From positions 682,781 through 746,780 of the forward strand of contig NZ_JAAOYW010000001.1 in NCBI RefSeq assembly GCF_011761235.1: 64,000 nt of DNA, written 5' to 3'. The notes beneath the pieces are model-generated. The model ran no database searches. It was not told the DNA's origin and saw only the letters and a list, made by a program, of their open reading frames with translations. This stretch comes from Frigoribacterium faeni. Its GTDB lineage: Bacteria; Actinomycetota; Actinomycetes; Actinomycetales; Microbacteriaceae. The position numbers and the translations under genes were made by a program. Shown here in pieces: positions 1 through 64,000 of the stretch (position 1 is the first letter of the stretch; each line of letters opens with the position of its first letter).

Positions 1-2793
1 CGAGGTGAGCGCGTCGGCGCCGAAGAAGAGAGGGGTGACGGCCGTGGCCACGACGATCAGCAGACCGGCGCCGAGCACCTTGCCCGCGTCGAGCGGGGCC
101 GCGGCGCCGAGCTCGAAGCGGCCGCCCGCGAGGTAGCGCGCCACGAAGGCCATGCCCGCGACGAGGCCGCCCGCGAAGCCGCCGCCGGGCAGGTTGTGGC
201 CGGCGAAGAGCAGGTAGATCGAGACGACCACGATCGCGTGGAACAGCAGGCGGACGACGACCTCGAGCAGGATCGAACGGTTCTGCGGCGCCAGCTTGCG
301 CCCGGCGAGCAGCCACGCACGGCGGTCGCCCTCGGCCTCGGCGCCGACGGCCGGGCCGGACACGGCGTCGGCACGGTCGGGCTGGGCGCCGCCCCCGTCG
401 GAGCCGGGCACGAGGGGCGCGGGCTCCAGGGCCGGGCGGACGCGGGCCAGGAAGCGCTGGGCCCGGGTGCGGCGCGCGGGACGGGGCAGCATGTCGGTGC
501 GCGAGGTGAGGAACACGAGGCTCGCGACACCGGTGGCGGCGGCGATCAGCACGCTGATCTCGCCCATGGTGTCCCAGCCGCGGATGTCGACCAGCGTCAC
601 GTTGACGACGTTCTTGCCGTGCCCGCCGACGACGGCGAGCTCGGGGAACGCCGTCGAGATGGTGGAGCCGGAGCGGGCCCCGAGCGCGACGACGGCGATG
701 GTGGCCATGACGCACGCGACGGAGACCGCGATGACGGCCCGCAGGGCGCGGTGCGAGCGCCCGTTGCGGTCGCCGAGGCGCGCTGGCAGGCGACGAAGCA
801 CGAGCACGAACGCGATGAGGGTGATGGTCTCGATCAGCGCCTGCGTGAGCGCCAGGTCGGGGGCGCCGTGCAGCGCGAACAGCGCCGCCATGCCGTAGCC
901 GGTCACGCCGACCAGCACGACCGCCTGGAACCGTTTGTTCGACCGCGCCGCGGCGACGGCGCCGACGATCATGAGGCCGCCGACGGCGAGCTGCGCCGGG
1001 TAGTCCCAGATGACGGCGGCGTCGGGCCAGCTGCGGTTGGACGACAGGGTGACGACGCTCGACACCACGAAGACGACCAGGATGGTGCCGAGGTAGAACG
1101 GCAGGGAGCCGCGCTGCGTCGTCGCGGTGGTGCGCGAGGCCGTCTTGTCGATGCCCGTCATGATGCGCACGTAGCCGTCGGAGGCGCGGGGCAGGAACGA
1201 GGCCGCCTTCTGCACGGCCGAGACCCGGTCGCGCTGCCAGAACATCACGGCGCCCAGCAGGAGCGACAGCGCCGTCAGGCCGAGCGCGGGCTCGAAGCCG
1301 TGCCAGAGGGCCAGGTGGTACGGGCCGTGCTCGCCCTCGACGTGGGGCAGGGTGTCGGCGTACCGCGCGAGGACGCCGTCGAGCGGCGACGCCGCGAAGC
1401 CGAGGCCGAGGCTCAGCACGGCGAGCACGGCCGGCGCGGCGAGGAAGTCGATGTGCTCGCGGACGAAGTCGACCGGGGCCACGTCGCGCTTGCGGGCGAA
1501 CGCCCCCCAGAGGAACCGCAGGCTGTAGGCGGTCGTGAGCACCGACCCGACGACGACGCCCGCCAGGGCGACGACGCCCCAGGCGCTGCCGTGCTCGGCG
1601 TCGGCGAGCAGGGCCGAGAGCACTGCCTCTTTCGCGACGAAGCCGAACGTCGGCGGCACCCCCGCCATCGAGGCGAGCGCGACGACGGTGATGACGACCA
1701 GCACGGGCGCCTGCCGCCCCAGGCCGCTGAGCTTGCGCAGGTCACGCGTGCCGGTGCGGTGGTCGACGACGCCGACGACGAGGAACAGGGTGGCCTTGAA
1801 CAGGGCGTGCGCGACGAGCAGGGCGAGGGCGGCGAGCCCGGCGTCGCGGGTGCCGTAGCCGGCGACGATCGTCAGGAAGCCCAGCTGGCTGACGGTGCCG
1901 TAGGCGAGCACGAGCTTGAGGTCGTGCTGGCGCAGCGCCCGGTAGCCGCCGAGCAGCATGGTGACGACGCCGACGGTGACGACGACCTCTTGCCAGCCGG
2001 GCGAGTCGTGGTAGCCGGGCGCGAAGCGCGCGACGAGGTAGATGCCCGCCTTGACCATCGCGGCGGCGTGCAGGTACGCGCTGACCGGGGTGGGGGCGGC
2101 CATGGCCGCGGGCAGCCAGAAGTGGAACGGCACGAGCGCCGACTTCGAGAGGGCGCCCACGAGGACGAGGATCACCGCGACGGTCACCGCCGTGCCCTGC
2201 GGCGGCGACGCGACCAGCGCCTCGATCGAGGAGGTGCCCCCCTGCACGCTGAGGACGACGAGCCCGACCAGCATGGCCAGCCCGCCCGCCGTGGTGACGA
2301 TCAGTGCCTGCAGGGCGGCGCCGCGGCTCGCCTGCTTGTTCGTGTAGTGGCCGATCAGCAGGTACGAGAAGACGCTGGTCGCCTCCCAGAAGACGAAGAG
2401 CACGAAGACGTCGTCGCTGGTGACGAGGCCGTACATGGCGCCGGCGAACGCGACGAGCACGGCGGCGAAGCGGGCGAGGCTCTTCTCGCCGGCCGCGAAG
2501 TACCGCGAGCAGTAGACGAGCACGAGGCCGCCCACGCCGGTGACGACGAGCGCGAGCACCCACGACAGCACGTCGAGGCGCAGGGTCAGGGTGATGCCGA
2601 GCTGCGGGATCCACGGCACCGACTCGACGAGCTGGCCCTGCGACAGCACCTGGGGGCCTTGGAGGGCGGTCATGACCATCGCCGCGAACGGCACCGCCGA
2701 CGCCCAGAGGAACAGCGACGGCCCGAGGCGACGGCCGAGTGCGGCGACGACGATCGAGGCGACCGCGAAGGCCGCGAGAGCAGCGATCATCAT
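1..2793 (-). CDS. mrpA: Mrp-type Na+/H+ antiporter subunit A with MrpB-like domain, partial
   Basis: Subunit A of a multi-subunit cation/proton antiporter in the cytoplasmic membrane, a complex related to the membrane arm of respiratory complex I that exports Na+ and supports salt and pH tolerance. The 931 visible codons are open through the left edge, so the C-terminus is missing. The N-terminal two thirds is a polytopic ND5-like domain with PTPVSAYLHAAAMVKAG at about residues 234-250, a likely functional Glu near 137 (FWEATS) and Lys near 217. A second, MrpB-like hydrophobic domain with GHNLPGGGFAGG lies near the visible end, as in fused MrpA/MrpB proteins. The start is the first of two adjacent ATGs, 5 bp after GGAGGT; a TAAACT hexamer at 2868-2873 could be its -10. 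The remaining mrp subunits should lie left of the window. Family assignment is firm. Confidence 0.93.
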   Translation of the reverse strand, partial: MMIAALAAFAVASIVVAALGRRLGPSLFLWASAVPFAAMVMTALQGPQVLSQGQLVESVPWIPQLGITLTLRLDVLSWVLALVVTGVGGLVLVYCSRYFAAGEKSLARFAAVLVAFAGAMYGLVTSDDVFVLFVFWEATSVFSYLLIGHYTNKQASRGAALQALIVTTAGGLAMLVGLVVLSVQGGTSSIEALVASPPQGTAVTVAVILVLVGALSKSALVPFHFWLPAAMAAPTPVSAYLHAAAMVKAGIYLVARFAPGYHDSPGWQEVVVTVGVVTMLLGGYRALRQHDLKLVLAYGTVSQLGFLTIVAGYGTRDAGLAALALLVAHALFKATLFLVVGVVDHRTGTRDLRKLSGLGRQAPVLVVITVVALASMAGVPPTFGFVAKEAVLSALLADAEHGSAWGVVALAGVVVGSVLTTAYSLRFLWGAFARKRDVAPVDFVREHIDFLAAPAVLAVLSLGLGFAASPLDGVLARYADTLPHVEGEHGPYHLALWHGFEPALGLTALSLLLGAVMFWQRDRVSAVQKAASFLPRASDGYVRIMTGIDKTASRTTATTQRGSLPFYLGTILVVFVVSSVVTLSSNRSWPDAAVIWDYPAQLAVGGLMIVGAVAAARSNKRFQAVVLVGVTGYGMAALFALHGAPDLALTQALIETITLIAFVLVLRRLPARLGDRNGRSHRALRAVIAVSVACVMATIAVVALGARSGSTISTAFPELAVVGGHGKNVVNVTLVDIRGWDTMGEISVLIAAATGVASLVFLTSRTDMLPRPARRTRAQRFLARVRPALEPAPLVPGSDGGGAQPDRADAVSGPAVGAEAEGDRRAWLLAGRKLAPQNRSILLEVVVRLLFHAIVVVSIYLLFAGHNLPGGGFAGGLVAGMAFVARYLAGGRFELGAAAPLDAGKVLGAGLLIVVATAVTPLFFGADALTS

Positions 2794-2933
2794 GGTGCAC
2801 CTCCGTCGGCTGGCGAGTTCGTCGGTCGTTCAGGCTGATCGGCGACGAGGAGTCGGGCGGAGAGGCCAGTTTACCTTGCGGTCACCTGAGAGGCCCGTGC
2901 GCCGGCCGGGCCGGTCGGGGGACGCATTCCCGC

Positions 2934-3746
2934 TCAGGCATGGCCGAGGTGCTCGCGCAGGTCGGCGAGGTCGCCGAGCAGCCGCCCGATCGCCGCCGGG
3001 TCGGCGACCCGGTGGTGCGCCGCGGTCTCTCCCGGCCCGACGCGGACGCCCACGTCGCCCTCGCCGAGCGAGCGCAGCGCGTCCTCATCGGTGACGTCGT
3101 CGCCCGCGAAGAGCACCGCCGTGGCGCCCACGGCCTCGCGCAGCCGTGCCACGCCGTCGTCCTTGCCGGTCGGGCGGACGGCGTACTCGCGCACGTTCTT
3201 GCCCTCGCGGGCGTGCACCCCCGGCTCGTCCGAGAGGCGGCGACGGACCGCCTCGCGCACCTCGGTCGTGGTCGCCTCGTCGGCGAGCCGCGTGTGCAGG
3301 GCGAGCCCGGCCGGCTTCTCCTCGACGAAGACGCCGTCGCGGCCGTCGGCCGCCGTGTGCAGGGCCTCGGAGATGACCGCCCGTCGGGCTAGCTCGTCGT
3401 CGGTGAGCGAGGTGACCTCGCCGCCGATGCGCACCTCGATGCCGTGCGAGCCCACGAGCAGCACCTCGTCGGGCATCTCGCTGATGCGGTCCAGCGACGC
3501 GAGGTCGCGCCCGGACACCAGGGCGACCGAGGTGCCCTCCATCGCCAGGAGGCGGCGGATCGCCTCCTTCGACTCCGGCAGCGGTCGGGCCGCCATCGGC
3601 TGGTCGACCTCGGGCGCCAGGGTGCCGTCGAAGTCGAGGGCGACGAGGAGGCGCGGGGTCGTGGCGAGACGGCCGAGCGCGTCCGAGAGGGCGCGGGCGT
3701 CGGCGTCGTCGCCGGGGGCGGTCGTCTGCGGGTCGGTCGTGGTCAC
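2934..3746 (-). CDS. otsB: Trehalose-6-phosphate phosphatase
   Basis: Removes phosphate from trehalose 6-phosphate to give trehalose, the second step of the OtsA-OtsB pathway, in the cytosol. The 270-residue product has the HAD-phosphatase motifs: DFDGTL at 38-43, SGR at 78-80, and GDDVTDED at 215-222 for magnesium. The GTG start overlaps the otsA stop codon (GTGA) and follows GAGGAGGAGG, so the two genes are translationally coupled. Length and motifs are normal for the family. Confidence 0.95.
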   Translation of the reverse strand: MTTTDPQTTAPGDDADARALSDALGRLATTPRLLVALDFDGTLAPEVDQPMAARPLPESKEAIRRLLAMEGTSVALVSGRDLASLDRISEMPDEVLLVGSHGIEVRIGGEVTSLTDDELARRAVISEALHTAADGRDGVFVEEKPAGLALHTRLADEATTTEVREAVRRRLSDEPGVHAREGKNVREYAVRPTGKDDGVARLREAVGATAVLFAGDDVTDEDALRSLGEGDVGVRVGPGETAAHHRVADPAAIGRLLGDLADLREHLGHA

Positions 3747-5242
3747 GATGCGTCCTCCTCCTCGTCGGGGGCCTGGATCTGCTGGCCGGGTCGTACGTTC
3801 TCGAGCGCCTGCAGGAACGACGCCGACCAGCTGGCCACGTCGTTCTCGAGCACCCGCCGGCGGAGGGCGCGCATCCGGGTGGTGCGGTCCCGGCGGGGCA
3901 TCTCGATGGCCCGCATGATCGTGTTCTTGAGCCCGCCGATGTCGTGCGGGTTGATGAGCAGCGCCGTCTTGAGCTCGTCGGCCGCGCCGGCGAACTCGCT
4001 GAGCACGAGCACGCCGTCGTTGTCGCGCCGCACGGCGACGTACTCTTTCGCGACGAGGTTCATCCCGTCGCGCAGCGCGGTCACGAGCATGATGTCGGCG
4101 GCGAGGTAGAGGGCCACCATCTCTTCTCGCGGGTAGCCGTGGTGGTGGTAGCTGATCGCCGTGTGGCTCATCGTCGCGTAGTCGCCGTTGATGCGCCCGA
4201 CGGTCAGCTCGATCTCGTCGCGGAGGGTCTTGTAGGTCTCGACCCGCTCGCGGCTGGGGCTCGCCACCTGCACGAGCGTGGCGTCCTCCACGCTGAGGCG
4301 GCCGTCGGCCAGCAGCTCGCCGAAGGCCTTCATGCGGTGGCGGATGCCCTTGGTGTAGTCGAGGCGGTCGACGCCGAGCATGACCGTCTTCGGGTTGCCG
4401 AGGCCGGCCCGGATCTCGGCCGCCCGAGCCTGGATGTCGGGCCTGGCCGCCAGCTCTTCGTAGCTGGCCGCGTCGATGGAGATCGGGAAGTGCTTGGCGA
4501 GGACACGGCGCACCTTCGCCCCGCGGCGCGAGACGTGCGACGCCCCGGTCGGCGCGTCGTCGTCGAGGGGGACCTCGACCCAGGGCCGCGTCGTCGAGTA
4601 GCCGAGCAGGTGGCGGACCGCCCGCGAGAAGTTCGAGGCGTCGTCGCCGCGCTGGAACCCGATGACGTCGGCGCCGAGCAGCCCCTCGAGGATCTGCCGG
4701 CGCCAGGGCAGCTGCGAGAAGATGCCGAGCGGCGGGAACGGGATGTGGTTGAAGAAGCCGATCGTGACGTCGGGGCGGGCCTCGCGGAGCATCTTCGGCA
4801 CGAGCTGCAGCTGGTAGTCCTGCACCCAGATGGTGCCGCCCGGCTCGGTGATCTCGGCCGCGCGGTCGGCGAAGCGCTGGTTGACCTGCACGTAGGCCTC
4901 CCACCACAGGCGGTGGTAGGTGGGCGCCGCGATGACGTCGTGGTAGAGCGGCCAGAGCGTGTCGTTGCTGAAGCCCTCGTAGTACCGCTGCACCTCCTCC
5001 GCGCTGAGCGGCACGGGCACGATGTGGATGCCCTCGTCGACGAAGGGCTCGAACTCGAGGTCGGGCTGCCCGGCCCAGCCGACCCACGCGCCGTCGTTGG
5101 CCTTCATGACCGGCTCGAGGGCGGTCACGAGGCCGCCGGGCGAGTGCTGCCACGAGGCCGAGCCGTCGTCGGCGACGACGCGGTCGACGGGCAGGCGGTT
5201 GGAGACGACGACGAATCCGTAGCGGTCAGCGGTGTCAGGCAT
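3743..5242 (-). CDS. otsA: Trehalose-6-phosphate synthase, GT20
   Basis: Transfers glucose from a nucleotide sugar to glucose 6-phosphate, making trehalose 6-phosphate for OtsB. The 499-residue protein shows the GT20 landmarks in order: SNRLPV near residue 14, the PGGL loop near 35, WVQDYQLQLVP, FFNHIPFPP and DRLDYTKGI. It is first in the otsA-otsB pair, giving a compatible solute and cell-wall glycolipid precursor. The upstream region carries an extended -10 (5289-5297) and a short GC hairpin in the predicted leader. The GGAG before ATG is rather far away (12 bp). Confidence 0.96.
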   Translation of the reverse strand: MPDTADRYGFVVVSNRLPVDRVVADDGSASWQHSPGGLVTALEPVMKANDGAWVGWAGQPDLEFEPFVDEGIHIVPVPLSAEEVQRYYEGFSNDTLWPLYHDVIAAPTYHRLWWEAYVQVNQRFADRAAEITEPGGTIWVQDYQLQLVPKMLREARPDVTIGFFNHIPFPPLGIFSQLPWRRQILEGLLGADVIGFQRGDDASNFSRAVRHLLGYSTTRPWVEVPLDDDAPTGASHVSRRGAKVRRVLAKHFPISIDAASYEELAARPDIQARAAEIRAGLGNPKTVMLGVDRLDYTKGIRHRMKAFGELLADGRLSVEDATLVQVASPSRERVETYKTLRDEIELTVGRINGDYATMSHTAISYHHHGYPREEMVALYLAADIMLVTALRDGMNLVAKEYVAVRRDNDGVLVLSEFAGAADELKTALLINPHDIGGLKNTIMRAIEMPRRDRTTRMRALRRRVLENDVASWSASFLQALENVRPGQQIQAPDEEEDAS

Positions 5243-5288
5243 GGCGGGTGATCAGCTCCGTTCGCCCCCGCGGAGACGGGGGACGCCC

Positions 5289-5297
5289 AGATTATCA
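5289..5297 (-). promoter_or_regulatory. Extended -10 element for otsA-otsB
   Basis: On the minus strand the sequence reads TGATAATCT, matching TGnTAnnnT. No convincing -35 is present 17 bp upstream, which is acceptable for an extended -10. It would place the transcript start about 40 bp before the otsA ATG. Confidence 0.45.
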
Positions 5298-5376
5298 GCG
5301 CGCCCGTCACGGCCCCGGCGGGAGCTGTCCCCCGGCCCGGGCCGGCCCGCGCCGCCCCGGGGGCACGGCCGCGACC

Positions 5377-6147
5377 TCAGGCCAGGTGCAGCACCCGGGC
5401 CGCCGCGTCGGCGAGCGCCGTGCCGTAGGCGCGCCCGTGCCCGGCGGCGTGCACGGCGAGGGGGTGCAGCTGGTGCAGGGGGACGCGGTCCTGCCAGCCG
5501 TCGCGCAGGGGCGAGCGCTGCTGGTAGCCGGCCAGCACCTCTTCGAGGAACGGGCAGCCGAACAGCTGCAGCATGGCGAGGTCGGTCTCGGGGTGTCCGC
5601 CGTGCGCCGCCGGGTCGATGAGCACGACGCCCTCGGGGCCGAAGAGCACGTTGCCGCTCCAGAGGTCGCCGTGCAGGCGGGCGGGCGGCCGGTCGTCGTC
5701 GAGCGCGCCGCCGGCGACGAGCTCGCAGGCCCGCTCGACGACCGCGAGCTCGGCGCCGGTCAGCGACCCGGCCTCGACGGCGAGGCGCGCGAAGGGCAGC
5801 ACCCGCTGGGCGGCGTAGAAGGCGCCCCAGCGGGGCTCGGGGGTGCACGCCTGGCGTCGACGGCCGATGAAGACGGGGCCGTGCCAGCCCGTGGGAGGCG
5901 CCCCGAACGCGTCCGCGCCGGTCGCGTGGGTCTCAGCGAGCGCCTCGCCGAACCGCCGCGCGGCACCGGGCGTGGGGCGTGTGCCGGGCACGGCCTCGAG
6001 GACGATGCGCCGCGGGCCGACTGACTCCACGCGCACGACGCGGGCACCGCCGCGAGGCGTCGCCTCGGCCAGCCAGGCGAGGCCGGCGGCCTCGGCCTCG
6101 AAGAACCCGTCGGGGGCGTCGGCGCGCTGCTTCACGTGCGGGGTCAC
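5377..6147 (-). CDS. Fructosamine kinase family protein
   Basis: Member of the fructosamine kinase/APH-fold family, which phosphorylates fructosamines and ribulosamines formed by protein glycation so that they break down; the precise substrate here is unknown. The 256-residue protein has the catalytic loop HGDLWSGN at 159-166 and the metal-binding Asp of LIDPAA near 178. The start is GTG with no Shine-Dalgarno; CATGCT sits 6 bp upstream, predicting a leaderless message. It is divergent from corA across only 17 bp, with overlapping -10 elements. A CCCCCGG/CCGGGGG stem at 5329-5363 lies just after the stop and may help terminate it. Confidence 0.85.
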   Translation of the reverse strand: MTPHVKQRADAPDGFFEAEAAGLAWLAEATPRGGARVVRVESVGPRRIVLEAVPGTRPTPGAARRFGEALAETHATGADAFGAPPTGWHGPVFIGRRRQACTPEPRWGAFYAAQRVLPFARLAVEAGSLTGAELAVVERACELVAGGALDDDRPPARLHGDLWSGNVLFGPEGVVLIDPAAHGGHPETDLAMLQLFGCPFLEEVLAGYQQRSPLRDGWQDRVPLHQLHPLAVHAAGHGRAYGTALADAAARVLHLA

Positions 6148-6152
6148 GTGGA

Positions 6153-6159
6153 TAGCATG
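6153..6159. promoter_or_regulatory. Overlapping divergent -10 elements (corA / fructosamine kinase)
   Basis: TAGCAT lies exactly 6 bp before the corA ATG, and on the other strand CATGCT lies exactly 6 bp before the GTG of the fructosamine-kinase gene. The two hexamers overlap by five bases in the palindromic core AGCATGC. Both transcripts would be leaderless, and simultaneous polymerase binding is sterically impossible. Confidence 0.55.
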
Positions 6160-6164
6160 CCCCC

Positions 6165-7163
6165 ATGAGCCAGGCCCCGACCGCCACCCGCACCCCGACG
6201 CAGACCCGGGCCTACCGCGAGGGACGGCTGGTGGCGCAGGGGTTCCCGCTCGCCGACGTCAGCGACCACCTCGCGTCCGACGGGTGCACCGTGTGGGTCG
6301 ACCTCACCGACCCGACCGACGCGGACCTCGCCGAGCTCGAGGACGAGCTGGGGCTGCACGAGCTCGCCGTCGAGGACGCCCTGCAGGACGGCCAGCGGCC
6401 GAAGGTCGACCGCTACGAGAACCACCTCTTCACGGCCCTCTACGACGTGTCGTTCGACGCCGCCTCGGGCGAGCTGACCACGAGCGAGGTCAAGGCGTTC
6501 CTCACGGCCAGGGCCCTCGTCACGGTCCACCACCCGGAGTTCGACGCCTCGCGTCTCGAGCGGGCCTTCGACCAGAGCCCCGACCTCGCGGCGCACGGGG
6601 CCTCGTTCCTGCTCTGGGCCGTGCTCGACGTCGTCGTCGACCGGCACTTCGCCGCCGTCGACGCCCTCGACGACGAGATCGAGGGCATCGCCGACGACCT
6701 CTTCGACCCGACGCCGCGGACCCTGGACGTGCAGAAGCGCTCCTTCGCGCTGCGGAAGAGCCTCGTGCGGCTGCGCCGGGTCGCCTCCCCCATGCGCGAG
6801 GTGCTCACGACGCTGCTGCGCCGCGACCTGCACGACCTCGACCCCGTGATGCAGCCGTACTTCCAGGACGTGCACGACCACGTGATCCGCGTGGCCGAGC
6901 AGAACGACTCGCTGCGCGACCTGGTGTCGACCGTCCTCGACACGAACCTCAACCTGCAGTCGAACCGGATGAACTCGATCATGAAGAAGGTGACGAGCTG
7001 GGCGGCCATCATCGCCGTGCCGACCGCCATCACCGGCTTCTACGGCCAGAACGTCCCCTACCCCGGCAACGGCACGGTCGGCGGGTTCGTCACGTCGTGC
7101 GTGCTCATCGTCGCGGTGGGCGGCGTGCTCTGGTGGCAGTTCCGCAAGCGGGACTGGCTGTAG
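6165..7163 (+). CDS. corA: CorA family Mg2+/Co2+ transporter
   Basis: Divalent-cation channel of the cytoplasmic membrane, a pentamer in the known family. The 332-residue protein has the usual acidic cytosolic N-terminal funnel, a long helix region, and two C-terminal membrane helices joined by the periplasmic loop containing FYGQNVPYPG. The pore signature is therefore YGQN rather than the textbook YGMN. It ends in a positively charged tail (RKRDWL). The start ATG has no Shine-Dalgarno but a TAGCAT 6 bp upstream. The stop codon overlaps a copy of the AGGAGGCGCGG motif that recurs in the window. Confidence 0.93.
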   Translation: MSQAPTATRTPTQTRAYREGRLVAQGFPLADVSDHLASDGCTVWVDLTDPTDADLAELEDELGLHELAVEDALQDGQRPKVDRYENHLFTALYDVSFDAASGELTTSEVKAFLTARALVTVHHPEFDASRLERAFDQSPDLAAHGASFLLWAVLDVVVDRHFAAVDALDDEIEGIADDLFDPTPRTLDVQKRSFALRKSLVRLRRVASPMREVLTTLLRRDLHDLDPVMQPYFQDVHDHVIRVAEQNDSLRDLVSTVLDTNLNLQSNRMNSIMKKVTSWAAIIAVPTAITGFYGQNVPYPGNGTVGGFVTSCVLIVAVGGVLWWQFRKRDWL

Positions 7164-7252
7164 GAGGCGCGGTGCGCGGCGGCCCGACGGCGTTCGCCGG
7201 CCGTTCGCGCGACGTTCACGCCCGACCGGCTCCCCCGGCGCCGGCCCGGTCG

Positions 7253-7258
7253 TAGCCT
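7253..7258 (+). promoter_or_regulatory. -10 hexamer TAGCCT, leaderless start
   Basis: TAGCCT is 6 bp before the GTG at 7265, with no ribosome-binding site between. Initiation would fall on the start codon itself. Confidence 0.5.
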
Positions 7259-7264
7259 GGCCGC

Positions 7265-8116
7265 GTGATCACGGTCGGAACGAGCACGTCCTGCGTCTTC
7301 CCCCTCCCCGTCGACGAGGCCTTCCGCCTCGCGCGGACGACCGGCTACGACGGCGTCGAGGTGATGGTGACCGCCGACCGGGCGAGCCGCGACGCCCGGC
7401 TGCTCCGCGCCTCCTCGGCTCGCTGGGGGCTGCCGGTGGTGTCGGTGCACGCGCCGGTGCTGCCGCTGGCCCACTTCGCCCTGGGCCGCGACCAGGGCGA
7501 GAAGCTGCGTCGCTCAGCGGAGCTCGCGGCCGACCTCGGCGCGCCGACCGTCGTCGTGCACCCGCCGTTCCGCTGGCAGGTGCGGCACGCCGCCCGGTTC
7601 CTCGACCTGGTGCGCGAGGTGTCCGTCCGCACGGGCGTCGAGGTCGCCGTCGAGAACATGTTCCCCTGGCGCGTCGGCCCGCTCGTCGCGGACGTCTACT
7701 CCCCCGGCCACGACCCCGTCGACCTCGACGTGGACGCCGCCGTGCTCGACTTCTCGCACGCCGCCGTCGCCGGGCGGGACGCCCTCGAACTGGCCCTCGC
7801 GCTCGGCCCGCGGCTGCGGCACGTGCACCTCTGCGACGGCGTCGTGTCGCCGAGGCCCGGCGGCCTGGTCGACCAGCACCTCGAGCCGGGCACGGGCGAC
7901 CAGCCCGTGCGCGAGGTGCTCGCCCACCTGGCGGGCTCGGGCTGGTCGGGCTCCGTCGTCGCCGAGGTGCGCGCTCCCGGGCGAGGGACGGACGAGGAGG
8001 CGCTGGCCGGCCTGCTGCGCCGCACCCTGTCCCACGCCCGTGCGGCCCTCGCCCCGGAGGGCGCGACCCCGTCCGGCGAGGGTGCGACGGCCCGCCTCCG
8101 GGCGCCCGGCCGCTAG
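7265..8116 (+). CDS. Sugar phosphate isomerase/epimerase family (AP endonuclease 2 TIM barrel)
   Basis: A 283-residue TIM-barrel protein of the xylose-isomerase-like/AP-endonuclease-2 superfamily. Metal ligands of the type expected are visible: His in SVHAPVLPL and VVHPP, Glu in VAVENMF, His in HVHLCD and Glu in VVAEVRAPG. The substrate cannot be named; members act on sugars, inositols or keto-acids. The start is GTG, chosen because TAGCCT stands 6 bp before it. The gene ends in a CTAG shared with the stop of the convergent transporter (4-bp overlap). The last 30 residues are low-complexity. Confidence 0.8.
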   Translation: MITVGTSTSCVFPLPVDEAFRLARTTGYDGVEVMVTADRASRDARLLRASSARWGLPVVSVHAPVLPLAHFALGRDQGEKLRRSAELAADLGAPTVVVHPPFRWQVRHAARFLDLVREVSVRTGVEVAVENMFPWRVGPLVADVYSPGHDPVDLDVDAAVLDFSHAAVAGRDALELALALGPRLRHVHLCDGVVSPRPGGLVDQHLEPGTGDQPVREVLAHLAGSGWSGSVVAEVRAPGRGTDEEALAGLLRRTLSHARAALAPEGATPSGEGATARLRAPGR

Positions 8117-9270
8117 GCCGCGACGAGCACCGTCGCGACGACGGCCAGGGGCACGGCGACGACGGCCACGCCGAGGCCGCCGAGCACGACCCGGCCCCAG
8201 CGCACCTCGACGCCCATCGACGTCAGCCGGCCGTGCCAGAGCAGCGTGGCGAGCGACGCCCAGGGCGCGACGAGGCAGCCGACGTTGACGCCGACCAGCA
8301 CGGCGACCAGCCGCAGCGGCGACCCGGCGACCGGCTCGAGGGCGAGGTAGGCCGGCAGGTTGTTCGCGACGTTGGCGGCGGCGGCGCTGCCGGCGGCGAG
8401 GCGCAGCAGGTCGGGCAGCCCGTCGCCCGAGCCGACGAGCACGGCGAGCGCGTCGGCCAGGCCCAGCGAGTGGGCCGCCTCGACCACGACGAACAGGCCG
8501 CTCGCGAACACGATCGTGCCCCACGGCACGAGACCGAGCCGCAGCGTCGACGGTCGGCGCACCGCGGTGGCGACGACGAGCACGAGGGCTGCGACGGCGG
8601 CGGGGATCCACACCTCGACGCCGCTGACGAGCGCCGGCACGAGCAGGGCGACGGCCGCCGCCGCCACGACGAAGAGCACCCGGTCGCCGGCCTCCTCGCG
8701 CGCCGGCGCCTCGAACCGACCGCTCAGCTCGCGGCGGTAGCGGAGCCCGACGGCGGCGACGGGCACGACGGCCGCGACGACGGCGGCCGGCGCGACGAGG
8801 GCGGCGAAGGAGGCGGGCGACGGCGACCCGAGGGCGTCCAGCGCCAGCAGGTTGGTGAGGTTCGAGACCGGCAGCAGCATCGAGCCGCAGTTGGCGAGCC
8901 ACACCGTGGTCAGCGCGAAGGGCATGGGCGGCAGCCCGACCCGGCGGGCGACGAGCACGACCACCGGCGTGAGGAGCACGGCCGTCGTGTCGAGCGAGAG
9001 GAACACGGTGCAGCCGAGCGCGAGCACCACCACGAAGGCCCAGAGCACGACGACGCGCCCCCGGGCCGCCCGCGCCGCGAACCCTGCCAGCCACGAGAAC
9101 AGGCCGGCCTCGGCCGCGAGCTCGGACACGACGGTCAGCGCGACGACGAAGCCGAGCACGGGCGCGACGCGCTCGACGAGGGCTCCGAGCTCGTCGAGGG
9201 TGAGCACCCCGGCCAGCAGGGCGACCGCCCCGACGACGAGCAACGCTGCTCCGAGCACGGCAGTGCGCAC
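8113..9270 (-). CDS. SLC13/ArsB-like anion transporter
   Basis: A 385-residue polytopic membrane protein of the ion-transporter superfamily (ArsB/NhaD/SLC13 fold). Two inverted-repeat-type signature segments are visible: SLDTTAVLLTPVV near residue 95 and NVANNLPAYLALEP near 310, each in a hydrophobic half of the protein. The family moves arsenite, dicarboxylates, sulfate or Na+/H+; nothing nearby (no arsenic genes) allows a choice. GTG start follows GGAGGAGACCTG. It converges on the upstream isomerase with overlapping stops. Confidence 0.75.
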   Translation of the reverse strand: MRTAVLGAALLVVGAVALLAGVLTLDELGALVERVAPVLGFVVALTVVSELAAEAGLFSWLAGFAARAARGRVVVLWAFVVVLALGCTVFLSLDTTAVLLTPVVVLVARRVGLPPMPFALTTVWLANCGSMLLPVSNLTNLLALDALGSPSPASFAALVAPAAVVAAVVPVAAVGLRYRRELSGRFEAPAREEAGDRVLFVVAAAAVALLVPALVSGVEVWIPAAVAALVLVVATAVRRPSTLRLGLVPWGTIVFASGLFVVVEAAHSLGLADALAVLVGSGDGLPDLLRLAAGSAAAANVANNLPAYLALEPVAGSPLRLVAVLVGVNVGCLVAPWASLATLLWHGRLTSMGVEVRWGRVVLGGLGVAVVAVPLAVVATVLVAA

Positions 9271-9418
9271 CAGGTCTCCTCCGGCCGACGAGCCCGGACC
9301 GGGCGAGCCGGGCAGCTCACCCTACGACCGCTCGGCCTGCACGGTCTGCACTCTCCCGTGCCGGTGCGCGGAGCGGCCTGGCGAGTACGGTGGAGCCACC
9401 GATCACCAGGAGAGAACC

Positions 9419-9598
9419 GTGCGCAAATTCCTTTTCAACGGAGCGATCATCAGCTCGCTCTTCTCGGGCGTCAGCCTGCTCAAGAGCCTCAGCGCGGGGC
9501 CCCGCGACTGGCGACTGCTGCTCACCGCCGTCGCGTGGGCGGCGACGACCGCGATCGCGGTCGGCAACGTCGTCGAGGCCGCGAACCAGGACGACTGA
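9419..9598 (+). CDS. Small membrane protein of unknown function
   Basis: A 59-residue reading frame with GTG start, AGGAGA 6 bp upstream and a plausible TACGGT -10 at 9386-9391. The product begins with a charged RKFLF, has a hydrophobic stretch around residues 8-21 and a second at 35-53 separated by a GPRDW turn, and ends in NQDD, so two short membrane helices are likely. It is followed at once by a strong hairpin terminator. I do not recognise a family. Codon use (strong third-position GC) and the control signals support it being real. Confidence 0.65.
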   Translation: MRKFLFNGAIISSLFSGVSLLKSLSAGPRDWRLLLTAVAWAATTAIAVGNVVEAANQDD

Positions 9599-9637
9599 CC
9601 GCGGTCCCCTCGTCGGCCTCCGGGCCGGCGGCCGGCA

Positions 9638-9678
9638 CGAAGGAGGCGCGTCCCCGGACAGGGGGCGCGCCTCCTTCG
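9638..9678. terminator. Bidirectional hairpin terminator, 13-bp perfect stem
   Basis: Arms CGAAGGAGGCGCG (9638-9650) and its exact complement (9666-9678) enclose a 15-base loop, between the 59-residue gene and the convergent MscS gene. No U-tract follows. The arms contain the recurring GGAGGCGCG motif in both orientations. Confidence 0.7.
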
Positions 9679-9737
9679 TCTGCCGGGGCCCGTGCCGGTG
9701 AGGGCGACGGCACCGGGCACGGTCCGACGAGCAGGGC

Positions 9738-11003
9738 TCAGCGGTCGCCTCCACCGCCCCGTCCGCCGTCGAAGCCCTCGTCGACGCGGGGGTCGCTCTC
9801 GTGCTCGGCGCCCATCGTCGCCGCGTAGGGCCGCGGCTCGGGCGCGGCGTCGCGCTGGATCGGGATGGCCTGCGTGAACAGCTGCGTGCGCTCCGACCCG
9901 GCGTTCTCGCCCGAGAAGAGGCCGCCCGAGTCCGACGTCGAGCGGGCGGGGCGACGCGTCTCGGGCTCGGCCTCGACCGTCTGCACCCGCGTGCGGGGCA
10001 CGGCCTGGGGCGAGACGCGGTGCAGCCACGAGACCAGGTCCTCGCGCACCAGGCAGCGCAGGTCGAAGAGCGTGCCGGCGTCCTTCGCCGTGACCAGCAC
10101 GCGCACGCGGACCCATCCCCCGGTGGCGTCCGTGACCTGCAGCACCTTCGTGCGCCGGTCCCACAGGTCGGTGCCGGCGAGGATCCGGTCGAGCTCGGCG
10201 CGCATCGCGCCCGGGTCGACGCGCCAGTCGAGGTCGAGCTCGACCGCGCCCAGCAGCTCGCTGTTGCGGCGGGTCCAGTTCTCGAACGGCGTGGTGGTGA
10301 AGTAGGTCGAGGGCAGCACGAGACGGCGGTCGTCCCAGATGTGCACGACGACGTACGACAGCGTGATCTCCTCGATCAGGCCCCACTGGCCCTCCACCAC
10401 CACGACGTCGTCGATGCGGATGGCGTCGCTGAAGGCGAGCTGGATCCCGGCGAACACGTTGGCGAGGGTCGACTGCGCGGCGAGGCCCGCCACGACGGAG
10501 ACGAGGCCGGCGCTCGCGAGCACGCTCGCCCCCACCGCCTCGACGCCGGGGAACCCGAGCAGGACGGCCCCGGCGGCGATGACCACGACGACGACCATCG
10601 TCAGGCGGCGCAGGATCAGCACCTGCGTGCGCACGCGCCTCGCCACGCGGTTGTCGGCGGTGTCGACCCGGTAGCGGGCGAGCCCCAGGTCCTCGAAGAA
10701 GAGCGCGAGGGCGCCGACGAACCAGGCGACGACGACGATGACGGCACACCGGAACAGCTGCGAGACCGCTTCTTCACCCGCCCACGGCGAGCCGAGCAGG
10801 GCAGGCAGGGAGGTGCGGAGCGCGATCGTGAGGAGCACGACGAGCAGCGTCCACCGGAACGGGCGGCGCATGCGCTCGACGAGCGCCTTCGCCCAGTCCT
10901 TCCTCTTGGCGACGATGCCGACGACGAGGCCGACCACGGCCGAGACGACGAAGGTGAGCAGGACCGCCGCGGCGACCGAGACGAGCAACTGGATCCAGGG
11001 CAT
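9738..11003 (-). CDS. MscS family mechanosensitive ion channel
   Basis: Tension-gated channel that releases solutes on hypo-osmotic shock. The 421-residue protein has four or so N-terminal membrane helices, then the pore helix and beta domain typical of MscS (GLAAQSTLANVFAGIQLAFS, then IDDVVVVEGQWGLIEEITL), a cytosolic alpha/beta part with NWTRRNSELLG, and a long low-complexity polar tail of about 90 residues that is probably disordered. The ATG at 11003 is preferred: CAGGGT lies 6 bp upstream. A GTG at 11030 would add nine residues. It opposes a hydrolase gene whose promoter lies in the same spacer. Confidence 0.9.
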   Translation of the reverse strand: MPWIQLLVSVAAAVLLTFVVSAVVGLVVGIVAKRKDWAKALVERMRRPFRWTLLVVLLTIALRTSLPALLGSPWAGEEAVSQLFRCAVIVVVAWFVGALALFFEDLGLARYRVDTADNRVARRVRTQVLILRRLTMVVVVVIAAGAVLLGFPGVEAVGASVLASAGLVSVVAGLAAQSTLANVFAGIQLAFSDAIRIDDVVVVEGQWGLIEEITLSYVVVHIWDDRRLVLPSTYFTTTPFENWTRRNSELLGAVELDLDWRVDPGAMRAELDRILAGTDLWDRRTKVLQVTDATGGWVRVRVLVTAKDAGTLFDLRCLVREDLVSWLHRVSPQAVPRTRVQTVEAEPETRRPARSTSDSGGLFSGENAGSERTQLFTQAIPIQRDAAPEPRPYAATMGAEHESDPRVDEGFDGGRGGGGDR

Positions 11004-11009
11004 CCGTCC

Positions 11010-11015
11010 ACCCTG
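11010..11015 (-). promoter_or_regulatory. -10 hexamer CAGGGT for the MscS gene
   Basis: Minus-strand CAGGGT is 6 bp before the ATG at 11003, predicting a leaderless message. Weak match, but it agrees with the spacing seen at many starts in this window. Confidence 0.35.
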
Positions 11016-11052
11016 TCGCACGAGGTGCACGCGCGTCCGGCCCCGGCGGCGT

Positions 11053-11058
11053 CAGACT
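11053..11058 (+). promoter_or_regulatory. -10 hexamer CAGACT, leaderless start
   Basis: CAGACT lies 6 bp before the GTG at 11065; no Shine-Dalgarno is present. Confidence 0.4.
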
Positions 11059-11064
11059 GGGACC

Positions 11065-11892
11065 GTGAGTCGATCCACAGGTTCCCGTCACGACGACGCC
11101 ACGTCCGCGTCACCTGCCCGACGCCGGGCGTCGCCCCGCAGCCGCACGCGTCGGGTGCTGAAGGGCGTCGCCCTCGGCCTCTTCGCCGTCGTGGTGCTGG
11201 CCGCGACCGGCTTCTTCACGTGGGCGAAGACGCCCATGGCGGCCACCGCCTCCTCGCTCGCCGCCGTCGCGGACGATCCCCGGGTCGCCGTCGTCGACCG
11301 GCCCGACGTCGTGGTCATGCGGCCGGCACGGACCGTGGCCCTCGACCAGGGCCTCGTCTTCGTGGCCGGCGCGCGCGTCGACCCTCAGGCGTACGAGCAG
11401 GTGCTCGCCGGGCTCGTCGCGACCGGCGTGACGGTCGTCGTCGAGCGCCCGGTGCTCGGCTTCGGGATCCTCGACCCGCGTCCGCTCGACCACTTCACCG
11501 ACCTCGCGCCCGAGGTGACGACCTGGGCCGTCGGCGGGCACTCCCTCGGCGGGGTGCGTGCCTGTCGCTACGCCGCGGACGACCCTGCCGTCGACGGCCT
11601 CGTGCTCTTCGGCTCGTACTGCGCGACGACCGACCTCTCCGGTCGCGACGACCTGCCGGTGCTGAGCCTCGGCGGCGGCGAGGACGGCCTGAGCACGCCC
11701 GCCGACCTCGAGCGGCACCGCGACATGCTGCCGGCGGACGCGACGGTCGTCGAGATCCCCGGCCTCGCCCACGCCCAGTTCGGCAGCTACGGAGAGCAGC
11801 CGGGCGACGGCCGGCCGACCATCGACGACGAGGAGGCGCGGGCCCGGATCGACCGGGAGCTCACGTCGTTCTTCGCCGGCGTGGGCGGGTGA
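11065..11892 (+). CDS. Membrane-anchored alpha/beta hydrolase
   Basis: A 275-residue protein with a basic N-terminus, one membrane anchor at about 33-54, and an extracytoplasmic alpha/beta-hydrolase domain. The nucleophile elbow is GGHSLGG with Ser160; an acid candidate is in GGGEDGLS and a His candidate in GLAHAQFG. Family members are carboxylesterases or dienelactone-hydrolase-like enzymes; the substrate is unknown. GTG start follows CAGACT by 6 bp. Three 16-17 bp imperfect direct repeats start directly after its stop codon. Confidence 0.75.
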   Translation: MSRSTGSRHDDATSASPARRRASPRSRTRRVLKGVALGLFAVVVLAATGFFTWAKTPMAATASSLAAVADDPRVAVVDRPDVVVMRPARTVALDQGLVFVAGARVDPQAYEQVLAGLVATGVTVVVERPVLGFGILDPRPLDHFTDLAPEVTTWAVGGHSLGGVRACRYAADDPAVDGLVLFGSYCATTDLSGRDDLPVLSLGGGEDGLSTPADLERHRDMLPADATVVEIPGLAHAQFGSYGEQPGDGRPTIDDEEARARIDRELTSFFAGVGG

Positions 11893-11899
11893 CGCCGGC

Positions 11900-11949
11900 T
11901 CAGACGGGCGCCCGGTCAGACGGGGTGCTCGCTCAGACGGAGCGCTTGC
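11900..11949. repeat. Three 16-17 bp imperfect direct repeats
   Basis: Units beginning TCAGACGG start at 11900, 11916 and 11933. They fill the spacer between two convergent genes; the third includes the stop codon (TCA on the plus strand) of the 78-residue minus-strand gene. They may reflect local slippage. Confidence 0.55.
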
Positions 11950-12169
11950 GGAGGCGCAGCGCCTCGAGCGCCATGCCCTGCGTGGCGTAGCGACCGACCT
12001 CGTCGCCCCAGGCGGGGTTCGGGCCCTTGATCGCGACGTGCACGCCGCCCTCGTCGCGGACGTGACCGAGCACCCGGTCGGGCGTCGAGACCTGGACGAG
12101 TCCGGCCGAGACGACACGAGTGGTGATGCGCGTGCTGCGGCGGAGGGGCTCGAGGGCGATCGTGGTCAC
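11933..12169 (-). CDS. Conserved-looking small hypothetical protein
   Basis: A 78-residue soluble protein starting at GTG, with AAAGG about 10 bp upstream. The product is basic at the ends (LRRSTRITTR near the start, LRLRKRSV at the end) and has a middle segment HVRDEGGVHVAIKGPNPAWGD that looks like a small beta-rich fold. I do not recognise a family. It sits between the hydrolase and the terminator of the glycine-betaine operon, apparently as a single gene. Confidence 0.55.
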   Translation of the reverse strand: MTTIALEPLRRSTRITTRVVSAGLVQVSTPDRVLGHVRDEGGVHVAIKGPNPAWGDEVGRYATQGMALEALRLRKRSV

Positions 12170-12296
12170 GGGGTGGTGCCTTTCGTGGGGGACATGCGAG
12201 ATTGACGGTACCCGCGCCTCCCCTGTCTTCTCCTGGGGCTCCGCCGTGCGTCCCCGGTGGTCTGACTGTGGGGACGCCTGCGTCGGGGTACGCGGA

Positions 12297-12325
12297 CGCC
12301 CCGCCCGGCAGAGCCGGACGGGGCG
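12297..12325 (-). terminator. Hairpin terminator of the glycine-betaine operon
   Basis: CGCCCCG and CCGGC pair with GCCGG and CGGGGCG across an AGA loop, with one internal mismatch (C/A). It lies about 40 bp after the stop of the substrate-binding protein gene. No U-tract is seen. Confidence 0.6.
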
Positions 12326-12363
12326 AGACAGCGCCCGCGGCAGGCGGGACACAGGGGCGCGGG

Positions 12364-13269
12364 TCAGCGGGTGAGGCCGTCCACGTAGTCCTGGTTGTCG
12401 GCGATCCACGCGTCGACGACCTCGGTGTAGTCGCTGCCGTCGACGCCGCTGTTGAACATGGCGTTCTCGAGCGACGAGAGCGTCTCGGTGTCCATCTCGA
12501 AAGCCTCGAGCCACTCGGTCAGCTGCGGGAAGTCCGTCGTGAAGCTCTTGCCGCCGAACGAGTGGATGCCCTCGGCGTCGCCCAGGGTGCCCTTCGGGTC
12601 GGCGAGGTCCTTGATCGGGAACGCGTCGTAGGCCCAGTGCGGGCTCCACAGCGTCACGGCGATGTCCTCGCCGGCCTCGGTCGCGCTCTTCAGCTCGGTG
12701 AGCATGGCGGCGGTGGACGACGTCTGCAGCTCGAGGGCGTCGATGCCGTAGCCGGGGATGGTCGCGTCCTGCACGGCCGTCGTCAGGCCGGCACCGGGCT
12801 CGATGCCGACGATCGAGCCGCCGAAGAGGTCGGCGTTCGCGTTCAGCTCCTCGATCGAGTCGATCGGGGCGTCGGCGTTCACGGCGACGGCGAGCTTCGC
12901 GTCCTCGTTCCAGGCGCCGAGGTCGGTGAGGTCGTCGCCGTACTCCTCGACGTAGTCCGCGTGGGTGGTCGGCAGCCAGGTGTCGAGCACGACGTCGTAG
13001 TCGTCGGTGGTGAGGCCCGAGTAGACGGGGGCGACGTCGGCCATCTGCAGGTTGACCGTGTACCCCTCGTCCTCGAGCACCGACTTCCAGAGCCAGGAGG
13101 CGGCGATGCCCTCGTCCCAGCCGTTGAAGACGGCGAGCTCGACGACCCCCTGGTCGCCGTTGTCGAGGGTCTCGGCCGACGACGAGCTGCCGGGGGGCGA
13201 GCAGGCCGCGAGGCCGAGGACGGCGGTGGTGCCGAGGGCGAGGGAGGCGGCGATGGTGCGCTTCTTCAT
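12364..13269 (-). CDS. proX: Glycine betaine/proline ABC transporter, substrate-binding lipoprotein
   Basis: Extracytoplasmic receptor for a quaternary-amine osmoprotectant importer. The 301-residue precursor has a lysine-rich start (MKKR), a hydrophobic signal and a lipobox LAAC with Cys23, so the mature protein is lipid-anchored. The OpuAC/ProX-type domain follows (VFNGWDEGIAASWLWK, then TWLPTTHADYV), including Trp residues of the kind that build the betaine-binding aromatic cage. ATG start. It is third in the proV-proW-proX operon, 80 bp after the permease gene, and is followed by a hairpin terminator. Confidence 0.92.
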   Translation of the reverse strand: MKKRTIAASLALGTTAVLGLAACSPPGSSSSAETLDNGDQGVVELAVFNGWDEGIAASWLWKSVLEDEGYTVNLQMADVAPVYSGLTTDDYDVVLDTWLPTTHADYVEEYGDDLTDLGAWNEDAKLAVAVNADAPIDSIEELNANADLFGGSIVGIEPGAGLTTAVQDATIPGYGIDALELQTSSTAAMLTELKSATEAGEDIAVTLWSPHWAYDAFPIKDLADPKGTLGDAEGIHSFGGKSFTTDFPQLTEWLEAFEMDTETLSSLENAMFNSGVDGSDYTEVVDAWIADNQDYVDGLTR

Positions 13270-13349
13270 GGGTGTCCTTCCGGGGACGATGGGTGAGTTC
13301 GAGGTGCTGCTGCTGGTGGCGGCCGTGCGGGGGCCGAGGGGCCGCGGGC

Positions 13350-14303
13350 TCACGCGCCGGCGCCCACGGGGACGGGCCGCTCGGCGTCGGCGGTGCGCGC
13401 CTCCTGGGTGCTCGGCGTCGGCGGGGGAGCGTCGTCCCGGCCGGCGGCGCCGCGGACCGGGCGTCGCCGTGCCCGGCGGTCTGCGCCGAGGGCGGCCGTC
13501 ATCCGGTCGAGGATGATGGCGAGCACGACCACGGAGACGCCGGCCTCCGCCCCGAGCGCGATGTCGATCCGGTTGAGGCTCGCGACGATGTCGCCGCCGA
13601 GCCCGCCCGCACCGACCATGCCTGCGATCACGACCATCGAGAGCGACAGCATGATGACCTGGTTGACGCCCGCCATGATGCTCGGCTTCGCGAGCGGCAG
13701 CTGGATCTGGCGGAGGATGCGCCACGGCGACGAGCCGAACGCGTGGCCCGCCTCCACCACCTCCGTGTCGACGCCGCGGATGCCGAGCTCGGTCAGGCGG
13801 ACGCCGGGGGCCATCGCGAACACGACGGTCGCGACGATGCCGGGGACGACGCCGATGCGGAACAGCAGCAGCGCCGGGATCAGGTAGACGAAGGCGGGCG
13901 TCGTCTGCATGAAGTCGAGCACGGGCCGGATGATCTGAGAGGCCAGCGACGACTTCGCGGCGAGCACACCGAGCGGGATGCTGAGCACGATGGCCACGGC
14001 GCCGGCGACGAGCACCAGGGCGAGGGTCGACATGGCGTTCTCCCACTGCCCGAGGGTGCCGATGAACAGCAGGCCGACCGCCGTGCCGAGGCCGAACTTC
14101 CAGCCCTTCGCGACGAAGGCCAGGGCCGCGACCACGACGACGACCGCCCAGAAGGGAGGCGCGCTGAGGAAGTACTCGACCCACTCGTAGAAGAAGGTCA
14201 CGATCGCGCGGACGACGGAGAAGAAGCCGCCGAGGTGGGTGGTGACCCAGTCGACGACGACGGCGACCGCGTCGCCGAACGGGATGCGCAGGTACTCGTT
14301 CAT
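13350..14303 (-). CDS. proW: Glycine betaine/proline ABC transporter, permease
   Basis: Membrane subunit of the osmoprotectant importer, 317 residues. It has a long N-terminal segment with helices at about 40-60 and 62-85, then the BPD-type permease core with the EAA-loop EAGHAFGSSPWRIL near 205-218 that docks on the ATPase. The C-terminal 50 residues are polar, proline-rich and probably disordered. Its ATG overlaps the stop of the ATPase gene (ATGA). Confidence 0.93.
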   Translation of the reverse strand: MNEYLRIPFGDAVAVVVDWVTTHLGGFFSVVRAIVTFFYEWVEYFLSAPPFWAVVVVVAALAFVAKGWKFGLGTAVGLLFIGTLGQWENAMSTLALVLVAGAVAIVLSIPLGVLAAKSSLASQIIRPVLDFMQTTPAFVYLIPALLLFRIGVVPGIVATVVFAMAPGVRLTELGIRGVDTEVVEAGHAFGSSPWRILRQIQLPLAKPSIMAGVNQVIMLSLSMVVIAGMVGAGGLGGDIVASLNRIDIALGAEAGVSVVVLAIILDRMTAALGADRRARRRPVRGAAGRDDAPPPTPSTQEARTADAERPVPVGAGA

Positions 14304-15604
14304 CGGAGGGCTCCCTCGGTGGTGGCGGTCGGGACCCCGGCAGGCGCGGCGAGCGTCTCGTCGAGCTCGCTCTCGGAGTACCGGGTGACGGGCTCGAGCA
14401 CGGGCACCGGCGAGGTCGACGTGTCGACCCCGCCGAGCGCGGCGAGGAGCGTGACGCGCGGGACGACGCCGACGAGGCGGTCCCGGTCGTCGACGACGGC
14501 GATGGGCAGCGGGCTCTCGACCGCCAGCTCGAAGAGGTCGACGAGGGCGGCGTCGGGGCCCACCTTGGCGAACTCCGCGTCGACGATCGACGCGAGGTCC
14601 GTGTCGGCCGTCTTCACCTGGCGCATGACGTGGCGGTCGCTCACCCAGCCGAGCAGGGTGCGGTCGCGGCCGAGCACGAACAGCGCCGCGGTCTGCAGGT
14701 CGCGCAAGGTGCGCAGGGCGCCTCGCGGGCCGGCCGTCAGCTGCACGACGGCGCGGGCGGGCTCCATCACGCTCGCCGCGGTGAGCACGCGGGCGCGGTC
14801 GACGTCCTGCACGAACTGGGCGACGTAGTCGTTGGCGGGATCCGTGAGGATCTCCTCCGGCGTGCCGATCTGCACGATGCGGCCGTCGCGCATGACGGCG
14901 ATCCGGTCGCCGAGGAACATCGCCTCGTTGAGGTCGTGCGTGATGAAGACGATCGTCTTGCCGAGCGTCGCCTGCAGCTCGAGCAGCTGCTCCTGCATCT
15001 CCCGGCGGATGAGCGGGTCGAGCGCGCTGAACGCCTCGTCCATCAGCAGGATGTCCGTCTCGGCGGCGAGGGCGCGGGCGAGGCCGACGCGCTGCTGCAT
15101 GCCGCCCGACAGCTCGGACGGCAGCTTGTCCTCCCAGCCCCCGAGGCCGACGACGGCCGTCATCTCGCGGGCCTTCGCGAGGCGGTCCGCCTTGCCGACG
15201 CCCTGCACCTCGAGTCCGTAGGCGACGTTGTCGAGCACGGTCCGGTGCGGCAGCAGGGCGAAGTGCTGGAACACCATCGACACGCTCGCCCGGCGCACCT
15301 CGCGGAGGCGCGCGGGCGACACGTCGGAGATGTCGGCCCCCGAGATCTCCACCGAGCCGGCGGTGGGCTCGAGCAGGCCGTTGAGCATCCGGATGAGCGT
15401 CGACTTGCCCGAGCCGGACAGGCCCATCACGACGAAGATCTCGCCCGGCTGCACGTCGAACGACGCGTCGATGACGGCGGCGGTGCCGAGGGAGGCCGCC
15501 TCGGCTCGGGTGGCGCCCGCCTCCAGGCGGGTCACGGCGTCCTGGGGTCGGCGGCCGAACACCTTGTACAGGTTCCGGGCGCGCACGGCTGGTCTGGTGG
15601 TCAC
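14300..15604 (-). CDS. proV: Glycine betaine/proline ABC transporter, ATP-binding protein with CBS domains
   Basis: ATPase of the importer, 434 residues, cytosolic face. Walker A GLSGSGKST is at 61-69, the ABC signature is LSGGMQQRVGLARAL, and Walker B is DILLMDEAFSALD. The C-terminal third carries two CBS-like modules (GWVSDRHVMRQVK; LPIAVVDDRDRLVGVVPRV). In OpuA-type transporters CBS domains sense ionic strength and in some species c-di-AMP; that role here is inferred. GTG start with GGAG 7 bp upstream. First gene of the operon; the long upstream spacer should hold its promoter. Confidence 0.94.
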   Translation of the reverse strand: MTTRPAVRARNLYKVFGRRPQDAVTRLEAGATRAEAASLGTAAVIDASFDVQPGEIFVVMGLSGSGKSTLIRMLNGLLEPTAGSVEISGADISDVSPARLREVRRASVSMVFQHFALLPHRTVLDNVAYGLEVQGVGKADRLAKAREMTAVVGLGGWEDKLPSELSGGMQQRVGLARALAAETDILLMDEAFSALDPLIRREMQEQLLELQATLGKTIVFITHDLNEAMFLGDRIAVMRDGRIVQIGTPEEILTDPANDYVAQFVQDVDRARVLTAASVMEPARAVVQLTAGPRGALRTLRDLQTAALFVLGRDRTLLGWVSDRHVMRQVKTADTDLASIVDAEFAKVGPDAALVDLFELAVESPLPIAVVDDRDRLVGVVPRVTLLAALGGVDTSTSPVPVLEPVTRYSESELDETLAAPAGVPTATTEGALR

Positions 15605-16099
15605 GATGTCTCCATGCGCACGCCGACACGGGCGTCCGGCCGCTCGGGCCGGAGCCGTCGGCGGCGTCCAGGTCGGGCGGACGGGTCGACGGCGCGTGCG
15701 GGACGGACGGGCTCAAGCGGCGCGTGACCGGCGTCGTGCCTGGTCTGCCTCGCGAACCCGTACCCTGCTGGGCCGGTCACGGGACCGGCACCGGCGCCAC
15801 CAGACCGTACGACGGCCGGGCCCGTGGCGGGAGCCGGCGGACGTCGCGTCCTGATGATGACGGACCCGAGCTAACGGGTCGCCCCGACGGTAGCGCGGAC
15901 GACACGTGACGACCAACTCGGGACCCCCTCGCCGGGCCCGGCCGCCGACCCGCGTGACGGCGTGTCGCCCGGACCTGCGGGGTTCTCGATCGAGACGCCA
16001 TCGTTACAGAGCCTGCACGGCCGGGCCGGCGCCTCCTCGGTCTGCGCGCACCGGCCACGGGAGGTGCGCATCGTGCACCGAGAGGTCTACGGTCGGTCC
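15605..16099. other. 495-bp spacer between divergent operons
   Basis: No credible coding region is seen. The spacer should contain the promoters of the glycine-betaine operon (leftward) and the amino-acid permease (rightward). It contains a 6-bp inverted repeat GACCCG-N6-CGGGTC (15863-15880) and a shorter CCGGTC/GACCGG pair near 15775. I could not recognise any riboswitch, and no -35/-10 pair stands out. Confidence 0.5.
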
Positions 16100-17647
16100 A
16101 TGACGAGTCCCTCGAACGAGGGCGGCCGCGGCGCCGCCCCCGACCACGTCCCCCAGGATTTCTCGCACGAGCAGGAGGGGTTCCACCAGGGCCTCAAGCC
16201 GCGCCAGCTGCAGATGATCGCGATCGGCGGGGCCATCGGCACCGGGTTGTTCCTCGGCGCCGGCGGCCGTCTCGCCTCGGCGGGCCCGGCCCTCGCGATC
16301 GTCTTCGCCGTGTGCGGCGTGTTCGCCTTCTTCATCCTCCGCGCGCTCGGCGAGCTCGTGCTGCACCGCCCCTCCTCGGGGTCGTTCGTGTCGTACGCGC
16401 GCGAGTTCTTCGGCGAGAAGGCCGCCTACGCCGCCGGCTGGATGTACTTCCTGAACTGGGCGATGACGGCCATCGTCGACGTCACCGCGGTGGCGCTCTA
16501 CCTGCACTACTGGAGCGCGTTCACCTCGGCGCCCGACTGGCTGCTCGCCCTCGTGGCCCTCGCCGTCGTCCTGTCGGTGAACCTGCTCGCGGTCAAGGTG
16601 TTCGGCGAGATGGAGTTCTGGTTCGCCATCATCAAGGTGGCGGCCCTCGTGGTCTTCCTCGTGGTGGGGGTCGTCTGGCTGGCGGCCTCGTTCCCCGTCA
16701 CGAGCGGCGGCGAGGCCGTCGAGACCGGCTGGTCGCTCGTGGCGGCGTCGGGCATCCTGCCGAACGGCCTCCTGCCGGCGGTCATCGTCGTGCAGGGCGT
16801 GGTCTTCGCCTACGCCGCGATCGAGCTGGTCGGCACCGCCTCCGGCGAGACGCAGCACCCCGAGAAGGTTGTGCCCCGCGCCATCAACACCGTCATCATC
16901 CGCATCGCCGTGTTCTACGTCGGCAGCCTCGTGCTGCTGTCGCTGCTGCTGCCCTACACCTCGTACGAGGCGGGCCAGAGCCCGTTCGTCACGTTCTTCA
17001 GCAGCATCGGCAACCCGCAGGTCGGCGAGGTCGCCGGCTCGATCATGAACTTCGTCGTCGTCACCGCCGCGCTGTCGAGCCTGAACGCCGGGCTGTACTC
17101 GACGGGCCGGGTGCTGCACTCGATGGGCATGAACGGCTCGGCGCCGACCTTCACCACGAAGATGTCCAAGGGCGGCGTGCCGTTCGGCGGCATCCTGCTC
17201 ACGGCGAGCATCACCCTGCTCGGCGTCGGGCTCAACGCCGTCGTCGGGGCGACCACCGCCTTCGAGATCGTGCTGAACATCGCGTCGCTCGGCATCCTCA
17301 CCGCGTGGGGCACGATCATCCTCTGCCAGATGCGCCTGCGCCGGTGGGCGAAGGAGGGCAAGGCCGAGGAGCCCTCGTTCCGGCTCCCGGGCGCACCCGT
17401 GACGAGCTACCTGACGCTGGCGTTCCTGCTCGCGGTCGTGGTGCTGATGGCCGTCGACTGGCCGATCGGCTCGATCACGGTCATGTCGCTCGTCGTCATC
17501 ATCCCGCTGCTCGTGCTCGGCTGGCACCTGCAGCGCGACCGCATCCTGGCCGCGGCGCGCCTGCGCGAGGGCATGACGGGCCCGTACCCGGTGACGGGTC
17601 GCGACCCGTCGTCGCAGCGGCCGCGCGACGACGGCCCGCGCAGCTAG
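16100..17647 (+). CDS. Amino-acid permease, APC superfamily
   Basis: A 515-residue proton-coupled amino-acid importer of the AAT family (GABA, aromatic or basic amino-acid type). The cytosolic N-terminus leads into [19 protein letters not shown], the consensus first helix, followed by about eleven further membrane helices and a polar tail. Substrate specificity cannot be read. The ATG has AGAGGT only at 13 bp, whereas an in-frame GTG at 16073 has GGGAGGT at ideal spacing, so the true protein may carry nine more residues. It is transcribed away from the glycine-betaine operon. Confidence 0.9.
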
Positions 17648-17681
17648 GTCGGGGTCAGGAGCCGAGGAGGCGCGTCCGCGG

Positions 17682-18458
17682 TCAGAAGAGCGGCCACGGC
17701 ACGGCGGGCGCCCGCCCCTCGGGCTCGGGGAACACGCCCCGCGTCCGCAGGCGCTCGCAGCGGGCGGCGAGCGCCGTGAGCTCGGCCTCGGTGACGAGCG
17801 GGGCGAGCGCCGCGCCGAGGTCGCCCGTGAGCCGCTGCTCGACACGGGCCACCCCGTCGAGCTCGTCGGCGCTCAGCGGCTCGCCCGCCCAGCCCCAGAG
17901 CACGGTGCGGAGCTTGTGCTCGGCGTGGAGGGTGAGGCCGTGGTCGACCCCGTGGCGGTGCCCGCCCGGCATGGCGAGCACGTGGGCGCCCTTGCGGTCG
18001 GCGTTGTTGACGAGCACGTCGAAGACCGCCATGCGCCGCAGCGCCGTCGTGTCCTCGTGCACGAGCGCCACCGGCTCGTCGTCCTCGTCGAGCCCCTCGA
18101 GCACCGTGCGCCAGCCCTCGTCGGGCACGTCGGCGGAGGGCAGCAGGTCGACCGCGTCCTGGTCGGGGTCGACGTCGCACCAGAGCTGGACCATGCCCCG
18201 GCCGAGCGGGCCGTCGCGCAGCCAGGTGCGGGGCACGACGTCCCAGCCGAGGGCCTCGGACACGTGCCAGGCGGCGACCTCACGCGACGCGAGGTCGCCG
18301 TCGGGGAAGTCCCAGAGCGGGCGTTCGCCGTCGACGGGCTTGTAGACGACGACCACGCCGTCGACCTCGCCGACGAAGGTCGCGTTGGAGGCGGTGGTCA
18401 CCCGGCCCGTGAGCGTCAGCTCCCCCGTCACCAGGTCGGGCGCGGGCCCCGTGGTCAC
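17682..18458 (-). CDS. SCO1664 family protein (PI3/4-kinase-like fold)
   Basis: A 258-residue protein of an actinobacterial family distantly related to lipid/protein kinase folds. Kinase-like features are visible: a beta-rich N-lobe with VVYKPVDGERPLWDFPDG near 35-55 (a Lys candidate for ATP), the HVSEALGW helix, and a catalytic-type segment VFDVLVNNADRKGAHVL, followed by HGVDHGLTLH near 180 that could bind metal. The function is unknown. Its ATG overlaps the stop of the DUF3090 gene by 4 bp. In mycobacteria I recall the same three families side by side (Rv2133c-Rv2135c). Confidence 0.82.
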   Translation of the reverse strand: MTTGPAPDLVTGELTLTGRVTTASNATFVGEVDGVVVVYKPVDGERPLWDFPDGDLASREVAAWHVSEALGWDVVPRTWLRDGPLGRGMVQLWCDVDPDQDAVDLLPSADVPDEGWRTVLEGLDEDDEPVALVHEDTTALRRMAVFDVLVNNADRKGAHVLAMPGGHRHGVDHGLTLHAEHKLRTVLWGWAGEPLSADELDGVARVEQRLTGDLGAALAPLVTEAELTALAARCERLRTRGVFPEPEGRAPAVPWPLF

Positions 18459-19012
18459 CAGGAGTCGCCGGGCCCGGCGCAGACGTGGCCCTCGGGGTCC
18501 ATCGGCGCGCCGCAGAGGGGGCAGAGCGGGCGGCCGGCGCCGACGACCTCGAGGGTGCGCGCGGCGAAGGCACGCGCGGTGCCGACGGGCAGCCGCAGCG
18601 ACATCATCTCGACGGGCTCGTCGTCGTCGGAGCCGTCGACGGGGTCGTCGCCGTCGGGGTCGACGAGCGGGTACGCCTCGACGACCACCTGCGAGGTCGA
18701 CGGGTCCCAGCCGAGGCTGAGGGCGCCGACGCGGAACTCGGCCTCGACGGGCTGGTCGAGCGGGGCGTCGTCGACGAGCTCGACCGGGGTCGTCTCGGGC
18801 ACGCTGGCGGGGTTGCCGTCGACGCTGCGCACCTCGTCGAGGATCTCGTCGATCTTGCGGGCGAGCACGGCGGACTGTTCTTTCTCGAGGGCGACGCTGA
18901 CGACCCGACGGCCGTCTCGGGCCTGCAGGTAGAAGGTGCGTGCTCCCGGGCGGCCGACGGTGCCGACGACGACGCGGTCGGGCCAGTCGAACCCGTGGAC
19001 GATGGTGGCCAT
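18455..19012 (-). CDS. DUF3090 family protein
   Basis: A 185-residue actinobacterial protein of unknown function. It opens with the family signature (VHGFDWPDRVVVGTVGRPG), has a central beta-rich region, and ends with a likely zinc knuckle CPLCGAPMDPEGHVC. It is the middle gene of the phosphatase / DUF3090 / SCO1664 trio. The ATG has no Shine-Dalgarno, but TAGGAT lies 6 bp upstream. A role shared with its two neighbours is inferred from conservation of the trio only. Confidence 0.88.
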   Translation of the reverse strand: MATIVHGFDWPDRVVVGTVGRPGARTFYLQARDGRRVVSVALEKEQSAVLARKIDEILDEVRSVDGNPASVPETTPVELVDDAPLDQPVEAEFRVGALSLGWDPSTSQVVVEAYPLVDPDGDDPVDGSDDDEPVEMMSLRLPVGTARAFAARTLEVVGAGRPLCPLCGAPMDPEGHVCAGPGDSW

Positions 19013-19018
19013 GTCGTC

Positions 19019-19024
19019 ATCCTA
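19019..19024 (-). promoter_or_regulatory. -10 hexamer TAGGAT for DUF3090 / SCO1664-like genes
   Basis: TAGGAT is exactly 6 bp before the ATG at 19012 on the minus strand, so the trio may have an internal leaderless promoter. Confidence 0.5.
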
Positions 19025-19057
19025 CGAGCGGCGGGGGCAGGTGTCCGGGGGCGCCTC

Positions 19058-19750
19058 TCAGGCGGTGCCCGCGCCTCCCCCGACGGCGGCGTCGGCGACC
19101 GGTGCGGAGCCGCGGAGCCAGCTGAGGTCGCCTCCGTCGGTGTTGGTGGCGAGCACGTCGGTGCGGTGCGTGCCGTAGCGGACGATCGACACGGAGGCCG
19201 GCCCGACGGAGATGCGCTGGAACAGGTCGAGGTGCACGCCGAGGGCGTCGGCGAGCACCGACTTGACGACGTCGCCGTGGCTGACGGCGAGCCAGACGGC
19301 GCCGGCCCCGTGCTCGCGCTCGACGGCGGCGTCGTGGGCTCGGATCGCGCTGACGGCACGGTGCTGCATGCCCGACATGGTCTCGCCTCCGGGGAACGTC
19401 ACGGCGCTGGGCTGCCGCTGGACGACCTGCCAGAGGTCCTCGCCGGAGAGCTCGGAGAGCGGGCGGCCCTGCCAGTCGCCGTAGTCGCACTCGGTGATGG
19501 CGTCGTCGACGACGACGTCGAACGCGGCGTCGGCCGCCTGCTGGGCGACGATCGCCTCGGTGGTCTCCCGGCACCGCTCGAGCGGCGAGGTGACGACGCG
19601 GGCGAACGGAACGACGGCCAGCCGGGCTCCGGTCGCGGCGGCCTGGCCGCGGCCCACCTCGTCGAGCAGCACCCCGGGCGTGCGCCCTGCCAGCACCCCG
19701 GTCGCGTTCGCGGTCGTCCGTCCGTGCCTGACCAGCACCACCGTACCCAT
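19058..19750 (-). CDS. Histidine phosphatase superfamily (MSMEG_4193-type phosphomutase)
   Basis: A 230-residue protein of the phosphoglycerate-mutase-like phosphatase superfamily. The phospho-acceptor motif is LVRHGRT with His9; a second arginine is in SPLERCRET and the proton-donor region is CDYGDWQGRPL. A second catalytic His lies in AVSHGDVVKS. It is probably a small-molecule phosphatase; the substrate is unknown. ATG start has TAGGGT 6 bp upstream. It leads the trio with the DUF3090 and SCO1664-like genes. Confidence 0.88.
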   Translation of the reverse strand: MGTVVLVRHGRTTANATGVLAGRTPGVLLDEVGRGQAAATGARLAVVPFARVVTSPLERCRETTEAIVAQQAADAAFDVVVDDAITECDYGDWQGRPLSELSGEDLWQVVQRQPSAVTFPGGETMSGMQHRAVSAIRAHDAAVEREHGAGAVWLAVSHGDVVKSVLADALGVHLDLFQRISVGPASVSIVRYGTHRTDVLATNTDGGDLSWLRGSAPVADAAVGGGAGTA

Positions 19751-19756
19751 GCGCCC

Positions 19757-19762
19757 ACCCTA
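19757..19762 (-). promoter_or_regulatory. -10 hexamer TAGGGT, leaderless start
   Basis: TAGGGT is 6 bp before the ATG at 19750 on the minus strand. The tandem repeats that follow would cover the -35 region. Confidence 0.5.
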
Positions 19763-19786
19763 AGCCCCGCCCCCCAGCACCCCTCA

Positions 19787-19954
19787 TCGCCGAAGGGGCC
19801 AGCGAACCGCCGCCCCACCGGGGCCAGCGAAGCGCCGCCCCCACCGGGCCAGCGAAGCGTCGCCCGACCGGGCCAGCGAAGCGTCGCCCCCACCGTCGCC
19901 GAAGGGGGCCAGCGAAGCGTCGCCCGACCGGGCCAGCGAAGCGTCGCCCCCACG
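19787..19954. repeat. Tandem repeat, six copies of a 24-25 bp unit
   Basis: Copies of GGGCCAGCGAAGCGTCGCCC, or close variants, start at 19796, 19821, 19846, 19870, 19906 and 19930. Two copies are preceded by TCGCCGAAGG, giving a higher-order arrangement of two blocks. The first two copies are the most diverged. The block lies upstream of the phosphatase gene and downstream of tRNA-Lys, with no credible gene in it. Confidence 0.85.
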
Positions 19955-20035
19955 AGCGACCAGCACCTGGCGGGCCCGCACCCCAGCCCCGAACGACGAG
20001 AGCCGCACGTCGCCGGAGGCGACGAACGGCTCGAA

Positions 20036-20089
20036 GAACGAATCCCCCGCGAAGAAGCGAAGCTTCGAGCACGGGGGATGAATTCGTTC
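20036..20089 (-). terminator. Large hairpin directly after tRNA-Lys
   Basis: GAACGAA plus TCCCCCG pair with CGGGGGA and TTCGTTC, with a four-base bulge. The loop holds a further perfect palindrome CGAAGCTTCG. It begins 1 bp beyond the tRNA 3' end and so probably serves tRNA termination or 3' processing. No U-tract is present. Confidence 0.55.
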
Positions 20090-20090
20090 G

Positions 20091-20163
<73 letters not shown>

Positions 20164-20259
20164 GCGCTGCGGGCGGTGCCGCAACGAGGAATGACTCTAG
20201 CATGAGATCCGACCCCCTGAGAACCACCGGCCGCCTGTGCGCGGCGAGATCGGAGCACC

Positions 20260-20730
20260 ATGTCCACGAAGCTCGAGAAGGGCGCCGCGGCGCCTGCGTT
20301 CACCCTCGACGACGAGTCGGGCAGCCCGGTGTCGTTGTCGGACTTCGCGGGCCGCAGGGTGATCGTGTACTTCTACCCGGCGGCGTCGACGCCGGGCTGC
20401 ACGACGCAGGCGTGCGACTTCCGGGACAACATCAACTCGTTGGCGTCGTCGGGCTACCAGGTGCTGGGGGTGTCGAAGGACGCCCCGGAGGCGCTGCGCC
20501 GGTTCAAGGACGAGCAGGGCCTGAACTTCCCGCTGCTGTCCGACCCTGAGCTGACGGTGCACGAGGCGTACGGCGCCTGGGGCGAGAAGAACAACTACGG
20601 GCGGGTCGTGACGGGGACGATCCGTTCGACGTTCGTGCTCGACGAGTCGGGTGCGGTCGAGCTGCCGCTGTACAACGTCAAGGCGACGGGCCACGTGGCC
20701 TCGCTGCGGAAGAAGCTGGGCCTGGACTGA
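20260..20730 (+). CDS. bcp: Thioredoxin-dependent peroxiredoxin, Bcp/PrxQ type
   Basis: Reduces hydrogen peroxide and organic hydroperoxides in the cytosol using thioredoxin. The 156-residue protein has the AhpC/TSA fold with STPGCTTQACDF: peroxidatic Cys47 and resolving Cys52, five residues apart as in PrxQ. ATG start follows CGGAGCACC. A TAGCAT at about 20197-20202 may be the promoter. A shared hairpin terminator follows. Confidence 0.95.
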   Translation: MSTKLEKGAAAPAFTLDDESGSPVSLSDFAGRRVIVYFYPAASTPGCTTQACDFRDNINSLASSGYQVLGVSKDAPEALRRFKDEQGLNFPLLSDPELTVHEAYGAWGEKNNYGRVVTGTIRSTFVLDESGAVELPLYNVKATGHVASLRKKLGLD

Positions 20731-20741
20731 CCCGGCGGGTG

Positions 20742-20784
20742 GACGCCCCGCCCTGCCTCGTCAGTAGGTGCGGGGCGGGGCGTC
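20742..20784. terminator. Bidirectional hairpin terminator, 12-bp perfect stem
   Basis: GACGCCCCGCCC (20742-20753) pairs perfectly with 20773-20784 between the convergent bcp and membrane-protein genes; the loop contains the stop codon of the latter. Confidence 0.7.
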
Positions 20785-21219
20785 GTCGCGGGCCGAGGTG
20801 ACGGCGACGACGCTCGGGACGAGCAGCAGGACGACGACGAGCACGGCGGGCACGATGAGCCAGAGGCCGACGGACGGGTTGGCGAAGGTGCCCTGGAGGC
20901 TGCCGACGCCGACCGCGATCTGCAGCACCTGCCAGACGATCGCGGCGCCCCGGATCCAGCCGCGGCCGCGCAGCGCGCCGACGACGATGGCCCCGAGCCA
21001 CACGGTCGCGATGAGCGTGAGGACGAGGATCGCGGCGGCCGAGGCGTAGGAGTCGGGACGGACCGTGAGGATCTCGACGAGCAGGTAGGCCGTGGCCACG
21101 GCGAGCAGCGTCGCCTCGGCGGCGAGCAGCAGGACGAGCAGCCAGTACAGGGCGGGCCGACGCCCGGAGGCAGACCGATCGGTCGCCGCCACGGGGGGCT
21201 CTCCGTGCTGTCCGGTCAC
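20761..21219 (-). CDS. Four-helix membrane protein of unknown function
   Basis: A 152-residue protein with about 20 polar N-terminal residues and four membrane helices (roughly 24-51, 59-84, 90-108, 117-140). It has no catalytic motif that I recognise. GTG start is chosen for the upstream AGAGAGG; the frame is open further upstream but without a matching site. CATACT at 21257-21262 on the minus strand could be the -10. It is divergent from whiB1 across an AT-richer spacer. Confidence 0.75.
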   Translation of the reverse strand: MTGQHGEPPVAATDRSASGRRPALYWLLVLLLAAEATLLAVATAYLLVEILTVRPDSYASAAAILVLTLIATVWLGAIVVGALRGRGWIRGAAIVWQVLQIAVGVGSLQGTFANPSVGLWLIVPAVLVVVLLLVPSVVAVTSARDDAPPRTY

Positions 21220-21402
21220 GCTCGATCCTCTCTGGGAATCCTTGATCTGGCGGTTCCAGTATGCGACCATATTCGAGGTCGAAGTGACGCGTACGTCGTG
21301 GTGCGCGCCTCCCAATGATTCGAAGTCTTCTGGCTTTCTTCCCCCCATCCGGAACCTGGCGCTTCGCTGTGCCCGGTTCAGCATCCTAAGGAGTACCCAT
21401 CG

Positions 21403-21651
21403 ATGGATTGGCGTGACAAAGCCGCCTGCCTGACCGCTGACCCGGAGCTGTTCTTCCCTGTCGGCAACACGGGCCCCGCTGTCGACCAGATCGACAAGGC
21501 CAAGACCGTCTGCGGTCGGTGCACGGTGACCGAGACCTGCCTGCAGTACGCCCTCGAGACCAGCCAGGACTCGGGCGTGTGGGGCGGCCTCAGCGAGGAC
21601 GAGCGCCGCGCGCTCAAGCGCCGCGCCGCTCGCGCTCGTCGCGCCAGCTAG
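21403..21651 (+). CDS. whiB1: WhiB family redox-sensing transcription factor, WhiB1/WblE type
   Basis: Small Fe-S transcription factor that responds to O2/NO and, in mycobacteria, binds the primary sigma factor. The 82-residue protein has the four cluster ligands Cys9, Cys37, Cys40 and Cys46 (CGRCTVTETC), the turn GVWGG and a basic C-terminal tail (RRALKRRAARARR) for DNA binding. The short N-terminus and DPELFFPVGNTGPA are typical of WhiB1/WblE. ATG follows AAGGAG. The roughly 180-bp upstream spacer is AT-richer than its surroundings and may hold a long leader. It is convergent to pdtaS, as I recall for Rv3219-Rv3220c. Confidence 0.96.
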   Translation: MDWRDKAACLTADPELFFPVGNTGPAVDQIDKAKTVCGRCTVTETCLQYALETSQDSGVWGGLSEDERRALKRRAARARRAS

Positions 21652-21668
21652 GCGTCACCAGGACCTCT

Positions 21669-21705
21669 CGACGAGGCCGGTCTCCTTCGGGAGCCGGCCT
21701 CGTCG
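21669..21705. terminator. Hairpin terminator after whiB1
   Basis: CGACGAGGCCGG and its complement enclose a TCTCC-TTCG-GGAG top. It lies 18 bp after the whiB1 stop and faces the convergent kinase gene. A CGTT follows but no U-run. Confidence 0.7.
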
Positions 21706-21774
21706 TCGTTCAGGCGACCGACGCGTCGGCCGCCCCTGCCCGGCCACCGCCCCCGCCGGTGGCCACCGCAGCGA

Positions 21775-23268
21775 TCAGGCCTGGGTGAGCCAGCGGAACG
21801 GGATCTCGATGGTGACCTCGGTGCCGTTGCCGACCAGGGTGTGCCAGTCGATGGTGCCGCCGAGCTCGCCCTGGATGAGGGTGCGGACGATCTGGGTGCC
21901 GAGCCCCGAGCCGACCTTGCCCTCGGGCAGCCCGACGCCGTCGTCGCGCACCTTGACGGTGAGCTGCTCGTCGTCGCGCTCGGCCGAGATCTCGACCACG
22001 CCGTCGCGGCCGTCGAGCCCGTGCTCGACGGCGTTGGTCACCAGCTCGGTGAGCGCGAGGGCGAGCGGGGTGGCGTACTCGCTCGGCAGCGCGCCGAAGC
22101 TGCCGGTCATCGTCGGGCGGACGGTGGTCGCGTGGCTCGACGCGACCTCGGTGATGAGCATGAGCACCCGGTCGAAGACGGTGTCGAAGTCGACGTTCTG
22201 GCTGAGGCCCTCGGAGAGGGTGTCGTGCACGACCGCGATCGAGGCCACACGGCGCATGGCCTGGGTCAGCGCCTCGCGGGCGACGTCGGTGTGGGTGCGT
22301 CGCGCCTGGATGCGCAGCAGGGAGGCGACCGTCTGCAGGTTGTTCTTGACCCGGTGGTGGATCTCGCGGATCGTCGCGTCCTTCGTGATGAGCTCGCGCT
22401 CCTGGTGCCGGAGCTCGGTGACGTCGCGGCAGAGCACGACGGCCCCGACGCGCTCGCCCCGGTCGCGCAGGGGGATGGCGCGGAGGGAGACGGTCACGCC
22501 GCGCGCCTCGATGTCGGTGCGCCAGGGCGCGCGGCCCGTGACGACGAGCGGGAGGGACTCGTCGATGACGAGCTTGCCCTGCAGGAGGCCGGTGGTGACC
22601 TCGGCCAGCGACTCGCCCTCGAGCTCGCCGGCGAAGCCCATGCGGTTGAACGCCGAGAGGCCGTTCGGGCTGGCGAAGGTGACCGTGCCGTCGACGTCGA
22701 GCCTCAGCAGGCCGTCGGAGGCGCGCGGGGCCCCACGCCGGGGCCCGGTCGGGGCCCCGAGGTCGGGGAAGTCGCCCGCGGCGATCATCGAGAACAGGTC
22801 GTTGCTGCACTGGTTGAAGGTGAGTTCTTGGCGGCTGGGCGTGCGCGCCTCGCTGAGGTTCGTGTGCCGCGTGATGACGGCGATCGGCGACGCGGTGACG
22901 TCGGGGCTGTTGGCCCCGAGGCGACGGAGCACCGGGACGGCCCGGACGCGCGTCGGGGTCTCTTCGTACCAGTCGGGCGCCGCGGAGTCGACGATGCGCG
23001 TCGTCTCGAAGGCCTGCTGGATCTGCGAGCGCCACTCGGCGCGCACCTCCTGGCCGACGAAGTCGCGGTAGAAGAGGGTGGCCGAGCTGGACGGGCGCGC
23101 GTGCGCGACGGCCACGTAGCTGCCCGAGTCGGTCGGGACCCAGAGGACCATGTCGGCGAAGGCGAGGTCGGCGAGGAGCTGCCAGTCTCCGACGAGGAGG
23201 TGGAGCCACTCGACGTCCGCCTCGCTGGAGCGGCCCTGGGCGAGAACGAGATCACTGAGCGTCGACAC
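21775..23268 (-). CDS. pdtaS: Sensor histidine kinase, PdtaS-like
   Basis: Cytosolic HWE/HisKA_2-type histidine kinase, 497 residues. The N-terminal half holds a GAF-type sensor (1-155) and a PAS-type domain (185-290, ending VVLCRDVTELRHQ). The phosphorylation helix is EIHHRVKNNLQTVASLL at 302-318, and the ATPase domain has LTELVTNAVEHGLDG and DDGVGLPEG. In M. tuberculosis PdtaS signals to the antiterminator PdtaR; no such receiver is encoded next to it here. No membrane segment is seen. GTG start has TAGACT 6 bp upstream. Confidence 0.92.
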   Translation of the reverse strand: MSTLSDLVLAQGRSSEADVEWLHLLVGDWQLLADLAFADMVLWVPTDSGSYVAVAHARPSSSATLFYRDFVGQEVRAEWRSQIQQAFETTRIVDSAAPDWYEETPTRVRAVPVLRRLGANSPDVTASPIAVITRHTNLSEARTPSRQELTFNQCSNDLFSMIAAGDFPDLGAPTGPRRGAPRASDGLLRLDVDGTVTFASPNGLSAFNRMGFAGELEGESLAEVTTGLLQGKLVIDESLPLVVTGRAPWRTDIEARGVTVSLRAIPLRDRGERVGAVVLCRDVTELRHQERELITKDATIREIHHRVKNNLQTVASLLRIQARRTHTDVAREALTQAMRRVASIAVVHDTLSEGLSQNVDFDTVFDRVLMLITEVASSHATTVRPTMTGSFGALPSEYATPLALALTELVTNAVEHGLDGRDGVVEISAERDDEQLTVKVRDDGVGLPEGKVGSGLGTQIVRTLIQGELGGTIDWHTLVGNGTEVTIEIPFRWLTQA

Positions 23269-23274
23269 GCGCCC

Positions 23275-23280
23275 AGTCTA
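23275..23280 (-). promoter_or_regulatory. -10 hexamer TAGACT, leaderless start of pdtaS
   Basis: TAGACT is 6 bp before the GTG at 23268 on the minus strand. Confidence 0.5.
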
Positions 23281-23424
23281 GGTCGGCCCCCTGACGCCGC
23301 CGGACGACCCCCGGCGCCCTCCCCCGGGACCCGACTTGTCCACAGACCGATCAGCGACCCACAGACAAGTCTGAGCATGTCATATGTTGGATTCACCACG
23401 TTCCCTCACGGAAGTCCGAGCAGC

Positions 23425-23940
23425 ATGACTCCCTCACTCGCCCGAGCGACCCCGTCCGAGCCCCGCGACCCCGAAGGGCACGGCGCACGCCCCGCCCCGG
23501 CCGCCGACCGTCCGCGCCGCCAGCCGCAGCTCGTCCTCGTCGGTGCGCCCGTGCCCGACGACCCCGCGCCCGTCCCCCGGCCGTCGTCGCCGCCCGAGCC
23601 CGCGCTCGACCCCGCCAAGGCCGCCGAGGGCCTGGCCCGGTCGGTGCTCGAGGTCCTCGCCGGGGCACGCGACCTCCAGCAGCTCACGCGCTGGGTGTCG
23701 ACCGAGGTGCACGCCGTGCTCAGCGCCCGGGTGCAGGTGGCGACCCGCGCCCGCAACGTCGTCACCGCGAGGCCGATCCGGCCGGTGCTCCGCATCAGCA
23801 CGGTGAAGATCGCCCGCCCGGTGCCGGGCGTCGTCGAGGCGGTCGTCGTCGTCCACGGTCGCGGCCGGGCCCGTGCGGTCGCCGTGCGCCTCGAGGTCGT
23901 CGGCACGCGGTGGCAGGCGAGCGCCCTGCACATCCTCTGA
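23425..23940 (+). CDS. Rv3235 family protein
   Basis: A 171-residue actinobacterial protein. The first 65 residues are proline-rich and probably disordered; the C-terminal 100 residues carry the family domain (AARSVLEVLAG-like helix, then alternating beta strands ending GTRWQASALHIL). No catalytic motif is visible. ATG follows GGAAG at 10 bp; an in-frame ATG at 23377 is possible. It is convergent to secA, with a shared terminator; I recall Rv3235 close to secA1 in mycobacteria. Confidence 0.8.
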   Translation: MTPSLARATPSEPRDPEGHGARPAPAADRPRRQPQLVLVGAPVPDDPAPVPRPSSPPEPALDPAKAAEGLARSVLEVLAGARDLQQLTRWVSTEVHAVLSARVQVATRARNVVTARPIRPVLRISTVKIARPVPGVVEAVVVVHGRGRARAVAVRLEVVGTRWQASALHIL

Positions 23941-23974
23941 GCGGGTCGCTCGCGACGCCCGGGCCCGACACCAG

Positions 23975-24018
23975 GACGACGACGGGCCGCCCACCGAGGT
24001 GGACGGCCCGTCGTCGTC
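23975..24018. terminator. Bidirectional hairpin terminator, 14-bp outer stem
   Basis: GACGACGACGGGCC pairs with GGCCCGTCGTCGTC, with an inner CCACC/GGTGG stem. Placed between the convergent Rv3235-like and secA genes. Confidence 0.75.
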
Positions 24019-24033
24019 GTGTCGTGCTGTGCG

Positions 24034-26859
<2,826 letters not shown>

Positions 26860-26940
26860 CGGATGCTCCCTGGTTCTGGACGTGACCGCCCCCTCGCGGG
26901 ACGGGCACGGAATGGTAACAAGACTAGCGGCCGCGGCCCT

Positions 26941-26983
26941 GGGAGGAGGAGGAGGGACCGGCGTGGTCCCGCCTCCTCCTCCC
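26941..26983 (-). terminator. Long hairpin terminator after hpf
   Basis: GGGAGGAGGAGG and GGGACC pair with GGTCCC and CCTCCTCCTCCC around a GGCGT loop, with one A/G mismatch: about 18 bp of stem. It separates hpf from secA, so secA needs its own promoter. Confidence 0.75.
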
Positions 26984-27013
26984 CGGGGCACGCGGCCGCC
27001 GGGTCGTCGGGCG

Positions 27014-27715
27014 TCAGCCCGCGAAGCCCGCCCTCAGCGCGGTCGCCGCCTCCTGCAGCTCGGGCGCGCTCTGGTCGAGGCCGATGACGCCGTAGTCCCA
27101 GCCCTTCCGGCGGTAGACGACGCTCGGGCGGTCCGTCTCCGAGTCGATGAAGAGGTAGAAGTCGTGGCCGACGAGCTCCATGTAGTAGAGCGCGTCGTCG
27201 ACGGTCATCGGCGTCGACGCGAACACCTTCTTGCGGATGACGACGGGCGTGTAGACCTCGTCCTCCTCGTCGGCCGTCGCGTCCTGCACCGTGGGGACGC
27301 TGCCCGTGCGGACCGCGTCGAGGGTCTCGGCGGCGGCCGGGACGACCCCGAGCGCGCTGAAGTCGGCGCTCGACGCCTCGTGCAGCGACGTCGGCCGGTG
27401 CTGGCCGCGGTGCACCTTCTTGCGGTCCTTCGCCCGGCGTATCCGCTCGAGCAGCCGCGCGACGGCGAGGTCGAAGGCGACGTACTTGTCGCCTCCGGTC
27501 GACTCCGCGCGCACGAGCGGGCCGGGGCCGATGAGGGTGAGCTCGACGCGGTCGTCGCCGGCCTGCCCGCTGGCCTTCTCGTTGTGGCGCGAGACCTTGA
27601 CCTCGAGCGCCAGCGCCTTGGTGGCGAGCTGCGCCACCTTGTCGGCCTTGTCAGTGGCGTAGTCGCGGAAACGATCGGTGATGCCGACGTTTCGACCCGT
27701 GACGGAAATTTCCAT
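27014..27715 (-). CDS. hpf: Long-form ribosome hibernation-promoting factor
   Basis: Binds 30S subunits in stationary phase or stress and drives 70S/100S hibernation. The 233-residue product has the N-terminal S30AE fold ([19 protein letters not shown]) and a C-terminal dimerisation domain ([35 protein letters not shown]), so it is the long type. A Glu/Asp-rich linker joins them. ATG follows GGAGGTCGTC. A 7-bp stem CCGCCTG/CAGGCGG (27742-27760) lies upstream of the ribosome site and may form in the leader. Confidence 0.95.
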
Positions 27716-27810
27716 GACGACCTCCTATGGCTATCGACGTGCCGCCTGTCAGCCAGGCGGATGTCCGTTCACGCCTTTCGCCCCACCGTAGCCAGGTCGA
27801 CACCCCCGTG

Positions 27811-28518
27811 TCACGTCCCGTCCACCCGCGCGTCGCCGTCCCGGGCGTCCGCGGCGGCGCCCCGGGAGGCCAGCGGCGTGGCCGCCAGGCAGACCGCGGC
27901 GACGACGACCGCGCCCGCCTCCTCGAGGGCCCGACGCGCCTCCTGCACCGTGCTGCCGGTGGTGAGGACGTCGTCGAGCACGACCACCCGGCGCCCCGCG
28001 AGCTCGCCCCGCGCGCGCATGCTGCCGTCACGGGACCGGGCGCGCTGGGCCCGGTCGAGGTGCTTCTGCGTCGGGGACCGGCCTGGCCGGACGGACAGCG
28101 CCCCGGTCGAGACCGCGACGCCCGCGGTCCGGGCCAGGACGGTCACCGGGTCCCAGCCGCGCCGGCGTCGGCCCGCGGGCGACGGCGGCACGGCCACGAG
28201 GGCCGTCGGCGGGGCGTCCCGGGGCAGCGCGACGTCGACGGCGGCCCGGAGGGCGGGCCCGAGGGCCGCGGCGAGCCGCAGGCGGCCCCGCTGCTTGTAG
28301 GCCAGCACGACCTCGCGCACCTCGAACTCGTAGCGGAGCGCCGTGACGACCGGCAGCCCCGCCTGGACGGTCTCGACCGGTCGGGGGCGCAGGAGGCGGC
28401 GGCAGCGGTCGCAGAGCTCGCGGTCGGGCTCGCCGCAGCCCGCGCAGTCGACGGGCGAGAGCACGGCGAGCGCCTCGCGCAGCGCGCGGGCGAACGACGG
28501 AGGGCAGGAGGCGGTCAC
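27811..28518 (-). CDS. ComF family phosphoribosyltransferase-like protein
   Basis: A 235-residue protein with the double-zinc-ribbon start of ComF proteins (Cys25, Cys28, Cys36, Cys39) and a PRTase-type PRPP loop VVVLDDVLTTGSTVQEA. ComF proteins assist DNA uptake in competent bacteria; in actinobacteria their role is unproven. GTG start without a clear Shine-Dalgarno. It lies between hpf and lpqB, the position I recall for Rv3242c. Confidence 0.87.
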   Translation of the reverse strand: MTASCPPSFARALREALAVLSPVDCAGCGEPDRELCDRCRRLLRPRPVETVQAGLPVVTALRYEFEVREVVLAYKQRGRLRLAAALGPALRAAVDVALPRDAPPTALVAVPPSPAGRRRRGWDPVTVLARTAGVAVSTGALSVRPGRSPTQKHLDRAQRARSRDGSMRARGELAGRRVVVLDDVLTTGSTVQEARRALEEAGAVVVAAVCLAATPLASRGAAADARDGDARVDGT

Positions 28519-28630
28519 GGCCCCAGCGTGCGTGCCCGTCCCCGGGGCGGCACCGCCGGGGCACAGCGGTGGGGACGAGTCCGGCCCGTGACCGCCCGGG
28601 GAGGGACGACGACGGCCCGCCGCTCCCCGC

Positions 28631-30313
28631 TCAGCGCTGGGTCGCGAGCAACTGCGCCGTGACGCCCGTGTCCTGCCAGCTGCTCCCCCGCGGCTCGAGC
28701 ACCGAGCCCTCCGCGGTCAGCACCTCGAGGTTCGAGGTGCCGTTGCCGCCGACGATGGTCGTGGCGCTGCCCGAGGGCCGGCCGGAGCCCTCCGACGTGC
28801 CGCCGACCTCGGCCAGGGTGACGAGCGACCCGTCGCCCGTGTCGGTCAGGGAGGCGACCGTCAGCTGGTCGGCCCAGGTCGCGTCGACGGGACGTCCGGT
28901 GGGGGCCGACAGCTCGACGGGCGGTCCGAGCGCCGTCGGGACGCCGCGGGAGTCGCGCAGCAGGGCGACGACGAGGAGACGGGACTCCCCCTCGTCGTCG
29001 AGGAGGGCCAGGGCCCGGGCGCCGTCGCGCGAGACGCGGAACGACACGACGGTCGCCCCGGTCGGCAGCGTGGAGGTCACGGCGTGGGCGGTGCCGTCGG
29101 CGCTCGTCGCGACGACGGCGCCGGGGTCGTCGCGGGGCACGGTCCACACGGAGCCCGAGTCGTCCAGCGACGGCGGCGCCAGGCCCGGTCGCCCGTCGAC
29201 GAGCAGGGTCGTCCCGTCGGACGAGACGAGCACGGCGCCGCGGTCCGTGCCGACCACGACCGACGCCTGGTCGTCGGCCAGCTCGGCCGACGTGGGGGCG
29301 AGGGCGGCCGCGACGGGGCCGAGGCCGGGCACGGGGCCGACGGTCGACCGGGACGCGAAGCCCAGGGTGCCGTCGGCCACCACGAGGGGGCGGGCGTCGA
29401 CCGTGGGGTCGCGGAGCGGCGCCTCGCCGCCGAGGTCGGGGACGTCGAGCACCGACGACTCGACGCTGAGCTCGACGGCCGTGATGGTCGAGAGCGTCGA
29501 GAAGCTGGCGAGCAGCTGGGCCTGCATGCGGGCCCTGGCCGTCGACGACGCGGACAGCGCGTCGCTGGTGAGGTCGACCCTGGCGGTGCCGTCCTCGACC
29601 GTGATGGCGGTCAGCGAGAGCTGCGTTCCCTCGGGGAACGCCGAGACCACGGCCCCGGTCAGCCAGGTCGACGGCCCGTCGAGCAGGGCGGACGCGATGC
29701 GCGTGCTCGTCGAGGACCGGGCGAGGAACCAGCGCTGGTCGGGCACCAGGTAGCGGAACGTGGCGTCGTAGAAGTAGACCGCGTGGGCCCGGAAGATCGA
29801 CTGGAACGTCGCCGGGTTCAGCACCGTCCCGTCGGGGGCGTCGCTGATGCGCCACTGCCCGTCCTCCTGCACGAACGAGTAGCTGAGGCTCGTGGGCACG
29901 GAGCTGGTGGCCGGCACGTAGTGGCCGCCCCCGTCGAGCGTGGCGGTCGCGGTGAAGGTGTACTCGAGCTGGTCGACGCCGACCCGCGTCGTGGCGCCAC
30001 CGCCGGGGCGCACCGTGACGCTGGCGCGCGCGTCCCAGGCGTCGGCGAAGCCCGACGAGAGGTACTCCCGGGCCACCGCGTAGTTGTCCTGCGGGCCCGT
30101 GCCGGCCGAGACGAAGTCGCGCAGGATCCTCTCCTGCGAGCTGTCGGCCACGGGGCCCTTCGGCGTGTAGACCACCTCGGACGGCGCGTCGGCCGTGATC
30201 GGGTCGCCCTCCTGCACCGGGCCGCTGTCGGGGATGGACGCGCAGCCCGTCAGAACGAGCGCCGCGACGAGGAGGCCGCCCAACAGGGCGCGCAGGCGGA
30301 CCGGGTCACGCAC
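28631..30313 (-). CDS. lpqB: Lipoprotein LpqB
   Basis: Extracytoplasmic lipoprotein that works with MtrB and modulates MtrAB signalling. The 560-residue precursor has a lipobox LTGC with Cys24. N-terminal GerMN-like regions follow (about 60-290), then a beta-propeller-like half with repeated Gly/Ser/Asp strands. Its GTG start lies 8 bp inside the end of mtrB, so the genes are translationally coupled. Confidence 0.94.
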   Translation of the reverse strand: MRDPVRLRALLGGLLVAALVLTGCASIPDSGPVQEGDPITADAPSEVVYTPKGPVADSSQERILRDFVSAGTGPQDNYAVAREYLSSGFADAWDARASVTVRPGGGATTRVGVDQLEYTFTATATLDGGGHYVPATSSVPTSLSYSFVQEDGQWRISDAPDGTVLNPATFQSIFRAHAVYFYDATFRYLVPDQRWFLARSSTSTRIASALLDGPSTWLTGAVVSAFPEGTQLSLTAITVEDGTARVDLTSDALSASSTARARMQAQLLASFSTLSTITAVELSVESSVLDVPDLGGEAPLRDPTVDARPLVVADGTLGFASRSTVGPVPGLGPVAAALAPTSAELADDQASVVVGTDRGAVLVSSDGTTLLVDGRPGLAPPSLDDSGSVWTVPRDDPGAVVATSADGTAHAVTSTLPTGATVVSFRVSRDGARALALLDDEGESRLLVVALLRDSRGVPTALGPPVELSAPTGRPVDATWADQLTVASLTDTGDGSLVTLAEVGGTSEGSGRPSGSATTIVGGNGTSNLEVLTAEGSVLEPRGSSWQDTGVTAQLLATQR

Positions 30314-32066
30314 GGGGCGCCTCCTCGTGGCCGTCGCCGGCCGGTCGGGTCGGGGACCGGTCGGGCAGGGCGCCCGACCAGGGCTCGGCGCCGCGCTCGG
30401 CGTCGTGGTCGGCGTCGCGAGGGACCACGGGCAGGGGCGAGGAGGTGGTGGCCGCGCCCGCGACGCGGGGCAGCGTCACGACGAACCGGCTGCCCTCGCC
30501 GAGGCGCGACCAGACCTCGAGCCGGCCGCCGTGCAGCACGGCGTCCTCGAGGCTGATGGCGAGGCCGAGGCCCGTGCCGCCGATGGTGCGCCGGCGGGAC
30601 GGGTCGGCCCGCCAGAAGCGGTCGAAGACCCGCTCGGCGTCGCCCGGGCTCATGCCGATGCCGTGGTCGCGCACGGCGACGGCGACGGACTCGGCGTCGC
30701 TGTCGACCTCGACCTCGATGGGCCGGCCCTCGCCGTGCTCGATGGCGTTGCCGAGCAGGTTGCGCAGGATGCGGCGCAGCCGGCGCGGGTCGACCTCGGC
30801 CTCGAGGTAGCCGCCGCGCGCGTCGATCACCACGGTGCTGCCGGCCTCGGCGGCGAGGGGCTCGAACTCGGCGACGCCGTCCTCGACCAGCGACGCCACG
30901 GTGGTGCTCTCGACGTCGAGCTCGACCGCGCCGGCGTCGAAGCGCGAGATCTCGAGCAGGTCGGCGAGCAGCAGCTCGAAGCGGTCGACCTGTGTGTGGA
31001 GCAGCTCGGCGGTCCGCGCGGTCGACGGGGCGAACGACCGACGCTGGTCGTAGAGGACGTCGCCGGCGAGGCGGATCGTCGTCAGGGGCGTCCGGAGCTC
31101 GTGCGAGACGTCGCTGACGAACCGCTGCTGCACGCGCGAGAGCTCGGCCAGCTGCGAGATCTGCCGCTGCATGCCGTCGGCCATGCCGTTGAACGACCGG
31201 CCGAGGGTCGCCACGACGTCCTGCCCCTTCTCGGGGATGCGCTGGTCGAGGTCGCCGGCCGCGATGGCCTGGCTCGTCTCGGCGGCGACGCGCACCGGCC
31301 GGACGACGGTGCGCACCACGACGTAGGTGATGACCCCGATGAGCACGACGAGCGCCAGCGAGCCCAGCGCGAGGGTGCGCTGCATCAGCGCCAGGGTCGC
31401 GGCGGCGTCGCCGAGGTCGTAGACGAGGTAGAGCTCGTACTGCCCGGCCGTCGGCACCTGCAGCGTGCTGCCGACGACGATGCCGGGCACCGACCCGCCG
31501 TCGGCCCGGGCCAGGGCGACCGGCTGCATCGACAGGGCGCCCGTGTCCGACGCGACCCGCTCGCGGAGCTCGCTCGTCAGCTGGCCGCTCGGGAAGTCGG
31601 GGCTCGCGATGTCCTGCACGGTCTGGGCCGTCGACTGCCCGGGGGTGCGGAGGATCGCGATGCTCGTGCCGCCGGGGCTCGACGTCGAGCCGAGGATGGT
31701 GCTCTGCGCCTCGTTCTGCAACGAGTCGAGCTCGACCTGGTCGGCGTCCTCCGTCGCCGTCGCCGAGTCGAAGATGGACTGCGCGAGGATGGTCGCCCGC
31801 TGCGACTCGGACTGCACCTGGTCGCGGCGCTGGTCGTAGAGGTTCGCCCCGAGGCTCACCGAGATCGTGGTGGCGATGATCGACGCACCCGCCCCGGCGA
31901 GGACGACGGTGAGGGCGACCGTGCGGAACTCGAGCGAGCGCCGCCACGCCGACAGCACCCTGGGCCCGACGTCGCGCCAGGCGCCCCGCCGGCGCCACCA
32001 GGCACCCGGTCCGAGCGCCCGGCGCAGGCCGTCGCGGGCCGCCGCGCCGTCGGCCTGCGCGACCAC
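30306..32066 (-). CDS. mtrB: Sensor histidine kinase MtrB
   Basis: Membrane kinase of the MtrA-MtrB system controlling cell-wall hydrolases, division and osmotic response in actinobacteria. The 586-residue protein has a basic N-terminus, a membrane helix near 48-72, an extracytoplasmic loop, a second helix near 231-252, a HAMP segment (PVRVAAETSQAIAAGDLDQR), the dimerisation helix FVSDVSHELRTPL with His322, and the ATPase motifs NLLGNAIEHGEG, DHGIGMSPGD and GTGLGLAIS. GTG start, 9 bp after the mtrA stop; no strong Shine-Dalgarno. Confidence 0.97.
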   Translation of the reverse strand: MVAQADGAAARDGLRRALGPGAWWRRRGAWRDVGPRVLSAWRRSLEFRTVALTVVLAGAGASIIATTISVSLGANLYDQRRDQVQSESQRATILAQSIFDSATATEDADQVELDSLQNEAQSTILGSTSSPGGTSIAILRTPGQSTAQTVQDIASPDFPSGQLTSELRERVASDTGALSMQPVALARADGGSVPGIVVGSTLQVPTAGQYELYLVYDLGDAAATLALMQRTLALGSLALVVLIGVITYVVVRTVVRPVRVAAETSQAIAAGDLDQRIPEKGQDVVATLGRSFNGMADGMQRQISQLAELSRVQQRFVSDVSHELRTPLTTIRLAGDVLYDQRRSFAPSTARTAELLHTQVDRFELLLADLLEISRFDAGAVELDVESTTVASLVEDGVAEFEPLAAEAGSTVVIDARGGYLEAEVDPRRLRRILRNLLGNAIEHGEGRPIEVEVDSDAESVAVAVRDHGIGMSPGDAERVFDRFWRADPSRRRTIGGTGLGLAISLEDAVLHGGRLEVWSRLGEGSRFVVTLPRVAGAATTSSPLPVVPRDADHDAERGAEPWSGALPDRSPTRPAGDGHEEAPRA

Positions 32067-32075
32067 GGCGGGCTG

Positions 32076-32756
32076 CTAGGCCCCGCCGCCGGCGCGGTAC
32101 CCGACGCCGCGGACGGTGGTGACGATGCGCGGGGCGTCCGGGTCGTGCTCGACCTTGGCGCGGAGCCGCTGCACGTGGACGTTGACCAGTCGGGTGTCGG
32201 CCTTGTAGTGGTAGCCCCAGACCTGCTCGAGCAGCATCTCGCGGGTGAAGACCTGCTGGGGCTTCGAGGCGAGGGCGAGCAACAGCTCGAACTCGAGGGG
32301 AGTCAGGGCGATGACGGCGTCGCCACGTCGCACCTCGTGCGCCGCCACGTCGAGGCGCAGGTCGCCGACCGTCAGCACGTCGTTCGTCGGCTCGGTCGCG
32401 GGCCGCAGGCGCGTGCGGATGCGCGCCACGAGCTCCTTCGGGTTGAACGGCTTCACGACGTAGTCGTCGGCGCCGCTCTCGAGGCCCCGCACGACGTCGA
32501 CCGTGTCGCCCTTCGCCGTCAGCATGATGATCGGCACGCCGCTCTCGGCCCGGATCGCCTCGCACACGGCGAGGCCGTCCTGCCCCGGCAGCATGAGGTC
32601 GAGCAGCACCAGGTCGGGCGCGGACTCGCGGAACGCGTCGAGGGCCTCGTCGCCGTCGGCGCAGAAGTGCGGCTCGAACTCGTCGGCCCGGAGCACGATG
32701 CCGATCATCTCGGCGAGCGCGGGGTCGTCGTCCACCACCAGGATGCGCGGGGTCAT
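32076..32756 (-). CDS. mtrA: Response regulator MtrA
   Basis: OmpR/PhoB-type transcription factor, essential in mycobacteria, partner of MtrB. The 226-residue protein has a receiver with the acidic pocket VVDDD, phospho-acceptor Asp53 and Lys102, then a winged-helix domain (LTPLEFELLLALASKPQQV; VNVHVQRLRAKVEHDP). ATG follows ACGGAGACC. A TAATCT at 32803-32808 on the minus strand is the likely -10, just downstream of two copies of the GGAGGCGCGG motif. First gene of mtrA-mtrB-lpqB. Confidence 0.97.
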   Translation of the reverse strand: MTPRILVVDDDPALAEMIGIVLRADEFEPHFCADGDEALDAFRESAPDLVLLDLMLPGQDGLAVCEAIRAESGVPIIMLTAKGDTVDVVRGLESGADDYVVKPFNPKELVARIRTRLRPATEPTNDVLTVGDLRLDVAAHEVRRGDAVIALTPLEFELLLALASKPQQVFTREMLLEQVWGYHYKADTRLVNVHVQRLRAKVEHDPDAPRIVTTVRGVGYRAGGGA

Positions 32757-32810
32757 GGTCTCCGTCTTCGGCTGGGCCGCTCGGGTCGCGGCACGTCGAC
32801 CCAGATTAGT

Positions 32811-32846
32811 GCAGGAGGCGCGGATCGGCCGAGCAGGAGGCGCGGG
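32811..32846. repeat. Two direct copies of GCAGGAGGCGCGG
   Basis: Copies start at 32811 and 32833, separated by ATCGGCCGA, in the divergent spacer between mtrA and the membrane-protein gene. They lie directly upstream of the putative mtrA -10. The same motif recurs elsewhere in the window. Confidence 0.7.
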
Positions 32847-32951
32847 TCGACGGACGGGACCGGCGCGCGTCGGCTGGCACCCCCGCCGCGCCTGTGGAAA
32901 CATGGGCGCACGCGCGAGGACGACCTCGTCAGCGGACCACCGGGGGACGAC

Positions 32952-34337
32952 ATGACCGATCCGAACGACTGGGCGGCCCCCGGGTCGCAGGACGCACCGC
33001 GCTGGGGAGAGCGGGTCCCGCCTGCCCAGCCCGCGCCTCCTGCGTCGGCGCCCCCGGCGTCCGGGGCCCCGGCCCCGCAGCCGTGGGGCCACCAGCCCCC
33101 GCCGGCACAGCAGCCCTGGGGGCAGCAGCCCCAGCCCGCGCAGCAGCCCTGGGGGCAGCAGCCCGCAGCCCCGGCCCCCGGCACGGGCTGGACGCCTCCC
33201 CCGCGACCGGGCCTGCTGCCGTTGCGGCCGTTCACGTTCGGCGAGATCCTCTCCGGCTCGTTCCAGGTCTTCCGCCGCAACCCGCGCACGACCTTCGGCA
33301 CGGCGCTGCTGGCGCAGGTCGTGCTGCTGCTCGTCACGGTCGGCGCCGCCGGCGGCAGCGCCTTCTTCGCGTTCTCGCGGGTCGAGTCGGCGCTGCCGCA
33401 GGACCGCGACGCCGTGACCGCGGGGGCCGTCGCCACGGTGGCGCTCGCCACCCTCGTGCCCGTGCTGCTCACCGTCGTGGTGAGCGCCCTGCTGCAGGGC
33501 CTGTTCGTGCTCGAGACCTCGCGGCAGCTGCTCGGCGAGCGGCTCCGCCTCGGCGGCCTCTGGACGCTCGCCCGCGGCCGGATCGGCGCGCTGGTCGGCT
33601 GGTCCGCCCTGCTGACGCTCGCGTACCTCGTCGCCGCCGGCGTCGTGGTCGGCGTGATCGCGATCGGGGTCGTCGTCGGCACCGGTCCGAGCGTGGGCGT
33701 CGGCATCGCGGTCGGCGTGCTGCTGGGGCTGGGCCTGCTCGTGCTCGGCGCCTGGCTCACGATCAAGCTCAGCCTGGTGCCCAGCGCGCTCGTGCTCGAG
33801 CGGATGCCGCTGCGCGCGGCCGTCGCCCGCTCGTGGTCGCTCGTGCGCGGCTCGTTCTGGCGCACCTTCGGCGTCGTGGCGCTCGTGTTCGTCATGATCC
33901 AGGTCGCCACGCAGGTGGTGACCGCCCCGTTCTCGCTGCTGTTCGGCGTGTTCGGCAGCCTCATCTCGCCCACCGGCGACCTCGACGGCAGCGCGATCGC
34001 CGTGGCGGCCGTTGCGTACGTGCTCACCATCGCGGTCAGCGCCGTCGTGACGGCCATCGGCTCCGTCGTGCAGGCGGCGTCCGTGGGCCTCGTCTACGTC
34101 GACCGCCGCATGCGCGCCGAGGGCCTCGACCTCGAGCTCGTGCGCCACGTCGAGGCCCGGGGCCGGGGCCAGGTCGACCTGCCCGACCCGTGGCGCTCCC
34201 CCGAGCAGCACCCGCAGCACGGCCAGCAGGCGCAGCACCCGCATCACGGCCAGCAGGCGCAGCACCCGCAGCACGGCCAGCACCCGCAGCACCCGCAGCA
34301 GGGACACGACCCGCAGGGCGGGGCACCCCGGCAGTGA
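32952..34337 (+). CDS. Polytopic membrane protein with Pro/Gln- and His/Gln-rich tails
   Basis: A 461-residue protein. The first 85 residues are rich in Pro, Gln and Ala with repeats of QQPWGQQP; the middle has six membrane helices in a fold seen in actinobacterial glycerophosphodiester-phosphodiesterase-type membrane domains (PFTFGEILSGSFQVFRRNP is the family entry). The last 45 residues are almost only His, Gln, Pro and Gly (QHPQHGQQ repeats). It is first in a chain with DUF4129, DUF4350, MoxR and DUF58 genes, matching the position I recall for Rv3689. Function unknown. Confidence 0.8.
   Translation: MTDPNDWAAPGSQDAPRWGERVPPAQPAPPASAPPASGAPAPQPWGHQPPPAQQPWGQQPQPAQQPWGQQPAAPAPGTGWTPPPRPGLLPLRPFTFGEILSGSFQVFRRNPRTTFGTALLAQVVLLLVTVGAAGGSAFFAFSRVESALPQDRDAVTAGAVATVALATLVPVLLTVVVSALLQGLFVLETSRQLLGERLRLGGLWTLARGRIGALVGWSALLTLAYLVAAGVVVGVIAIGVVVGTGPSVGVGIAVGVLLGLGLLVLGAWLTIKLSLVPSALVLERMPLRAAVARSWSLVRGSFWRTFGVVALVFVMIQVATQVVTAPFSLLFGVFGSLISPTGDLDGSAIAVAAVAYVLTIAVSAVVTAIGSVVQAASVGLVYVDRRMRAEGLDLELVRHVEARGRGQVDLPDPWRSPEQHPQHGQQAQHPHHGQQAQHPQHGQHPQHPQQGHDPQGGAPRQ
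33105..33170 (+). repeat. Two 33-bp direct repeats in coding DNA
   Basis: Units 33105-33137 and 33138-33170 encode two copies of an AQQPWGQQP-type peptide and differ at only a few bases, which suggests recent duplication or slippage. Confidence 0.75.
34206..34286 (+). repeat. Three 27-bp tandem repeats in coding DNA
   Basis: Units start at 34206, 34233 and 34260 and encode the peptide QHPQHGQQA with one His/Gln change and a diverged end in the third. A shorter partial copy follows. Confidence 0.8.
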
Positions 34338-34978
34338 CCCCGACGACGACCGCGCTGGCGGCCGCCCCCCTCGATCCCGACCCCGACGAGGCGCGCGGCC
34401 TGCTGCTGCGCGAGCTCACGGGACGCGACTACGTCGCGGCGCAGCCGACGTGGCTCGACCGCGCCGCCGACGCGTTCTGGTCGTGGCTGAACGGCATCCG
34501 CTTCGGCGGCGTCGAGGGGGCCCCCGCCGTGGCGCTCGTCGTGCTGCTGGTCGTCGTGGTCGTCGCGCTGGTCGTCGTCCTCGCCGTGTACGGCGTCCCC
34601 CGTCTCAACCGGCGGTCCGCCCGCGGGCCCGAGCTCTTCGGCGAGGGCGACGACCGCGACGCCGACCGGCTCCGCCGCGCCGCGACCGCGGCCGCCGCCT
34701 CCGGCGACCTCGTGCTCGCCGTCACCGAATCGTTCCGTGCCCTGGCGAGGGCCCTCGTCGAGCGGGACGCGCTCGCCACGACCCCCGGCACGACCGCCCG
34801 CACGGTGGGCGACCGCGCCGGCCGTCGGTTCCCCGAGCTCGCCGACCGCCTCGCCGCCGCGGCCGCCTCGTTCGACGGGGTCCGCTACCTCGACCGACCC
34901 GGCACCGAGGCGGCGTGGCGCGAGATCGTCGAGCTCGACGCCGAGCTCGAGCAGAAGACCCCCGTGGCGGCGTCGTGA
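34334..34978 (+). CDS. DUF4129 domain protein
   Basis: A 214-residue protein with one membrane helix near 64-86 and a C-terminal DUF4129 domain (LAVTESFRALARALVERDAL; RVYLDRPGTEA-like end). DUF4129 is found beside transglutaminase-like and MoxR/DUF58 genes. The GTG start overlaps the previous stop (GTGA) and its own end overlaps the next start in the same way, so the chain is coupled. Confidence 0.85.
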   Translation: MTPTTTALAAAPLDPDPDEARGLLLRELTGRDYVAAQPTWLDRAADAFWSWLNGIRFGGVEGAPAVALVVLLVVVVVALVVVLAVYGVPRLNRRSARGPELFGEGDDRDADRLRRAATAAAASGDLVLAVTESFRALARALVERDALATTPGTTARTVGDRAGRRFPELADRLAAAAASFDGVRYLDRPGTEAAWREIVELDAELEQKTPVAAS

Positions 34979-36156
34979 CCGCCACCACGCCCACCGTCCG
35001 CGCGTCCGCCCGCCGGGCCCGCCCCTGGGTCGCCCTCGCCGTCGTCGCGCTGCTGGGCGCGGTGGCCGCCGTGCTGCTGAGCGGCTCGGACGCGACGGGG
35101 GGACGCGCGCTCGGACCGGAGAACGCCGCCCCCGCCGGCGCGAAGGCCCTCGTCGAGGTGCTCCGCGACCAGGGGATCGACGTCCGCGTCGTGTCGACCC
35201 TGGACGACGCCCGGTCCGCCGCCGCGCGACCCGACACGACGGTGCTCGTCGACGACGCGGGCTCGTACCTCGTCGCCGACCAGTGGGGCGAGCTCGGCGA
35301 CGCGGCCTCGTCGCTCGTGCTGCTCGCACCCGGGGCGGTCGCCCTCGACGCGCTCGTCCCCGGCGTCGGCCTCGCCGCCCAGGTCGACGACGGGGTCCGT
35401 GACCTCGACTGCGACCTCCCCCCGCTCTCCCGGGTCGAGCGCGTCCACGCGGCCGGCCTCGCCTACTCGGTCGACGACGTCGACCCCGGCGCCGACGTCG
35501 TCGCGTGCGTCCGCGACCCCGAGTCGGACGCGGCGGGGCTCGTCGTCGTCGACGACGGCGACCGTCGCGTCGTCGTCGTCGGCACCACGACCGCCCTCAG
35601 CAACGGCACCGTCACCACTGCGGGGGCGGACGACGCCGCCTACGGCCTCGCCCTGCTCGGCCAGACGGACACGCTCGTCTGGTACCTGCCCGGCGTCGAC
35701 GACGTGCCCGAGGGCGCCGGCACCCTCGCCACGCTCACGCCCGGCTGGGTCACGCCCGTGCTCCTCCTCCTGACCGCCACGGCCGTCGCCGCCATGGTCT
35801 GGCGCGGACGCCGTCTCGGCCCCCTCGTCGTCGAGCGGATGCCCGTCGTCGTGCGCGCCTCCGAGACGACGGAGGGGCGGGCACGCCTCTACGAGCGGTC
35901 CGGTCAGCGTCGCCACGCCCTCGACCAGCTCCGCATCGGCACGCTCGGCCGCCTCGCCCGGCTCACCGGGCTGGCGTCGACGTCGTCGGTCGACGAGGTC
36001 GTCGACCGCGTCGCAGGGCTGCTGCAGGCCGACCCGCGCGGCCTCCGCCACGTGCTGGTCGACGCCGACCCCGCCGACGACGCCGAGCTCGTGGGCCTCA
36101 GCGACAGCCTGCTCGACCTCGAGCGCGCCGTCGCCCGGGCGGCGGCTCCCTCGTGA
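34975..36156 (+). CDS. DUF4350 domain protein
   Basis: A 393-residue membrane protein. A helix near 18-40 is followed by an extracytoplasmic DUF4350 region (about 55-250; ENAAPAGAKALVEVLRDQGI), a second helix near 260-278, and a cytosolic tail (ERSGQRRHALDQLRIGTLGR). GTGA overlap with the DUF4129 gene. It probably assembles with the MoxR ATPase and DUF58 protein; the function is inferred from clustering. Confidence 0.85.
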   Translation: MTATTPTVRASARRARPWVALAVVALLGAVAAVLLSGSDATGGRALGPENAAPAGAKALVEVLRDQGIDVRVVSTLDDARSAAARPDTTVLVDDAGSYLVADQWGELGDAASSLVLLAPGAVALDALVPGVGLAAQVDDGVRDLDCDLPPLSRVERVHAAGLAYSVDDVDPGADVVACVRDPESDAAGLVVVDDGDRRVVVVGTTTALSNGTVTTAGADDAAYGLALLGQTDTLVWYLPGVDDVPEGAGTLATLTPGWVTPVLLLLTATAVAAMVWRGRRLGPLVVERMPVVVRASETTEGRARLYERSGQRRHALDQLRIGTLGRLARLTGLASTSSVDEVVDRVAGLLQADPRGLRHVLVDADPADDAELVGLSDSLLDLERAVARAAAPS

Positions 36157-36232
36157 CCGGCGCCGCGCCTCCTCTCGTCCCCACGCCCTCCACCGACCCC
36201 CGCCCAGAGACCACCCCCGGGAGACCCGCCGC

Positions 36233-37186
<954 letters not shown>

Positions 37187-37188
37187 TC

Positions 37189-38481
37189 ATGGCGGTCACC
37201 GGGTGGTTCGTCCTGCTCGTCGCGCTCGGCGTCGTGCCGATCGTCGCGACGGGCAGCGCCTGGGCGCTCGTGGGGTGGCTCGTGCTCGTGCTCGCCCTCG
37301 GGGGCCTGGACGTCGCGCTGGCGGCCTCGCCGCGCCTCCTGCGGGTCCGACGTGAGCTGCCCGGACCCGTGCGCCTCGGCGAGACGACGTCGGCGCGGCT
37401 CGTCGTCGTGAACGAGGGGCGTCGCACCCTCCGCGGCGTCGTCCGCGACGCGTGGCAGCCGTCGGCCGGCGCGGCGACGACGAGACGGGCCCTCGTGGTG
37501 CGCCCCGGCCGCGCGTGGAGCGCCGAGACCTCGCTGACCCCGTTCCGGCGCGGCGAACGGCGAGCCGAGGAGGTGACGGTCCGGTCGATCGGGCCCCTGC
37601 GGCTCGCGGGTCGCCAGGCCGGGCACGCCGTCCCCGGCGTCGTGCGCGTGCTCCCCCGGTTCTCGTCCCGCCGCCACCTGCCGTCGCGCCTCGCCCGCCT
37701 GCGCGAGCTCGACGGCCGCACCAGCGTGATGGTCCGCGGCCAGGGCACCGAGTTCGACAGCCTGCGCGAGTACGTGCGGGGCGACGACGTGCGGTCGATC
37801 GACTGGCGGGCGACGGCCCGGCGCAGCGACCTGGTCGTCCGCACCTGGCGGCCCGAGCGCGACCGGCGGGTCGTCATCGTCGTCGACAGCGGCCGCACGT
37901 CGGCCGCCCGCATCGACGACGAGCCCCGGCTCGACACCGCGTTCGAGTCCGCGCTGCTGCTCGGCGCCCTCGCCTCCCGCGCCGGCGACCACGTCGACCT
38001 CCTCGTCGTCGACCGCCGCGTGCGCGGACGCGTGCAGGGGACGACCGGCGCGGCCCTGCTGTCGACCATGGTCGACACGATGGCGCCGATCGAGCCCGAG
38101 CTCGTCGAGACCGACTGGTCGACCGTGCCGGGCCTCGTCCGGACCGTGACGACCCAGCGCTCGCTCGTCGTGCTGGTCACGCCCGTCGACTCCCCCGGCG
38201 CGGCGCGCAGCCTGCTCGCGGCCGTGCCGCAGCTGAGCCGACGGCACCTCGTCGTGGTGGCGTCCGTGACCGATCCCGACCTCGACCGCGACGCCGTGAC
38301 CCGCACGACCCGCGACGAGGTCTACCGGGCTGCCTCGGCGGAGCGCGCCCGGCTCGACGCGGCCCGGGTCGCCGCCGCCCTCGGCCAGGTGGGCGCCGAC
38401 GTCGTGTCCGGCGCCCCGGCCGACCTGCCGCCGGCCCTGGCCGACCGGTACCTCGCCTACAAGGCCGCCGGACGGCTCTAG
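37189..38481 (+). CDS. DUF58 domain protein
   Basis: A 430-residue protein with two close membrane helices in residues 5-45 and a cytosolic DUF58 domain whose signature REYVRGDDVRSIDWRATAR is near 190-208. Farther on a vWA-like segment with VIVVDSGRTSA and LLGALASRAGDHVDLLVVD is visible, although the full MIDAS is degenerate. Immediately after the MoxR gene; partners of this kind interact in other bacteria. Confidence 0.92.
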   Translation: MAVTGWFVLLVALGVVPIVATGSAWALVGWLVLVLALGGLDVALAASPRLLRVRRELPGPVRLGETTSARLVVVNEGRRTLRGVVRDAWQPSAGAATTRRALVVRPGRAWSAETSLTPFRRGERRAEEVTVRSIGPLRLAGRQAGHAVPGVVRVLPRFSSRRHLPSRLARLRELDGRTSVMVRGQGTEFDSLREYVRGDDVRSIDWRATARRSDLVVRTWRPERDRRVVIVVDSGRTSAARIDDEPRLDTAFESALLLGALASRAGDHVDLLVVDRRVRGRVQGTTGAALLSTMVDTMAPIEPELVETDWSTVPGLVRTVTTQRSLVVLVTPVDSPGAARSLLAAVPQLSRRHLVVVASVTDPDLDRDAVTRTTRDEVYRAASAERARLDAARVAAALGQVGADVVSGAPADLPPALADRYLAYKAAGRL

Positions 38482-38499
38482 GCCCTCGCCCGACGCCGA

Positions 38500-39495
38500 C
38501 TAGCCGGCGACGAGCTCCGTCGCGCCCGCCTCGAACTCGTCGAGGTCGCCGGTCTCGCCCGCCCGGTGCGCCCGGCCGCCGAGGATCCACTGGTAGGCGA
38601 GGAACCCCGCGAGCGCGACCGTGCCGATGCCGATCTTGATCGGCCAGGGCCACGGCTGCCGCGTGACGAAGCCCTCGATGACGCCCGAGACGAGCAGGGC
38701 GAGCATCAGCCCGACCGCGATCGTGATGAGCGCCCGGCCGTCCTGGGCGAGCGCCTGCCCGCGGGTGCGCGCCCCGGGGGCCACCCACGACCAGAAGATC
38801 AGCAGCCCCGCGCCGCCGGCCACGAAGATGCTGTACAGCTCGAGCTGGCCGTGCGGGAGGATGTACAGGAAGAAGTACTCGAGGCGACCCTGCTCGGCCA
38901 TGAGGCCCGCCGAGATGCCCACGTTCATCGCGTTGTTGAGCACGACGTAGGGCACCCAGACGCCGGTGATGCCGAAGGCCACGCACTGGGCGGCGATGAA
39001 GGCGTTGTTCGTCCACACCTGTCCCGTGAACGACGAGGGGGCGCTCTCCGAGTAGTAGTCGACGAAGTCCTCGGTCGCGAACTGCCGCCGGAACTCCTCC
39101 GAGCCGAACGACGCGAGCACGGCGGGCGTGTTCGCCGCCCACACCGCGAACGAGGTCGCCACGACGACGGTGACGAGCAGCACGGCGACGGACAGCCACC
39201 GCACCCGCCACAGGGCGGCGGGCAGCTGGGCGACGAAGAACGTGGGCAGCTGCGAGGCGATGTTGCGCCCCGCGCCGGTGAACCGCAGCCGGGCCCGCGA
39301 CAGCGTCAGCGAGAGGCGGTCGGCGACGACGGACGGGCCCGCGGCCGTCTGCAGGGCCGACAGCTCGGCGGCCCCCGACTGGTACAGGGTGACGAGCCGG
39401 TCGGCCTCGGGGCCGGTCAGGCGCCGACGGCGCGCCAGGGCCTCGAGTTCGGTCCACTCGTGACCGTGGGCGGCGGCGTAGGCGTCGAGATCCAT
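38500..39495 (-). CDS. Stage II sporulation protein M (SpoIIM) family membrane protein
   Basis: A 331-residue protein with a soluble N-terminal helical segment (1-100; WTELEALARRRRLTGPEADRL) and about six membrane helices. The family includes SpoIIM of endospore formers; in non-sporulating actinobacteria it is a conserved member of the MoxR/DUF58/RDD cluster. Transcribed against its neighbours, with the same orientation I recall for Rv3694c. ATG start with a TAGATA hexamer 6 bp upstream shared with the RDD gene. Confidence 0.88.
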   Translation of the reverse strand: MDLDAYAAAHGHEWTELEALARRRRLTGPEADRLVTLYQSGAAELSALQTAAGPSVVADRLSLTLSRARLRFTGAGRNIASQLPTFFVAQLPAALWRVRWLSVAVLLVTVVVATSFAVWAANTPAVLASFGSEEFRRQFATEDFVDYYSESAPSSFTGQVWTNNAFIAAQCVAFGITGVWVPYVVLNNAMNVGISAGLMAEQGRLEYFFLYILPHGQLELYSIFVAGGAGLLIFWSWVAPGARTRGQALAQDGRALITIAVGLMLALLVSGVIEGFVTRQPWPWPIKIGIGTVALAGFLAYQWILGGRAHRAGETGDLDEFEAGATELVAG

Positions 39496-39501
39496 TCTGC
39501 T

Positions 39502-39507
39502 TAGATA
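39502..39507. promoter_or_regulatory. Shared -10 for SpoIIM-like and RDD genes
   Basis: TAGATA reads TATCTA on the other strand and stands exactly 6 bp from the start codon on each side (CAT-N6-TAGATA-N6-ATG). The divergent spacer is only 18 bp long. Confidence 0.5.
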
Positions 39508-39513
39508 CTAGGC

Positions 39514-40398
39514 ATGTCCCGCCCGAAGACGCGTCACGCGTCGACGCCGACCCTGCGCCCCGACCAGGTCGAGTTCTTCGACGGCGCCGACGACCAGCTC
39601 GTCACCGGCGAGGCGGTCGGCCTCGACCGCCGCCCGACGGGCTTCGTCCTGCGCGTCGCGGGGGCGCTCATCGACTACCTGGCCTACGTGGTCGCCCTCG
39701 TCGGGCTCGTGCTCCTCGTCGTCTCGCTGAACGAGCGCGGCGTCGTCGACGACGCCACGTCGCAGGCGCTCACGGTCGCGTCGATCGTCGTGTGCCTGGT
39801 CGTCCTCCCGACCGTGGTCGAGACCGCGTCGCACGGCCGTTCGCTCGGCAAGCTCGCCACCGGCGCCCGCATCGTCCGGACCGACGGAGGCGCGATCGGG
39901 CTCCGCCACGCGCTCACCCGGTCGCTCGTCGGCATGCTCGAGATCGTGATGACCACGGGCGGGCTCGCGGTGGTCGTCGCCCTCCTCAACCGGTCCTCGC
40001 GCCGCCTCGGCGACCTCATGGCCGGCACCTACAGCCGCAACGAGCGGGCGCCGCACACGGGTCGCGTCGTCGTCCAGGTGCCGCCGCACCTGCTCGGGTG
40101 GGCTCCCCTGGCCGACGTCGCGCGCCTCCCCGACCCGCTCGCCCGTCGGGTCTCGTCGTACCTGCAGCAGGCGCCCGCCCTGCGGCCCGAGAGCCGGCGG
40201 CGCATCGCCGAGTCGCTCGCGGCCGAGGTCGCGCCGTTCGTGTCGCCGTTGCCCGCCACCGACCCCGAGTCGCTGCTCTGCGCCGTGTCCGCCCTCCGGC
40301 GCGAGCGCGAGGGCGTCGCCCTGGCCCGGGAGGCGGCCCTGCTGCGGCGCCTGGAGCCCGCCCTCACGGGCACGGTGCGCGGGTTCCCCCGCCGCTGA
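39514..40398 (+). CDS. RDD family membrane protein
   Basis: A 294-residue protein. RDD-type core with three or four membrane helices (residues 45-160; GLDRRPTGFVLRVAG, HGRSLGKLATG, RRLGDLMAGTY) and a cytosolic C-terminal half. The family name comes from conserved Arg/Asp pairs; a transport role is suspected. It is the last gene of the MoxR cluster, matching Rv3695 in my recollection. The start has a -10-like hexamer 6 bp upstream. Confidence 0.88.
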   Translation: MSRPKTRHASTPTLRPDQVEFFDGADDQLVTGEAVGLDRRPTGFVLRVAGALIDYLAYVVALVGLVLLVVSLNERGVVDDATSQALTVASIVVCLVVLPTVVETASHGRSLGKLATGARIVRTDGGAIGLRHALTRSLVGMLEIVMTTGGLAVVVALLNRSSRRLGDLMAGTYSRNERAPHTGRVVVQVPPHLLGWAPLADVARLPDPLARRVSSYLQQAPALRPESRRRIAESLAAEVAPFVSPLPATDPESLLCAVSALRREREGVALAREAALLRRLEPALTGTVRGFPRR

Positions 40399-40413
40399 CG
40401 GCCCGACCGGACG

Positions 40414-40459
40414 CACGGACGCCCCGACGCCCCCGTGAGGGAGCGCCGGGGCGTCCGTG
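40414..40459. terminator. Bidirectional hairpin terminator, 13-bp outer stem
   Basis: CACGGACGCCCCG pairs with CGGGGCGTCCGTG, with inner CGC/GCG and CCC/GGG pairs. Lies between the convergent RDD and sahH genes. Confidence 0.75.
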
Positions 40460-40468
40460 TCGGACCGC

Positions 40469-41953
40469 TCAGTAGCGGTAGTGGTCGACCTTGTAGGGGC
40501 CGTCGACGCTGACGCCGATGTACGACGCCTGCGCCTCGGTGAGGGTCGTCAGCTCGACGCCGAGGGCGTCGAGGTGCAGGCGCGCCACCTTCTCGTCGAG
40601 GTGCTTGGGCAGCACGTAGACCTGGGTCTCGTAGTTCTCGCGGTGCGCCCACAGCTCGATCTGGGCCAGCACCTGGTTCGTGAACGAGTTGCTCATGACG
40701 AACGACGGGTGCCCGGTCGCGTTGCCGAGGTTCATGAGACGGCCCTCGCTGAGGACGAGGACGCTGCGACCGGTGGGGAGGCGCCACTCGTGCACCTGGG
40801 GCTTGATCTCGATGCGCTCGGCACCGGCGAGCGACTCGAGCCCGGCCATGTCGATCTCGTTGTCGAAGTGGCCCACGTTCGCCACGATCGCGAGGTGCTT
40901 CAGGGCGAGCAGGTGGTCGACGGTGACGACGTCGAGGTTGCCCGTGCCGGTGACGAGGATGTCGACGGTCTCGACGACCGACTCGAGGCGGGCGACCTGG
41001 TAGCCGTCCATCGCGGCCTGCAGGGCGTTGATCGGGTCGACCTCGCTGACGATGACCCGTGCGCCCTGGCCGCGCAGCGCCTCCGCGGCGCCCTTGCCGA
41101 CGTCGCCGTAGCCGGCGACGAAGGCGACCTTGCCGCCGATCAGCACGTCGGTCGCCCGCATCAGCCCGTCGGGCAGCGAGTGGCGGATGCCGTACTTGTT
41201 GTCGAACTTCGACTTCGTGACGGAGTCGTTGACGTTGATGGCGGGGAACAGCAGCTCGCCGGCGCGCGACAGCTCGTAGAGGCGGTGCACGCCCGTCGTG
41301 GTCTCTTCGGTGACGCCCTGCAGCTCGGCGCCGATGGTCGTCCAGCGGTCGCCGGACTCGGCCAGCGAGCCGCGCAGCACCTCGAGGATCACCCGCCACT
41401 CGTGGCTGTCGCCGGGGGCGGCGTCGGGCACGGCGCCCGCGAGCTCGTACTCGCGGCCCTTGTGCACGAGCATCGTGGCGTCGCCGCCGTCGTCGAGGAT
41501 CATGTTCGGGCCGGCGAAGGACTCGCCCGCCGCGGCGGCCTCGGCCGACCAGTCGAAGATCTGGGAGGTGCACCACCAGTACTCGTCGAGGGTCTCGCCC
41601 TTCCAGGCGAAGACGGGCACGCCGGCGGGCTGCTCGGGCGTGCCGGTCGGGCCGACGACGATCGCCGCCGCCGCCTCGTCCTGCGTCGAGAAGATGTTGC
41701 AGCTGGCCCAGCGGACCTGCGCGCCCAAGGCGGTGAGGGTCTCGATGAGGACGGCTGTCTGCACCGTCATGTGCAGCGAGCCGGCGATGCGCGCTCCGGC
41801 GAGCGGCTGGGTCGGACCGAACTCCTCGCGGAGCGCCATCAGGCCGGGCATCTCGTTCTCGGCGAGCCGGAGCTGGTGTCGGCCGGCCTCGGCGAGGGTC
41901 AGGTCGGCGACCTTGTAGGGCAGCGTGGTCGTGTCAGTGGGCATGTCGACCAT
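40469..41953 (-). CDS. sahH: Adenosylhomocysteinase
   Basis: Hydrolyses S-adenosylhomocysteine to adenosine and homocysteine, recycling the product of methylation reactions. The 494-residue protein has the NAD site GYGDVGKG, the substrate/NAD region [13 protein letters not shown], and the C-terminal KVDHYRY. The length includes the insert usual in actinobacterial enzymes. An alternative ATG three codons in (41944) has GAGAAT 7 bp upstream and could be the leaderless start. It lies 33 bp downstream of the CsoR-like gene. Confidence 0.97.
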
Positions 41954-41957
41954 TCTC
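41952..41957 (-). promoter_or_regulatory. -10 hexamer GAGAAT for sahH
   Basis: GAGAAT is 7 bp before the ATG at 41944, overlapping the codon at 41953; if used, translation starts at 41944. Confidence 0.35.
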
Positions 41958-41986
41958 GCCCACCCGTGCCCGTGTGTCGCCCAGGC

Positions 41987-42304
41987 TCAGGAACGCACCA
42001 GGCGCGCGATGGCGGCCGACGCCTCCGCGATCTTCGCGTCGGCGACGGCGCCGCCCTCGCGGGCGGCCTCGGCGACGCAGTGCGCGAGGTGGTCCTCGAG
42101 CAGCTGCAGCGCCACCGTCTCGAGCGCCTTCGTGGCGGCGCTCACCTGCGTCAGCACGTCGATGCAGTAGACGTCGTCCTCGACCATGCGCTGGATGCCG
42201 CGCACCTGGCCCTCGGCCCGGCGCAGCCGGGTGACGATCTGCTGCTTCGAGGCACCGTAGCCGGGAGGGGCGGCGCCGTCGGCGCCGTCGGCGGCACCGG
42301 TCAC
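41987..42304 (-). CDS. csoR: CsoR/RcnR family metal-sensing repressor
   Basis: A 105-residue all-helical repressor of the copper-sensing family. The metal ligands Cys-His-Cys are present with the exact CsoR spacing (Cys, His 25 residues on, Cys 29 on; YCIDVL then EDHLAHC), which favours Cu(I) over the formaldehyde-sensing FrmR type. A short Gly/Ala/Asp N-terminus precedes SKQQIVTRLRRAEGQVRGIQ. The GTG start overlaps the phosphomannomutase stop by 4 bp. No copper pump or chaperone is nearby, so its target is unclear. Confidence 0.85.
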   Translation of the reverse strand: MTGAADGADGAAPPGYGASKQQIVTRLRRAEGQVRGIQRMVEDDVYCIDVLTQVSAATKALETVALQLLEDHLAHCVAEAAREGGAVADAKIAEASAAIARLVRS

Positions 42305-43728
42305 CGCGACTCCCGGATGAGGCCCAGCACCTCGTCGCGCACGGCCTCCATGCCGGAGCGGGTCGCCGCCTCGGCGTTGAGCCGCAGCAGCGGCTCGGTG
42401 TTCGACGGGCGCACGTTGAACCACCAGAACGCGCCGTCCTCCGACGCGCCCGTGATCGTCAGGCCGTCGAGCTCGTCGAGCTCGCCGCGCCCGGCGAAGG
42501 CCTCGACGATGCGCGTGTAGGCGGCCGGCACGTCGGTCACCGTGGAGTTGATCTCGCCGCTGGCCGAGTAGGGCGTGTAGCGGTCGGTGAGCGTCGAGAG
42601 GGGCTCGTCCTGGTGGCCCAGCTCGGCGAGCACGTGCATGGCCGCGAGCATGCCGTTGTCGGCACCCCAGAAGTCGCGGAAGTAGTAGTGCGCCGAGTGC
42701 TCGCCGCCGAAGATCGCGCCCGTGCTCGCCATCTCGTCCTTGATGAGCGAGTGGCCGACGCGGGTGCGGACGGGGACGGCGCCCGCGGCGACGATGGCCT
42801 CGGGCACGGCGCGCGACGTGATGAGGTTGTGGATGACCGAGATGCGGGCGTCCGGCTCGGCCGCGCGCACGCGGGCGATCTCGCGGACGGCGACGATGGC
42901 GGCGACGGCCGACGGGGTGACGGCGTCGCCCTTCTCGTCGACGACGAAGCAGCGGTCCGCGTCGCCGTCGAAGGCGAGGCCGAGGTCGGCCCCGTGCTCG
43001 ACGACGGCGGCCTGCAGGTCGACGAGGTTGGCCGGCTCGAGCGGGTTGGCCTCGTGGTTGGGGAACGTGCCGTCGAGCTCGAAGTACAGCGGCACGATCT
43101 CGAGCGGCAGGCCGGGCAGGCCGGCGGCCTCGCCGAGCACCGCGGGGACGGTCATCCCGCCCATGCCGTTGCCCGCGTCGACGACGACCTTGAGGGGGCG
43201 CACGCCCGAGAGGTCGACGAGGCCCCGCAGGTGGGCGGCGTAGCCCGGCAGGGCGTCGTGCTCGCGCAGCGAGCCCGGCTCGGCCACGGCGGCCACGCCG
43301 TCGGCGAGGTAGGCCGCCGCCCGGTCGCGGATCGACGACAGGCCCGTGTCGAGGCTGATGCCCTGCGCGCCGGCGCGGCTCATCTTGATGCCGTTGTAGG
43401 TCGCGGGGTTGTGGCTGGCCGTGAACATGGCCGCCGGGGCGTCGAGGGAGCCGGACGCGAAGTAGGACTCGTCGGTCGAGCAGAGGCCGAGGGCCACCAC
43501 GTCGGCGCCCCGGGCCTGCGCGCCGCGCGCGAAGGCGGCGGCGAACGCGGGCGACGAGTCGCGCATGTCGTGGCCGACGACGAGCTCGCTGCCCGCCGCC
43601 TCGACCTCGTCCGCGAAGGCGGCTCCGAAGGCCTCGACGACCTCCTCGGTCAGCTGCGTCCCCACCAGGCCGCGCACGTCGTAGGTCTTGACGAAGGCGG
43701 TCAGGTCGGGGGTGTTCTCAGTTGTCAT
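42301..43728 (-). CDS. manB: Phosphomannomutase/phosphoglucomutase
   Basis: Converts mannose 6-phosphate to mannose 1-phosphate (and possibly glucose phosphates) for GDP-mannose and cell-wall mannan. The 475-residue protein has the phosphoserine loop TASHNPATYNGIK with Ser105, the Mg-binding DGDADR, and GEHSAHYYFRDFWGAD plus RPSNTEPLLRLN for the sugar. ATG start; TAGTTT 6 bp upstream. Its start overlaps the end of the DUF3499 gene by 11 bp. manA is encoded 7 kb away in the same window. Confidence 0.95.
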   Translation of the reverse strand: MTTENTPDLTAFVKTYDVRGLVGTQLTEEVVEAFGAAFADEVEAAGSELVVGHDMRDSSPAFAAAFARGAQARGADVVALGLCSTDESYFASGSLDAPAAMFTASHNPATYNGIKMSRAGAQGISLDTGLSSIRDRAAAYLADGVAAVAEPGSLREHDALPGYAAHLRGLVDLSGVRPLKVVVDAGNGMGGMTVPAVLGEAAGLPGLPLEIVPLYFELDGTFPNHEANPLEPANLVDLQAAVVEHGADLGLAFDGDADRCFVVDEKGDAVTPSAVAAIVAVREIARVRAAEPDARISVIHNLITSRAVPEAIVAAGAVPVRTRVGHSLIKDEMASTGAIFGGEHSAHYYFRDFWGADNGMLAAMHVLAELGHQDEPLSTLTDRYTPYSASGEINSTVTDVPAAYTRIVEAFAGRGELDELDGLTITGASEDGAFWWFNVRPSNTEPLLRLNAEAATRSGMEAVRDEVLGLIRESR

Positions 43729-43930
43729 GCCCCAAAACTACCCGGCGGAGCACCTGCCAGCCCTGCGGGACCGACAACGACGACGCGTGTCGGGCGCACA
43801 GGTCGTACCCGTGCGGCTCCACCCGGTCGCTGAGGGGGCCGACGACCACCGTCGAGTCGGCGTACACGTAGGTGAGGGTGGACACCGCCTCCTCGTGGCA
43901 GGCGACCTTGGTGCAGGGGCGAGCGTTCAT
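43718..43930 (-). CDS. DUF3499 family protein
   Basis: A 70-residue protein found throughout actinobacteria. It has a CTKVACHEEAVSTLTYVYAD opening and CARHASSLSVPQGW, so Cys6, Cys11, Cys45 and His48 could bind a metal (zinc-ribbon-like). Function unknown. ATG start without Shine-Dalgarno; TATCGT lies 8 bp upstream. Conserved position beside phosphomannomutase, as I recall for Rv3258c. Confidence 0.88.
   Translation of the reverse strand: MNARPCTKVACHEEAVSTLTYVYADSTVVVGPLSDRVEPHGYDLCARHASSLSVPQGWQVLRRVVLGHDN
43735..43740 (-). promoter_or_regulatory. -10 hexamer TAGTTT, leaderless start of manB
   Basis: TAGTTT is 6 bp before the ATG at 43728, inside the end of the DUF3499 gene, so manB may have its own promoter. 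Confidence 0.45.
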
Positions 43931-43953
43931 CGTCCGCCACGATACCGCCGGAC

Positions 43954-43959
43954 TACGAT
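43954..43959 (+). promoter_or_regulatory. -10 hexamer TACGAT, leaderless start
   Basis: TACGAT is 6 bp before the ATG at 43966; the predicted initiation base is the A of that ATG. Confidence 0.55.
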
Positions 43960-43965
43960 GGCCTG

Positions 43966-44415
43966 ATGCCGAGGTCCCGCCGTGTGCGCGTCACCGACCG
44001 GTCGCGTCGCCGCGACCGTCACGGGCGCGGCCTGCGCTCCTCGGCCGCCGGCCCCCACCTGCCGTTCCTGCGTACCCGGGTCGAGCTCTTCGACGACCTG
44101 GTCGCCGAGACCGCCGACCACCTCCGCGAGCTCTGGCCCGACGAGCTGGCCGACGTGGCCTTCGAGGTCGCGGGCCTGCCCGCGGCCCCCGACGCCTCCT
44201 CGGTCGAGCGGTGGCGCGTCGACCGGACGGCCCGCACCGTCGTCCTCTACCGGCTGCCGATCGAGCGCCTCTCGCACGTGCCCGAGGCGCGTCGGGCGGC
44301 CGACCCCGAGTGGCAGCACCGGGTGCTCGTCGAGGGCTGGGTGCTGCAGGCGGTCGGCGACCTTCTCGGCAAGGACCCGTGGGACCTCTCCCCCGACCGC
44401 TGGCGCGACCGCTGA
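43966..44415 (+). CDS. Metallopeptidase-family protein lacking the zinc motif
   Basis: A 149-residue protein of the family I associate with Rv3259. It has a very basic N-terminus (RRVRVTDRSRRRDRHGRG) and the zincin-like middle, but the position where HExxH would be expected reads VLVEGWVLQAVGDLLG, so no zinc-binding or catalytic Glu pair is present. It is probably a non-enzymatic member. ATG start with TACGAT 6 bp upstream; divergent from DUF3499. Confidence 0.8.
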   Translation: MPRSRRVRVTDRSRRRDRHGRGLRSSAAGPHLPFLRTRVELFDDLVAETADHLRELWPDELADVAFEVAGLPAAPDASSVERWRVDRTARTVVLYRLPIERLSHVPEARRAADPEWQHRVLVEGWVLQAVGDLLGKDPWDLSPDRWRDR

Positions 44416-44429
44416 GCCCGGGCGGCCGA

Positions 44430-44471
44430 CCGGCCCCGTGACGGTGGCCGCCGGCCCCGTGACGGTGCCCG
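44430..44471. repeat. Two 21-bp tandem repeats and a short stem
   Basis: CCGGCCCCGTGACGGTG plus four bases occurs twice (44430-44450, 44451-44471) in the convergent spacer. A 6-bp stem GCCGCG/CGCGGC (44475-44490) follows and may terminate transcription. Confidence 0.6.
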
Positions 44472-44489
44472 CCCGCCGCGCGTGCGCGG

Positions 44490-45902
44490 CTACGGGTAGA
44501 CGGTGACCGGGGTCGAGGCCGGCAGGGGCGACGTCACGGGCCACGACGCGAGCGCGCCGGCCGCCGACCAGCTGACGGCGGCACGGAGCCCGTCGGCGTC
44601 CGTCAGGGAGACCACGTCGCCGGCCGCGACCGCGACGTCGACGGTGCTGCCCGCCGGCACGGACACCTGCTGCGGCTCGGCGTCGCCGACCCCCACGGTC
44701 GCCGTGGCCGCCTCGGTGCCCGGGTTGGCGACGGAGAGCGTCGGCCCCTCGCCCTGGGGCACCTGGACGAGCGTGTCGCCCCGCAGGGCCGGGGCGGCCG
44801 AGGCCCAGGCGAGGTCGACCGCGCCCTCGGGCGAGATCGTGGAGGTGCGGGCGCCGGCGAGGACGGGGACCTGGGAGACCAGCGTCGCCGTCCAGGTGCC
44901 GTCGCCGAGGCCGTCGACCGGGACGTCGGTGACGCGCCCGGCCTCGGCACGGGTCTGGAACTGCACGGAGGTGCCGTCCGCGGTCGACAGGGTCACCGAG
45001 ACCTGGGCGGCCTCGTCGCCGGGCACGTAGACGCGCACGACGCTCTGCAGGTCGGCCGACGAGGGCTCGGAGACGGCGCCCTCGAGCGACGCCGAGTCGC
45101 GCACGACGATGCCCGGGACGACGACCTGGCGCGCCGGGGCCGCGCCGCCGCTGACGACGTCCACCCCGCCGGGGTCGAGGGTCCGCACGACGCTCTGCTG
45201 CAGCGAGGCGACGATCCGGCCGCCCCGGCTCTGCACGTGCACCACGGGCGAGACGAGCCCCGTGGCGAAGCCCGAGAGCGGGACGACCTTCTGGCTGCGG
45301 GGCGCGACGACGATGCCGTCGATCCCGGGCCCCTGGACGCGGCCCTCCTCGGCGGCGATGCCGAGGTCGACGGTCGCGTTGACGTCGGTCGGGTTGACGA
45401 GCACCACGAGCGACACCCGACCGGTCTCGGTCGAGCCCCCGACGAGCCAGGTCGAGCTCGTCGGCTCGGCGCACGGGGCGGAGGCGAAGCCCACGAGGTC
45501 GCCCTCGGACACGGCCTGGCTCTGCGCGGCCGCGACGAGGGGCACATCGTCGCCCTGGACGGGCGTGGTCCAGACGACCGGGTCGGAGTCGCTGCCGTCG
45601 GCGCCGGCGAGCGAGTCGCTCTCGTCGTCGCCCGAGCTCGAGGTCGAGGCCACCTGGGCGCGGCCGACCGAGCTGGCGGTCGTGGCCTGCTGGCCCTCGG
45701 CGTCGGAGAGCTGGAGCAGGCTGCCGGCGCAGACGCGCTGCTGGTCGACCGGGACGGGCGTGACGACCTGCCCGGCGGGCACGGTCTGCAGGGTCGGGAG
45801 CGGCAGCACGCCGGCGGCCCCGACGACCACGGCCGCGACGGCGAGGCCGGCCGCGCCGAGGGCGACGCGGCGGGTCCTCGCGATCAGGGGGCGCTCAGTC
45901 AT
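44490..45902 (-). CDS. DUF5719 family protein
   Basis: A 470-residue extracytoplasmic protein with an N-terminal membrane anchor (about 10-35) and a long beta-rich, Val/Thr/Gly-rich ectodomain with repeated similar strands. No catalytic motif is recognised. Its GTG start lies 8 bp inside the end of the large glycosyltransferase gene, so the two are coupled and probably act together in envelope assembly. Confidence 0.82.
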
Positions 45903-48747
45903 CTCTCTCCTCGTCGAAGGTGGTGGCGGGCTGCTCGGACTCGGGCACGCCGGTGCGCGAGCGACGTCGGCGCGGCGTCGTGGGCACCGCGAGCAGCAGG
46001 GCCGAGCCGAAGACGAGGGCCCAGCTGATCAGCACGATCGGGCGGAGCGGACCGGCGTCGTCCCGTGCGGGCTCGATGCCGGAGGCGTCGACCCAGCGCC
46101 AGAGCAGGCCGTTCGACGTCTCGCCCACGGGCTGGAACGCGGCGGTGCCGTCGAGCGCCTCGCTGGCGCGGCGCTCGAGGTCCTCGGCGTCGTCGTCGCC
46201 GTCCGCGGCCTCGCCGAGCAGAACGAAGCCCACCCCGAGCCGGTCGAGGTCGGCCGACGGGTCGAACCCGCTGATGCTCACGAGGTTGCCGGCGAGCACC
46301 GTCAGGTCGGCGTTGGTCGAGCTCAGCCGCTGCGCCGTGGCGTCCAGCGTCGACTGGTCGTCGAGGGTCGCGCCCTGCCCGTGCTCGAGCGACACCGCGA
46401 GGGAGCCGTCGGGCTGGGGCGTGAGCACGAGGGTGCCGACCTCGGGCGACGCCTCGGCCTCGGCGGTCACGTAGGCCGAGAGGATGCGCCCCGAGCTGGG
46501 GCGGATGTCGGCCGTGCCCACGTACGAGGCCACGACGAGCGGGAACGCCGCCGCGACGCTGACGACGGCCGTGACGACTCCCGCGGGCGGGGCGACGCGC
46601 GGCAGGCGGTCGAGCGTGACCGCGGCGGCGCCGACGAGACCGAGCAGGTAGAGGCTGAGGCCGCTGCCCGCCCACACCGACGTCGTCTCGCTGCCGACGC
46701 CCGAGACGGAGAGGTGGGTGGCCGCGACGGCGGTGACGAACCCGAACAGGGCGAGCGACAGGGCGGGCACCGCACGACGGGCCTGGCCGACGACCGGCGC
46801 GGCGACGGCCAGCAGCCCCAGGGGCAGGAACGCGACGGCGACCGCGATCGCGGTCGTGCCGCCCGTCACGCCGAGGCCCGAGAGCATCGACGTCCAGCCG
46901 TTCAGCCCGGTCTCGGGCGAGGCGACGAGCAGCTGCCACGGCGACGCGGGCTCGATGCGCGACGGCACGCCGGGGTCGGCGACGAGGCCCCACCAGGTGC
47001 CGCGCGAGACCTGGGCGACGGCCAGCGGCACGAAGAGGGCGACGGCGGGCAGCGGCACGGCCAGCATGCGGTGGATCCCGCGAGGGCGGGTGGCCAGCGA
47101 CCCGAGCCAGATGACGACCAGGGCGGGCCAGAGCGACGGCGCCGAGGCCGCCACGAGCGCGAAGAGCAAGGAGGCGGTGGCTCCGGCCGCCCAGGACCGG
47201 GCCGACCCGATCAGGGCCCAGACGAGGAACGGCAGGGCGACGTGCGCGAGGACGGCGCCGATGTGCCCCGACTGCAACGCGGACAGGAGGGGCGACGAGA
47301 TGGCGTAGACGGCGGCCACCACCGCGGGCACCCAGGCCCGGCTCGTGACACGGCGCACGGCGAACCAGGCGCCGAGGGCCGAGGCGGGCAGGGCGACGAG
47401 CCAGAGGGCCAGCACGGCCGTGGAGGGCGACCAGGCCGTGATCGTCCCCAGCACGGCGAGGACGGCGGTGAAGGGGTCGCTCGGCCCGACGAACCCGGTG
47501 CCGATCTCGTGCCGGCCCCAGCCGACGTTGTCCCAGAGCTCGGGCACGGACGTGCTCAGCGGCAGGAGGCCTCCCCCGGTGAGGGCAGGCTGCGGCAGGA
47601 ACTCGAGGAAAGCCACGACGCCGACGACGGCGGCGAGGAGCACGACCCAGAGCCCGCCCGACCCGATGAAGCTCGCCCGGGGGTCGGCGGCGTCCTCGCC
47701 GTGGGCGACGAGGGCGTCGCGGTCGCTGACCCGCCGCTCGCGGACGAGGGCGAACGAGGCCCGCAGCGGCTCGACGGCCGACCAGCCGGCGGTGCGCGTG
47801 CGGGCCAGCGCCCGGCGGGCGGGCAGCACCCGGGACCCGCCGAAGGCCGCCGAGAGGGCGGTCGCGAACTCGCCGGCGACGGCCCCGGGGTTCTTGGTGA
47901 GGAGGTGCCAGATCGAGCGCACGATCGCCAGCGGCAGCAGCGAGAGCCAGTGCAGCGGCAGCGCGGCGGCGGGCGCGTAGACGAGCCGGCGGTGCAGCTG
48001 GGCCGCTCGGTGCAGGCGCGCCGCCCTGGCGTGGCCGCCGGGGGCCTGGCCGAAGTCCTCGGGCTGCCCGGCGCTCGACACGCGGGCGTCGGGCACGAGC
48101 ACGACGCGGTGCCCCGCGAGGCGGGCCCGCACCGAGAAATCGAGGGCCGCGTCGACGTGCGGCAGTCCGGGGTCGAAGCCCCCGAGGGCCGCCCAGACGC
48201 TCCGCCGCACGAGCATGCCGGCGGCGGCGACGCCGAGGACGTCCTCGTGGTGGTCGTGCTGGCCCTGGTCGAGCTGGCTCTCGACGAGGGGCATCGACGC
48301 CCCGTACCGCGTCATCGTCTCGCCGAACTCGGCGATCAGCGTGGGGTCGTCGAGGCGCATCAGCTTGGGCCCGGCGACGGCGACGGAGGGCGACACCTCG
48401 ACCTGCGAGAGGAGGCGGTCGAGGGCGTCGGGAGTCGGCACGTTGTCGTGCCCGAGGAACCAGAGCCACTCGTCGGGGTCGACGGCGCCGTCGCGCGGGG
48501 AGTCGCCCGGGCCGGAGACCCGGACGCCCTGCGCGAGGGCCTGGACGAGGGTGGTGCCCGCGGGGACGCTGGTCAGCTGGGCGGCGCCGCTGAGCGACAG
48601 GCGACCGGCGGCGCTGTCCTTGCCGCCCGCGTCGACGACCACGAGGGCCTCGGGCGGCCGCACCTGCCGCGACAACGCGTCGAGGGTTCGGTCGAGGTAG
48701 GTCGCTCCACCAGGGGCGACGAGGATCGCTGTGACTCTCGGCTGCAT
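45895..48747 (-). CDS. Glycosyltransferase family 2 fused to a polytopic membrane domain
   Basis: A 950-residue protein. Residues 1 to about 280 form a GT2-type glycosyltransferase (start [29 protein letters not shown], a DxD-like LGHDNVP, then [26 protein letters not shown]). About twelve membrane helices and extracytoplasmic loops follow. Fusions of this type are common in actinobacterial envelope synthesis, but donor and acceptor are unknown. ATG start with TAGGCT 9 bp upstream. It is upstream of, and overlaps, the DUF5719 gene, and lies downstream of whiB2. Confidence 0.87.
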
Positions 48748-48843
48748 GACCTGAGCAGCCTAGGTCGGGCCCCTCGCCGGCCGCGCCGCGCCGCGCCGGT
48801 CCGCGCCTACCTGTGAGCCCCCGATGTGACGCCCCCGGGACGA

Positions 48844-48882
48844 CGACGGCGCCCGGTCCCGTGCGGGGACCGGGCGCCGTCG
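48844..48882 (-). terminator. Hairpin terminator after whiB2, 17-bp perfect stem
   Basis: CGACGGCGCCCGGTCCC (48844-48860) pairs fully with 48866-48882 across a GTGCG loop, 20 bp beyond the whiB2 stop. No U-tract. Confidence 0.8.
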
Positions 48883-48901
48883 GCACGTCGGGAGGAGCGG
48901 G

Positions 48902-49252
48902 TCAGGCCCGTTTGCGGAGCTTGCGGCGCTCGCGCTCGGACAGACCGCCCCAGATGCCGAACCGCTCGTCGTTCTGCAGCGCGTACTCGAGGCACTGGGC
49001 CCGCACGTCGCACGAGGCGCAGATCTTCTTGGCGTCGCGGGTCGATCCGCCCTTCTCGGGGAAGAACGCCTCGGGGTCGGTCTGCGCGCAGAGGGAGTCG
49101 GCCTGCCACGACAGCTGGACCTCGCCGTCCTCGCCGGACCGGCGGACACCGGGGACGCCCAGCAGGACCGGGTCCACGTGCCAGTCGTCCGGCACGCCTG
49201 CCCGGACGGGTGCGACGGGGTCTCGGTCGTCACGGCTCTCGTCGATCGCCAC
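48902..49252 (-). CDS. whiB2: WhiB family transcription factor, WhiB2/WhmD type
   Basis: Fe-S cluster regulator required for septation in mycobacteria and for sporulation septa in Streptomyces. The 116-residue protein has a 48-residue polar N-terminal extension, ligands Cys55, Cys78, Cys81 and Cys87, the turn GIWGG and a basic end RERRKLRKRA. This length and the WQADSLCAQTDPEAFFPEKGG segment mark WhiB2/WhmD. GTG start with GGGGAG at 9 bp. Its promoter carries a palindrome over the -10. Followed by a strong terminator. Confidence 0.95.
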   Translation of the reverse strand: MAIDESRDDRDPVAPVRAGVPDDWHVDPVLLGVPGVRRSGEDGEVQLSWQADSLCAQTDPEAFFPEKGGSTRDAKKICASCDVRAQCLEYALQNDERFGIWGGLSERERRKLRKRA

Positions 49253-49300
49253 AGCACATCTCCCCTCGTCTCACTCGCTCCTGGACGGCTGCGATGTGCC

Positions 49301-49330
49301 AATTACACCGGTGTAGTTCGGCCACGTCAA
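49301..49330 (-). promoter_or_regulatory. whiB2 promoter with palindromic operator over the -10
   Basis: On the minus strand TTGACG (49325-49330) and TGTAAT (49302-49307) are 17 bp apart, a near-consensus sigma-70 promoter. A perfect 12-bp palindrome TACACCGGTGTA (49304-49315), extended to 16 of 18 matching at 49301-49318, covers the -10 and part of the spacer. This is where a repressor would act. Confidence 0.75.
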
Positions 49331-49439
49331 GTCGGACCCCATAAACCCTGCACCCCTCATCGAGGGTCAACCGGGCTCCGGCGTGTCGCGGAAGGTCGCG
49401 CGGACCCCCGTGACGGTCACCGAGGAGGCGCCGGCCGGG

Positions 49440-50399
<960 letters not shown>

Positions 50400-50405
50400 G
50401 TCGTC

Positions 50406-50411
50406 AGCCTA
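50406..50411 (-). promoter_or_regulatory. -10 hexamer TAGGCT, leaderless start of galE
   Basis: TAGGCT is exactly 6 bp before the ATG at 50399 on the minus strand. Confidence 0.55.
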
Positions 50412-50452
50412 GCGACGCGGAGGGGCCGCCCCCGCGACGCCGGGGAGGCGCC

Positions 50453-51619
50453 TCAGGCGGGGGTCGCCACCCACAGCTGCCCGCCGCCGCTGACCGCGAG
50501 ACGGACCTCGTCCGGGGTGACGAAGGCCGACTCGCCCCTGGCCAGGTGGATCGAGCCGTCCTGGCCCTTGACGTCGACCTCGCCGTCGGTGACGAGGAGG
50601 ATGCTCGGCCCGCCGATCTCGACGACCGCACCGGCGCCTCCGGCGTGCACGCGCAGCAGCGCGAAGCCGGTGCCCTCCGGCGCGAAGCGCTCCACGCCGC
50701 GGGCGACCTCGACGGGACGCAGCCAGGGGACGGGCAGCGGCGTGAACTCGAGGACACGCAGCAGCTCGGGGACGTCGACGTGCTTGGGCGTCAGGCCCCC
50801 GCGCAGCACGTTGTCCGAGGGCGCCATCAGCTCGATGCCGAGGCCGCCGAGGTAGGCGTGCACGTTGCCCGCGGGCAGGAACAGCGCCTCGCCGGCCCGC
50901 AGCGACACGCGGTTGAGCAGCAGGGAGACGACCACGCCCGGGTCGCCGGGGTAGAGCCGGTCGAGCTCGACGACCGTGGCCGTGCTCGGGCCGGGGTCGA
51001 CGACCGCCCTCGCCAGCTCGGCGACGTCGGCGACGACGCGGCGCGACTCGTCCGAGCCGTCGAAGAGCCAGGCCAGCGTCGACTCGAGCGACGCCTGGAC
51101 GCTGCCGCGGAGGGGCGTCAGGCGGCCGGTGCCCGCGTCGATGACGTCGATGTCGGCGAGGGTGTCGGCGGGGTCGCGGAACCCGCACAGGGCGTCGAAG
51201 CGCTCGCTCAGCGCGACGATGATCTCGGGCTTGGGGAACCTGTCCTTGTAGTTGCGGTGCGGCGCGTCCAGGGGGACGCCCGCCGCCTCCTCGCGGGCGA
51301 AGCCCTCCTCGGCCTGCTCGGGCGTGGGGTGCGCCTGGATCGACAGGGGCTGGTCGGCGGCGAGCACCTTGAGCAGGAACGGCAGCTCGGCGCGGCCGCG
51401 GCCGAGTGCCCTGGCCGGCTCCGCCGCGAACCAGTCGGCGAGGGTGTCGGCGCCGTCGACGACGGCGGGGGCGACGACGATGCTCGGCGACCCCGGGTGC
51501 GCCCCGAGCCAGAGCTCGGCCTCCGGGCGGCCCGTCGGCGTGCGCCCGAGCAGCTCGGAGATGGCGCTGCGGGAGCCCCACGCGTAGTCGCGCGGCGTGT
51601 TGGTGATGGCGAGGAACAT
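50453..51619 (-). CDS. manA: Mannose-6-phosphate isomerase, class I
   Basis: Interconverts fructose 6-phosphate and mannose 6-phosphate, feeding the GDP-mannose route with manB. The 388-residue protein is a zinc-dependent type I enzyme: IQAHPTPEQAEEGFA and HRNYKDRFPKPE hold the metal ligands, and the cupin-like core has FLPAGNVHAYLGGLGIELMAPS. ATG follows GGAGAACC. Opposes an acyl-CoA dehydrogenase gene across a 235-bp spacer. Confidence 0.94.
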   Translation of the reverse strand: MFLAITNTPRDYAWGSRSAISELLGRTPTGRPEAELWLGAHPGSPSIVVAPAVVDGADTLADWFAAEPARALGRGRAELPFLLKVLAADQPLSIQAHPTPEQAEEGFAREEAAGVPLDAPHRNYKDRFPKPEIIVALSERFDALCGFRDPADTLADIDVIDAGTGRLTPLRGSVQASLESTLAWLFDGSDESRRVVADVAELARAVVDPGPSTATVVELDRLYPGDPGVVVSLLLNRVSLRAGEALFLPAGNVHAYLGGLGIELMAPSDNVLRGGLTPKHVDVPELLRVLEFTPLPVPWLRPVEVARGVERFAPEGTGFALLRVHAGGAGAVVEIGGPSILLVTDGEVDVKGQDGSIHLARGESAFVTPDEVRLAVSGGGQLWVATPA

Positions 51620-51749
51620 GGTTCTCCGAGCGTGTCGTGGATCGTGCCGCCGGGCGGTGTGCGCGACGTCCGGTCGGCGGTGCTTGGGCCCCCTCTACAA
51701 AGGAGCGAGCGGCCCGACCGGGGGGCCTTGGCCAAAACTACCAAGCCCG

Positions 51750-51778
51750 TTGCCGCTCCCCGTGCTCGTGCCTAGGCT
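51750..51778 (+). promoter_or_regulatory. Promoter of the acyl-CoA dehydrogenase gene
   Basis: TTGCCG (51750-51755) and TAGGCT (51773-51778) are 17 bp apart; initiation near 51785 leaves a leader of about 70 bases with a ribosome site. A CTTGG-N9-CCAAG inverted repeat (51727-51745) lies just upstream. Confidence 0.55.
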
Positions 51779-51854
51779 CGCGGCGTCTCACCAGGGACGA
51801 CGGCGCGCGGGCGCCGGTCGTCGCCACCACGACACGGAGCAACGGAGCCACCTG

Positions 51855-53051
51855 ATGTCCACACCGACCCTCACCTCGTTCACCTCGCTCACCAGCGACT
51901 TCTACGGGTACGAAGACCTGCTCACCGACCGGGAGAAGTCGGTGCTGGCCGACCTGCGCCGGTACCTCGAGACCGAGGTGAAGCCCCTCGTCAACGACCA
52001 CTGGGCCCGGGCGGAGTTCCCGCAGCGCATCGTGCGGGGCCTGGCCGACCTCGGCATCTTCGCGCTCCCGTGGGAGGAGACGCGGACGTTCGAGAACTCG
52101 GCGGTGTTCCGCGGGTGGGTGGCGCTCGAGCTCGCCCGGGTCGACGCCTCGGTCGCCACCTTCGTCGGCGTGCAGAACGGGCTCGCCATGGGCTCGATCA
52201 GCGTCGGCGGCTCCCCCGAGCAGCGGGCCGAGTGGCTGCCCCGCCTCGCGAGCGGCGAGCTCGTCGGCGCCTTCGGGCTGACCGAGCCGCTGTCCGGCTC
52301 CGACTCGGCCCAGGGCCTCCGCACCGTGGCGACCCGCGACGGCGACGACTGGGTGCTGAACGGCTCGAAGCGCTGGATCGGCAACGCGACGTTCAGCGAC
52401 GTCACGATCATCTGGGCCAAGAGCGCGGAGGACGGCCAGGTGAAGGGCTTCATCGTGCCGACCTCGACGCCGGGCTACACCGCGACCAAGATCGAGGACA
52501 AGCAGAGCCTCCGCATCGTGCAGAACGCCGACATCGTGCTCGACGGCGTCCGCGTGCCCGAGAGCCTGCGCCTGCAGCAGGCGAACTCGTTCCGGGACAC
52601 CGCCTCCGTGCTCCGGCTGACGCGCGCCGAGGTGGCGTGGGCCGCGGTCGGCAACTCGATCGGCGCCTACGAGGCCGCGCTCGCCTACGCCGGCGAGCGC
52701 GTCCAGTTCGGCAAGCCGATCGCGGCGCACCAGCTGGTCCAGGACCTGCTGGTCAAGTGCATCGGCAACATCACCGCCTCGCTCGGCATGGTTGTGCGGG
52801 TGTCGCAGATGCTCGACGACGGCACGCAGCGGGACGAGCACGCGTCGCTGGCCAAGGCCTACACGACGGCCCGCATGCGCGAGACGGTGGCCCACGCCCG
52901 CGAGGTGCTCGGCGGCAACGGCATCGTGCTCGACTACGACGTCGCCCGGCACTTCGCCGACGCCGAGGCCCTGTACAGCTACGAGGGCACGCGCGAGATG
53001 AACACGCTCATCGTCGGGCGCAGCATCACCGGCCAGGCGGCCTTCGTCTGA
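51855..53051 (+). CDS. Acyl-CoA dehydrogenase family protein (glutaryl-CoA dehydrogenase-like)
   Basis: FAD enzyme that oxidises acyl-CoA thioesters, 398 residues. The FAD-binding segments FGLTEPLSGSDSAQGLRT and WIGNATFSDVTIIW, and the C-terminal YEGTREMNTLIVGRSITG are visible; the Glu of the last motif is at the catalytic-base position of the glutaryl-CoA/isovaleryl-type branch. The true substrate is not certain. ATG with GGAG at 8 bp. It stands alone, between the mannose genes and the glycopolymer locus. Confidence 0.88.
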   Translation: MSTPTLTSFTSLTSDFYGYEDLLTDREKSVLADLRRYLETEVKPLVNDHWARAEFPQRIVRGLADLGIFALPWEETRTFENSAVFRGWVALELARVDASVATFVGVQNGLAMGSISVGGSPEQRAEWLPRLASGELVGAFGLTEPLSGSDSAQGLRTVATRDGDDWVLNGSKRWIGNATFSDVTIIWAKSAEDGQVKGFIVPTSTPGYTATKIEDKQSLRIVQNADIVLDGVRVPESLRLQQANSFRDTASVLRLTRAEVAWAAVGNSIGAYEAALAYAGERVQFGKPIAAHQLVQDLLVKCIGNITASLGMVVRVSQMLDDGTQRDEHASLAKAYTTARMRETVAHAREVLGGNGIVLDYDVARHFADAEALYSYEGTREMNTLIVGRSITGQAAFV

Positions 53052-53081
53052 GCGACGCAGGGGTGCGGGGCCGCCGTCGTC

Positions 53082-53087
53082 TAGCCT
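53082..53087 (+). promoter_or_regulatory. -10 hexamer TAGCCT, leaderless start
   Basis: TAGCCT is 7 bp before the ATG at 53095; no Shine-Dalgarno intervenes. Confidence 0.5.
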
Positions 53088-53094
53088 GGTCCGC

Positions 53095-54462
53095 ATGACG
53101 ACGACGCTCCCCGCTCGCCGTGCCGCGCCGGCGCCTCCCGAGCGTGCCCGCACGCTCTTCGCCACGCTCGTGTTCGTCGTGCTGCTCGGCGGCGACGTGC
53201 TGCGCAACGCGACGAGCTTCTGGGGCTGGGGCGCGGTCTGCGGCGCCATGGTGGTCGCGGCCGCCGTCGTCGTGGTGCGGCACCCGCCCCGGGTGCGGAC
53301 GCTCCCGCGCCTCCTCGTGCTCTGGCTGCTCTTCGCCGTCGTGTCGCTGGCCTGGTCGCAGTACCCCGCCGCCTCGGCGATCGGCATCGGGGCGACCCTC
53401 GCGACGACCCTGGGGGCCGTGGCCGTCACCTCCACCCTGCCGTGGCCGTCGATCGTGGTCGCCCTCGGCCGGGCGCTGCGCCTGCACGTGGTGCTCTCGC
53501 TGCTGTTCGAGCTCGTCGTCGGGGTGTTCGTGCGCCGGCCCGTCTGCCCCGTCTACCTCGACTGCTCGGGCGGCGTGCCCGACGCCTTCTTCTGGTCGCG
53601 CGCCGAGCTGTTCACGGGCGGGCGGATCCAGGGGCTGCAGGGCAACAGCAACATCCTCGCCGTGTTCGCCCTGCTGGCCCTCGTCGTGACGGCCGTCCAG
53701 GCGTCGGCGCGCCAGGTCACGACGAACACGGCCCGCGTCGGCATCGCCGCGTCCGTCGTCGCCCTCGTGCTCACCCGCTCGGCCACCACCGTCGCCTGCG
53801 CCGTCGCCGTGGCCCTCGTGCTCCTGCTCGTCGTGACGCTCCGACGCACCCCGCACGAGCGTCGGGGCAGGGTCTACGGCGTCGCCGGGCTGCTCGCCGT
53901 GCTCGCCGTCGGGGCCGTCGTCCTCGCGCGACAGCCGCTGCTCGCCCTCGGCGGGCGCAGCGGCGACCTGACCGGACGCACCGACATCTGGGCGGCCGTG
54001 CTCGACCTCGGCGTGCAGCACCCCGTGGTCGGCTGGGGCTGGGTCAGCTACTGGATCCCCATCTCCGAGCCCTTCATCGACCTCGCCGAGCGCAACGGCG
54101 TCGTCTACCTGCAGGCCCACGACGCGTACCTCGACGTGTGGTTCCAGCTCGGCTGGGTCGGCCTGGCGCTGTTCCTGCTCGTGGTGGTCGGGGTCGTGCT
54201 CCGCGCCTGGTCGTGGGCCACCGACCGCCGCGTGCTCGGCCGCCGGTCGGAGGCACCGTGGTCGGCCCTCGACCTGCTGCCCGTCCTGCTGCTGGCCCTC
54301 CTGCTCGTGCACGGGCTCGCGGAGTCCCGGCTGATCGTCGAGTGGGGCTGGGCCCTGTTAGTCGTCCTGGTCGTGGTGACGCGGCGCGACCCGTACGGCT
54401 GGACCGACCACGACCGGCCGCCCCCGCGTGTGGCGCGCGGAGAGGGACAGGACGGTCGATAG
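53095..54462 (+). CDS. O-antigen ligase/polymerase-like membrane protein (first copy)
   Basis: A 455-residue polytopic protein with about eleven membrane helices and a Wzy_C-like large extracytoplasmic loop (RIQGLQGNSNILAVF; LTGRTDIWAAVLDLG; HDAYLDVWFQLGWVG). Such proteins polymerise or ligate polyprenol-linked sugars outside the membrane. Its polymer cannot be named. ATG start with TAGCCT 7 bp upstream. The next gene starts 10 bp after its stop. Confidence 0.83.
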   Translation: MTTTLPARRAAPAPPERARTLFATLVFVVLLGGDVLRNATSFWGWGAVCGAMVVAAAVVVVRHPPRVRTLPRLLVLWLLFAVVSLAWSQYPAASAIGIGATLATTLGAVAVTSTLPWPSIVVALGRALRLHVVLSLLFELVVGVFVRRPVCPVYLDCSGGVPDAFFWSRAELFTGGRIQGLQGNSNILAVFALLALVVTAVQASARQVTTNTARVGIAASVVALVLTRSATTVACAVAVALVLLLVVTLRRTPHERRGRVYGVAGLLAVLAVGAVVLARQPLLALGGRSGDLTGRTDIWAAVLDLGVQHPVVGWGWVSYWIPISEPFIDLAERNGVVYLQAHDAYLDVWFQLGWVGLALFLLVVVGVVLRAWSWATDRRVLGRRSEAPWSALDLLPVLLLALLLVHGLAESRLIVEWGWALLVVLVVVTRRDPYGWTDHDRPPPRVARGEGQDGR

Positions 54463-54465
54463 GGT
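54460..54465 (+). promoter_or_regulatory. -10 hexamer TAGGGT, leaderless start
   Basis: TAGGGT is 7 bp before the ATG at 54473; it overlaps the stop codon of the preceding gene. Confidence 0.45.
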
Positions 54466-54472
54466 CGACGCG

Positions 54473-56281
54473 ATGTCCTCCTCCGCACCGTCGCCCGTCC
54501 GTCGTCGCCTCATCGACCTCGGGGGCGCGGTGGCGGCGGCGGTCGTCAGCGTCGCCGTCGCCGTCGTCGCCTTCAAGATCAGCCCGGCCGACCTGTCGCA
54601 GCGCTGGCAGGCCGGCGGTGACGACGCGATCCTGCATTACACGCTCTTCACCTCCGCGACCCAGTCGTTCTCGTTCGCCGAGAACCCCGCTCTGGGGTTC
54701 CCCGACGGCCTGAACGTGTTCTTCAGCAGCCAGGTCGACGTCGCCTCGGCACTGGTGATGGCCGCCATGGCGACGGTGCTCGACGGCGGCCTGCTGATGC
54801 TCAACCTGTACTACCTCCTCACCTTCGCGGCGACCGCCGTGACCGGGTACGCGTTCTTCCGGGCGGTCCGCGTCCGCCCGGCGGTCGCCGTCCTGTTCGC
54901 CGTCCTGTTCAGCGTCGCGCCGTACCACTTCTTCCGCATCGCGGCAGGGCACGCGTTCCTGGCCGCCTACTGGGCGATCCCCCTGGCCGGCATCCTCGTC
55001 CTCGTCGCCGCCGGGCCGTCGACGGACCCGTTCCGGCGGTGGGGGGCCCGCTTCGCCTCGCCGGTCGCCCGCCGGCTGGCCCACGGCACGCCCGTCGTCC
55101 TCCTGAGCCTCCTGATCGCCACCACGGGCGCCTACTACTTCGTCTTCGCGGCCATCGTGGTCGCGGGCACCTGGGCGGCCCGCGTCGTGACGGTGCTCGT
55201 GCGCCGCGAGGGGCTCCGGGAGCTCGCCTGGCCGACCCTCGCCTTCGGGTCGCTCGCCGCGTCCGTGGGCACCGCGCTCGTCGTCCTGGGGCTGGGCTTC
55301 GGAGAGCGGTACGCGCCCTACGTGAACGACCGGCTCGTCGGCGAGTCGGAGTACTACGCGGGCAAGCTGCTCACGCTGCTCACGCCGTGGGCGGGCTCGG
55401 ACCTCAGCTTCTTCGACGAGTACGCCGCCGAGTACGCCAAGGGCAACGCGATCTCGACCACGGAGCCGCCCGGGGCCCCGGTGATCGCCTCGATCGGCCT
55501 CGTCGTGCTCTTCGCCGTCGTGTTCGTCGCCACCGCCACGTCGGGGCGCGGCCTGCAGGCCACCGCCGTCGGGCGCTTCGTGTCGCGACCGCAGGTCAGG
55601 GCCCTGGCCTTCGCGACCGCCTGGACCTTCGCGTTCTACATCGTCTCGGGGCTCGGCGTGTTCGTCGCGCTCGTCGTCGGGCCGCAGATCCGCGCCTGGA
55701 GCCGGCTGAGCATCTTCCTGATCCTGTTCGGCCTCGCCGCGATGGCGCTCCTCGTCGACGCCGTGCCCCGCAGGTACGGCCTCAAGCTCGCGGCCGTCGC
55801 GGCCGTCGTCGCGATCGCCGTCCCCGACCAGGTGACCGGGGTGGACCGGGCGTACCCGATCAGCCCGACCGACGGCACGCAGACGGCGGTCTTCGTCGAG
55901 GCCGCGGAGGAGGCGCTGCCCGACGGCTGCGGCGTCGTGCAGCTGCCCCTCAAGAGCTTCCCCGACAGCGGCAAGATCGGCCAGCTGAACGACTATGACG
56001 AGGCCCTGCCGTACCTCTACTCGACACCCGGTCAGCTCGAGTGGAGCTACGGCTCGGTCCGGGGCACGACGGGCTGGGACGTGTGGGCCGACGTCACGAC
56101 CCCGCGCTCGTTCGCGTCGACGGTCGACGAGACCGAGGCCTGCGCCGTCCTCGTCGACACGGCCGGCTACAGCGACGCGCCGCAGGGCTGGCGCCCGTTC
56201 GTCGAGGCCGCCACGGGCGACGTCGACGCCGAGGTCGAGTCGGTCGACGGCCGGTACCTGCTGTTCGAGGTCGGCCGCTAG
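54473..56281 (+). CDS. Polytopic GT-C-like membrane protein (first of two paralogues)
   Basis: A 602-residue protein with about eleven membrane helices and a C-terminal extracytoplasmic domain of roughly 120 residues. Landmarks are APYHFFRIAAGHAFLA near 145-160 and GESEYYAGKLLTLLTP. The shape (first loop with GGDDAILHYTLF) resembles GT-C polyprenol-dependent glycosyltransferases, but a catalytic DD/ED motif is not certain. ATG start with TAGGGT 7 bp upstream. A related gene begins at 62581. Confidence 0.75.
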   Translation: MSSSAPSPVRRRLIDLGGAVAAAVVSVAVAVVAFKISPADLSQRWQAGGDDAILHYTLFTSATQSFSFAENPALGFPDGLNVFFSSQVDVASALVMAAMATVLDGGLLMLNLYYLLTFAATAVTGYAFFRAVRVRPAVAVLFAVLFSVAPYHFFRIAAGHAFLAAYWAIPLAGILVLVAAGPSTDPFRRWGARFASPVARRLAHGTPVVLLSLLIATTGAYYFVFAAIVVAGTWAARVVTVLVRREGLRELAWPTLAFGSLAASVGTALVVLGLGFGERYAPYVNDRLVGESEYYAGKLLTLLTPWAGSDLSFFDEYAAEYAKGNAISTTEPPGAPVIASIGLVVLFAVVFVATATSGRGLQATAVGRFVSRPQVRALAFATAWTFAFYIVSGLGVFVALVVGPQIRAWSRLSIFLILFGLAAMALLVDAVPRRYGLKLAAVAAVVAIAVPDQVTGVDRAYPISPTDGTQTAVFVEAAEEALPDGCGVVQLPLKSFPDSGKIGQLNDYDEALPYLYSTPGQLEWSYGSVRGTTGWDVWADVTTPRSFASTVDETEACAVLVDTAGYSDAPQGWRPFVEAATGDVDAEVESVDGRYLLFEVGR

Positions 56282-56288
56282 CCGTCGG

Positions 56289-56306
56289 TCGGCGCCGGGG
56301 CGCCGA
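56289..56306. terminator. Short hairpin between convergent genes
   Basis: TCGGCGCC pairs with GGCGCCGA with a very short loop, in the 33-bp gap between convergent stop codons. Confidence 0.4.
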
Positions 56307-56314
56307 TCGTCGGG

Positions 56315-57094
56315 TCAGCGCCCGACGAGTCCGCGGAGGGCGGCGAGGCGGCGCCCGACGCCCCACTGCGTCACGCGCAGCATGGCCTCCACCACGATCG
56401 CCTGGCTCATCTTCGACTCGCCCCGCTCGCGCTCGCGGAACTCGATCGGCACCTCGACGACGCGGTGCCCCTGGTCGAGCACGCGCAGGGTCATGTCGAC
56501 CTGGAAGCAGTAGCCCTTGGAGTCGATGTGGCTGAGGTCCATGGCCCGCACCGTCTCGGCGCGGTAGGCGCGGAAGCCGGCTGTGACGTCCTTCAGCGAC
56601 AGTCCCAGGACGATGCGCGCGTAGGCGTTGCCCCCGCGGCTCAGCACCTGACGGCTCAGCGGCCAGTTGACCACGCTGCCGCCGGGCACCCAGCGGGAGC
56701 CGATGGCGAGGGACGGGGCGTCCGGCGCCTGCGAGGCGACGCGGGCGAGCATGGCCGGGAGGCGCTCCGGCGGGTGCGACCCGTCGGCGTCCATCTCGAC
56801 GAGGAACTCGTAGCCGTGCTCGAGCCCCCAGCCGAAGCCGAAGACGTACGCGGCGCCCAGGCCGAGCTTGCCCGTGCGGTGCTGCACGTGGACGCGCTCG
56901 TCCGCGGCGGCCATCCGCTCGGCGAGCTCGCCGGTCCCGTCGGGGCTGGCGTCGTCGACGACGAGCACGTGCGCCTCGGGCGCGGCGGCCAGGAGCCGCC
57001 CGACGATGCTCTCGATGTTCTCGACCTCGTCGTAGGTGGGGATGACGACGAGGGCACCGCGACCGGTGTGGACTGAGGCGTTCGAGGGCAGCAC
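56315..57094 (-). CDS. ppm1: Polyprenol monophosphomannose synthase
   Basis: GT2 enzyme that transfers mannose from GDP-mannose to polyprenol phosphate, giving the donor for extracytoplasmic mannosylation. The 259-residue protein has VVIPTYDEVENI, the nucleotide-binding VVDDASPDGT, a DADG acceptor motif and the DPM1-type end (GFRAYRAETVRAMDL; YCFQVDMTLRVL). No fused acyltransferase domain. GTG start, TAGAGT 6 bp upstream. It links manA/manB to the surface-polymer genes. Confidence 0.93.
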   Translation of the reverse strand: MLPSNASVHTGRGALVVIPTYDEVENIESIVGRLLAAAPEAHVLVVDDASPDGTGELAERMAAADERVHVQHRTGKLGLGAAYVFGFGWGLEHGYEFLVEMDADGSHPPERLPAMLARVASQAPDAPSLAIGSRWVPGGSVVNWPLSRQVLSRGGNAYARIVLGLSLKDVTAGFRAYRAETVRAMDLSHIDSKGYCFQVDMTLRVLDQGHRVVEVPIEFRERERGESKMSQAIVVEAMLRVTQWGVGRRLAALRGLVGR

Positions 57095-57100
57095 GGCACG

Positions 57101-57106
57101 ACTCTA
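57101..57106 (-). promoter_or_regulatory. -10 hexamer TAGAGT, leaderless start of ppm1
   Basis: TAGAGT is 6 bp before the GTG at 57094 on the minus strand. Confidence 0.5.
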
Positions 57107-57144
57107 GCCCAGGCCGCACGGCCCGTCAGGGAGGCGCGGGCTGA

Positions 57145-57150
57145 CATGAT
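57145..57150 (+). promoter_or_regulatory. -10 hexamer CATGAT, leaderless start
   Basis: CATGAT is 6 bp before the ATG at 57157. A copy of the GGGAGGCGCGGG motif lies immediately upstream, at 57129-57140. Confidence 0.45.
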
Positions 57151-57156
57151 GGTCCG

Positions 57157-58470
57157 ATGGCACACCCGGCACGAGCGCACGAGCCCGTGCGGCGCTACGT
57201 CTCGGCGTGGATCGGGTTCTCGGCCGGCGGGCACTTGAGCCAGGCGCTCGCCGTCGCCGTCGTCCTGTACGCGTTCTCGGCCCACGCCGTCCGCGCCCTG
57301 ATCGGCTGGCCGGGCTCCCTCGCCGTCCTCGTGTCGCTCGTCGCCCTCGCGGCGTGCTCCCTGCTCGGCCAGCGCCACCACATCGAGTGGCACGGCATCC
57401 TGCCCGTGTCGCTCATCGCGCTGTTCGGCTGGTGGGGCGTCTCCGTGTTCTGGAGCGACTACACGTGGGCGACGATCGGGGGCGTCGCCTACGCGGTCGC
57501 CTTCGGCGCACTCGGCCTGTACCTGGCGCTCGGCCGCGACCTGGTGCAGGTGGTCCGGGCCTCGGGCGACGCCCTCCGCATCCTGCTCGTCACCTCCCTG
57601 GCCCTCGAGGTGTTCAGCGGCCTGCTGATCGACCAGCCCATCCGGTTCCTCGGCATCGCCGGCGACCTGGCGGTCGGCGGGCCGATCCAGGGCATCGCGG
57701 GCACGCGGAACTACCTTGGGTTCCTCGCCGCGCTCGGTCTCGTCACCTTCGCGGTCGAGTACCTGACGCGCTCGGTGTCCCGGGGACTCGGCCTCGCCTC
57801 CTGCACGCTGGCCGCCCTCTGCGTCCTCTTCTCCCGCTCCCCCGTCACCGCCGCCGCGGTGCTCGCCCTCGTCGTGGCGGGCCTGGCGCTCCGATCGCTG
57901 CGGGGGGCTCCTCCGGCACGGCGCCCCGTCATCCAGGGCGTGCTGGCCGGGCTCGTCTCGCTGGGCGGCGTCGTCGCCTGGCTCAGCCGGGAGCGGATCT
58001 TCCCCGCCGTCGACGCCACGGGCGACGTCGACGTCCGCGTGGCGCTCTGGGCGCGGCTCCGCCAGCTGATCGAGGTCAACTCGCTGCAGGGCTGGGGCTT
58101 CGTCGGGCAGTGGCCCACCGAGGTGTTCCCCTTCTCGACCTTGCTGACCTCGGCGGGGCGCCCCTCCGCCACCGGCCTGGGCGCCCTCTTCGACACCTGG
58201 TTCCAGGTGGGCCTCGTCGGCGTGCTCCTGCTCGTGGCGGCAGGCGGCCTGGCCTTCGTCCGGGCCTGGACGACCGCCTCCTCGCACCCCATCGTCGCCT
58301 ACGCCTGGCCTGCGCTCGTGCTGGTGCTGATCGGGGTCGTGTCGATCGCCGAGAGCTACGCGCTCTTCGAGGGCACGCTCATGTTCGTCGTGGCGGCGTC
58401 CACGATCGCCGCGCGGAAGCGCTCGTGGCGCTCACGCCTCGAGGCGCGCCCCGCCGTCGACCGACGCTGA
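57157..58470 (+). CDS. O-antigen ligase/polymerase-like membrane protein (second copy)
   Basis: A 437-residue protein with about eleven membrane helices, similar in layout to the protein from 53095. Wzy_C-type motifs include GIAGTRNYLGFLAALGL, DVDVRVALWARLRQLIEV and ALFDTWFQVGLVGVLLLV. ATG start, CATGAT 6 bp upstream. Its 3' end overlaps the end of the convergent flippase gene by 39 bp. Confidence 0.82.
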   Translation: MAHPARAHEPVRRYVSAWIGFSAGGHLSQALAVAVVLYAFSAHAVRALIGWPGSLAVLVSLVALAACSLLGQRHHIEWHGILPVSLIALFGWWGVSVFWSDYTWATIGGVAYAVAFGALGLYLALGRDLVQVVRASGDALRILLVTSLALEVFSGLLIDQPIRFLGIAGDLAVGGPIQGIAGTRNYLGFLAALGLVTFAVEYLTRSVSRGLGLASCTLAALCVLFSRSPVTAAAVLALVVAGLALRSLRGAPPARRPVIQGVLAGLVSLGGVVAWLSRERIFPAVDATGDVDVRVALWARLRQLIEVNSLQGWGFVGQWPTEVFPFSTLLTSAGRPSATGLGALFDTWFQVGLVGVLLLVAAGGLAFVRAWTTASSHPIVAYAWPALVLVLIGVVSIAESYALFEGTLMFVVAASTIAARKRSWRSRLEARPAVDRR

Positions 58471-59838
58471 CGTCGCCGCCGACGCTCGGCGGACGGACCA
58501 CGCCGCGAGCACCGTCGCGGCCGCGGCGGTCGTCGCGGTCCCGGCCACCATCGAGACGGCCACGGCCGTGCCCAGGTCGGCCGGCGAGAGCAGGTACACC
58601 GCGAGCAGGACGACGAGGCCCACGGGCCAGACGACCGTGGCGAGTCGCTCCCGGTGCAGGGCCAGCAGGGCCTGGGTGACGACCATGGTCACGATCTGCA
58701 GCACGCACGACACGGCGAGCAGCACGAGGTCGCCGGTGGCGATCTCATAGTCCTCGCCGAACCACGACACCACGAGGGCGCCCGTCAGCCAGACCAGCAC
58801 CACCCAGACGACGCCGAGCCCGAGCACGGCGACGTTCCACCCGGCCAGGGACCGCACGAGGGCCGCGAACCGCCCGCGCTGCACGTCGACCGTGAACCGC
58901 GTCAGCATGAGCGACTGGACCGCGTTGAAGAGGAACAAGGGCACGCGGGCGACGGCGAGGGCGGCGACGAGGCTCGCCGTGTAGGCGGTCGCCTCTCCGC
59001 TGACGGCCACCTGCGCCAGGATCACCCCGACGTTGACGAACAGCTGCAGCAGGAGGGACCCCGTCGTGAGCGCGGCGTAGGCGGCCAGGTCGGCCGACCG
59101 GGGCGTCGGCGGCGCGGCGGGTGCCTGGCTCGCGGGGGCCGCCCGACGGACGCCGGCCAGCGCGACGGCGGCCGCGACGATCGGGGCCACGACGAGGGCA
59201 GAGCCCAGGAGGCGCGGGTCGGTCGCACCGCCCGCGGCGAGGGCCAGGACGCCCAGCACCTTGAGCACGCCCTCGAGCGACATCTCGAGCCCGTAGCGAC
59301 CGAACCGGCCCGTGCCCGCCAGCCAGCCGCGCGCGGCGAACAGCGCCGTCGAGGCCACGAGGCCGACGCCGAAGAGGTGCACGAACTCGGTCTGCCCCGA
59401 GAAGAGGAGCCGCCCGATCGGGTCGGCGAAGACGAGCAGCAGCACGAGGGCCGCCGCCAGCACGACGCCGGCGAGGGCGAGCGTCCGCACCACGATCGGC
59501 CGGGTCGACGCGCCGGTGTCCCGGGCGCGGGCGATGCCGCGCGAGAGCATCTGCTCGACCGGCTGGAACAGCCCCACCGCGATGCCGGCCATCATCGTCC
59601 AGAGGACCGACACGGGCGCGCTCGCCACCCCGCCCACGATGTTCCCGACGAGGGCCAGGTACAGGTAGTTGCAGCCGCCCAGCAGCACGGTGCCGGTGCC
59701 CAGCGCGATCAGCGGGCTGCGCCCGCCGCCGCTCGCCGCGGCCTCGGCCGGCACCTCGGCAGGCGGCAGGCCGCCGGGAGCCGTCGACGCGGCGGCGGAC
59801 AGCCCGTCGTCGGGCGTCGTCCCGTCCCGCCTCGTCAC
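58432..59838 (-). CDS. Lipopolysaccharide/oligosaccharide flippase-like protein (Wzx/MATE superfamily)
   Basis: A 468-residue protein with a 40-residue polar N-terminus and about twelve membrane helices of the polysaccharide-flippase fold (GLFQPVEQMLSRGIAR; ARGWLAGTGRFGRYG; TRFTVDVQRGR). It should move a polyprenol-linked sugar across the membrane. GTG start 1 bp before the stop of the ABC ATPase gene, so it is the third gene of the permease-ATPase-flippase operon. No single acceptor can be assigned. Confidence 0.83.
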   Translation of the reverse strand: MTRRDGTTPDDGLSAAASTAPGGLPPAEVPAEAAASGGGRSPLIALGTGTVLLGGCNYLYLALVGNIVGGVASAPVSVLWTMMAGIAVGLFQPVEQMLSRGIARARDTGASTRPIVVRTLALAGVVLAAALVLLLVFADPIGRLLFSGQTEFVHLFGVGLVASTALFAARGWLAGTGRFGRYGLEMSLEGVLKVLGVLALAAGGATDPRLLGSALVVAPIVAAAVALAGVRRAAPASQAPAAPPTPRSADLAAYAALTTGSLLLQLFVNVGVILAQVAVSGEATAYTASLVAALAVARVPLFLFNAVQSLMLTRFTVDVQRGRFAALVRSLAGWNVAVLGLGVVWVVLVWLTGALVVSWFGEDYEIATGDLVLLAVSCVLQIVTMVVTQALLALHRERLATVVWPVGLVVLLAVYLLSPADLGTAVAVSMVAGTATTAAAATVLAAWSVRRASAATSASVDGGARLEA

Positions 59839-59839
59839 G

Positions 59840-60592
59840 CTACGCGAAGTCCCGTCGGAGGGCGGCCACGCCCTCGACCGGGTCGCCGTCGAAGATGACC
59901 TGGCCGTGCGAGAGCACCACGGCGCGGTCGCACATGTTCTCGACCGTCCCGAGGTCGTGCGTGACGATGACGATCGTGCGCCCCTCTCGTTGGAACTGCG
60001 CGATCTTGTCGAGGCACTTGCGCTGGAACGGCTCGTCGCCGACGGCCAGCACCTCGTCGACCAGCAGCACGTCGGGATCGACGTGGATCGCGATGGCGAA
60101 GGCGAGCCGCACGTACATGCCGGACGAGTAGAACTTGACCTGCGTGTCGATGAACTCGCCGATCTCGCTGAAGTCGACGATCGAGTCGAAGAACCCGGCG
60201 ATCTGCTGCTGCGTCAGCCCCAGGATCGACCCGTTGAGGAACACGTTCTCGCGGCCCGTCAGGTCGGGGTGGAACCCCGCCCCGAGCTCGAGCAGCGCCG
60301 CGAGCTGGCCGCGACGGCGCACCTCGCCGGTCGACGGCTGCAGGATGCCGCCGATGACCTTCAGCAGCGTGCTCTTGCCCGAGCCGTTGGCGCCGATGAG
60401 GCCGACGGTCGTGCCGGCCTCGATGTCGAGCGAGATGCCGCGGAGCGCCCAGAAGTCGTCCTTGTGCTTGTTCGACCGGGCGAGGTTGACGATGCGCTCC
60501 TTGAGCGACTTCTCCTTGCGGATGACGAAGCGCTTCGAGACGTCGGTCATGGTGACGACGGGGACGGCGGGCGTCGAGGATGCGGGGCTCAC
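59840..60592 (-). CDS. Polysaccharide ABC exporter, ATP-binding protein (Wzt/TagH type)
   Basis: ATPase of an ABC-2-type polysaccharide or teichoic-acid exporter, 250 residues. Walker A GANGSGKST, the signature YSSGMYVRLAFAIAI, Walker B DVLLVDEVLAVGD and an H-loop THD are present; there is no long C-terminal sugar-binding domain. N-terminal VSKRFVIRKEKSLKERI is typical. GTG start, 3 bp after the permease stop. Confidence 0.93.
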   Translation of the reverse strand: MSPASSTPAVPVVTMTDVSKRFVIRKEKSLKERIVNLARSNKHKDDFWALRGISLDIEAGTTVGLIGANGSGKSTLLKVIGGILQPSTGEVRRRGQLAALLELGAGFHPDLTGRENVFLNGSILGLTQQQIAGFFDSIVDFSEIGEFIDTQVKFYSSGMYVRLAFAIAIHVDPDVLLVDEVLAVGDEPFQRKCLDKIAQFQREGRTIVIVTHDLGTVENMCDRAVVLSHGQVIFDGDPVEGVAALRRDFA

Positions 60593-60595
60593 GGG

Positions 60596-61549
60596 TCAGA
60601 TCTCCTGGGCGAAGTTGCCCTGCAGGCGGGCGAAGACGCGCTGCGCGACGAGCAGCAGGGCGAGGCCGACGACGGCGAGGACGAGGAGGCGGAAGTCGAG
60701 GTCGACGGGGAACGGCTGCGGCGGGACCACGGTGCCGTCGGCCATCGTCGTGGTCTCGCTCCCGGCGCGCCAGATGCCCTTCTGGAACGCGAGGATGATG
60801 TCGGTCATCGGGTTGAGCTGGTACAGCGTCACGATCCACTCCTGGCCGCGGGCGGCGGCGCGGTCGACGACCATGCCGAACGAGTAGACGATCGGCGAGG
60901 CCCAGAAGAGGATGAGCAGGGCCACCTCGACGAGGTACTGGACGTCGCGCAGGTAGACGTTGACCGCCGAGAGGAACAGCCCCAGGGCGAGCCCGTAGAT
61001 CACCGTGAGCACGACGGCCACCGGCACGTAGAGCAGGTTCCACGAGAGCGGGAACTGCCCCAGCACGACGACGGCGGCGAGCAGGACCACGAACTGCACC
61101 GCGAAGTTGAACAGCGCGGACCCGAGCGACGCCAGCGGGAACAGCTCCCGTGGCACGTACACCTTCTTGATCAGGCCGGCGTTGGCGAGGATCGACGTCG
61201 TGCCGCCGGCGATGACCTCGTTGTACAGCCCCCACAGCGTCAGGCCCGCGAAGACGTAGATCGCGAACTGCGGCACCGAGCGGGCGGCGCCCAGCACCTG
61301 GCCCACGGCGAAGTAGTAGATGGCCAGCATGGTGAGCGGCCGGATGAAGCTCCAGACGAAGCCCAGGGCGCTGTCCTTGTAGCGGGCCTTGAGCTCGCGC
61401 CGGATCAGCAGGTCGAGCAGGGCGCGGTGGCCCCAGATGTCACGGACGGCCGGTGCGATGCCGCTCACCAGGCCGCCCTCGGGCGCCCCCGCCTTCTCGA
61501 ACGGCAGGGTCGCGATGCGCTGGATGCGCGCCTCGGATTCAGTACTCAC
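60596..61549 (-). CDS. Polysaccharide ABC exporter, permease (Wzm/TagG type)
   Basis: A 317-residue ABC-2 permease with six membrane helices. Typical segments are LLIRRELKARYKDSALGFVW, VYVPRELFPLASLGSAL and NPMTDIILAFQKGI. GTG start with GGAGATCC. First gene of the exporter operon, opposed to the GT2 gene across a 174-bp spacer. Confidence 0.93.
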   Translation of the reverse strand: MSTESEARIQRIATLPFEKAGAPEGGLVSGIAPAVRDIWGHRALLDLLIRRELKARYKDSALGFVWSFIRPLTMLAIYYFAVGQVLGAARSVPQFAIYVFAGLTLWGLYNEVIAGGTTSILANAGLIKKVYVPRELFPLASLGSALFNFAVQFVVLLAAVVVLGQFPLSWNLLYVPVAVVLTVIYGLALGLFLSAVNVYLRDVQYLVEVALLILFWASPIVYSFGMVVDRAAARGQEWIVTLYQLNPMTDIILAFQKGIWRAGSETTTMADGTVVPPQPFPVDLDFRLLVLAVVGLALLLVAQRVFARLQGNFAQEI

Positions 61550-61690
61550 GGATCTCCATGCCTCGCGCCTTCCGCGGCGACAGTCCAGCCGCCGGGGCGA
61601 CGACGTCGCCCGGCAGGCGACGAATCATCATCACACATCGTCCCGACAGCCCGCGCGACGCTCGCCGCCCCGTCGTCGACCGCCAGTACA

Positions 61691-61711
61691 CTGGCTCACT
61701 GATCGAGCCAG
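61691..61711 (+). repeat. 7-bp inverted repeat upstream of the GT2 gene
   Basis: CTGGCTC-N7-GAGCCAG lies 13 bp before the GT2 start codon and could form in the mRNA leader or bind a regulator. A TACACT hexamer at 61687-61692 could be the -10. Confidence 0.5.
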
Positions 61712-61723
61712 AGAGCAGCGTGC

Positions 61724-62581
61724 ATGTCCCCCCGTCTCACCGTCGTCATCCCGTCCTACAACAACGCCGAGTTCATCGACGAGACGGTGCGCTCCGTCCT
61801 GTCGCAGGACTTCTACGACTTCGAGCTGGTCGTCGCCGACCACTCGTCGACCGACGAGACCTGGGCCCGCCTCCAGGCCTACGCCGACGACCCCCGGGTG
61901 CGACTGCTGCAGACGCCCGCAGGAGGCGGGGCACCGGCGAACTGGACGCGCGTGACCGAGGCCGCCACCGGCGAGTACCTCCGGCTCGTGCCCGGCGACG
62001 ACGTCCTCCACCCGGGCACGCTCCGCGACCACGTCGAGGCGCTCGACGAACAGCCCACGGCCGTGCTCGCCTCCTCCCCCCGGTCGCTGATCGACGCGTC
62101 GAGCGCGACCGTCCTGCGCCGTCGAGGCCGCGACTGGGGCCGTCGGCTCGTCCCCGGCACGGAGGCGGTCCGCGCCACCGTGCGCGCGGGCACCAACGTC
62201 TTCGGCGAGCCGTTCTGCGTGACCTTCCGACGCTCGGCGCTCCTCGAGGCCGGGGGCTGGTACCCGGCGTTCCCTTACCTGATCGACCAGGCGAGCTACT
62301 GCCGCACCCTGCTCCGGGGCGACCTGGTCGCGGTGCCCGGGCTCGCGGGCGGCTTCCGCCTCAGCTCCACGCAGTGGAGCGTGGCCCTCTCGGCCGAGCA
62401 GTCCCGCCAGGCACGCGGCTACCACGCCGAGCTGCACCGCGAGCACCCCGACGTCGTCCGCACGGCCGACCGCCGCCTCGGCGACCTGCGGGCCCGTGTC
62501 GCCGCGCAGTCCCGACGACTGGTGTACCTCCTCCTCAAGCGCCGGATGCAGGCCGGCGAGCGCGTCGCGGGCCGTCCCTGA
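61724..62581 (+). CDS. Glycosyltransferase family 2
   Basis: A 285-residue GT-A glycosyltransferase. It opens VVIPSYNNAEFIDETVRSVL, has VVADHSSTDETW, a DxD-like PGDD and the C-terminal FRLSSTQWSV with a basic end. Donor and acceptor are unknown. ATG start; its stop overlaps the following start (TGATG), so they are coupled. Confidence 0.9.
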   Translation: MSPRLTVVIPSYNNAEFIDETVRSVLSQDFYDFELVVADHSSTDETWARLQAYADDPRVRLLQTPAGGGAPANWTRVTEAATGEYLRLVPGDDVLHPGTLRDHVEALDEQPTAVLASSPRSLIDASSATVLRRRGRDWGRRLVPGTEAVRATVRAGTNVFGEPFCVTFRRSALLEAGGWYPAFPYLIDQASYCRTLLRGDLVAVPGLAGGFRLSSTQWSVALSAEQSRQARGYHAELHREHPDVVRTADRRLGDLRARVAAQSRRLVYLLLKRRMQAGERVAGRP

Positions 62582-64000
62582 TGACGGCGAGCCGCGGGGC
62601 GGCGGCCTCCGGGCCGGAGCGCGGCGGCCTCCTCGGTCGTGCGGCGGCCCGGTGGGGCACGACCTACCTCGTCTCCGCGCTGCTCGCCGCCGCCGGGGTC
62701 GCGTTCGCCATGAAGCTCTGGCGGGCCGACTGGTCCGTGCCGTTCTTCGACCGGAACGACGCGCTGGCCGTGTCGGCGCACTTCAAGACCGTGTCCGAGA
62801 CCGGCTGGTACGAGTCGCAGCCGTTGCTCGGAGCCCCCTACGGGCAGCAGTACCACGACTTCCCGACCGCCGACAACCTGCAGTTCATGGCGGCCCGCGT
62901 CCTCTCGGCCGTGCTCGGCGACTGGGCGGCCGCCCTCAACATCTGGTACGTGCTCGGGTTCGTCCTCGTCGCGGTCACCGCCACCTTCTTCTTCCTCCGG
63001 ATCGGCATGTCGCGCATCCTCGCGGTCGTGCTCGCCGTCCTGTTCGCCCTCGCCCCTTACCACTTCATCCGCAACGAGAACCACCTGGCCCTGTCGAGCT
63101 ACTTCACGCTGCCCCTGGCGTTCTGGGTGGTGCACCTCATCGCGACGGGCCGCCCGCTGTGGCTGCGGCGCGCCGGGGCGCGGAACCCGGTGCTCGCGGT
63201 CGTGACCGGTCGGGGGGCCGCGGTCGCCGCCTCCTTGGCACTGGTCGTCACGGGAGCCACCTACTACGGGTTCTTCACGGTCGTCTTCGTCGCCCTGGTC
63301 GGCGTCGCGTCGTGGTGGCGCGTGCGCGACCTGCGCCGGCTCGGCGGCGCGGTCGTCGCGGGGCTGGTCGTCGTCGTGACGGCCGTCCTCAACATGCTGC
63401 CCGACCTGCTCTGGTCGTGGCGCAACGGCTCGGACGGCGGCGCCCTCGTGCGCACGCCCGTCGAGACCGAGTACTACTCGCTCAAGCTGACGCAGCTGCT
63501 GCTGCCGATGCCGGGGCACCGGGTGACGTTCCTCGCGAACCTCCGCGACTACTACGACGACTACTTCCCGTACCGGTCCGAGACCCCCGTCCTCGGCGCC
63601 GTGGCGGCGGCCGGGTTCGTGCTGCTCGTCGTGGTCGCCGTGTCGTCGCTGCTCGGACGTCGGCGACCGGTCGCCGGCTCGGCGCCCGCGAACGCGGAGC
63701 GGTTCCGGACCGTCCGCCTCATGGCCGGCCTCGCGCTCGTCGCCTTCCTGTTCGGCACGCTCGGCGGGCTGTCGAGCCTCTTCTCGTTCGTCACGAGCTC
63801 GCTGCGCGGCGCGAACCGGATGTCGATCGTGATCGCCCTCCTCTCCCTGGCGGGCCTCGGGCTCGCGCTCGACGCCGCGGTCGCCCGCGTCGTGACGTGG
63901 CGACCGCACCTGCGCCTCGCGCCGGCCACCGCGACCCTCGCCGTGGGGGCGGTGCTGCTCGTCGGCGGCACCTGGGACCAGACCAGCGCCGAGGCCGTCC
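62581..64000 (+). CDS. Polytopic GT-C-like membrane protein (second paralogue), partial
   Basis: The first 473 residues of a large membrane protein cut by the right edge. About nine membrane helices are visible. It shares with the 54473-56281 protein the sequence type APYHFIRNENHLALS, an ETEYYSLKLTQLLLP segment and a similar order of loops. Overlaps the GT2 stop by one base. A GT-C-type sugar transferase is likely but not shown. Confidence 0.75.
   Translation, partial: MTASRGAAASGPERGGLLGRAAARWGTTYLVSALLAAAGVAFAMKLWRADWSVPFFDRNDALAVSAHFKTVSETGWYESQPLLGAPYGQQYHDFPTADNLQFMAARVLSAVLGDWAAALNIWYVLGFVLVAVTATFFFLRIGMSRILAVVLAVLFALAPYHFIRNENHLALSSYFTLPLAFWVVHLIATGRPLWLRRAGARNPVLAVVTGRGAAVAASLALVVTGATYYGFFTVVFVALVGVASWWRVRDLRRLGGAVVAGLVVVVTAVLNMLPDLLWSWRNGSDGGALVRTPVETEYYSLKLTQLLLPMPGHRVTFLANLRDYYDDYFPYRSETPVLGAVAAAGFVLLVVVAVSSLLGRRRPVAGSAPANAERFRTVRLMAGLALVAFLFGTLGGLSSLFSFVTSSLRGANRMSIVIALLSLAGLGLALDAAVARVVTWRPHLRLAPATATLAVGAVLLVGGTWDQTSAEAV

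Follow-up and report, generated by a model that had tools for sequence, protein, structure and literature searches.

The whiB2 promoter and its inverted repeat

The window—the whole stretch of 64,000 nucleotides from Frigoribacterium faeni analysed here—carries on its minus strand a whiB2-type gene, the promoter of which is overlaid by an inverted repeat. The features of this locus are, in window coordinates:

48902–49252, minus strand: gene of a WhiB2-type regulator, 116 aa, GTG start (from PF02467 and relatives of solved structure)
49301–49318, minus strand: 18-bp operator AACTACA-CCGG-TGTAATT, an inverted repeat of McdR/ResR type, which contains the 12-bp palindrome at 49304–49315 (from 11/12 motif positions)
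49302–49307, minus strand: -10 element TGTAAT, making up most of the operator's right arm (from the sequence and the family alignment)
49325–49330, minus strand: -35 element TTGACG of the whiB2 promoter (from promoter conservation in the family)
49381–49388, minus strand: WhiA/WhiB2-type motif CGACACGC upstream of the whiB2 promoter (from the genus alignment and family counts)

The gene downstream of the promoter encodes a WhiB protein, as an earlier note on this DNA had claimed: its product matches PF02467 with an E value of 5.8e-27. The best relatives of solved structure are 8dy7 (E 5e-38) and 8dy9 (1e-37)—chains named 'Transcriptional regulator WhiB'—and WhiB4 (2e-15) and WhiB1 (4e-14) are far weaker matches. 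The gene is neighboured by galE-type and manA-type genes. Elsewhere in the window, a second WhiB-family gene is found at 21400–21627 on the plus strand, with 46% identity to WhiB2 over 71 residues.

The promoter proposed in the earlier note is confirmed on the minus strand, with TTGACG at 49330–49325, a spacer of 17 bp and TGTAAT at 49307–49302. The palindrome TACACCGGTGTA at 49304–49315 is indeed perfect over 12 bp, but it does not extend over the whole -10 as had been thought; it takes in the spacer's end together with four -10 bases, and complete cover of the -10 comes from the 18-bp repeat at 49301–49318. A perfect 12-bp palindrome alone is unremarkable in this window, which holds 78 of them, where 20 shuffles averaged 53. 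The AT-rich repeat at 49301–49318 is beyond chance: it shares 11 of the 12 fixed positions of the motif AATnACAnnnnTGTnATT, and the next best site in the 64 kb, like the best of the reversed control, reaches 8. In the whole genome, TTACANNNNTGTAA occurs with at most one mismatch at seven places (reversed control 0), and the 12-mer has a second exact copy, which adjoins a TetR gene.

Constant arms and a variable centre

Within the genus, ACACCGGTGTAATT is kept at the whiB2 promoter in 16 of 16 genomes. For the family, 97 of 100 genomes (84 genera) have a whiB2 match at E 1e-30 or better; 96 upstream regions were compared, with G027 left out as it lies at a contig edge. TTGAC followed by TGTAAT is present in 93 of these 96, with a spacer of either 17 bp (55) or 18 bp (38) and a gap of 7–8 bases between the -35 and the left arm. 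The dyad ACA-N4-TGTnAT is found in 94 of 96 upstreams (reversed control 0) and is missing in two; G111, G020 and G030 lack the TTGAC–TGTAAT pair as defined, and G020 and G030 still bear the dyad.

In the 93 aligned upstreams, the left arm reads A-A-Y-t-A-C-A, with A in 91, A in 83, T or C in 93, T in 65, A in 92, C in 93 and A in 93. The right arm T-G-T-A-A-T-T is identical in all 93 for its first six positions and carries the final T in 90. The four central bases and the flanks vary more than the arms: among the 94 dyads, CCGG occurs 26 times, CGGG 13 times and ACGG 12 times, besides others, and the centre is self-complementary in 26. Accordingly, the conservation in relatives on which the earlier note had made its palindrome depend splits in two—exact TACACCGGTGTA is present in no more than 25 of 96 family upstreams, the inverted repeat in 94—and the exact form ACACCGGTGT is present in 26. 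Hence, with arms conserved while the centre drifts, the operator is a split inverted repeat. The conserved object is the 18-bp inverted repeat AAnnACA-N4-TGTnATT, and the perfect palindromic centre in F. faeni is largely coincidence.

An operator of the McdR/ResR type

This inverted repeat was already plain in the family upstreams prior to its comparison with a published motif. Passages of PMC9040748 and PMC10336103 describe McdR (Rv1830, ResR), a regulator of the MerR family that represses whiB2 in mycobacteria via AATnACAnnnnTGTnATT. The columns AA..ACA....TGTAATT of the 93 aligned upstreams equal the arms and the spacing of this motif, from which the operator of F. faeni deviates at one arm position. 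In the mycobacterial operator, arm mutations or a changed spacer length abolish the effect and a changed spacer sequence does not (passages of PMC9040748); the drifting centre seen here fits this tolerance. The repeat thus shows AATnACA-N4-TGTnATT at its fixed spacing (11 of 12 positions in the window) and is placed at the whiB2 promoter where it could block RNA polymerase, since it overlaps the -10 and the spacer. The earlier note's proposal of a repressor operator at whiB2 is very well supported by arms and conservation; its idea of a regulator outside those known gives way to the match with the published McdR/ResR motif.

A candidate for the protein is at hand. Six MerR_1 matches are present in the genome of F. 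faeni, and the McdR-like gene among them (G000 C1:11419-11964) is preceded by a garA-like gene with an FHA domain and by a further merR gene; in M. tuberculosis the order is garA-merR-X-Rv1830. Within the family, 96 of 100 genomes have a match to the McdR-like gene; for the class the figure is 110 of 118, and the protein shows 58–76% identity to its best matches outside the family. The gene is a probable orthologue of mcdR by this identity, by its occurrence almost always as one copy, by its neighbouring genes and by the motif common to both systems.

The return arm of a feedback loop can be recognized as well. In mycobacteria, WhiB2 activates mcdR through cGACACGc (passages of PMC9040748). 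Upstream of the mcdR-like gene, CGACACG is present at the F. faeni locus and in 28 of 29 scored family loci (30 fetched from the 96 genomes), whereas loci of other families carry it in 12 of 29 cases and lack it in 17; the reversed control gave 0 of 58, and L350 and L396 were left out as their start could not be placed. Hence, with the whiB2 operator and CGACACG at mcdR, F. faeni has the two arms of the loop. A related motif is also found in front of whiB2: CGACACGCCG is invariant in the 16-genome genus alignment at the CGACACGC motif (49381–49388), and CGACACG occurs in 33 of 90 family whiB2 upstreams compared with 5 of 90 in the reversed control. A motif of the CGACACGC type is, however, not rare by itself, as the window holds seven copies of GCGTGTCG; autoregulation of whiB2 by WhiA/WhiB2 through CGACACGC is possible.

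We therefore read the palindrome as part of the operator of an McdR/ResR orthologue that represses whiB2, with WhiB2 and WhiA activating mcdR and closing the feedback loop—a reading to which we give a probability of roughly 0.9. An McdR dimer would grip the arms AAnnACA and TGTnATT at their fixed N4 spacing and would thereby cover the -10 together with the adjoining end of the spacer, excluding RNA polymerase from the whiB2 promoter. Rising WhiB2 would, together with WhiA, activate mcdR through the cGACACGc sites, and the raised McdR would shut whiB2 off again—a negative feedback that might limit the division regulator. McdR binding and whiB2 repression in F. faeni are carried over here from mycobacteria, and the role of WhiA from Streptomyces. 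By its sequence elements, this appears to be the known McdR–WhiB2 loop in another family.

Two registers and a possible relation to BldO

The likeness to the mycobacterial McdR/ResR system comprises identical arms, the N4 spacing, the target gene, the regulator family and the cGACACGc motif upstream of mcdR. A difference is the place of the dyad, which in F. faeni spans part of the spacer and the -10; the mycobacterial site is reported around the transcription start and not in the spacer (passages of PMC9040748 and PMC10336103). In family f6, which we infer to be mycobacteria-like, an intact dyad AATCACAnnnnTGTCATT lies 14 bp downstream of the F. faeni register, in agreement with the published site around the transcription start. 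On one and the same promoter, the operator thus seems able to take two registers that differ by 14 bp, which suggests a register shift.

At the class level, 46 whiB2 upstreams from outside the family were compared, taken from 105 such genomes with a match. An intact dyad is present in only 22 of these—in 18 in the upstream and in four in the downstream register—while 18 have neither dyad intact and six have no promoter by the search expression. In this tally, L217 is counted as an upstream dyad despite a script flag for the downstream one, and L268, among the six promoterless cases, holds a downstream repeat. Five of the six belong to family f20 (L262–L266) and stand apart by having neither a TTGAC–TGTAAT promoter nor the dyad within 500 bp of the whiB2 match. 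They do have the McdR-like gene; judged from sequence, the site may be lost, the gene start may lie further off, or the match may be a paralogue.

Three Streptomyces-like genomes show a third arrangement, with TGTAATTTCA between two overlapping, partly kept dyads. In Streptomyces venezuelae, the MerR-family protein BldO is a dedicated repressor of whiB that covers the -10 and the start; it is itself activated by WhiA/WhiB, and one target is reported (passages of PMC5485038). This is the same circuit as that of McdR and WhiB2. TGTAATTTCA fits the BldO sequence TGxAATTxCA published there, at the corresponding place and footprint, and the AATT common to the two overlapping dyads forms the middle of the BldO repeat. 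The BldO repeat as such is not conserved in the family of F. faeni, where, of 93 upstreams, 31 have the C and 11 the A of its last two positions; F. faeni itself has TGTAATTGGC, which departs from TGxAATTxCA. BldO may be the McdR of Streptomyces, and we found no report in the literature searched that names the two together. In the sole mcdR upstream read from family f21, GACAC was not found, which speaks either against the identity of BldO and McdR or against a site close to the gene.

Sites of the same design at other loci

The earlier note suggested a dedicated repressor; strictly dedicated it is not, as sites of the same design are found at other cell-cycle loci. The 13-mer ACACCGGTGTAAT is present in 40 of 100 family genomes (reversed control 0), with copies at whiB2 or between crgA and a rhomboid gene, and a few elsewhere. 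Downstream of crgA, at least 10 of 12 motif positions are matched in 79 of 97 regions, one per genome with a crgA match (reversed control 0); 18 are without a site. The dyad lies at a median of about 30 bp past the coding end, a distance counted from the stop codon or from where the protein match ends, which may be off by one codon. Among the 79 crgA dyads, TCCnCA follows within 14 bp in 72 and CTGTGGATAA within 44 bp in 56. A DnaA-like box is present in 69 of 97 crgA downstream regions (reversed control 0) and in 0 of 96 whiB2 upstreams. At L244:1490-1570, the F. faeni locus, for example, the dyad is followed by the DnaA-like boxes TATCCCCA...CCTGTGGATAACT between the converging crgA and rhomboid genes. 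As these two genes converge in the loci with flanks read, the element is no promoter for either.

The crgA element is not far from the start of the replication genes. Ten contigs begin with a dnaA-like gene (G021, G025, G029, G030, G039, G049, G061, G090, G103 and G106), and crgA is found 11 to 18 kb from this start in eight of them, 24 kb in G029 and 35 kb in G025. In F. faeni, the crgA element (C2:880329) is 12 kb from the dnaA–dnaN gap (892.3–892.8 kb), which is the likely oriC. A further dyad of this genome (C2:1015438, read in L002/L035:1500-1610) lies between TetR and PLDc_N genes and is accompanied by DnaA-like boxes, about 120 kb from the dnaA–dnaN gap; dyads like it are also seen in L227 and L243.

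Within the dnaA–dnaN gap of F. faeni (C2:892482, L456), AGTCACAAAGGTGTAGTT starts exactly 45 bases before the DnaA box TTATCCACA. Eleven gaps were compared—those of ten contigs (L446–L455) and that of F. faeni—and nine of them match 9 to 11 of 12 positions at exactly 45 bases from a TTATCCACA-like box. In eight of these nine sites ACA-N4-TGT is intact, the typical form being TCACA-N4-TGTAGTT, and the site of G049 has a changed arm; at the 45-bp spot, G025 scores 8 and G039 scores 4. When other distances from 20 to 80 bases were tested, matches appeared only at 49 (one genome) and 54 (six), the latter six being taken as the same sites seen from a second nearby box. For seven genomes with an oriC site scoring at least 10, the best match was reached by 0 to 4 of 200 shuffles; G049 was reached by 7 of 200 and G106 by 86 of 200, so that the score of G106 alone is not beyond shuffles.

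A third locus is nrdH, a gene of the glutaredoxin family named here by its context, for which 55 of 100 genomes have a match at the cut-off and 30 loci (L416–L445) were read. At least 10 of 12 positions are matched upstream of nrdH in 25 of 30 (reversed control 0), and the other five, that of F. faeni included, score 9. NrdR-like boxes are present in 14 of 30 of these upstreams, and DnaA-like boxes in 26 of 30, the latter counted with a broad pattern and without a control.

A search allowing mismatches also returned look-alike palindromes, namely TTACAACGATGTAA (L226, L228, L233, L236 and L238) and TTTACAGCGCTGTAAA (L231 and L235). By eye, they are flanked by genes resembling sugar ABC transporters and regulators of LacI type. 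They were not counted as McdR sites, being probably LacI operators, and are a sign that dyads of this kind may also serve a different protein.

Other readings of the whiB2 dyad

Could a regulator unrelated to McdR—BldD-like, LacI-like or a local TetR—own the operator in this family? We consider this improbable, although it fares best among the alternatives. LacI-family operators have an invariant central CG, whereas the centre of the 94 dyads varies, which speaks against this family. The formats of NrdR and CRP/FNR were weighed and set aside, and the earlier note was right that the site fits neither the LexA nor the MtrA consensus. A local TetR might be suggested by the second exact copy of the 12-mer next to a TetR gene, yet by eye no such gene was seen at the whiB2, crgA and nrdH sites with flanks read. 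BldD is a more natural suspect, since its half-sites TNAC and GTNA resemble the operator arms and whiB is one of its targets (passages of PMC4151990). The BldD box described there, however, has 5 bases between the half-sites and the present site has 6, so that the lack of a BldD match asserted in the earlier note is borne out. BldC, which recognises AATT direct repeats, is ruled out by the inverted repeat found here. A further point against any of these owners is that nearly every genome of the family has McdR, and nearly every whiB2 upstream the operator.

The second alternative accepts McdR but lets it act as MerR activators classically do, by twisting a spacer that is too long. Its membership in the MerR family and the overlap of the site with the spacer would suit such a role, which we nevertheless regard as very improbable: classical MerR promoters have a spacer of 19–20 bp (passages of PMC9040748), in which the dyad is centred, whereas the whiB2 spacer has 17 bp (55/93) or 18 bp (38/93) and the dyad has its centre near the -10; moreover, McdR was shown to repress whiB2 in mycobacteria (same passages). 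That the arms are mere promoter sequence and the palindrome a chance by-product without any repressor is scarcely credible, for even though the right arm is the -10 itself and 12-bp palindromes abound in the window, the left arm, at a place in the spacer that a sigma factor by itself would not require, keeps A-C-A in 92, 93 and 93 of 93, about as well as the -10 is kept, and the same dyad recurs downstream of crgA in those 79 genomes between converging genes that need no promoter there.

McdR as a possible coordinator of the cell cycle

An operator of McdR at whiB2 leaves the question of what the same design does elsewhere. McdR might also bind the DnaA-box-linked dyads at oriC, the crgA element and nrdH, and might thereby tune initiation and nucleotide supply with division. 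We hold this extension tentatively, at slightly less than even odds: the fixed 45-bp distance in oriC makes it more probable, and another protein could own the dyads outside whiB2. The crgA element invites comparison with datA and DARS, the DnaA-control sites of E. coli, as both are non-coding and combine DnaA boxes with a site of a second DNA-binding protein; they have no sequence in common with it, and a likeness in function would be by analogy alone.

In the literature searched, including the passages of PMC9040748 and PMC10336103, no report of McdR sites at oriC, crgA or nrdH was found, and where oriC is named together with McdR, it stands in a reference; DIP-seq of McdR gave five peaks, with three targets named in the passages, so that an oriC peak there is possible (passages of PMC9040748). 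Likewise, no report of an element with DnaA boxes at crgA in actinobacteria was found among the papers looked at, and in the passages of PMC6265350 both appear in the references alone.

The whiB2 operator itself belongs to a known kind, with its register shifted. Its meaning lies in placing the mycobacterial McdR–WhiB2 division checkpoint in a distant actinobacterial family, with the published cis elements present, and in the prospect that McdR and the BldO of Streptomyces may be one regulator. In M. smegmatis, overexpression of mcdR raised the origin-proximal copy number, a phenotype to which the passages of PMC9040748 assign no mechanism. The DnaA-box-linked sites offer a testable model: direct action of McdR at origin sites would, if true, explain this rise, and one repressor would link replication initiation, nucleotide supply and division.
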